From a virus, in IMG/VR virus record IMGVR_UViG_3300043429_000373, positions 1-27,442 of that record: a stretch of DNA of 27,442 bases. One strand, written 5' to 3'. Positions within the stretch are counted from its first letter, which is position 1, and every line of letters begins with the position of its first letter. The position numbers were made by a program, and so were the translations under genes. This document shows positions 1 to 27,442 of the stretch, one piece after another. The notes under the pieces are model-generated. The model was given only the letters and a program-made list of their open reading frames with translations, did not search any database and was not told the DNA's origin.

Positions 1-203
1 CTAACGCCAGTTTCTCGCCACGGCGTGAAGTCCGCCCTAGTCGTGTCGTATTGGCGCTTTTGCTCGCCGATCTGCTCTCGCTGCAATGCAATCGCGGCCT
101 CGGTGGCGTCCGATTGTTGATTCGCCGCACTACGCGCCGAACGGCTGCTGATAAGAGCGCCGCCGACTGCGGCGACTGCTGCTGCTACGTTTCCAAACGA
201 CAT
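1..203 (-). CDS. Probable DNA-ejection/internal virion protein, N-terminal part
   Basis: The gene runs off the left edge, so only the first 67 codons are visible. The product starts [20 protein letters not shown], an Ala/Gly-rich hydrophobic stretch, followed by a polar heptad-like segment (residues about 28-55, rich in Gln, Arg and Glu) and then RADFTPWRETGV. An N-terminal glycine-zipper-like helix followed by a Q/R-rich helix and an 'xxPWRExG' segment is common in podoviral proteins placed after the tail fibre and thought to be ejected with the DNA. The ATG at 203 has GGAGG four bases upstream and overlaps the end of the preceding gene by 19 nt. The role is inferred from position and composition; it could also be another tail-tip protein. 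Confidence 0.6.
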   Translation of the reverse strand, partial: MSFGNVAAAVAAVGGALISSRSARSAANQQSDATEAAIALQREQIGEQKRQYDTTRADFTPWRETGV

Positions 204-613
204 ACATCCTCCGATTCAATCATGCGGCGGGTTTGTAACTGCTCGGGTTCTTCGACCAATTCCGCCTCAATGTCGGCGATGTCATGCAGGGCTGTCTGAC
301 ACACCGTAGTCCATAGCGTGTCATCGTGGGCATACACTGCCCGTTTCACGCCCGCCTGACCGTTCAATATCACCCTGCCCGTAATCCGCTGCGTTTCGCC
401 ATCGAGGATGGTTTCGACATCCCCGTCGATGATGCAGATATGGTCCTTCTTGTGCGTCGCCCCTGTCACTACCGTTCCCGCAGGGATGAACACTGTACGC
501 GCGTACACCCCGCCCGATAGCGCGTGCGTTGTCTGTAGGTCGATCTGCGGCATGGTCAGCAGTGCAGCCTCGAGCCTGCGAACCTTGTCCCGTGCGTCGG
601 TTGTCAGGTTCAT
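185..613 (-). CDS. Cupin-like small virion protein, 142 aa
   Basis: The predicted protein ([19 protein letters not shown]...) has a short N-terminal helix. From about residue 35 it has a beta-rich segment with the pattern of a small double-stranded beta-helix (cupin-like) fold: [20 protein letters not shown], then [19 protein letters not shown]. This pattern is seen in small proteins next to tail fibres and ejection genes in podoviruses. I chose the ATG at 613 because it forms an ATGA overlap with the tail-fibre stop codon. An in-frame ATG at 637 would lie inside that gene and lacks a ribosome-binding site. The C-terminus is acidic ([10 protein letters not shown]). The cupin assignment is an inference from sequence pattern, and no catalytic metal site is claimed. 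Confidence 0.7.
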
Positions 614-2475
614 GCGGTTCGTTTCCAGAAGTAGCATGTGATGTAGGGTTGAACAACACTCGTCGCCGACCCTGTAAACGTGTGTGTGTGGCTTGACCCA
701 GCCCCACTGGTGACTGCGTTGTTCGTCACGCTGTGCGAGAGCGTTGCGCTTGGGTCCCCAGTTGTGCCGCTAGCAACCCCGCCCGTGGGGTTGTTGGTCG
801 TCATTTCCGGCAGCGTGTTCGCGTTGATGTTCGCTACGTTGCTGTAGGCCGTTCCACCGCTCGATGCGTCTGCGCGCGTCGTCGCCCCGTCCGTGGCGCT
901 TGTCGTTTGCGTATGTGCGTGCGAGCCCTGACCCGCCGCGATGATGTGAACGTGATTCGGGACTTCGGTGTAGGCGTGCGTGTGCGCCGCGTGATCAGCT
1001 ACTGCAACATTGGACGTAACGCTATGCGTGTGGGCATCTTCGCTGCTGTTGCTGCCAGCAGAAGAAACAGTCTTGGCACCGCCGGTTTCCTCGGCGGTAT
1101 CAAAGTCCGTATCGCCAGAATCAATGCCGACAAGTACCCGCCCCGCTCCAAACGCTGACCATGTGCCGTAACCCAGCAATGTGCCGGGATTCGTAGACAC
1201 AACCGAGATAAACACCGATCCGACCGGGAACGCTTCACCGGCACCGCCGGGAATGGAGACTTGCGTTTTCCCGCCCGTGTCCGTAACACTGACCCCGGCT
1301 CCGGTGAAATTCAGCGTAGACCTCTGAGTCACCGCCGAACCGTCGTCCTCTGCCGTGGTGTATCTGGAACTTGCCATCGCCGTAACCTCGGCTGCGGTCA
1401 AGTGGTAATACTCTCCAGTCGTGCCGCCTTGCAGGCCGGTCATCGCGTTGTGGTTCGATGGCGCGGGAACAGTGATCGAAGCCTTCGTCCCGACTAGCGT
1501 TTCGACAGATTCAATCCGGCATGCCGCGCTTCCAAGGTATGAGTTTTTGGCCCCATACGTGATTTTGTAGAGCGCGACAATCTCCTGAAACGGCAGCGTT
1601 CCATAGGATAGAGAAGCCACCGACTCGGCTTGTGCAAGGGCCAGCGTTGCATGCTGCTGCTGCCCTGGGATCAGGATGATCTGCTGCTGCGTTTCAAGCG
1701 CAGGCGTCGCAAAGATGTAGTAATTGACAAAGTAGTTTGACGACGCATCTTGCATCGTCCAATCCGAAGTCCTGTTCCACTGAGGATAGGTGCCATACAA
1801 GAACGGGAGTGTGTTTCCTTCGTTGAATGTCCAAGCTCCTGCCGTGGTGCGATACCAAACGGTGTAAGGCCCGCCATCGGATACCGCGTCAAGCGGAAGT
1901 TCGATATCCTCGTCAAGAATCGTTGTCTCTGCCAGCGCCCAACTAACCCCAGCGTCTGAATCTGTTGTGAGCGTATATCCAGACAATGCCCCGCGAGTCT
2001 TGACCTGAGTTCCTTGGCTGAAATGCAGGTTCTTGTGAATGTTCGCGTCGCGTGACGTGGTGTGCAGTTCAAAGTACCCGACACCATCGGCTCCGGTCCA
2101 GATCACATAGCAGATCGGGGCTTCGTCAAACGGCCACGGGTCCGTAGACCACACAAACGCAGAGCCGTTGTGATAGTAGAAATAATTTCCTGCTGATGCC
2201 GAGTGCGCCTCGGACACATGCGTTCCGGTTATGGTGAACTTCTCGGCCCTGACGTAAATGTCAAAGTCTGCGCCCGCAGGCGTCAGAGTCACCTTCCGCG
2301 TAGCCGTGTCGTATGACAGCGCCACAAGGTAATCGCCCTCGTCGCTCAACGGGAAGCCGGAAGCGGCCTGCCTGCCGGCTACCGCTGCATTGACAATCGC
2401 CGAAACGTCACCATCCCCCGATCCTTGCGAAGCAAGTTCGGCCAGGGTTGCGTGAAGCTCTGCGACACTCGTCAT
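610..2475 (-). CDS. Tail fibre / receptor-binding protein with collar-type C-terminus
   Basis: This 621-aa protein carries a phage tail-fibre signature near residue 345 ([18 protein letters not shown]). It then has a collar-type segment, [20 protein letters not shown], followed by [15 protein letters not shown]. The last 150 residues are rich in Ser/Thr/Gly and contain several H-x-H motifs (HTH, HVH, HAH), as in T4 short and long tail-fibre tips, where paired histidines bind metal along the trimer axis. It ends [12 protein letters not shown], a typical last beta-strand of this family. The N-terminal two thirds are beta-rich and would hold the particle attachment and shaft. It probably binds the host surface receptor. 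The start is a TAATG junction with the upstream gene, and the stop overlaps the next ATG. Confidence 0.9.
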
Positions 2476-2810
2476 TACGACACCTCGCGGCCACTCATGC
2501 GGAAAACGATTGAAGTCGCAGCACCAGCAATCACGCTCACGAAGTCTCCGGCTTCCAATACGTGGCCGACAATCTCAGGGAAGGTGTAAGCCTCTCCTGC
2601 CGCGATGCTTTTGCTCATCAGCAGATTCGTGCTTGACGCAGTGCCGCCGCTATCGACAAGATTGATTCCCAGCGTTACCGGGCCTGCTGTGCCGTTGTAA
2701 CCCGAACACTTGTCGATGATGGTCCGCGTCAGCGTCGGGGCCGTGTAGACCGTGGTTTGGCTGTTCGAGGCTTGCGCCGCCGCGACGAGCTTTTTAGATT
2801 GAACTGTCAT
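2475..2810 (-). CDS. Small beta-rich virion protein, 111 aa
   Basis: The product ([20 protein letters not shown]...) is predicted to be almost all beta: alternating hydrophobic strands such as [12 protein letters not shown] and [16 protein letters not shown]. Small proteins of this form, with a 'TVYTAPT...[24 protein letters not shown]' layout, are frequent beside phage tail fibres and are usually unnamed. It could decorate the tail or assist fibre assembly. The ATG overlaps the upstream stop (ATGA), and the TAA overlaps the tail-fibre ATG (TAATG), so it is translated between the coiled-coil protein and the tail fibre. The function is not known. Confidence 0.75.
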
Positions 2811-3154
2811 TGCACCGTCCCTTGTTCTAGACCCGACATGCGGCTAAGGATTGACACCAGAATGCCGCGCAATTCTTCTAGCGAATCGGCCAGCGCGTTC
2901 GTATCGGTTTCGAGTTGAGCTAGCCTTGATTCGATGGCTGGCAACTGCGACACCTCACTGCCCAAGGCATAAAGTTGTTCTTCCTGTTCCGGCTGTCCAT
3001 TTGGCTGTGACGTAATCAGATCGTCGCTGCCCCAGCCGTGAACCCCGCCGACCCGATGCGTGATGTCGTGCATCCATCGGTAAAACTCCACCGACACCAC
3101 ATCACCCCGAAGCGTGAGAGGGATTCTCGAGGATGGCAACGTAACCCTGCTCAT
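2807..3154 (-). CDS. Short coiled-coil tail protein, 115 aa
   Basis: The N-terminal 45 residues contain an aromatic segment (VEFYRWMHDITHRVGG). Similar segments begin many podoviral proteins found between the gp10-like protein and the tail fibre. Residues about 60-110 form a heptad-like helix (LYALGSEVSQLPAIESRLAQ and following), consistent with an oligomeric coiled coil. In P22 the gene after gp10 is gp26, a trimeric coiled-coil needle. This protein sits in the equivalent place but is much shorter, so the link is positional only. ATGA overlaps are present at both ends. Confidence 0.75.
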   Translation of the reverse strand: MSRVTLPSSRIPLTLRGDVVSVEFYRWMHDITHRVGGVHGWGSDDLITSQPNGQPEQEEQLYALGSEVSQLPAIESRLAQLETDTNALADSLEELRGILVSILSRMSGLEQGTVQ

Positions 3155-4533
3155 TTGATGACTGCCCCCTGAATCGTTAACGGCACGGCACTAGAGCACC
3201 TGAGCCTATGCACCCTAGACCCTCCTGCCGGACATGTCCCTAGGGGCATCCATCGCACGCGCTGCTGCCGCCGTCCTGTGGCCCCCAATGAGCGCCTTAG
3301 AGGCGAACCAAACACCGCCCCGCCGTCATTGCTCACTTCAAGGGTAATCGACCCTTCCGGTTCTTCGCCGGTTGTGCATCGAAGTTCCAGCGAGTGATAC
3401 GCCACTGCTTCGTATTCATTGCCCACCATGTGCGGCCATGTGCGCTCGCGCACCAAAGCATCACCGGCCAGCGTGTGGTCGTTGCGGCTCATGGTGTAGA
3501 GCTTGGTTTCGTCTGTCGCGTAATGCACACCATCGGCGTATGCGGAAAACGTGATCCTGCTAGGCGTCCATTCTCCCGCCTCAAGCTCGCCCCGCTCGTG
3601 CCATAGCTTGCTCGAAGCATCCCAAACCCATGTAGTCTCAAGACCTGGGGCTTGGATGGCGACAAACTCTCCGCCAGCATCCTGATAGGTCCACATCGTC
3701 GCCTGCGAGATATCGGTAGAACGCAGTAGCTGTTGTTCAACCGACTGCGTAGAAATACGTACAGGCTGATAGCCGTTCAATGCATAAACATACGGCCCGC
3801 CCCTGAGCGTTTGCCCGATCCAGATCAGCGTGTCGTTTGCGTTGCAGAGCGCCCTTGTCCCGGCCACGCCCACATCAATCGGCGTGCCCTGATACGGTGT
3901 GAACGGGAAGTCAGGGTTTCCGCTGTTGATCCAAACTTCGGTTGACCTAGTGCCCATGAAGTAAAGCTCGCCACGCATGGCGATCAACGCGACAATGCTG
4001 TCAGGTTGAGAGTCCGCGCTGCTGAAATCCAGCGCATCGAACACTGAAGCGTTATCAATCGCTGAGATGTAGAACTGTTCCGTGTTCGGGGCAACGAATA
4101 CAAAGTAGCCGTCCAGAAACTCAACCGTGTTCGAGCCTCGCCATCCTTCGGACGTTATCGACGAAATGATCCCGGTTTCTAGATTGAACACAGCCCCTAC
4201 GTTGCCGCAGACAATGCATAGTTGCCCGGTCCCGTTCGTCATCGATACCGGGCCAACTCCGGCCACGAAGCCTAGCGCGGTTGCAGATCCGTTCTTCACT
4301 TCGTGCAGGTAAGACCCTGCCACCACAAATAGCCGCCCCTCGACATTGCGGATACCTCGCACCGTGGCGCCGAAGTCGTGGACAAGCGACAGACCGGGCG
4401 CCGATTCGAGCACGATCTGCGCATCTTCTCCCGGCCCTTCGGTCAGCATCGGATACCAATTTACCGAACGCTGCGACGCGCTGTTGCGGTCGGCTAGGTA
4501 ATTGGACGGGCCGATGACGGAAATTGCGCGCAC
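3151..4533 (-). CDS. P22 gp10-like packaged-DNA stabilization protein
   Basis: The 460-aa product begins VRAISVIGPSNYLADRNSAS, then QRSVNWYPM. This matches the opening of the P22 gp10 family (Gly/Tyr-rich start, then an 'N.QR.VNWYP' segment). The body is repetitive beta-strand with many 'GxLYxVxG' type blades (GRLFVVAGSYLHEV, GELYFMGTRSTEVW, WIGQTLRGGPYVYAL). In P22 this protein binds below gp4 and keeps packaged DNA from leaking. I place the start at the GTG at 4533, which forms a TAGTG junction with the upstream stop and has GGGG about six bases upstream. A longer TTG version beginning at 4566 would overlap by 34 nt and add residues unlike the family. Confidence 0.88.
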   Translation of the reverse strand: MRAISVIGPSNYLADRNSASQRSVNWYPMLTEGPGEDAQIVLESAPGLSLVHDFGATVRGIRNVEGRLFVVAGSYLHEVKNGSATALGFVAGVGPVSMTNGTGQLCIVCGNVGAVFNLETGIISSITSEGWRGSNTVEFLDGYFVFVAPNTEQFYISAIDNASVFDALDFSSADSQPDSIVALIAMRGELYFMGTRSTEVWINSGNPDFPFTPYQGTPIDVGVAGTRALCNANDTLIWIGQTLRGGPYVYALNGYQPVRISTQSVEQQLLRSTDISQATMWTYQDAGGEFVAIQAPGLETTWVWDASSKLWHERGELEAGEWTPSRITFSAYADGVHYATDETKLYTMSRNDHTLAGDALVRERTWPHMVGNEYEAVAYHSLELRCTTGEEPEGSITLEVSNDGGAVFGSPLRRSLGATGRRQQRVRWMPLGTCPAGGSRVHRLRCSSAVPLTIQGAVIK

Positions 4534-5204
4534 TACCAACCCCGCAGGATGTTCGAGCCGATGCAATCCATGTAGCCTAGGATTGCTGGGTTGATGACTT
4601 GCGCGCCAATTCTGGTGCGCGCTGCTTTGGCCTGCTGCACAACAATCGGCGACAAGGCATCGAGACTCGGTGCCATCTTCTCGGCCAGTAGTGCAGTGAA
4701 GGCAGACTTGTATCCAGCCGGCAAGGTGTGAACCGTGTCTAGGTCGGTGAACTCAGACACCGCCACGCTAGTCCGCAGCGTGACGACTGCGTTTGTCGCC
4801 GTAGGGTACAGGTACACCAACACCCCGCCATCGTGAGCATACATATCCGGCACGCCGGTAGTCGTCTTGTCACCGATGGCTTGATACTGTTCCATCGTGA
4901 TCGGCGACATCAAAACGTCTTCAGAGGCACCATAACGCACCGTGGCGCCGAGAATCTTGTCGCCTGATGCTAGGCCACTCCAATCGGTCCCGATCGTCCC
5001 GTAGGCCCCTGTAATCGCACTGGAAGCGGTAAGGACTTCGCGGAACAGGTACGACTTGACCCCGTTAAGTTCGTCGCATATCGAATTCAGCGCGTCAAGG
5101 CAAATATCGGCCAAGTCGGCTTCCATCGTCTCGCCCGGCGAAAGCCGGTTGAGCCCAAAGGTAAGCGCGTCCGAAATGATCCCGCGTGCAGTGACTGATG
5201 CCAT
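4533..5204 (-). CDS. P22 gp4-like head-tail connector (tail accessory factor)
   Basis: This 223-aa protein starts MASVTARGIISDALTFGLN and continues with an acidic helical segment (ADICLDALNSICDELNG). That is the layout of the P22 tail accessory factor gp4 family, which binds the portal and closes the filled head. A central 'EDVLMSPITMEQYQAI' segment and 'VLVYLYPTATNAVVTL' strands also fit. It lies directly before the gp10-like gene, as in P22. The start codon overlaps the upstream TAA (TAATG). P22 gp4 has been reported to have muralytic activity; I see no clear lysozyme motif here. Confidence 0.85.
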   Translation of the reverse strand: MASVTARGIISDALTFGLNRLSPGETMEADLADICLDALNSICDELNGVKSYLFREVLTASSAITGAYGTIGTDWSGLASGDKILGATVRYGASEDVLMSPITMEQYQAIGDKTTTGVPDMYAHDGGVLVYLYPTATNAVVTLRTSVAVSEFTDLDTVHTLPAGYKSAFTALLAEKMAPSLDALSPIVVQQAKAARTRIGAQVINPAILGYMDCIGSNILRGW

Positions 5205-5419
5205 TACTTCACCTTTGGCGGACGGCCCCGCCGTTTGGGTGCCGCGCCATCAGGTGACTTACCGTAGGAGACAGGGGCAACTGCGGTTGTCGGCTCGTCT
5301 GCCTGTGGCGCGGCATGATCGTCGGCCCATCCGTTAGAACGGAGTTGGGCTTCTTCCATTGAGTTGTATGCGTTGTGCCATCCGTGCGCCGGATGTTGCA
5401 TGCGTAGCGGATAGGTCAT
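5204..5419 (-). CDS. Small protein with AT-hook-like C-terminus, 71 aa
   Basis: The N-terminus contains HPAHGWHNAYNSMEEAQLRS, a short aromatic segment seen in small phage proteins encoded before connector genes. The C-terminus is KRRGRPPKVK, which matches the AT-hook core (RGRP flanked by basic residues). AT-hooks bind the minor groove of AT-rich DNA; here the tail might equally contact packaged DNA or only be a basic tail. The gene is joined by ATGA to the upstream glycosyltransferase fusion and by TAATG to the gp4-like gene. No function is established. Confidence 0.7.
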   Translation of the reverse strand: MTYPLRMQHPAHGWHNAYNSMEEAQLRSNGWADDHAAPQADEPTTAVAPVSYGKSPDGAAPKRRGRPPKVK

Positions 5420-6666
5420 AGCTTGGTGATAAGTGCTGCTCTACCGAGAGGTTGAACTGTGCGCTTGTGGAATGTGGCCCACTCGTTGACCTTGCGAGCG
5501 TATACCGGATCGGACTTGTAATCGTCAACGACTAGAACCTCGCACATGGGCGCTATTACATCAAAGAACTTGCCCCGTGTCCCGAAGAATCTCGGCGGTC
5601 CATCGCAAAAACCTAGCGCGTATTTCTTCGGCAACTCGAACTGTTCGATGTCATACCAAAACTCCTTTAGCGGGGCGGTGCAGACACCGACGTTAGAAAC
5701 TCCAGCTTGCTCGGCCCATGCAATCGTTTGCGCAGCCCATACCGGAGAATGCTCTAGCGCGTAGACCTTTTGATCCGTCACCGCCGCCATCATCACGGAA
5801 CTGATGCCCGAGCCGGTTTCAATGATCGGGCCTCGGCACTTGCGAGCCACACCGACAACCAATGCCAAAACGCCGGGATCAGCGGCCCAATTGTTCCCGA
5901 TGTACTTGCAGACCTCGTTGTAATCGCCCTCGTCTTCATTTCCTGCCCGGAACTTCGGCACAAGGTGTGCAAGGGTCTGCCCAGACAAGCGGCGGATCTG
6001 TGACGCCAAGCTGTCGGTGATAACCGTTTTGGCTGTATGCCCTAGGCAAAGCTCTGCGTCGGCGTAAATCCTTCCTCCCATTGCTCGCCAGCGATTGCAG
6101 AACGCAATATCTCCACCCCAGCGCGTCCCGTCCTTGTCTGGGTCAGGTCGATCAAAGACCATCGCCGTCAAGTCCAGTTTGTCCCAATACTTCGGCGCAC
6201 GCTCGGCCATTGATTCGAGCACGTACCGTTTGATTTTCAGGAATCCGGTCGGCAGCCCTTCTACTTCGAGCATGCCTTCAGTCGATTGCGCGCCGTCCTT
6301 CAACCTAACGGGCATGTTGTCGCTGTGCTCCCTTCTGTAAGGGTACACACCGCCGACTAGATCGACATTGCGGCTGCACAATTGGACTAGGGATTCAGGT
6401 TCCCAGCTCACGTCAGCGTCGAGAAACACTAACTCGTCGCAGTCTGACGCGAGGAAATCTCGAACGACGGCATTGCGCGCATCGTCAACGTGGCAATTGC
6501 CTTGCAGCAATAGATAGGCGGTTTGCACTCCGGCAGACTCTAGGGCCTGCCTACTTCGTGAAATCGAGAAGGTGTAAGCGGCGGAAGGATCGTCGTAACT
6601 GGTTGTCGCCAGCATGACCTTGCGCTTCGTTCGCGGTTCGCCTTCGTCGTAAAACTGATTGCTCAT
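5416..6666 (-). CDS. Glycosyltransferase-methyltransferase fusion protein
   Basis: This 416-aa protein has two parts. Residues about 15-220 look like a GT-A glycosyltransferase: KVMLATTSYD at the start, a DxD motif in LVFLDADVSW (residues 83-85), VGGVYPYR, and a late H210 in ELCLGH that could complete the metal site. Residues about 255-416 look like a Rossmann SAM methyltransferase: IIETGSGISSVMMA (motif I, about 281-294), VYALEHSP (the acidic residue after strand 2), GFCDGPPRFFGTRG, and an acidic strand end at VLVVDD. Both enzyme calls rest on visible motifs; the substrate is unknown. It lies within the capsid-connector block, after a terminator, so it may modify a virion protein or host glycan. 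The ATG at 6666 has only a weak GGGG upstream. Confidence 0.8.
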   Translation of the reverse strand: MSNQFYDEGEPRTKRKVMLATTSYDDPSAAYTFSISRSRQALESAGVQTAYLLLQGNCHVDDARNAVVRDFLASDCDELVFLDADVSWEPESLVQLCSRNVDLVGGVYPYRREHSDNMPVRLKDGAQSTEGMLEVEGLPTGFLKIKRYVLESMAERAPKYWDKLDLTAMVFDRPDPDKDGTRWGGDIAFCNRWRAMGGRIYADAELCLGHTAKTVITDSLASQIRRLSGQTLAHLVPKFRAGNEDEGDYNEVCKYIGNNWAADPGVLALVVGVARKCRGPIIETGSGISSVMMAAVTDQKVYALEHSPVWAAQTIAWAEQAGVSNVGVCTAPLKEFWYDIEQFELPKKYALGFCDGPPRFFGTRGKFFDVIAPMCEVLVVDDYKSDPVYARKVNEWATFHKRTVQPLGRAALITKL

Positions 6667-6683
6667 CGTTGCCCCGATGTGTG

Positions 6684-6724
6684 GAAGAAAAGCGGGGCCG
6701 CTCCCTTGTGAGATGCGGCCCCGT
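6684..6724 (-). terminator. Intrinsic terminator after the capsid genes
   Basis: On the minus strand CGGGGCCGC (6723-6715) pairs perfectly with GCGGCCCCG (6701-6693) around a 13-nt loop, followed by TTTTCTT. This is a canonical Rho-independent terminator. It lies between the small capsid-associated gene (ending at 6742) and the glycosyltransferase fusion (starting at 6666), so it probably reduces transcription into the downstream tail genes. Confidence 0.85.
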
Positions 6725-6741
6725 GATAGCTCATTTCACGA

Positions 6742-6957
6742 TCAGGTCGTGACAATGAGCCCCAGGGAGACAAGGGCCGCCATGATGCGGTTCACCTTGG
6801 TTTCGTTCAGCGTGGTCGTCGCCGTGCCGGTATTCGGCCAAGTGACGGACGGCTTGGCAACCGGAGTAGCGCCGAAGAAACCGATCTTGTCGGTTGCCGC
6901 GCCGCCGACTTGGCAGCCATCGCTGGAACCGTAGTCCAGGCGTTCATAAGTAGCCAT
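6742..6957 (-). CDS. Small capsid-associated protein, 71 aa
   Basis: The protein (MATYERLDYGSSDGCQVGG...) contains KIGFFGATPVAKPSV followed by a C-terminal helix (NRIMAALVSLGLIV). The 'KIGFFGATPV...' segment followed by a short helix recurs in small phage proteins or head-fibre-type proteins encoded directly after coat genes; this link rests on recall of the pattern. A strong AAGGAG ribosome-binding site lies at 6966-6971, eight bases before the ATG, suggesting high expression together with the coat. It is the last gene before the terminator. It may be a head decoration protein; this is inferred from position. Confidence 0.75.
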   Translation of the reverse strand: MATYERLDYGSSDGCQVGGAATDKIGFFGATPVAKPSVTWPNTGTATTTLNETKVNRIMAALVSLGLIVTT

Positions 6958-6975
6958 GTTTCTATCTCCTTCAGG

Positions 6976-8202
6976 TTAGGCAGCAGCCAGGCCGATCATG
7001 CGGCAGGCCCATTCAGGACGCAGCGCGGCGAATCCGTAGAGGATGTCGATACGCATGAGCAGTTCGTCGTTGCGGATGTCGGACGCTTGCCAGACCCGCA
7101 GCGACAACCCGTCCTGAGTCCTGCGCACGCACTTGGCGGCATCGTCCATCAGCGGCAGGTCGGCCGTGACGAATTGGAATGCCTCTTTGTGATACATCAG
7201 GCTCTGCACGTAGTTGGTCGAAGCTGCACCGACAAACACCGGGACCACTGCAGTGCCGTTGTATGCCGTCGCCGCAAGTTGTGTGCTCGTGGAACTGCAC
7301 ACATTCTGACGCGGACCCGTAAGGATCGTTGCCGGGCTGACAGTCTGCGTAGTCGTGCCACCAGTGATGATGGTGTACTGCTGCAGATAGCCAAGCGACT
7401 GCTTCGTTTCAGGGTGGCAGGCATAAACACCCGGCACAGTGAACACCATCCCGGCATTAGTGGCGCTAGACACTGATGCAAGCGTGATATTTGTCCCGCC
7501 GTCCGTCACTGCTGCGTTCGCTGCCGTGGTCACGTCAATGTCCGCAGAGTTGTTCAGCGTCCAGCATCGATCATTCTCATACCAGTCCGCCATGCCGGTG
7601 CGACCGACCATGCCTTCGCGGTATTGCTCTTTGATCTGCGTGGAGTCGTGGAACAAGCCCTTCAGGCCGTTGACCAATCCGCCCATCGTCACCGAGTCCA
7701 TCTGCACGTAGCGTTGACCATCCTTCGGCGCAAGGCCGTGATTGATCTTGGCACGGGCGGCACCCGGCGCTGCAAGGTCGTTGATAGCCGACCCGACAGT
7801 CCCAGCGACGTTATACGTACGCTTCGTGGCATAGGCCAGATAGTCGGCTTCGATGCCCGAGACAAGCACCTTCACCGCAGGCTCGATGTAGCGCTTGCTG
7901 ATCTCGTCAATCGACAGGGCCAACTCGGCAGAGTTGAACCGCATATCGACGTGATCCTGCGTCGCCAGCGTGATCGTGGCGGTTTGCTCGTCCTGATCCT
8001 GTACGTCCATGACGCGCGAACCTTGCGTGCGGACATAGGCATTTGGCTTGCGGACACGCAATGCAGAGCCGATCTTGGCGCCAGTAGCACCATAGCTCGA
8101 ATCATATTGGCGGTCAGTCGTGCCGATGAACTGGCACGATTCGTGGGCGATACGGAGCGCTTCGCGCGTCACCATATCAATCGTTACAAGGGAGTTGCTC
8201 AC
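6976..8202 (-). CDS. Major capsid (coat) protein, P22 gp5-like family
   Basis: The 408-aa protein starts SNSLVTIDMVTREALRIAHE and continues with ATGAKIGSALRVRKPNAYVR. It ends with ILYGFAALRPEWACRMIGLA. These blocks, with EKRYIEP-like helix ISKRYIEPAVKVLVSG and FQFVTADLPLM, are characteristic of the P22 coat protein family with the HK97 fold. About 400 residues is the normal size. The start codon is GTG at 8202, supported by GAAGGA (8210-8215) seven bases upstream. It follows the scaffold gene and precedes a possible decoration protein, which is the expected order. Confidence 0.92.
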   Translation of the reverse strand: MSNSLVTIDMVTREALRIAHESCQFIGTTDRQYDSSYGATGAKIGSALRVRKPNAYVRTQGSRVMDVQDQDEQTATITLATQDHVDMRFNSAELALSIDEISKRYIEPAVKVLVSGIEADYLAYATKRTYNVAGTVGSAINDLAAPGAARAKINHGLAPKDGQRYVQMDSVTMGGLVNGLKGLFHDSTQIKEQYREGMVGRTGMADWYENDRCWTLNNSADIDVTTAANAAVTDGGTNITLASVSSATNAGMVFTVPGVYACHPETKQSLGYLQQYTIITGGTTTQTVSPATILTGPRQNVCSSTSTQLAATAYNGTAVVPVFVGAASTNYVQSLMYHKEAFQFVTADLPLMDDAAKCVRRTQDGLSLRVWQASDIRNDELLMRIDILYGFAALRPEWACRMIGLAAA

Positions 8203-8225
8203 AGTTCAATCCTTCAAATTTATGT

Positions 8226-9056
8226 TCAAAACCCGCGTGCCTTGATCTGCGCTCGACGCCACTCGGCAAACTCCTTGTCGGTCATCTCGCTCGGGTCTTT
8301 GGTCACGCGACCTTGCCCGCGCGGCGCTTCAATTGGCGCGGGCACCTTACTCGGTTCGGGCTTCGCTTGTGCCTTCTGCTGTGCCAGCTTGGCTTCTAGC
8401 AGGGCAACCGCCCGGCCCGCCTGAACTGGTGACATGCGAGAAATACGCAGAGCTTCGGCCCCGTTGTCAGGGTCGGCAAGGTATTCGATAAGTTGCTTCG
8501 GGTCGTCGGCCTCGAAGATCGCGTCGGTAGCTGGCTTTGCGTTTCCCGTTTGGTCACGCAAACCGCCGAAGGCGTCGTCCAAGTCCGATGCGAGCGCGTC
8601 GAATCGTTCCTGACCCCAGTCCCGCGAAAGCCTGTCAACGACACTTTGCCGGTGCTCAATCGCGTCGAGTTGCCTTCTGACCTGCGGAGCAACTTCTCGC
8701 GCTCGCTGTTCAACCAAACGTGCCAACTCTGCCCGCGAGAGCGTTAGCTGTTCGCTATCGCTTGCGCTTTCTTGATTATCGCCGTCAATGTTTTGGCGTG
8801 TCAAGTTTTGTTCAGTTCTAGCCCGAAGTTCTTCGCGCTGCCTGACGAGGCGGTCAATCTTGCGCCGCATGCGATCAATCTCGCGCTGCTCGTGCGTTTT
8901 CTCGGGTTTGGGTTCTTCGGTAGGCTTTTCCTCTACCGGCTCGATAGCCTCAGTTTCCGGCTGTTCGGTTTGGGTTTGAACCTGAGCAGCCGCGTCCTCT
9001 ACAGGATTGGTGCTCGCCTCTGCCTGCTCGGCTACTGGCAATGCAACTTCAGTCAA
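8226..9056 (-). CDS. Scaffolding protein
   Basis: The 276-aa product is highly charged and predicted to be mainly helical. Residues 1-55 are an acidic Pro/Glu/Gln-rich region, and residues about 55-90 are a basic coiled coil (REIDRMRRKIDRLVRQREEL). Further helices follow, and there is a basic C-terminal segment (EFAEWRRAQIKARGF) resembling the C-terminal helix-turn-helix that scaffolds use to bind coat protein. It lies directly upstream of the coat gene, as in P22. The start is a TTG at 9056, seven bases after AAAGGAG; there is no nearby ATG or GTG in frame. It has no similarity to enzymes that I can see. Confidence 0.85.
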   Translation of the reverse strand: MTEVALPVAEQAEASTNPVEDAAAQVQTQTEQPETEAIEPVEEKPTEEPKPEKTHEQREIDRMRRKIDRLVRQREELRARTEQNLTRQNIDGDNQESASDSEQLTLSRAELARLVEQRAREVAPQVRRQLDAIEHRQSVVDRLSRDWGQERFDALASDLDDAFGGLRDQTGNAKPATDAIFEADDPKQLIEYLADPDNGAEALRISRMSPVQAGRAVALLEAKLAQQKAQAKPEPSKVPAPIEAPRGQGRVTKDPSEMTDKEFAEWRRAQIKARGF

Positions 9057-9063
9057 TTCGATT

Positions 9064-9070
9064 CTCCTTT
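9064..9070 (-). promoter_or_regulatory. Ribosome-binding site deciding the TTG start of the scaffold gene
   Basis: The minus strand reads AAAGGAG seven bases before TTG at 9056. It is the best Shine-Dalgarno match in this part of the window and supports a rare TTG start for an abundant structural protein. Confidence 0.8.
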
Positions 9071-9078
9071 AGTAACGG

Positions 9079-10083
9079 TCAATCCATCATCAGTAACTTT
9101 TCTTCCATATCCTTCTTGCGCTTTCTCTCCCTCTTTGCTCGGTCAATTGCGATGCGCTCAATCTTGTCTGCGACCGTTTCAACCTTCTGCACTTGAATCA
9201 CTGGCCTTGCCCGCTTGATGGTCAGCTTCTCGCGCTGCGGCGCGGCGACTTCAGCGACAGCCTCCATTTCTTCAGCGGAATCAGGTTCGTCGGCCTTCTT
9301 TCGCTTGCGTTTGTGAGGCATGTATTCCGGCCAGAACCCTACAGCCTCAGATTCTGGAATGACTGGCGGCGGGTCTACATACGATAGGCCGGCCGCATAA
9401 GTTCCGGTGCCAATAGCAGCAAACGCCTGAGTCGGCGCAAACACAATGCCGAGCCCTATCCCTGCGGAAATTGTGCCTGCGCCTACTCCAGCAAGCCCCG
9501 CCGTTTGCTCAAGATTCCATCCATATAGGGTGCTCCAATATCGAGGGCCAAAGTACCTAGGACCAAAATAGCGCGATCCAAAATACCGCCCCGCGCCGCC
9601 AGTTGTTGGCTCTATAAACTCAAGATCGCAAGCAAGCGCACCAACCCCGATTGCCGGGGTTAGCTCAAGCGGTGGCGTGAACGCCCAATCTTCATTCTCA
9701 TAACTCAGCAAAGCCGTAATACCGGCAATACCTGACCCAGCCAGCGTGTTTGTCTGCGCAATTGCCTTGTCTGATCCGTATGTCAGAGCGAGGCTAGAAA
9801 ACGATCCAATGCCTGATCCCGCGAGCCCTTGAGACTGCGCAAGCTCAAACGGATCAGAAGTCTGATTCGCGCCGAAGTACCGTAGCCCAAAGTACCTGTT
9901 GGCAAAGAAGCGCGAGCCAGAATAGGCTCCATCGACACTATCGACAAACCGCTGATTCCAATACCTGAGGCCGAAATACCTCGGCCCCATGTAGACGCCG
10001 AGCACAAATGGAGATGCCTCTCCATAGTGCCCGAAGAATCGGCCGCCGAAGTATCGTGCGCCGAAGTATTTGGCGCCGAACAT
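9079..10083 (-). CDS. RYFG-pentapeptide repeat protein, 334 aa, virion-associated by position
   Basis: Three clusters repeat a five-residue unit close to [RK]-[YF]-[FW]-[GA]-x: residues 5-19 (KYFGARYFGGRFFG), 35-45 plus 58-72 (RYFGLRYW; RFFANRYFGLRYFG), and 166-184 (RYFGSRYFGPRYFGPRYW). Between and after them are Gly/Ala-rich units like LAGSGIGSFSSLALTYG, repeated about five times with variations. Residues about 250-334 switch to a basic, charged helical tail (HKRKRKKADEP...RAKRERKRKKDMEEK). I do not recognise an enzyme. The gene lies between portal-side genes and the scaffold, which suggests a virion or assembly role. The ATG at 10083 has no clear ribosome-binding site, only GAG nearby. Confidence 0.7.
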   Translation of the reverse strand: MFGAKYFGARYFGGRFFGHYGEASPFVLGVYMGPRYFGLRYWNQRFVDSVDGAYSGSRFFANRYFGLRYFGANQTSDPFELAQSQGLAGSGIGSFSSLALTYGSDKAIAQTNTLAGSGIAGITALLSYENEDWAFTPPLELTPAIGVGALACDLEFIEPTTGGAGRYFGSRYFGPRYFGPRYWSTLYGWNLEQTAGLAGVGAGTISAGIGLGIVFAPTQAFAAIGTGTYAAGLSYVDPPPVIPESEAVGFWPEYMPHKRKRKKADEPDSAEEMEAVAEVAAPQREKLTIKRARPVIQVQKVETVADKIERIAIDRAKRERKRKKDMEEKLLMMD

Positions 10084-10089
10084 GGCGGT

Positions 10090-10827
10090 TTAGCTCACAG
10101 TGCGCGACACTGACGTGCGGTTGCCGTCGGCGTCGACCGTTGCCGAGATCCGCGTGGTCGAGTCGTCCAGGCCCTTGTAAACCGCAGTCGTGGTGCCCAG
10201 CCCGCTTGCTTGCCCTGCGAGCGTTGCGGCGAACAGGCGCATCAGTTGCCGGCCGGTGAATGTGTGCTCTACAACTTCGTCCCAGATCGCGTCTGCGACC
10301 TCGGTGCCGAAGTCGGTCGCTGCGGCTGCTGCGGTAATCGAGCCCGACGCCATCGACGCGACCTTGACCTCCTGAACGCCTGACGCGCTGGTGATCGCTG
10401 TGCCGCCGTTCTGCGTCACGTTCACGTCGAGCAGGTCGCCACCGTCGCACAACGCATCATTGATCGCAGCTGCGCGGAAGCAGATGACCGGGCCGCGCCA
10501 CGGGAGCACGCCCGTAGCCGTGCCGGTGAACCAACCATACCCCTCGGTGTCGTTGTTGATCGTGCCACCGCTGGCTGGAATCTCTATGGTGTAGACGCCA
10601 CTGTCGCCCTGATCGGTCCAGTCATGCACGCCGGCTGTCGTTGGGGTCACGGACGTAACAGAGTATGCCCCAGCGGAGGTAATGAAGTGCCAGCGAAGCG
10701 CCATGCCCGCCGCGTTGTACGCCACAGCGTCTTCAATCGTCTTGAAGTCCGTGTCGTCCAACAGAGGCATCAAATTGACCGGCACTTCGGCTAGCGCGGT
10801 GTCAACGTCAAGATAAATGTCAGCCAT
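10090..10827 (-). CDS. Virion-type protein of unknown function, 245 aa
   Basis: The product has an N-terminal segment NLMPLLDDTDFKTIEDAVAY, then AYNAAGMALRWHFITSAGAY, and a beta-rich part including YTIEIPASGGTINNDTEGYG and WFTGTATGVLPWRGPVICFR. The 'LTDDTDFKT-E..V.YNAAGM.L.W.F....' layout recurs in unnamed phage structural proteins. The C-terminal part has helix IWDEVVEHTFTGRQLMRLFA and then RTVS, typical of a segment seen in the same group. It has a good ribosome-binding site (TGGAG) upstream of the ATG at 10827. Its place between the lectin-like protein and the RYFG-repeat protein points to a structural role; no activity can be assigned. Confidence 0.75.
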   Translation of the reverse strand: MADIYLDVDTALAEVPVNLMPLLDDTDFKTIEDAVAYNAAGMALRWHFITSAGAYSVTSVTPTTAGVHDWTDQGDSGVYTIEIPASGGTINNDTEGYGWFTGTATGVLPWRGPVICFRAAAINDALCDGGDLLDVNVTQNGGTAITSASGVQEVKVASMASGSITAAAAATDFGTEVADAIWDEVVEHTFTGRQLMRLFAATLAGQASGLGTTTAVYKGLDDSTTRISATVDADGNRTSVSRTVS

Positions 10828-10842
10828 GATCTACTCCACTTT

Positions 10843-11520
10843 TCAAAGTTGTGCGTAATAAGCCATCGCGGCGCCAGCCGGCGTTCCGCCACCATCTTCA
10901 GCGCCTGTAAATGCCGCGAAGTTGTCGATTGTTCCCGTCGATCCGCTGTTACACGATATCCAGATGCCAGCATTCCCTGCCGCAGATGTTGAGGCGTCAC
11001 TAGCGGTAGCCCCAACCGCTTTTGTTCCGCCCCATGTGAGGTTTGTCAACCACTGGTCGTCGGATTTGCGTTGGCAATAGGCGTTTAGAGTGCTCCCAGA
11101 CATTTCCAGGATGACTTTGTAGGTTCCCGCCGGCATGGTGTATGACGGGAAATAACAGGTGGCTATTACTACGGGGCCGCTGCCAGCGAATTCAAAAATC
11201 GAAAGCCCGCCAACTTCCTCATGCAAAGCCGCAGAGTATCCGTAATCCCCAGATTGAGTCCGACCAAGCACCCCAAGCAGCACATCGCTTGTTCCGCCTA
11301 TCGTGATGTCGGCGGTTACACTGTAATCGGCAGAAGGCGGCGTGGCCGAGATCACATATCTTGTGTTACCGCTCGTGCCGCCCTGTGTGACTTTGCCGCT
11401 CGAAATCACCAACTCCGATCCGGAACTGTTTGCATGAGCAGACCATGTGCCGCCGAGTTCCGGCGTATTTCCGGTGATCGTTGAGCCACTGCTGAACGTG
11501 CTGGTTGCAAAATTAGCCAT
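10843..11520 (-). CDS. Lectin-like (concanavalin A-like fold) virion protein, 225 aa
   Basis: The sequence is almost entirely beta-strand, with a jelly-roll pattern: SADYSVTADITIGGTSDVLL, GVLGRTQSGDYGYSAALHEE, TYKVILEMSGSTLNAYCQRK, and a final AAGNAGIWISCNSGSTGTID strand pair. This order (outer strand, 'GRxxxxxxGYxAxL', 'YKVxLExxGSxLxxY', 'GNAGIxxS') is typical of laminin-G/concanavalin A-like domains that bind glycans. It would suit a particle-surface protein that touches host polysaccharide. The start has GAGGA five to six bases upstream. It follows the 1418-aa protein directly, separated by 8 nt. Confidence 0.7.
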   Translation of the reverse strand: MANFATSTFSSGSTITGNTPELGGTWSAHANSSGSELVISSGKVTQGGTSGNTRYVISATPPSADYSVTADITIGGTSDVLLGVLGRTQSGDYGYSAALHEEVGGLSIFEFAGSGPVVIATCYFPSYTMPAGTYKVILEMSGSTLNAYCQRKSDDQWLTNLTWGGTKAVGATASDASTSAAGNAGIWISCNSGSTGTIDNFAAFTGAEDGGGTPAGAAMAYYAQL

Positions 11521-11528
11521 GGTTTTCC

Positions 11529-14500
11529 TCAGTATAGGCGCAGAAACTGCACGTCGGCGGCAGATTGTGGGATGTAGACGATGCCCCTATGAATAGGATC
11601 AAACATCCACTTGTTATACGTGCCCTGCCCTGTGCTGCCGGTTTGAGCCAGAAAACTAGTGCCCGTTGTCGTCATGATGCTGACTGCAAACGTGGTCGGG
11701 TCAATCACGTACACAACCGATCCGGCATCCCGGAGCTTGACGTAAAAACGGTCTGTGAACGGAACATAACAAATTCCTGCGCCCTCAATTGACGACACAT
11801 TTTTGAGCACATTCAGTGCCTCACTACTCCCCGTCAGACTGAACTCGGCGCCGGCCGGAGTGCCTGACAGTGTCAGGCGCCGAACTTTGGCTACACCACC
11901 ACCGCAAATGAGATAGAAAATCTGGTTGCGGCGAGTGTCAACAGCGCATGGCAGATTTCGGTTCGAATTCCACGATGGATTATCGTAGACCAGTGTACGC
12001 GTCATGCCCAAACCAGTCGGGTTTGGAGTGTGTTTGAACACCTGCGAATCGCCGCTCACATAGATGCAATCTGTGACTGGATCGCGGCACACAGAGCCAG
12101 GGATCGAGCCACCGCCTCCGGTCTGTCCGAACACATTGGGATAGGTTCCAGGCTCGTCCCAGCCGTTGACTTGCACACCGGCTTCTACGTCAAACGCCTC
12201 GGTGTCGTAGTGCAGTGTGCCTGCATGCGACATTGACCCTCCCAGCGAAATAACTCGTCCGTGGCGCTCTACAAACTGCGTGTTCGAGTAGGTGTGACGA
12301 CTGGCAGGCTGGAAATCCCCATAACGCCCGTAGATTTGCAGGCCTGGTTGATACCCGATTTCCCACTGGGCCCCCACAGTGAACGGTGTTGTGCCCGCAA
12401 TGGTCACAGTCTGCGCGCCGACGTTCACCGACTGGATTGTCTGCCAGCCATAGCCCGCGACGATGAACCCTCGCCCCACATCGTCGGCGTAGACCGGAGC
12501 GCCCAAAATAAACGTGGATGACGTGCTGCCAGATTGAACCGTACCAGACCTGTGAACAGGGTTCAGGGACAGGATGTTGACGCCAGCGGCTGGGGCCGTT
12601 GACAGCGGCGTGGCTAGCGTCAGTGTGTAGTTGCTCGCGTCGGCCGATGCGATGACCCTAGCTTCGCCGTTGATGGAGATTGTTTTGCCAACGTCAGATC
12701 CGGTTGCACCGACCCAGCACCGAATGACGCTGGTTGTGCACCCGCTCAGAGTCCACCCATAGCGGTAGTTGTTCATAGCGGCAATGCCAACCTCACCGGA
12801 GCTGCCGCGCCATCTCTCAACCCACGCGGGGCTGTCGTCGCGCAGATCGAGGTAGATAACCTCGTTGCCGTGGTAATCGCCGTGCCCACCGCCTGCCGCA
12901 ACCCATACAATCGCTCTGCGCGTATCTATGGTTGCACCGCAGTAGGCCTCTAGCCTGGCCCCGACGGCTGTGCCTCCGGCAACTGCCAGCAGGCCGTTCA
13001 GCGTGATGATGGAGGCGCGAGTCGGCGGCGCGCTATTGCTGCTGGTCCCAGTGATACTCACTACCTGCCCGATGGCCATGCCACGGCGCCATTTGGGCAT
13101 CGTGTACGGCCACGCTGCACCCATCGGCACACCAACGACATCAGCTTGGAATTCCCACCAGTTACTGGTGTTTGATAGCCGCCGCCAGCCTTCCTCGGCC
13201 CCTACTGCGGCGTGCCTGACTGCGTAGGCCACAGCCGGCATCGCCGAGGCGGTGTAGCTCGAGCCCGCAGCGCCACCACCGTAATGCCACGAACGCAGAT
13301 CGCCCTCCTCCCTAGGACCAGGAGACAACAGCGGATAGATGCTTGGCGTTGTGGACTGCCCGGAATAGTTCAGTGTGTACGCCTCGCCCCAGTTCGCAAA
13401 CCACGGCCCGGCCCCAGTGTAGTAATTTGGCAGGTCTACAGGCGCCGTAGCCACATACGTGTTGGTCAGATCGCGATACAGCCATTCGTTCGACCCGGGC
13501 CCGCCCAACCTGCCGACGATGGATTTCGCCTTCCAACTCCAGAATTGGTCGAATTGGGTCGCGGTTGCGCCGGTGGCGAACAGTTTCAAGCCCTTTACGT
13601 AGCCGAACGACTGCGTGATGTAGTCATCCATCCACGTAGAAGATTTGAACAGGCCGTCGTTGGCGCCAAGGGCAGTGCCCTCAGGCAGTGCTGATGGAAA
13701 CGCGCTGGATAGTGTGATCGTGGCCCAGTCATAGTTATCAGGGACTCGCGCCTGAGACGAGGCGATAGTGCGGACGTTGCCGAACGGATCCCGAACCTTC
13801 CAACCAGCCAGAACATCCGCACCAACAGACTGCGATGACGCGTCATCGACGCGGGAAACTATCAATACGCTCGCGGTACTGCCGGCCTCTACTATCCAAA
13901 CTTCATCGTCTAGCTGGCCACCAAGGTCAACGTCCTCGACGGTTGTCGGTCCTGACGTAACAACCCCAAGAGGGTTGTTTGGCTGGTTGTAGTAGCGCCC
14001 CCAGTGGAACTCGACGTTGTGCCCGACCTGGGCCAGGTAGTGCGATCTGATGCTGTCGTCATCAGGTGTCGCGCACGCCGCCTGCCCCAGTGATCGGTTC
14101 GACCATGCGACAGTTCTTGGGGCGACGGCCGATCTGCTGGAGTCGAAAATCCCCTTCTCATATTGCCGTTTCGCGTCTGCCGTGTTCAAGCAGTTCAGAT
14201 TCGGCGCAAACTGCACGTCATCCAGGTGATATTTCCGGCCAGTCAGCAGGTAGGCCAGATACCCAACCGACGGGCAGTGAGACTGCGCCCACGGGGCCGC
14301 TGGCGTGCCTGTTGCGGCTGCAATCTGATCGCCCGTGGTGGAAGGCGTGGCCAGGGTCGTGTATTTGTTGTGACTCGCCAAGAATCTGATCGGCTTGTTC
14401 GGGTCCGGTGCATACGCCTCATCGCGGAACGCCAAACCGTGTCGGCTGGCCGAGTAGCCGTTGAACACGACCGCCTTGTACGCCTTCGCCAGCGTCGGCG

Positions 14501-15785
14501 TCGTGATGTACAGCACATCGTGCTGCGGCAGCAGGCCGATGTCAGGGCTAAAGCCGACACCCGAACCGCTGCTGGCGAAATTCCCTTTTTGCAGTGGTGT
14601 GTAGCTGGTTACCAGCGCTGCCGCATTTCCGTCTAATGCTGGCGTTTCGATCATGTACGAAGGGACCAACTCCGTCGCGCAGAGATAGTCGCGCTCATGC
14701 TGCACAACCACGTCGAATTGTGTTGCGCCAAGCCAGTACGAAACCTCGGTTCCGCCAGCTTTGGATGATGTTCCGATTAGTGGTGCGCGGGTTGCGGCCG
14801 GGTAGTCGATGATCTCGCTAAACCTGACAGTGCTGCCCAGCATAAATGTGAATGTGGCGCTTTTGCTGGTGCGGTTCGGGACGCGAAATCGGCTGTTTTC
14901 AACCCACGGCAGCACATCGACTTGCCGGGTACTCCCTTCGTACAGGCGGACCTCAATCCAGCCGGTCAGGTGTGCGTCGCCCGAGAAGTCCTTACGAAAC
15001 CTCCACGACGACATGCGGTGTCCAGTGACCCACGTCTCGAATGGAGCGTCGAAGTCCGCGCCTGGCACAGCAGCCGCTGACCACGACACGGTGCCATAAG
15101 CCCCGGCGCTGATGCTGCACGCCTGACCGCTCATGGCGGTCTTCAGATCGGCAAGGGTCAGTGCGGCGCCCGAGCTAGCGGCAGCCCGGCGTACGACGAT
15201 CTGCGTCGGCGTGTTGGCCGGCAACGCTGCTGTGCCGCTGATGATGGCGAACTTCAGCGAGCCGTCCGGCCAGTAGTTCTTCGGCGTGACCTGGGCCGTG
15301 GCGCCGATGATGGCAACACTGGCAGTCGGCGATGCGAAGTTGGCAATCTCGCCCTCGATGAACGGCTGCCCGATGGTGAACGGCACCGCTGCGCCGCCGA
15401 CTGGATCGGTCAGCAAGAACGTGGTGATGTCGGCCGGGTCTTGCGGGACCACGACAGTGCCAGTAGCCGTGATGTACCCGGTGCGGGTGAACGGCGCGCT
15501 CGTTCCACCCGGCCCGGTGGCCGTGAGGGTCACGCTGAAGCTGCCTGCCGTGGTGTAGGTGTGCGTCGGATTTGTCGCTGTACTGGTGCCACCGTCGCCG
15601 AACTGCCAGAAGTAACTTGTGGCGAACAAACTTGCATTGGTGAACGTCACCGTCAGCGGCTGGGCACCAGTTGTCGGCGATGCCGTAAACGATGCCGCTG
15701 GCACTAACTTCGGATCGGCATTGATTTGTGCCGATGCCGATGTTGGCGCAAGTCTCGCGCTGCGGGCAAGGGCGAAATCCGGCAT
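11529..15785 (-). CDS. Giant multi-domain protein: PKD, exo-polysaccharide-lyase-like region, beta-propeller
   Basis: This 1418-aa protein is the largest in the window. Residues about 30-108 are a PKD domain (YFWQFGDGGTSTATNPTHTY, then TTAGSFSVTLTATGPGG). From about 118, KNYWPDGSLKFAIISGTAAL and the following beta-rich part resemble the N-terminal domain of exo-rhamnogalacturonan-lyase-like (PcRGLX/YetA-type) proteins. Then SHCPSVGYLAYLLTGRKYHL and NVEFHWGRYYN look like its alpha/alpha toroid. The last 450 residues have Kelch-like propeller blades (WVAAGGGHGDYHGNEVIYLD; GRVISLGGSMSHAG). Domain names are from recalled sequence patterns. The protein could degrade or bind capsule or cell-wall polysaccharide. 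It follows the 124-aa gene with a TGA-A-ATG junction. No signal peptide is visible. Confidence 0.75.
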   Translation of the reverse strand: MPDFALARSARLAPTSASAQINADPKLVPAASFTASPTTGAQPLTVTFTNASLFATSYFWQFGDGGTSTATNPTHTYTTAGSFSVTLTATGPGGTSAPFTRTGYITATGTVVVPQDPADITTFLLTDPVGGAAVPFTIGQPFIEGEIANFASPTASVAIIGATAQVTPKNYWPDGSLKFAIISGTAALPANTPTQIVVRRAAASSGAALTLADLKTAMSGQACSISAGAYGTVSWSAAAVPGADFDAPFETWVTGHRMSSWRFRKDFSGDAHLTGWIEVRLYEGSTRQVDVLPWVENSRFRVPNRTSKSATFTFMLGSTVRFSEIIDYPAATRAPLIGTSSKAGGTEVSYWLGATQFDVVVQHERDYLCATELVPSYMIETPALDGNAAALVTSYTPLQKGNFASSGSGVGFSPDIGLLPQHDVLYITTPTLAKAYKAVVFNGYSASRHGLAFRDEAYAPDPNKPIRFLASHNKYTTLATPSTTGDQIAAATGTPAAPWAQSHCPSVGYLAYLLTGRKYHLDDVQFAPNLNCLNTADAKRQYEKGIFDSSRSAVAPRTVAWSNRSLGQAACATPDDDSIRSHYLAQVGHNVEFHWGRYYNQPNNPLGVVTSGPTTVEDVDLGGQLDDEVWIVEAGSTASVLIVSRVDDASSQSVGADVLAGWKVRDPFGNVRTIASSQARVPDNYDWATITLSSAFPSALPEGTALGANDGLFKSSTWMDDYITQSFGYVKGLKLFATGATATQFDQFWSWKAKSIVGRLGGPGSNEWLYRDLTNTYVATAPVDLPNYYTGAGPWFANWGEAYTLNYSGQSTTPSIYPLLSPGPREEGDLRSWHYGGGAAGSSYTASAMPAVAYAVRHAAVGAEEGWRRLSNTSNWWEFQADVVGVPMGAAWPYTMPKWRRGMAIGQVVSITGTSSNSAPPTRASIITLNGLLAVAGGTAVGARLEAYCGATIDTRRAIVWVAAGGGHGDYHGNEVIYLDLRDDSPAWVERWRGSSGEVGIAAMNNYRYGWTLSGCTTSVIRCWVGATGSDVGKTISINGEARVIASADASNYTLTLATPLSTAPAAGVNILSLNPVHRSGTVQSGSTSSTFILGAPVYADDVGRGFIVAGYGWQTIQSVNVGAQTVTIAGTTPFTVGAQWEIGYQPGLQIYGRYGDFQPASRHTYSNTQFVERHGRVISLGGSMSHAGTLHYDTEAFDVEAGVQVNGWDEPGTYPNVFGQTGGGGSIPGSVCRDPVTDCIYVSGDSQVFKHTPNPTGLGMTRTLVYDNPSWNSNRNLPCAVDTRRNQIFYLICGGGVAKVRRLTLSGTPAGAEFSLTGSSEALNVLKNVSSIEGAGICYVPFTDRFYVKLRDAGSVVYVIDPTTFAVSIMTTTGTSFLAQTGSTGQGTYNKWMFDPIHRGIVYIPQSAADVQFLRLY

Positions 15786-15786
15786 T

Positions 15787-16161
15787 TCAGCTAATGTTTA
15801 GCGAGATCGAAATTCCGCCTGGGCAGGATACGCTAGTGGCAGTCGGCGGGATCGTCACGCTAGACACTTGAATGTCGCCGGAACCGACGCCTACGGACCC
15901 TGAAATGCGCGTGGCCGAAAGGCTGGTGCGCAACTCAAACAATCCGATATCTCCGGCCGTAACCGACGAATCTGCTGTGATGGTGTTAGATACCGCAACG
16001 CTAGGGTTTGCGGTACTTGCAGCAGCAAATGCAGGCGTGCCTAGCGTAAGGCTTGCAAGTTCACTAGACCCGCTAGTCAGCAGCCGAAACTGCCCCCCGT
16101 TCAGCAGTGCCAGCGCAGCGTCCAGCGCCGCCTTTTTCATCTCGTTCGCCCAACTCGCCAT
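15787..16161 (-). CDS. Small virion-type protein, 124 aa
   Basis: The protein begins MASWANEMKKAALDAALALL, then NGGQFRLLTSGSSELASLTL. After this come alternating beta-strands with many Ser/Thr/Val/Ala residues (SVAVSNTITADSSVTAGDIG). Small proteins of this layout are found among phage structural genes beside lectin-like proteins, usually unnamed. The ATG at 16161 has AAGGGAG nine bases upstream. The first 89 nt overlap the end of the 67-aa gene in a different frame. No activity can be inferred. Confidence 0.7.
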   Translation of the reverse strand: MASWANEMKKAALDAALALLNGGQFRLLTSGSSELASLTLGTPAFAAASTANPSVAVSNTITADSSVTAGDIGLFELRTSLSATRISGSVGVGSGDIQVSSVTIPPTATSVSCPGGISISLNIS

Positions 16162-16276
16162 GATGAATCACTCCCTTGAATGGCATGCGCCCGACTTCAT
16201 TGCCTTGCGCGTCACTGAATACAAATTCGCCTGCAATGGTTGCGGCGCCTTCGGCCTGATGTGGCTTGTCAGTCAT
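16073..16276 (-). CDS. Small hypothetical protein overlapping the next gene, 67 aa
   Basis: The ATG at 16276 follows AGGTGA, which overlaps the portal stop codon, so translation could be coupled to the portal. The first 40 residues (MTDKPHQAEGAATIAGEFVF, SDAQGNEVGRMPFKGV) look like a real small domain. The last 28 codons lie over the start of the 124-aa gene and are Gly/Ala/Arg-rich. Such a long overlap is unusual here, where most neighbours overlap by 1-4 nt. The gene is plausible but not certain. Confidence 0.5.
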   Translation of the reverse strand: MTDKPHQAEGAATIAGEFVFSDAQGNEVGRMPFKGVIHHGELGERDEKGGAGRCAGTAERGAVSAAD

Positions 16277-16284
16277 TGATTCAC

Positions 16285-18576
16285 CTACTGAATCTGCTTA
16301 ACTTCTGCCGCGCCTTCTGGCATTTCCAAAACGTGCAGGATGTCGCCGCGCGAATCCCGCACCGGAATGCGCTTGCGCGGCTGGCTAACCTTCTCGGCTA
16401 GCTTGGCCATGTCTGCGCGAGACTCTTGATAAGCGGCCGACAGAGCTTCGATCTGCTGAAGGATGGCCTGCAGCTCAGGCGCGGGGGCTGCGGGCTTTTC
16501 AGGCTCTGCGGGCTTCTCCTGCTCCTGCATTTCCTCTCCGGGCCACGGATTGGGCTGATCCAGCATCTCTGCAATGGTCTTCTGCACAAGCACCGGAACC
16601 TGCTCGGGCGGAATGGCATTGCTCAGTGCGGCCATGCGCTTGGTTTGGGCGTCGTAAGCCTGCACAGCCACCTTGTCGTCCTCTACCTTGTGCCGCGCTT
16701 CAAGCTCGCGAACCTTGCCTTCGGCCTCGTCGGCGTCAGACTGCGCCTCATGAGCCAATTGCGTAGCCTCTTGCAATGCGGCCTTCAGTTGTTCATTCTC
16801 GGCCTTCAGCGATGCTGTGTCGGTGCCGTCTGCGTTCGGCTGCAGGATGGCGCGCACTTCAGGCGGGGCCATTGCCGTGAGCACTTGCGCGAGCTTGTCG
16901 GCGTGCGGCACGTCAAGGGTTTGCGCCCACAACGGGGCTACAGCCGGCAGCATGTTAGGTGCGGCGCGCATCATCTCTGTGTAAGCCTGCTGCGCCTGCT
17001 GCCGCTGGGTTGCGAAGTTGCCGCCGACCACTACCCGCACGTCGTATCGGCCAATCGACGGGTTAATCGTGATATGGCCGCGAGTGTCATCGAATGCGTC
17101 ACGGGCTTTCGGGTCGGCTTGAATCGCCGAAGCCTTGCCGTCAATGCTCAGAACTCGCATTTGGCGCCGGCTGTCGATTAGCTTTGGCACCATGTCTAAA
17201 CACACCCTGCCGACTTGCGTCAACGATGCCGACAAATGAGCGGGGAAGTGTGCAGTTGACGCCTCACCCTGTTGTTTGCGCTCATTGATGGCAATGCCGC
17301 TAGTTTCATTGCTGGGCGCACCTAGATTCGCCTGATACATGCCCAGCGCGGCCTGAATATCCCTCAGTGCCATTTCGGCGCCCTGAGTGTGGTTTGACAG
17401 GTTGATAGCCAGCGGCGCACGAGTCGGCGCGTTGATCGGCTGTCCCGTTTCGTCGATGTCGTGATAAGGCAGATACGCCCTAGATTCAACCGATGCGCGG
17501 TCCCATAGAGTCTCTAGCCCACGAATCGCACGCTCAGGCACTAACCACGGGGCTTTAGGCGCCATCGCCATGAACGCGCGAATCTCGCTCATGTGATAGT
17601 TATAGGCCTTCTGTGGATGCTTCGCCCTGCGCGGGATGCCGCAATAGGTCATGCGACCATCGGACCATCCGACATACCCGTAAACAGGGATGATGCCGAT
17701 TGAATTGGCAGGGAACTCGCGTTCTTCGATCAGTTCTTCAGCGCCCGACAGCAGTGACCATTTGACGCGGCGCACTTTGTCGGTATAGCCCCGAATCACC
17801 TCAAGCTGCTGTCCTTCAGATTCGGCCTTCTGGTATTCCTCTACCGTCAGCGAGCCAATCTCGTCATTGGTGTAGCGAACCGCAACCATGTTGCGCTCTT
17901 TGTTCTCCACCCGCCAATACTCAGCGACCAGAACTTCCTCGCGCTCAAGGTCTAGCTGCCTTTGCTCGTCAGTGCCAAAGCTGATCTTCTTCGCCTTGAC
18001 CCCGAATTGAGTCTCGAACACCGCGTGACTGAGCGGCGACAAGATGAACCCGAATGTCGCGTCGGACCCGTCAATCTCTTGCGACCAAGGATCAAGCACA
18101 ACCTTGAGCGGGTCGCCCTCACTGCCAATCCTGGGTTCTTGCAGGTTCAGTGCTCGGTCGATGTACTGCGGGCGCACCGTGACGTAACCAACACCAGAAC
18201 GCGCCGCCGATGTCAAAGCCCTGATGTAGTGAGACTGCGCCCGCGATGCATATTCGACATACCGCATGATCCCGTCGAATTGCTCGGCGGCCTTCTGACT
18301 GGCACCTGAGCTAATGGGGATGGCGTGAATGCTAGGGGGCCGTTGTTCGATCTGGCCGGCTACGTTTGACACGTATTGACTAGTTTGATCAAACACCAGA
18401 CACGGACGCGCGCCACCTGGATCGGTCTCGCGCTTGCGCTTCTCGTCCGCGTCCCACTGCTGCGGGTCTGACGGATCGGAGAATCGAAGGTCTTCTTCGA
18501 TCTGCTTACGCTGATCAGAAAGCGCATCAAGCGACTCCCGATACAGGCGTGCGGCTTCGTCAGGGGTCGCGCTCAT
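16285..18576 (-). CDS. Portal protein, P22 gp1-like
   Basis: The 763-aa length and the N-terminal sequence (DEAARLYRESLDALSDQRKQ, then IEEDLRFSDPSDPQQWDADE) match the P22-type portal family, including the Asn/Gln-rich 'VSNVAGQIEQRPPSI' segment. It also has GVGYVTVRPQYIDRALNLQE, a catalogued 'YxDPxSQ'-type segment (VVLDPWSQEIDGSDATFGF), and 'NYHMSEIRAFMAMAPKAPWL'. The portal forms the dodecameric DNA gate at one capsid vertex. A long charged helix at the C-terminus (about 590-720, rich in Gln, Glu and Ala) is in keeping with a barrel-forming extension. The ATG at 18576 lacks a Shine-Dalgarno sequence and lies right after a promoter. Confidence 0.92.
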   Translation of the reverse strand: MSATPDEAARLYRESLDALSDQRKQIEEDLRFSDPSDPQQWDADEKRKRETDPGGARPCLVFDQTSQYVSNVAGQIEQRPPSIHAIPISSGASQKAAEQFDGIMRYVEYASRAQSHYIRALTSAARSGVGYVTVRPQYIDRALNLQEPRIGSEGDPLKVVLDPWSQEIDGSDATFGFILSPLSHAVFETQFGVKAKKISFGTDEQRQLDLEREEVLVAEYWRVENKERNMVAVRYTNDEIGSLTVEEYQKAESEGQQLEVIRGYTDKVRRVKWSLLSGAEELIEEREFPANSIGIIPVYGYVGWSDGRMTYCGIPRRAKHPQKAYNYHMSEIRAFMAMAPKAPWLVPERAIRGLETLWDRASVESRAYLPYHDIDETGQPINAPTRAPLAINLSNHTQGAEMALRDIQAALGMYQANLGAPSNETSGIAINERKQQGEASTAHFPAHLSASLTQVGRVCLDMVPKLIDSRRQMRVLSIDGKASAIQADPKARDAFDDTRGHITINPSIGRYDVRVVVGGNFATQRQQAQQAYTEMMRAAPNMLPAVAPLWAQTLDVPHADKLAQVLTAMAPPEVRAILQPNADGTDTASLKAENEQLKAALQEATQLAHEAQSDADEAEGKVRELEARHKVEDDKVAVQAYDAQTKRMAALSNAIPPEQVPVLVQKTIAEMLDQPNPWPGEEMQEQEKPAEPEKPAAPAPELQAILQQIEALSAAYQESRADMAKLAEKVSQPRKRIPVRDSRGDILHVLEMPEGAAEVKQIQ

Positions 18577-18584
18577 CGTGCGCG

Positions 18585-18612
18585 ATTATAGGTTTCGATC
18601 ATTGATAGTCAA
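18585..18612 (-). promoter_or_regulatory. Near-consensus sigma70 promoter immediately before the portal gene
   Basis: The minus strand has TTGACT (18612-18607), a 16-nt spacer and TATAAT (18590-18585). The predicted start of transcription, about seven bases downstream (near 18578), is one to four bases before the portal ATG. The transcript would thus be nearly leaderless. The -35 box begins four bases after the end of the terminase gene. This promoter would drive the structural genes separately from terminase. Confidence 0.75.
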
Positions 18613-18615
18613 GCA

Positions 18616-19836
18616 CTATACCGGCAACCCGACAGCCGCTGACTTGCTGAAGTCGTATGTCTCCGGCTTCCGTGCCCGCCTTGCCCCCTCGCAGGCGTAT
18701 CGCAGTGCATCAATGACGTGGTTATCCTTGTCCTTCAGCTTCGGGATAACGAGCGACGTTAGCGGATCGGTTTCATAGCTGTATGCCTGCAACTCTGCCG
18801 CAGTGCGCCGGCAGCGAGTGTGGACAACGATGTCGAAGCTCTGCAGGAAAGATACGCCTTCCTCTAGGCTCCGCGCCCCCTTGACTGCGGCCAGCATCTT
18901 CGGGAAGCCGTGCCGCTGCATGTAGCTGATCGTTTCCGGCCGGGCAGAGTCGGCGATTGTCGGCCAGCGTTCGGCGTCAGGCACCGTGCGGAACAGGTCA
19001 GGCAGGAAATCAACCTCGCACCCTACCCTGTATGCCTCATGGATCACGTAGAGCGTGCGCCCGACTATTGCGCACTGCACCAAAACTGAGGGGTCAACGC
19101 TGAAGCCCCAGTCTGCGCCTTGCCTGAGTATCCATTCAGGCGATAGCTCGAAGTCTTCTATCCGCCAGTTGCGGAACACGCGGGCTTCGCTGTTCTGCTG
19201 GTATCCGCCGCCCCACACATGCGCGAACTTGTCAGGGTCGCGCCTGCGGTCGTACTCCATTTCATCCCGCAGCACCTGGGGGAACCACGGATTCGAGTCC
19301 CAGTTGACCGGCAGGACCGTTGCGTCAGGTGGAGGATGTTCCCCGCGCAGAAGCACGTCGACAGGGTCTGTCGGTTTCTCAGGGTTCCAACTGAACCATA
19401 TCTCAGACTTCGGAGCCCTGATGGTAGGCCGCAGCAAGTCAATCGAACGCTGGCTAAGGGTTTGGGCCTCCTCTACCCACGCAATCGACGCGCCCTCAAG
19501 GGACTTGATTGAGTCGGCATTGTGGCTCTGCATGCCCTCGAACAGAATGACGCCATCGCCGGGGGTCTGAATCTCGCGCTCAGTGAGCTTAAACAGGTCG
19601 GTGACGCCTAGTTCTCTGATCTTGTCTTCGATCAGGCGTTTGGATGACTGCGCTAGGGTTCGCTGCACCTCACGCACACACACTGCGCGTAGGCCCGGCC
19701 TGCTAGCCGCTGTGGCAACGAGAAGCTGCGCGAAGAAGTGCGATTTGCCGCTACCTCTGCCTCCAAACGCGCCTTTGTAGCGCGCCGGCTTCAGGAATGG
19801 CTCGAATGCTGGCCCGATTTTGGGCCTTAGCTTCAT
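18616..19836 (-). CDS. terL: Terminase large subunit, PBSX-type family
   Basis: The 406-aa product has the ATPase Walker A motif GGRGSGKS (25-32), Walker B SIAWVEEAQ (117-125) and a coupling segment (IWFSWNPEKPTDPV). It also has the nuclease aspartates in GADWGFSVDPS (D242) and KDNHVIDALRYA near residue 385. It cuts concatemers and drives DNA packaging through the portal. I start at the ATG at 19836, which makes an ATGA overlap with the upstream gene, giving MKLRPKIGPAFEPFLKP. Upstream TTG and ATG codons (19860, 19854) would overlap more and have no better ribosome-binding site. Confidence 0.93.
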   Translation of the reverse strand: MKLRPKIGPAFEPFLKPARYKGAFGGRGSGKSHFFAQLLVATAASRPGLRAVCVREVQRTLAQSSKRLIEDKIRELGVTDLFKLTEREIQTPGDGVILFEGMQSHNADSIKSLEGASIAWVEEAQTLSQRSIDLLRPTIRAPKSEIWFSWNPEKPTDPVDVLLRGEHPPPDATVLPVNWDSNPWFPQVLRDEMEYDRRRDPDKFAHVWGGGYQQNSEARVFRNWRIEDFELSPEWILRQGADWGFSVDPSVLVQCAIVGRTLYVIHEAYRVGCEVDFLPDLFRTVPDAERWPTIADSARPETISYMQRHGFPKMLAAVKGARSLEEGVSFLQSFDIVVHTRCRRTAAELQAYSYETDPLTSLVIPKLKDKDNHVIDALRYACEGARRARKPETYDFSKSAAVGLPV

Positions 19837-20171
19837 GCCTTGGCTAGCCACCATTCGCAAGCTCGACGCTTAGGATCGAGTTGCAGAACTCCTACTCGGC
19901 GCAGAAACCACTCTGGATAGCCGTCCGCCAACAACTCTGACACCAGCAGCCCCATTTGCGGAATCTCGTCCTTCCATCCGGCTATCGTCACGTCCATCCA
20001 CTTCTTGCCAAGTGCGTAGCCGTTTGTGCGTGGGTCAGGTAGCGGCGCTCCGGTTGACTCATGCGCAAACATCGCTAGAGCCGCAGATTCTCCAAAGTCG
20101 GCATGAGGATGGCCTACAGCGAATCGCTTGTATATCTCGGCCATGCGACGCCATTTGCGCCCGACTCTCAC
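19833..20171 (-). CDS. Hypothetical protein between the terminase genes, 112 aa
   Basis: I do not recognise this protein. It has a basic N-terminus (RVGRKWRRMAEIYKRFAVGH), Trp-rich segments (KKWMDVTIAGWKDEI; PEWFLRRVGVLQL) and ends ACEWWLAKA. The mix of basic and aromatic helices would suit a small DNA- or protein-binding role in packaging. The GTG at 20171 forms a GTGA overlap with the upstream stop; an alternative ATG at 20144 (MAEIYKRF) has no clear ribosome-binding site, so I prefer the former without certainty. Its place between the small and large terminase genes suggests a packaging role. Confidence 0.65.
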   Translation of the reverse strand: MRVGRKWRRMAEIYKRFAVGHPHADFGESAALAMFAHESTGAPLPDPRTNGYALGKKWMDVTIAGWKDEIPQMGLLVSELLADGYPEWFLRRVGVLQLDPKRRACEWWLAKA

Positions 20172-20407
20172 TTAACTACCGTCCATTCAACGGCTTGCAC
20201 CTGAACCGGGCCACCGTTTTCGCCAGTGTGTTGAATTTGCGACAGTTTTGGAACAGACCTATCCAGCAGAATCTGTGCTGCGTTGATCTGGCTGGCTGTC
20301 ATCTCTAGCTCGCCAAGCATGTGCTTGTGCAGTCGATCAACGATCACTGCGGCCTGAATCTTTGCTCGCACTTGCTCTGAGTGCATGCGGTTCAATCTGG
20401 CTGCCAT
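20168..20407 (-). CDS. terS: Probable terminase small subunit, 79 aa
   Basis: The sequence MAARLNRMHSEQVRAKIQAA continues with VIVDRLHKHMLGELEMTASQ, QINAAQILLDRSVPKLSQIQ and HTGENG. This is the helix-rich pattern (I-Q-x-x-x-x-x-x-L-x-x-x-x-x-G-x-x-x-x-x-x-x-x-x-AA-x-x-LL-x-x-x-x-P-x-L) of short small-terminase-like proteins that accompany PBSX-type large terminases. It is short, as usual for this group. The small subunit recognises phage DNA and starts packaging. It lies two genes ahead of the large subunit. The call is by pattern and place. Confidence 0.65.
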   Translation of the reverse strand: MAARLNRMHSEQVRAKIQAAVIVDRLHKHMLGELEMTASQINAAQILLDRSVPKLSQIQHTGENGGPVQVQAVEWTVVK

Positions 20408-20421
20408 GCGCCGATTTTATG

Positions 20422-20661
20422 CTAACTCTTTGAGTTTGGCGATTGTGTCCATTCCTTCACCTTCTCATGCCCCTCTAGCCACTTCTCCCCGAATTCGGCT
20501 TGCAGTGCATCCCTATAACTAGGGGTGATCGCTCCGGCCTGTGCTGCCTCGAAGCATGCTGGGCTATTGGCTAGTGCCCTTGCTTTGCAGTCATGGCAAT
20601 CTGCGCGGAAGTGCCCGCACCAACGATTAGCGCGTGATTCTTCGCAGGCTTTGCAGATCAT
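20422..20661 (-). CDS. Small Cys-rich zinc-binding-like protein, 79 aa
   Basis: The protein starts MICKACEESRANRWCGHFRA, with CxxC at the start and then DCHDCKARALANSPACFEA. Two CxxC pairs (C3/C6 and C22/C25) plus nearby Cys and His residues suggest a zinc ribbon or knuckle. Similar small proteins with 'C.GC.ARALA.S' are found near the replication and packaging genes of phages. I start at the ATG at 20661, which overlaps the upstream stop (ATGA) and has AGG upstream, giving a Cys-rich N-terminus. Upstream in-frame ATGs at 20676 and 20685 lie inside the neighbour. Confidence 0.65.
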   Translation of the reverse strand: MICKACEESRANRWCGHFRADCHDCKARALANSPACFEAAQAGAITPSYRDALQAEFGEKWLEGHEKVKEWTQSPNSKS

Positions 20662-21269
20662 ACCTGAGTCGCCCATGCTCTGCACTCGTTGGCATTGACT
20701 ACCCGCTTAACCACATCCGGCAACCATCGCTTGTCCACAAACGGCGCGGCAATGGTGATCTTGGTGTCTTTGGTGATAACAGCCTCGCCTTCCCATTGCT
20801 TCACTTTGGGCTTTTCCTTGGCCTTCACTACCGTCATCTTCGGGCCGTGCCGACGCTCGCGGGCTTTATCTAGCTGCACCCTGCGCCGTATTTTGCCGGC
20901 CAAGCTCTTGTCAGCGTTTACACCTAGTTTGCTGGCCCGGTATCGCACCGATATCACTGTTCGCCCGGTAAGCTGGGCTACGTAAGCCCCACCGTGCGCT
21001 TCGTAGTGCTTCCGCAGCAAGTGATCCTCGGCCATAGTCCATTCCTTTGTCGGATTCTTGCCTGACCTGATGCCAAGGAGCTTTGCGCGCATGCACACAG
21101 CCTTTTCGGTGCGTTCTAGGCGGCTTGTCACTGCCGCATATCCCCCTAATGGGTAGTGTTCCCGCAGGATTGCATCTTCGTCCGGCGTCCATGCGTTGGG
21201 CTTTTTGCCTTGAGGCGGCAGCTTGCGGGTTCCGTGTTGCATCTTGGCTGTAAGTTCTTCAATGTTCAC
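20658..21269 (-). CDS. Tandem Myb/SANT-like DNA-binding protein, 203 aa
   Basis: Two homologous helical units are visible: WTPDEDAILREHYPLGGYAA then VTSRLERTEKAVCMRAKLLG (27-66), and WTMAEDHLLRKHYEAHGGAY then VAQLTGRTVISVRYRASKLG (77-115). Each has the W-x-x-x-E-D-x-x-L-x-x-x-Y plus 'R-T-x-x-x-x-x-x-R-A-x-x-L-G' pattern of Myb/SANT or GcrA-like helix-turn-helix domains. A basic linker follows, then a separate beta-rich C-terminal part ending ECRAWATQV. It is probably a DNA-binding regulator of phage or host genes. The GTG at 21269 makes a GTGA overlap and has GAGG upstream. Confidence 0.72.
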   Translation of the reverse strand: MNIEELTAKMQHGTRKLPPQGKKPNAWTPDEDAILREHYPLGGYAAVTSRLERTEKAVCMRAKLLGIRSGKNPTKEWTMAEDHLLRKHYEAHGGAYVAQLTGRTVISVRYRASKLGVNADKSLAGKIRRRVQLDKARERRHGPKMTVVKAKEKPKVKQWEGEAVITKDTKITIAAPFVDKRWLPDVVKRVVNANECRAWATQV

Positions 21270-21952
21270 AGTGTTGCCTCTATGAATTTGGCGGCGACCT
21301 GCGGGACGATGGCATTGCCGTAGGCTCGCATTGCGCCCATTCGACGGGGTAGCCCATCCTCGAGCGCCAACTCCTGTTTGACACCTCTATGTCGCGGCAC
21401 CCCGGCCACTTGCTGCGCATCGCTGGCGATCCTTGGTTCGCCGTGCATGTCGGCGTGGCCTGCAAAGTAAATCCGAGGGCGCGCATGGTCAAAACCGACA
21501 GCACAAGCCGGGAGAACACACGCCCCGACTTGGTAACCCAGTGCTTCCAAGTCATCGCAGACCCAATCAATCCAATCTCCTGCATCGACAACCTGCTCGC
21601 CAAAGACCGCTCGAGGTTTGCTTGCAGCGATGATCCGTGCCCAAACAGGCCAGAGATGCCGATCGTCTTCGTGCCTCTTGTCTTTCCCGCCGCTGGCGCT
21701 GCTGAACGGTTGGCAGGGACAAGAGCCTGTCCAAACAGGTCGGTCATCTGGCCATCCTGCAAGCCGCAGGGCGTAGCTCCATCCTCCAATGCCTGCGAAG
21801 AAGTGGCATTGTGTGTATCCGCGCAGGTCGTCAGGTCTGACATCGACGATGCTCCTTGTGTCAACGTCGCCGGGTGCAATATGCCCGGCTGCAATCAGGT
21901 TGCGTAGCCACTGCGCCGCGAACTTGTCGATTTCGTTGTAATAGGCGCTCAC
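21266..21952 (-). CDS. Compact DNA (cytosine-5) methyltransferase, 228 aa
   Basis: All the main C5-methyltransferase motifs are visible. Motif I is CHFFAGIGGWSYALRLAGW (49-67). Motif IV is GSCPCQPFSSA with the likely catalytic Cys at about 80. Motif VI is FGEQV (117-121) in place of the usual ENV. Motif VIII is ARPRIYFAGH (157-166), and motif X is AYGNAIVPQVAAKFIEA near the C-terminus. It would add a methyl group to cytosine C5 in phage DNA to resist host restriction. It is much shorter than typical Dcm-type enzymes and has almost no room for a target-recognition domain between VIII and IX. The GTG at 21952 overlaps ninG by GTGA and follows AAGGG. Confidence 0.85.
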   Translation of the reverse strand: MSAYYNEIDKFAAQWLRNLIAAGHIAPGDVDTRSIVDVRPDDLRGYTQCHFFAGIGGWSYALRLAGWPDDRPVWTGSCPCQPFSSASGGKDKRHEDDRHLWPVWARIIAASKPRAVFGEQVVDAGDWIDWVCDDLEALGYQVGACVLPACAVGFDHARPRIYFAGHADMHGEPRIASDAQQVAGVPRHRGVKQELALEDGLPRRMGAMRAYGNAIVPQVAAKFIEATL

Positions 21953-22470
21953 AGTGCTTTTCCCTTTGCCCGGTAATCGTCACGAATCGCTTTCAAGTCC
22001 GTTACCGTCCATTTACACAGCTGGTGAGGTCCTTCTAGCTTTTCCACTTTCGCTAAGCCGATGCGGCGGATCAACTCGGCGCGGTACATCACGAGATTGC
22101 CGTGCAGATGCGTATTGCACGGCTGGCATTGCTTGTGGCAATTCTGCTCGTCGAATCGAAGCTCGGGCCGTGCTCCTGTGGATAAGTAGTGCCCAGCATG
22201 CCACTGGCCCTCATGGAACCGACCGCAACTGATGCACGGCATCGCTTCGTCGCGCTTGCGGATGTATGCATTGAATGCCGCTTGAGCCTCCTGCAACCAT
22301 TTGCCGCGCGGCTTTGCAGCTTCCCGCCTTTCCCGAAGTGCCTTTGCGGCCTCTTTGCGGGCCTTTGGAGCCACTTTCGCGGCGCACCTGATGCCGCACA
22401 CAGTCTGTAGCGAATTCATGCGCGTAAACGGCCGCTGGCAGATTGCGCATTCAGCTTGGTTTGACTGCAT
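21949..22470 (-). CDS. ninG: NinG-like recombination protein
   Basis: The 173-aa protein has an N-terminal zinc-finger-like part (C8-x2-C11 and C25-x3-C29), then a basic helix (KARKEAAKALRERREAAKPR). The typical NinG core follows: AMPCISCGRFHEGQWHAGHY, LSTGARPELRFDEQNCHKQC, then CNTHLHGNLVMYRAELIRRI. The HAGHY and NCHKQC...CNTHLHGN segments are characteristic of the lambda NinG (Rap) family, which resolves recombination intermediates. The start has AAAGGAAA directly upstream. It is placed in the middle-gene region with DNA methylation and replication genes, as in lambdoid phages. Its length is close to that of the family. Confidence 0.9.
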   Translation of the reverse strand: MQSNQAECAICQRPFTRMNSLQTVCGIRCAAKVAPKARKEAAKALRERREAAKPRGKWLQEAQAAFNAYIRKRDEAMPCISCGRFHEGQWHAGHYLSTGARPELRFDEQNCHKQCQPCNTHLHGNLVMYRAELIRRIGLAKVEKLEGPHQLCKWTVTDLKAIRDDYRAKGKAL

Positions 22471-22747
22471 TTTCCTTTGCTTTACTGGCCTTAATCATTT
22501 CGTGCTGATCTTTTGGCGCCCAGATTCCGCGCACTTCGGCAAGCCCCCTAGCTTTTTTGGATAAGCGGATCTTCGTGACTTCCACTGATCCAGGCCGCAA
22601 CTGGCGCCGCATAACACCCGGATACTCCGGTTCATCCTGGCCTTTTGGGCACAGCCGCTCGACAATGGATGTCCGGTGTACGGCATGGTAGTCGGCGCAT
22701 TGCTCGCGCTTTTTGCACCATCCTCCAGCGCATGCGGGGAGTGTCAT
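22451..22747 (-). CDS. Small Cys-containing hypothetical protein, 98 aa
   Basis: The sequence begins MTLPACAGGWCKKREQCADY and then HAVHRTSIVERLCPKGQDEP. The 'PACAGGWC..RE.C..Y' start is seen in unnamed phage proteins near NinG and replication genes; four cysteines (6, 11, 17, 33) might bind metal. The rest is basic and may bind nucleic acid. The gene overlaps ninG by 20 nt and the upstream gene by ATGA. No function is known. Confidence 0.65.
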   Translation of the reverse strand: MTLPACAGGWCKKREQCADYHAVHRTSIVERLCPKGQDEPEYPGVMRRQLRPGSVEVTKIRLSKKARGLAEVRGIWAPKDQHEMIKASKAKENAVKPS

Positions 22748-23061
22748 GGCAGCAAGCCGAATCCACCAATGCTGGAGCCGTTTTGCTTTAGTTTTGCTCT
22801 GCGCTTTGCAGCTTGCTCGGCTTCGTATGCAACCTTATCAGGATGGTTCCAATTGCACGCCCTCGGCCAGTTCTCGCCGATCCATTGCGTCGTAGCGGGC
22901 CAGTCTTCTGACTCTGCTTTAGCGTGAAAGTAGCAAGCCCATCTTGATCCATCAAACGAAACGCTAGCCGCGTTAGGGCAACCATTCGCAGGGCATCGGT
23001 AACTGATCGGGCGCTCCGGTTCGGCCACCTCTCTGCGCTGCTTCGCAATTCCGTAACTCAT
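22744..23061 (-). CDS. Small zinc-finger-like hypothetical protein, 105 aa
   Basis: The protein holds CPANGCPNAASV (C23, C28), later WACYFHAKAE (C43, H46) and a Trp-rich middle (WIGENWPRACNWNHPD). Together these could form a zinc-binding module; this is common in phage proteins next to replication genes. It ends with a basic helix and a Gly-rich tail. The start has AAGGAGG (23066-23072) four bases upstream, one of the strongest ribosome-binding sites here, so it may be well expressed. It overlaps both neighbours by ATGA. Confidence 0.7.
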   Translation of the reverse strand: MSYGIAKQRREVAEPERPISYRCPANGCPNAASVSFDGSRWACYFHAKAESEDWPATTQWIGENWPRACNWNHPDKVAYEAEQAAKRRAKLKQNGSSIGGFGLLP

Positions 23062-23876
23062 GCTGCCTCCTTATGGTAGTTGCCTTCGATTGTCTTGGCG
23101 AAGTTGACAGGCTTCATTAGCCAATCCAGATCAGCGTGCCACGATCTGCCATCCCTTGAAGTAGTCCTGCCTGTAAGGAATCGAGACTTGGCGGCGTGCG
23201 CGAAAAACCAATCGAACCATTCAATGCCGGCTTCCAAACCCATCTTGTCTGTTGTTACCACTTCACGCCACCTTGCGCTTATCGCAGCTTTGCGGCTTGC
23301 ATTGACGACGACGACAGCAGGAAGCATTGGCAGATGCTTGTGAAAGGATTTAATGATTTCCTCTGTAGGGCATCGCGGAATTCGGGCCTGCTGCGCAGCA
23401 GCGGGCACAAGATGCGTAGCATCTAGGTTTTCTTGGTATGGGGATGGGGATGGGGATGGGGATGGGGATGCAGCACTTGCATTGCTCTTGCTATGCACTT
23501 GCATTGCATTTGCATCCCGCGATGCAGCATCAATGCTGCGGATGGATTCTCTAGCCTTCCACCTAGTGTGCGCTGCATCCGATCTAGCGCCAGACACTGA
23601 TGCGGCTCGCTCTATCTCGCGCTGCATACGGCGGTTGTAATGCCCGTCTTCCATTCGCACAAAGAACTCTGCAATCACGCCATAGACCGCGTCTTGTTCT
23701 TCCTTTGATACCGCGCCGCAAATGCGAAAGCACCGCGTCATATCAAGCGGAAGCGGGCCTTTTTGGTCCCAACAATGATCTAGTAACTGCCTATATGCGC
23801 CATGCTGAAGCATGGATAAATGCCGCGTGTCCCGGTAGTAATCTCCGGTGTAAAAGGGCATGTAAGCAAAAGACAT
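23058..23876 (-). CDS. Replication protein with YdaU/DUF1376-like N-terminus
   Basis: The first 90 residues (MSFAYMPFYTGDYYRDTRHL, then SMLQHGAYRQLLDHCWDQKG) match the YdaU/DUF1376 domain found at the N-terminus of phage replication initiators. A Ser/Ala/Pro-rich linker follows, with five SP repeats. The C-terminal part (RCPTEEIIKSFHKHLPMLPA; KAAISARWREVV; GIEWFDWFFAHAAKSRFLTG; HADLDWLMKPVNFAKTIEGN) resembles the C-terminal domain of similar replication proteins. I chose the ATG at 23876 because it starts the conserved domain; a GTG at 23897 and an ATG at 23888 are also in frame. It would act at the origin, perhaps loading the host helicase. The linker DNA carries repeats (see findings). Confidence 0.82.
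   Translation of the reverse strand: MSFAYMPFYTGDYYRDTRHLSMLQHGAYRQLLDHCWDQKGPLPLDMTRCFRICGAVSKEEQDAVYGVIAEFFVRMEDGHYNRRMQREIERAASVSGARSDAAHTRWKARESIRSIDAASRDANAMQVHSKSNASAASPSPSPSPSPYQENLDATHLVPAAAQQARIPRCPTEEIIKSFHKHLPMLPAVVVVNASRKAAISARWREVVTTDKMGLEAGIEWFDWFFAHAAKSRFLTGRTTSRDGRSWHADLDWLMKPVNFAKTIEGNYHKEAA
23411..23545. repeat. Repeat cluster in the replication gene: (GGGGAT)5 and TGCAT-rich iteron-like repeats, possible origin
   Basis: GGGGAT is repeated five times without interruption (23440-23469, plus strand). Next to it the 13-mer GCACTTGCATTGC occurs exactly twice, 22 bp apart (23473-23485 and 23495-23507). GATGCAGCA occurs twice (23467-23475, 23521-23529), and an inverted repeat GATGC-GTA-GCATC lies at 23411-23423. 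The cluster encodes the linker of the replication protein, as lambda's iterons do inside gene O. Use as an origin is an inference. Confidence 0.55.
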
Positions 23877-23934
23877 CAAGAATCCCATGCGCCCCACGAA
23901 AAGACTTGCCGGCGAGTGTGGGGTTCACTATGTT

Positions 23935-23953
23935 CCTCGTGGATCAGACGAGG
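23935..23953 (-). other. Stem-loop in the leader of the replication gene
   Basis: CCTCGT (23953-23948) and ACGAGG (23940-23935) form perfect 6-bp arms with a 7-nt loop, about 60-75 nt before the replication gene. It is too short and not followed by a U-run, so it is not a terminator. It may be a leader structure or binding site; function unknown. Confidence 0.35.
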
Positions 23954-23974
23954 TAAAGCCGGGGTCCGTGTTGA

Positions 23975-24003
23975 ATTATCGCGCATGTAGACAAAATGCG
24001 CAA
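23975..24003 (-). promoter_or_regulatory. Promoter with overlapping operator-like inverted repeat before the replication gene
   Basis: On the minus strand TTGCGC (24003-23998), a 17-nt spacer and GATAAT (23980-23975) form a moderate sigma70 promoter. Inside it, GCGCAT (24001-23996) and ATGCGC (23986-23981) form an inverted repeat with a 9-nt gap, which fits a repressor-type site covering the promoter. This lies in the longest non-coding gap of the window (about 128 nt up to 23876). Confidence 0.5.
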
Positions 24004-24004
24004 G

Positions 24005-24211
24005 TCAAGCGGTCCACTTCGTCGCCGAAACAACCCGCCACCGAACCCTGCCGCTGGAGTCCTTAGCCTTGATGATGCGCTCGTCTTCCCGTAGGCATTC
24101 GGCAACTCGCTTCTGCGGGCATACGCTGATGCCGGTCAGGTTCATCTCTAGGTAGGACATGGGCTTGCGCTTGAGCATGGCGATTAGGCGCCGGCCTTGT
24201 GATTGCTTCAT
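24005..24211 (-). CDS. Small winged-helix-like DNA-binding protein, 68 aa
   Basis: The product MKQSQGRRLIAMLKRKPMSY continues LEMNLTGISVCPQKRVAECL, then RIIKAKDSSGRVRWRVVSAT. A helix (LIAMLKRKPMSY), a helix-turn-helix (LEMNLTGISVCPQKRVAECL) and a beta-wing (RIIKAKDSSGRVRWRVV) fit a minimal winged helix. Such proteins in phages are usually regulators. The ATG at 24211 makes an ATGA overlap with the zinc-ribbon gene; longer in-frame starts run into that gene. It precedes the promoter-like region of the replication gene and could act on it. Confidence 0.7.
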   Translation of the reverse strand: MKQSQGRRLIAMLKRKPMSYLEMNLTGISVCPQKRVAECLREDERIIKAKDSSGRVRWRVVSATKWTA

Positions 24212-24402
24212 GGCATTTTCTCCGCAAAGATAACCGCATATCGCGCTTCTCCGACGCGATACATGCGGCCCTTTGTTTCGCGCTTGCAGGAGTCGTCGCA
24301 TTGCATGACTATTGGCGCGTCATGGTCGGCTTCGTGCTCGTTCCACTTCCATTTGTACGAGTGGGAGCAGTGCGGGCAGCGCCAATAGACTCGGTCCTTC
24401 AT
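24208..24402 (-). CDS. Small zinc-ribbon protein, 64 aa
   Basis: The protein has WRCPHCSHSYKWKWNEHEAD near its start (CxxC at residues 9-12) and QCDDSCKRETKGRMY at about 34-45 (CxxxC). Together these are a likely four-cysteine zinc ribbon with basic and aromatic residues around it. Such small proteins often bind nucleic acid or RNA polymerase, but no target can be named. Its ATG at 24402 lies directly after one of the two imperfect repeats that flank the HNH gene, and it overlaps the HNH stop by ATGA. Confidence 0.7.
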   Translation of the reverse strand: MKDRVYWRCPHCSHSYKWKWNEHEADHDAPIVMQCDDSCKRETKGRMYRVGEARYAVIFAEKMP

Positions 24403-24926
24403 GCTTTGTCCAATCTGGCAAGCGCAAGCTCGTCAACTGCACCAGGGTGAAAAAGCTTTTTCTTCTTTTCCCTGTCTGCAACGGCGTCGCCGATCTCCTT
24501 AAAGTACGCCGCATACTCTTTCCCGCCCAAGTGGATTCTTGAGCGCCAAAGCCCTGTTGCTTTGTGATAAGACACGCCAATATGACCACTGCGGTTGTCG
24601 GATCGCCTGTTGTGCATGTTTTGCGTATTCAATGAGCGTGAGGCAAGTCTAAGGTTGCAAAACCTGTTGTCGGTTCTGATGCCGTTCATATGGTCTATCT
24701 CCATTGTCGGCATCTCCCCCGTCTTGTGAAGCCACGCGATTCGATGCGCATAAACCTTAACGTTTTTGATTGACGTAACTACATATCCATTTTTCGCAAC
24801 GGTTGATACGACACGCCCAGAATTTGCAGTTCCTCCCCTTCTGATCTTCCATGTCAAAAGACCCGTTTCTTCGTTGTAGTCCATAAGAGATCTAACAAGG
24901 TCAGCAGTTATTTCTTCTCTTCGCAT
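24399..24926 (-). CDS. HNH endonuclease with AP2-like domain, likely mobile
   Basis: The 175-aa protein has the HNH core: H61 in VYAHRIAWLHKTG, then MEIDHMNGIRTDNRFCNLRL with D78-H79 and N87. An AP2-like DNA-binding segment follows, SGHIGVSYHKATGLWRSRIH then LGGKEYAAYFK (113-142). These are features of the HNH/AP2 endonucleases that spread between phage genomes. The last residues, DELALARLDKA, closely resemble the end of the upstream mazG-like protein (DELAIARLDKQ). The DNA of this shared part forms repeats flanking the gene, which suggests an insertion. It overlaps the end of the mazG-like gene by 19 nt. Confidence 0.85.
   Translation of the reverse strand: MRREEITADLVRSLMDYNEETGLLTWKIRRGGTANSGRVVSTVAKNGYVVTSIKNVKVYAHRIAWLHKTGEMPTMEIDHMNGIRTDNRFCNLRLASRSLNTQNMHNRRSDNRSGHIGVSYHKATGLWRSRIHLGGKEYAAYFKEIGDAVADREKKKKLFHPGAVDELALARLDKA
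24403..24435. repeat. Imperfect direct repeat A flanking the HNH gene
   Basis: This 33-nt segment encodes the end of the HNH protein (DELALARLDK). It aligns to 24928-24959 with one 1-nt gap and 24 identities in 29 aligned bases. It lies directly before the ATG of the zinc-ribbon gene. It is probably the remnant of the original 3' end of the mazG-like gene or of the HNH homology arm. Confidence 0.7.
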
Positions 24927-25246
24927 TGCTTGTCCAGTCTTGCTATTGCAAGCTCGTCAGTATACTGGATAGGAAATCTAACCTCCAGCTTCGCCACGTT
25001 CGCCGCGATTACTTCGTCTCTGGTGACGCCTAGAAGCCCTCGCAGGGCCTCCATATACCATTCGATGTCGCCTAGCTCCTCGATGGCGTTAGCGCGGTCC
25101 AGGGGCTTGCCGTAGACCCAGAGCTTTTTCACTGCGTCCAGCAGCTCACCGGCTTCTCCTGAGATTCCGACTGCGCAGTGCATCAGGCCGTCGTCGCCAG
25201 TGTGGCGCTTGGTGAAGCGTGCGGCTACAAAGTCAGAGTAGTTCAT
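24908..25246 (-). CDS. MazG-like nucleotide pyrophosphohydrolase, 112 aa
   Basis: The protein has the all-alpha NTP pyrophosphohydrolase pattern: VGISGEAGELLDAVKKLWVY (27-46) and AIEELGDIEWYMEALRGLLG (54-73), with the acidic residues of the E-x2-E and E-x2-D metal-binding motifs (E31, E34, E57, D60). MazG-like enzymes hydrolyse nucleoside triphosphates to monophosphates and can alter alarmone or nucleotide pools during infection. I start at the ATG at 25246, which overlaps the upstream TGA (TGATG) with GGGAG upstream; a GTG at 25249 is equally possible. The C-terminus (TDELAIARLDKQCEEKK) duplicates the end of the HNH protein, suggesting its own end was changed by insertion. Confidence 0.85.
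   Translation of the reverse strand: MNYSDFVAARFTKRHTGDDGLMHCAVGISGEAGELLDAVKKLWVYGKPLDRANAIEELGDIEWYMEALRGLLGVTRDEVIAANVAKLEVRFPIQYTDELAIARLDKQCEEKK
24928..24959. repeat. Imperfect direct repeat B flanking the HNH gene
   Basis: This 32-nt segment encodes the end of the mazG-like protein (DELAIARLDK) and lies directly before the HNH ATG. It pairs with 24403-24435. Each repeat copy ends just before the start codon of the next gene (the HNH gene here, the zinc-ribbon gene at the other copy). Confidence 0.7.
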
Positions 25247-26655
25247 CACAGTCTCCCGATAGGCAAGAAGTGATTCTTGATGTCGGCAATCTTCCCCTTG
25301 TAGCCAACAATGATTTTCTGCTCCCGCTTTGGGAACTTGCGAACGTGCAGGGTGCGCTTCGCGTGTGCCAGCCGTGTGAATTCAGCCTCGACATAAACGA
25401 TACGGTTGTATACCGATAGGCCGCAGTCTCGCATCAGTGTTTCAGTGTCGGCCTCGTGGCAGTAGTACGCGCCATTCTTGTCTCTGCTGTCTCCTGTCAT
25501 AACGACGAAAAACCTGTTGTCGTTAAGCGCGTCGATTGCTTTTCGATAGCCAGCGAATAGTAGAGCCAAGAATTCTTCATACGTAGGAATTGAGTTCAAC
25601 TCACCTGGCGGCGGTTTCCCATCGTAGTCAAGATACTCCTCTACCTTGTAATACGGCGGGCAAGTGAACACCATATCGAATTTGCCCTCTGGTTCGTACT
25701 TTGAACTATCTGACTGAATCCACTTAACGCGCCCATCGAACTCCGAACAGATGGCGTTGTTCGCATCGACCTGGTTTTGCCTTATCTCGCTCGCTAGGTA
25801 TTCATAGCCGCACGCCCCTGCGATGTAGCCCATTTGAACACCACCCCCGAACGGGTTGTAAACCCTGCCACCGCCCTTCGGCATGAAGAATCGCGCAATG
25901 ACTTCGCACGCAAGCGGGTCAAGCACTGATGCGTTCCCGTTGTGGGACTTGGTGGTTGCAACGACTTCGCCAGATTCATCGACGTGGCGCCGCGTGTTCA
26001 CAACGTTGCTGTACCCGTTTTCTCCTTGCCAGCAGCCATCACGAGTTGCGTATCCGGCGTTTGCAATTCCGGCCCGCTCGCCTGCCTCATCAATGCGTGC
26101 TTTCCACTCTTTCTTCAGGCGCAACCAGTCGCCCTTAGTGGTGATCCAGACGTTAGTCATGGTCACGTGGGCCAATAGCTTCATTCGTACATCCGACAGG
26201 TTTCCTTTGACCATGTAGTGAAACCCGCTCATTTGAAGATAGGTTTCAAACCCTAGGCTCTCAAACAACTTAGGCGTTTCGAACTTGCTTTTCGGGTCCG
26301 TGGTTATCAACGCAGGATAGTTGTCGGTGTTCTCTGCAACTACTCTCTCGACTAGCTCTTTGTAGAGCGCGGGAGTGAAAATCAACGGGTCAATTACTGA
26401 CTGCAACAAGCAAAACTCGCGCACCTCATGGTTGCGCTGGAATGTCATAAAACCTGCGAACTCACCATTCGCAAGCAAAACGACTGCACTGTGAATCTGC
26501 ATGTTTTTGCGGGCCGCTCGCTCTGCAATGCCGTCCTCAATCGCCAGCTTTGCAATCGCCTTTTCATATCCTGACCCAATGACCGTGGGCAATGTTATCC
26601 AGCCAACGTCATTCGAAAAAAGCCCCCTCGTGCTGTCACACATCACTGCGCTCAT
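25246..26655 (-). CDS. GNAT-like domain fused to an amino-type DNA methyltransferase, 469 aa
   Basis: Residues about 20-150 have a GNAT-acetyltransferase-like layout: IHSAVVLLANGEFAGFMTFQ, then a CoA-site-like but degenerate helix region (PLIFTPALYKELVERVVAEN), and LFESLGFETYLQMSGFHYMV as the final strands. The canonical (R/Q)xxGx(G/A) loop is missing. Residues about 240-455 are a SAM methyltransferase with RVYNPFGGGVQMGYIAGACG (motif I) and DMVFTCPPYYKVEEY (catalytic motif IV), of the type that modifies the amino group of adenine or cytosine. Other family parts, FFVVMTGDSRDKNGAYY and FPKREQKIIVGYKG, are also seen. The ATG at 26655 makes an ATGA overlap and has AGGAGAG six bases upstream. Target and added group are unknown. 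Confidence 0.78.
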   Translation of the reverse strand: MSAVMCDSTRGLFSNDVGWITLPTVIGSGYEKAIAKLAIEDGIAERAARKNMQIHSAVVLLANGEFAGFMTFQRNHEVREFCLLQSVIDPLIFTPALYKELVERVVAENTDNYPALITTDPKSKFETPKLFESLGFETYLQMSGFHYMVKGNLSDVRMKLLAHVTMTNVWITTKGDWLRLKKEWKARIDEAGERAGIANAGYATRDGCWQGENGYSNVVNTRRHVDESGEVVATTKSHNGNASVLDPLACEVIARFFMPKGGGRVYNPFGGGVQMGYIAGACGYEYLASEIRQNQVDANNAICSEFDGRVKWIQSDSSKYEPEGKFDMVFTCPPYYKVEEYLDYDGKPPPGELNSIPTYEEFLALLFAGYRKAIDALNDNRFFVVMTGDSRDKNGAYYCHEADTETLMRDCGLSVYNRIVYVEAEFTRLAHAKRTLHVRKFPKREQKIIVGYKGKIADIKNHFLPIGRL

Positions 26656-27442
26656 TGCTTGCTCTCCTGGAAAAGATCGGCGCGATGGCCGATAGTTGAC
26701 GGCATGGAACTCATGCCGCATTGATCGGGACACGTTGCACAGTGCCCGACGTAAGCTGTATCTGACGCGATTGAAATAGTTCGGCGCGTCTTGATGTCGA
26801 TGGTTGTCTTTAGCTTCACAACGCCGTCACGGGCCAGCGGGTGTGATTGCGCGATCCGCAGCGGGTTGTCGATAGCTCCCGGCGCTGCCAGCAGCCGAGA
26901 CTGAGTGGCGCGCATATCAGCATCAGTAAAGTCGCATGACACCACCCGCGAAACGCTATGCCCGCCCGCTTCCGTGTAGCGCGCAATTTGCCGCTCACGA
27001 TGCGCAAGTTGTGCCGTGGTGTCGAGCGCCGAAACCGAAGTATTTAGCACCGCACCGACACTTGCAAGCCTGCGGAATTGTTCATCGCTGGCTCGCAGCC
27101 AATGCTTCGTCACGACAATCGGCGTAGCCCATGCAGACAGCCATTCAACAGTGTCAACGGTTTCAGACCAATCATGGCTTGGGTCGCCCATCGTGCCCAC
27201 ACGAAAGAAGTGTTGCGGCGCGGCCTTAACAGCGTCCTCTATTTGCTTGGCTTGTGCATGTGTCGTTACCTTTCGGCTAACTGGTTGCGCAAAGTCAATG
27301 CCACGATACTTTGCAATCGCTTCTGCGTAACATGCGCCATAGCAACCGCGTTCGCCATTCGCTGCAATTCCACCGGAGCAACCCTTCACGGTGTCAATGT
27401 CTAGCACGCCCTTGCGGTTATCGTCCGCAGTGAGAATAGGAG
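26652..27442 (-). CDS. Radical-SAM-like Cys-motif protein, 5' end beyond the window
   Basis: The reading frame is open to the right edge (PILTADDNRKGVLDIDTVKG lies in frame), so the GTG at 27407 is probably not the true start. Near the start, LDIDTVKGCSGGIAANGERG and then CYGACYAEAIAKYRG give a C-x11-C-x3-C cluster with CYA. A TIM-barrel-like part follows (FFRVGTMGDPSHDW; PIVVTKHWLRASDEQFRRLA; GAVLNTSVSALDTTAQLAHR). Near the C-terminus YVGHCATCPDQCG is a second Cys cluster. Two Cys clusters and the barrel suggest an Fe-S enzyme related to radical SAM proteins, but the spacing differs from the standard CxxxCxxC, so the class is not certain. It overlaps the methyltransferase fusion by ATGA. Confidence 0.65.
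   Translation of the reverse strand, partial: PILTADDNRKGVLDIDTVKGCSGGIAANGERGCYGACYAEAIAKYRGIDFAQPVSRKVTTHAQAKQIEDAVKAAPQHFFRVGTMGDPSHDWSETVDTVEWLSAWATPIVVTKHWLRASDEQFRRLASVGAVLNTSVSALDTTAQLAHRERQIARYTEAGGHSVSRVVSCDFTDADMRATQSRLLAAPGAIDNPLRIAQSHPLARDGVVKLKTTIDIKTRRTISIASDTAYVGHCATCPDQCGMSSMPSTIGHRADLFQESKQ
26662..26668 (-). promoter_or_regulatory. Ribosome-binding site deciding the start of the GNAT-methyltransferase gene
   Basis: AGGAGAG lies six bases before the ATG at 26655. This, with the ATGA overlap, favours that start over in-frame codons at 26733 (GTG) and 26721 (ATG), which are inside the upstream gene. Confidence 0.75.

Follow-up and report, generated by a model that had tools for sequence, protein, structure and literature searches.

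A radical SAM-GNAT-methyltransferase cassette of uncultivated viruses with a probable role in nucleic acid base hypermodification

A cassette comprising a radical SAM-fold protein, a GNAT-fold domain, and a methyltransferase (MTase)-like domain was analyzed in a 27,442-nucleotide stretch of DNA from an uncultivated bacterial virus (IMG/VR record IMGVR_UViG_3300043429_000373, positions 1-27,442), which is referred to here in its entirety as the window. The cassette probably builds a chemical decoration on a nucleic acid base, and the target most likely is the virus's own DNA. The probability that it constitutes a self-contained viral module for base hypermodification was estimated at approximately 0.58. 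This reading is drawn from the predicted radical SAM and GNAT folds, the linkage and recurrent fusion of the component parts, the kinship of the MTase domain with ParB-MTases, the genetic contexts of stand-alone radical SAM relatives, and the coupling of sister MTases to SAM decarboxylase.

The 3′ end of the window includes two overlapping genes on the minus strand in the list of open reading frames. The gene for the radical SAM-fold protein, designated the Cys protein (26652..27442, minus strand), is cut at its 5′ end by the end of the window and lacks ~5 N-terminal codons, as judged from the near-identical locus L002 (IMGVR_UViG_3300043425_000575) in which the start is visible. The second gene (25246..26655, minus strand) specifies a GNAT-MTase fusion of 469 amino acids and is coupled to the Cys protein gene by the ATGA overlap (26652..26655, minus strand) which the earlier note had described. 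The same note had started the fusion at GTG 26733. However, the long frame from this codon adds 26 residues that are not common to relatives, most of which align from residue ~38, whereas ATG 26655 forms an ATGA with the stop codon of the upstream gene and lies a few bases after AGGAGA. Thus, GTG 26733 probably is wrong and the start was reassigned to ATG 26655 on these sequence features. A MazG-like pyrophosphohydrolase gene (24908-25249) directly follows the cassette in the window, and short MazG-like open reading frames also are positioned after the cassette in loci L027 and L112. The same virus encodes a short C5-cytosine DNA methyltransferase of 228 amino acids (21266-21952; PF00145), as well as a 416-amino acid protein (5416-6666) amid structural genes in which a part with the look of a glycosyltransferase precedes a methyltransferase-like part and for which there was no Pfam match at E 0.01.

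The Cys protein had been proposed to possess two cysteine clusters and a barrel-like core of Fe-S type, and both features were borne out. The AlphaFold model (pLDDT 89.5, pTM 0.88) contains a confident radical SAM barrel of the (beta/alpha)6 type. The best 50 matches among solved structures in VIA-align all were radical SAM enzymes with Z scores of 12.2-9.1, which exceed the 7-8 that the tool gives as typical of models lacking a clear match. The ten best Foldseek matches in the PDB were radical SAM enzymes or close kin with modest E-values (2.5e-3 and worse), and the best named matches among viral models also were radical SAM proteins. Spore photoproduct lyase and viperin were equally at the top of the list of folds and no specific radical SAM function was read from it. 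The best Pfam match of the family consensus was Radical_SAM (PF04055; E 0.0094), although the score of 16.6 bits was below the gathering score of 29.5. The first cysteine cluster, C21-X11-C33-X3-C37 (27330..27380, minus strand), is nearly invariant in the family alignment (A1) and sits directly after the model strand formed by residues 18-20. Its spacing in the family is C-X9..12-C-X3-C (107 instances counted) instead of the canonical CX3CX2C; nevertheless, the cluster likely corresponds to the radical SAM [4Fe-4S] site. The second cluster, C234-X2-C237-X3-C241 (26718..26741, minus strand), was invariant in 22 sequences of the same alignment and possibly provides an auxiliary cluster. The six conserved cysteines would hold Fe-S clusters. 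The non-canonical spacing and the sub-threshold Pfam match count against hypermodification. The Cys protein was accepted as a radical SAM fold with atypical cysteine spacing. Radical SAM-like phage proteins of the DUF5131/GP88 type have a GC..CYA-type cysteine motif in common with the family, one member of which gave a weak DUF5131 match (E 0.12), and a GP88 protein was at rank 47 in the viral fold search with the Cys protein. However, the DUF5131/GP88 proteins differ in cysteine spacing and showed no significant sequence match to the family.

Residues 14-154 of the fusion (26194..26616, minus strand) were predicted by AlphaFold to adopt a GNAT fold (pLDDT 86.8), in agreement with what had been suggested from the sequence. 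The model displays the GNAT strand order, gave a Foldseek match with an E-value of 7.7e-7, and was aligned by VIA-align with 1xeb over 131 residues (Z 16.1, rmsd 2.1). The domain has many invariant residues, including an E-F-C-L-L-Q-S motif and Glu-80 (26416..26418, minus strand) which is conserved in 49/49 sequences. In GCN5 the catalytic glutamate is located at the start of strand 4. Glu-80 is situated at the start of the same strand in the model and is, by analogy, a candidate general base. The earlier note also had considered the GNAT loop to be degenerate: the canonical Q/RxxGxG/A loop for the pyrophosphate of acyl-CoA was detected in 0/49 members. This absence counts against hypermodification, and implies that any acyl donor could be something other than a regular acyl-CoA.

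The C-terminal part of the fusion (residues 239-469; 25249..25941, minus strand) is an MTase-like domain of the ParB-MTase family. It matched the profiles PHROG 12517 (E 3.8e-42) and phrog_498, which is annotated 'DNA methyltransferase' (E 5.7e-35), and was ~24-35% identical to ParB-MTases in tblastn searches (best E 6e-32), whereas Pfam PF01555 remained below its cut-off. A match to PADLOC mads_2 (E 8e-11) covers the MTase part alone and no recurring nuclease partner was seen; a defense-system interpretation accordingly was rejected. Annotated phage relatives mostly possess ParB at the N-terminus; no ParB Pfam match was obtained with the fusion, which has the GNAT fold at this position instead. 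Thus, phage ParB-MTases (PHROG 498/12517), such as P2559S gp66 of a Croceibacter phage, that of Pseudomonas phage ZRG1, and gp77 of Listeria phage B054, share with the cassette the C-terminal domain (motif I followed by F-S/T-C-P-P-Y) and a common pre-MTase region, but the cassette has GNAT in place of ParB and has a radical SAM partner. The SAM-binding loop of motif I, NPFGGGVQ in the window (25834..25857, minus strand), is a cassette-specific variant: the cassettes have NPFGGGVQ[MF]G, ordinary ParB-MTases have FAGGSVRG, and those of the ZRG1/P2559S type have FAGD[ST]VFG. Motif IV is TCPPYY (25648..25665, minus strand), in which cysteine replaces D/N/S. In nearly all family members that were counted this motif is S/T-C-P-P-Y, in contrast to the D/N/S-P-P-Y/F of amino-MTases. 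Therefore, although the proposed fusion of GNAT to a DNA methyltransferase domain holds, the 'amino-type' label is not secure, and the suggestion that an amino base is the target loses its support.

The earlier note had inferred that the two proteins work together. In IMG/VR, 191 candidate stretches were confirmed to encode a relative of the Cys protein, and nearly all loci with this protein that were fetched had a GNAT-MTase adjacent or fused to it. The cassette is present in ~100 distinct viral sequences, often as one protein. A single radical SAM-GNAT-MTase open reading frame makes up 43 of the 97 distinct complete cassettes. The remainder are gene pairs, in which GNAT-MTase leads in 40 and the radical SAM gene in 14, the latter being the arrangement in the window. 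The fused state required 13 changes on a tree of 88 sequences built with FastTree, at least 8 of which were forced by supported branches, where support was of the local type only. That the same parts fused and separated repeatedly argues strongly for joint action of the radical SAM, GNAT, and MTase components. Moreover, no widely conserved further neighbor gene was found beside the cassette across the loci, from which the cassette looks self-sufficient. A locus in which the start of the radical SAM protein is joined to the end of the MTase (L032) was discounted as either a deletion or an assembly chimera. Six draft bacterial assemblies have the GNAT part, five of which also have the radical SAM protein. 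The exception is a Massilibacteroides metagenome-assembled genome (L112:6172-7569) in which a GNAT-MTase is encoded, but for which there was no radical SAM match in the draft genome; it is the sole such case seen and counts against hypermodification. Radical SAM relatives numbered zero among 50,697 phage records and zero among 72,556 plasmids, and none of the phage matches to the fusion in these records extended to the GNAT core. No significant and consistent match covered the radical SAM or GNAT part in PDB sequences, Pfam, NCBIfam, PHROGs, PADLOC, or annotated phages; weak matches of these parts to RavZ, RnfC, and Double Bond Reductase were taken as chance. The parts belong to known folds, but no description of their combination was found in the databases and literature examined, a scope outside which most DNA-hypermodification papers fall.

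The radical SAM protein was detected without GNAT-MTase in only five distinct loci (L042, L053, L072, L085, L095) among those long enough to tell. Each of the five has a ParB gene in its vicinity. L053, L072, and L095 also encode, near the radical SAM gene, a relative of the TET-associated glycosyltransferases, with PF20691 confirmed in the first two, and L085 has a nearby PAPS reductase gene. Iyer and Aravind are said to have predicted phage DNA base modification in such gene neighborhoods. Together with the ParB-MTase kinship, these neighbors place the family in the DNA-modification setting that had been envisaged. FkbM-like genes also occur among the neighbors of the stand-alone genes, which mostly are near to terminase genes, and in L085 a second radical SAM-like gene of DUF5131 type (L085:1585-2391) is located a few kb upstream.

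The nearest sister group of the cassette MTases comprises the ParB-MTases of ZRG1/P2559S type. A SAM decarboxylase (SpeD) gene directly follows or overlaps the ParB-MTase gene in 60/84 viral loci of this group (L133-L216; see also L127:2482-4327 and L128:2470-4111), a proportion that is not a family-wide rate because the loci were sampled in order of similarity to ZRG1 and include some near-duplicates. No SpeD gene was observed beside the cassette in 114 cassette-survey loci. Complementation has proven the SpeD protein of the isolated phage P2559S to be an AdoMet decarboxylase (PMC9992855), and this phage has no annotated spermidine synthase. The SpeD coupling suggests that enzymes of the MTase family are able to work with SAM derivatives, and that the sister group may transfer a non-methyl alkyl group, perhaps aminopropyl, from decarboxylated SAM to DNA. 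For the cassette MTase itself this is only a hint of non-methyl alkyl transfer. The suggestion is qualified by other phage SpeD homologs, which have turned into ornithine or arginine decarboxylases (PMC10407285). The ParB-MTase/SpeD pair in P2559S is directly preceded by gp65 (L128:1659-2438), an ASCH-domain gene that may encode a reader of modified bases. In the ParB-MTase of Pseudanabaena phage Pam4 (L125:2012-4501), an inserted PLP-enzyme domain of PALP type separates motifs I and IV of the MTase.

Known DNA modification systems provide partial parallels to the cassette. Mom of phage Mu, the product of which is N6-carbamoylmethyladenine, is a DNA modifier that, like the cassette GNAT, belongs to the GNAT superfamily and is without the canonical CoA loop. 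However, the invariant HY pair of Mom is absent from the cassette, and Mom is fused neither to an MTase nor to a radical SAM protein. The kinship with Mom to which the earlier note had pointed was not sustained: the hhalign P for the Mu Mom family profile was 0.11, which is not significant, and Mom is not a detectable relative. Microbacterium phage Antuna has a Mom-like gene (L122:1969-3228) in overlap with a ParB-like gene, and after it, on the opposite strand, comes a gene for tRNA-Gly(ccc); this arrangement would be consistent with an aminoacyl-tRNA as the donor in Mom-type modification. Work by Lee and colleagues in 2018 and 2022 reportedly described thymidine hypermodification in phages ViI, M6, and SP10 in which a group attached to a DNA base is elaborated by enzymes of the radical SAM, PLP, and acetyltransferase types. 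These pathways start from 5-hydroxymethyl-dU and employ separate genes, including those for a kinase and an aGPT-type transferase. Neither of these two enzymes was noticed in the open reading frame list of the window or among recurrent neighbors; the pathways are a precedent for how the cassette may work, but the cassette is not a member of them.

A plain DNA methyltransferase would leave a simple methyl mark, with GNAT and the radical SAM protein contributing to binding, regulation, or a separate step. Strictly conserved motifs I and IV and the missing acetyl-CoA loop are compatible with this alternative, but six radical SAM cysteines and many invariant GNAT residues, including Glu-80, have been kept through repeated fusion and fission, and an enzyme fold retained merely for binding would need no six cysteines; the alternative is considered unlikely. 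The radical SAM-then-GNAT order in one protein in 43 cassettes, although the window has two genes, brings to mind Elp3 of Elongator, which unites radical SAM and GNAT/KAT domains in one chain in the same order. An Elp3-like enzyme would act on RNA, with an acyl radical attacking C5 of a pyrimidine at a tRNA wobble position and the MTase capping the product. Yet the cassette has an additional MTase domain, lacks the acetyl-CoA loop, and presumably has DNA as its target. ParB fusions among relatives of the MTase, several of which are near phage terminase genes, point to a DNA setting. The cysteine spacing of Elp3 presumably also differs from that of the cassette, and with the ELP3 model TIGR01211 neither two natural fusions nor the consensus sequences gave a match listed at E 10. 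Thus, despite the precedents that Elp3 modifies U34 at C5 and that cm5U undergoes additional steps, among them conversion to the methyl ester mcm5U (PMC10018365), an RNA enzyme of this kind is rather improbable.

Two further alternatives were considered. Phage GNATs with protein targets have been described, such as Rac of phiKMV-like phages, an acyltransferase that acts on RNA polymerase (PMC7824862), and the GNAT domain similarly could acylate a host protein while being tied only physically to a modification enzyme. The constant fusion to the MTase, the repeated fusion to the radical SAM protein, and the missing CoA loop make such a host-takeover role very improbable. Reversal of DNA damage by the radical SAM protein has slimmer prospects still: spore photoproduct lyase ranks with the closest structural matches (Z 12.2), but viperin-like enzymes score equally, which reflects a common fold only, and lesion repair leaves the MTase and GNAT parts unexplained.

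For base hypermodification, the domains, their predicted folds, and their near-obligate linkage are the observations from which we infer a substrate, an order of steps, a chemistry, a product, and a protective effect. The MTase-fold domain would bind nucleic acid, most probably the replicated DNA of the virus itself, flip or otherwise present a base, and transfer a SAM-derived group to it. The radical SAM protein would generate a 5′-deoxyadenosyl radical and either remodel the transferred group or activate a base carbon, following which the GNAT domain may attach or pass on a group of the acyl or aminoacyl type. The outcome would be a bulky modified base able to shield viral DNA from host nucleases. 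The earlier proposal that the two proteins modify a base beyond simple methylation therefore is retained in view of the folds, co-occurrence, natural fusion, and DNA-modification setting, but without the kinship to Mom and the amino-base target. In a more speculative and doubtful version, the cassette would unite an alkyltransferase with a DNA-directed analog of Elp3: the radical SAM protein would attach or rearrange, by radical chemistry, a chain on a DNA base that derives from SAM or an acyl group, GNAT would deliver an acyl or aminoacyl group, the MTase fold no longer would transfer methyl, or methyl only, and the SpeD-coupled sister family would attach aminopropyl to DNA.

If the cassette indeed is a hypermodification module, a single viral protein would harbor three chemistries for rewriting a DNA base, in a lineage that was encountered among uncultivated viruses and in six draft assemblies, yet was absent from the 50,697 phage records searched. 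The repertoire of DNA hypermodification then would be wider, and the cassette would represent a compact enzyme for base chemistry. It also would furnish a concrete test of whether phage 'methyltransferases' can transfer larger SAM-derived groups.
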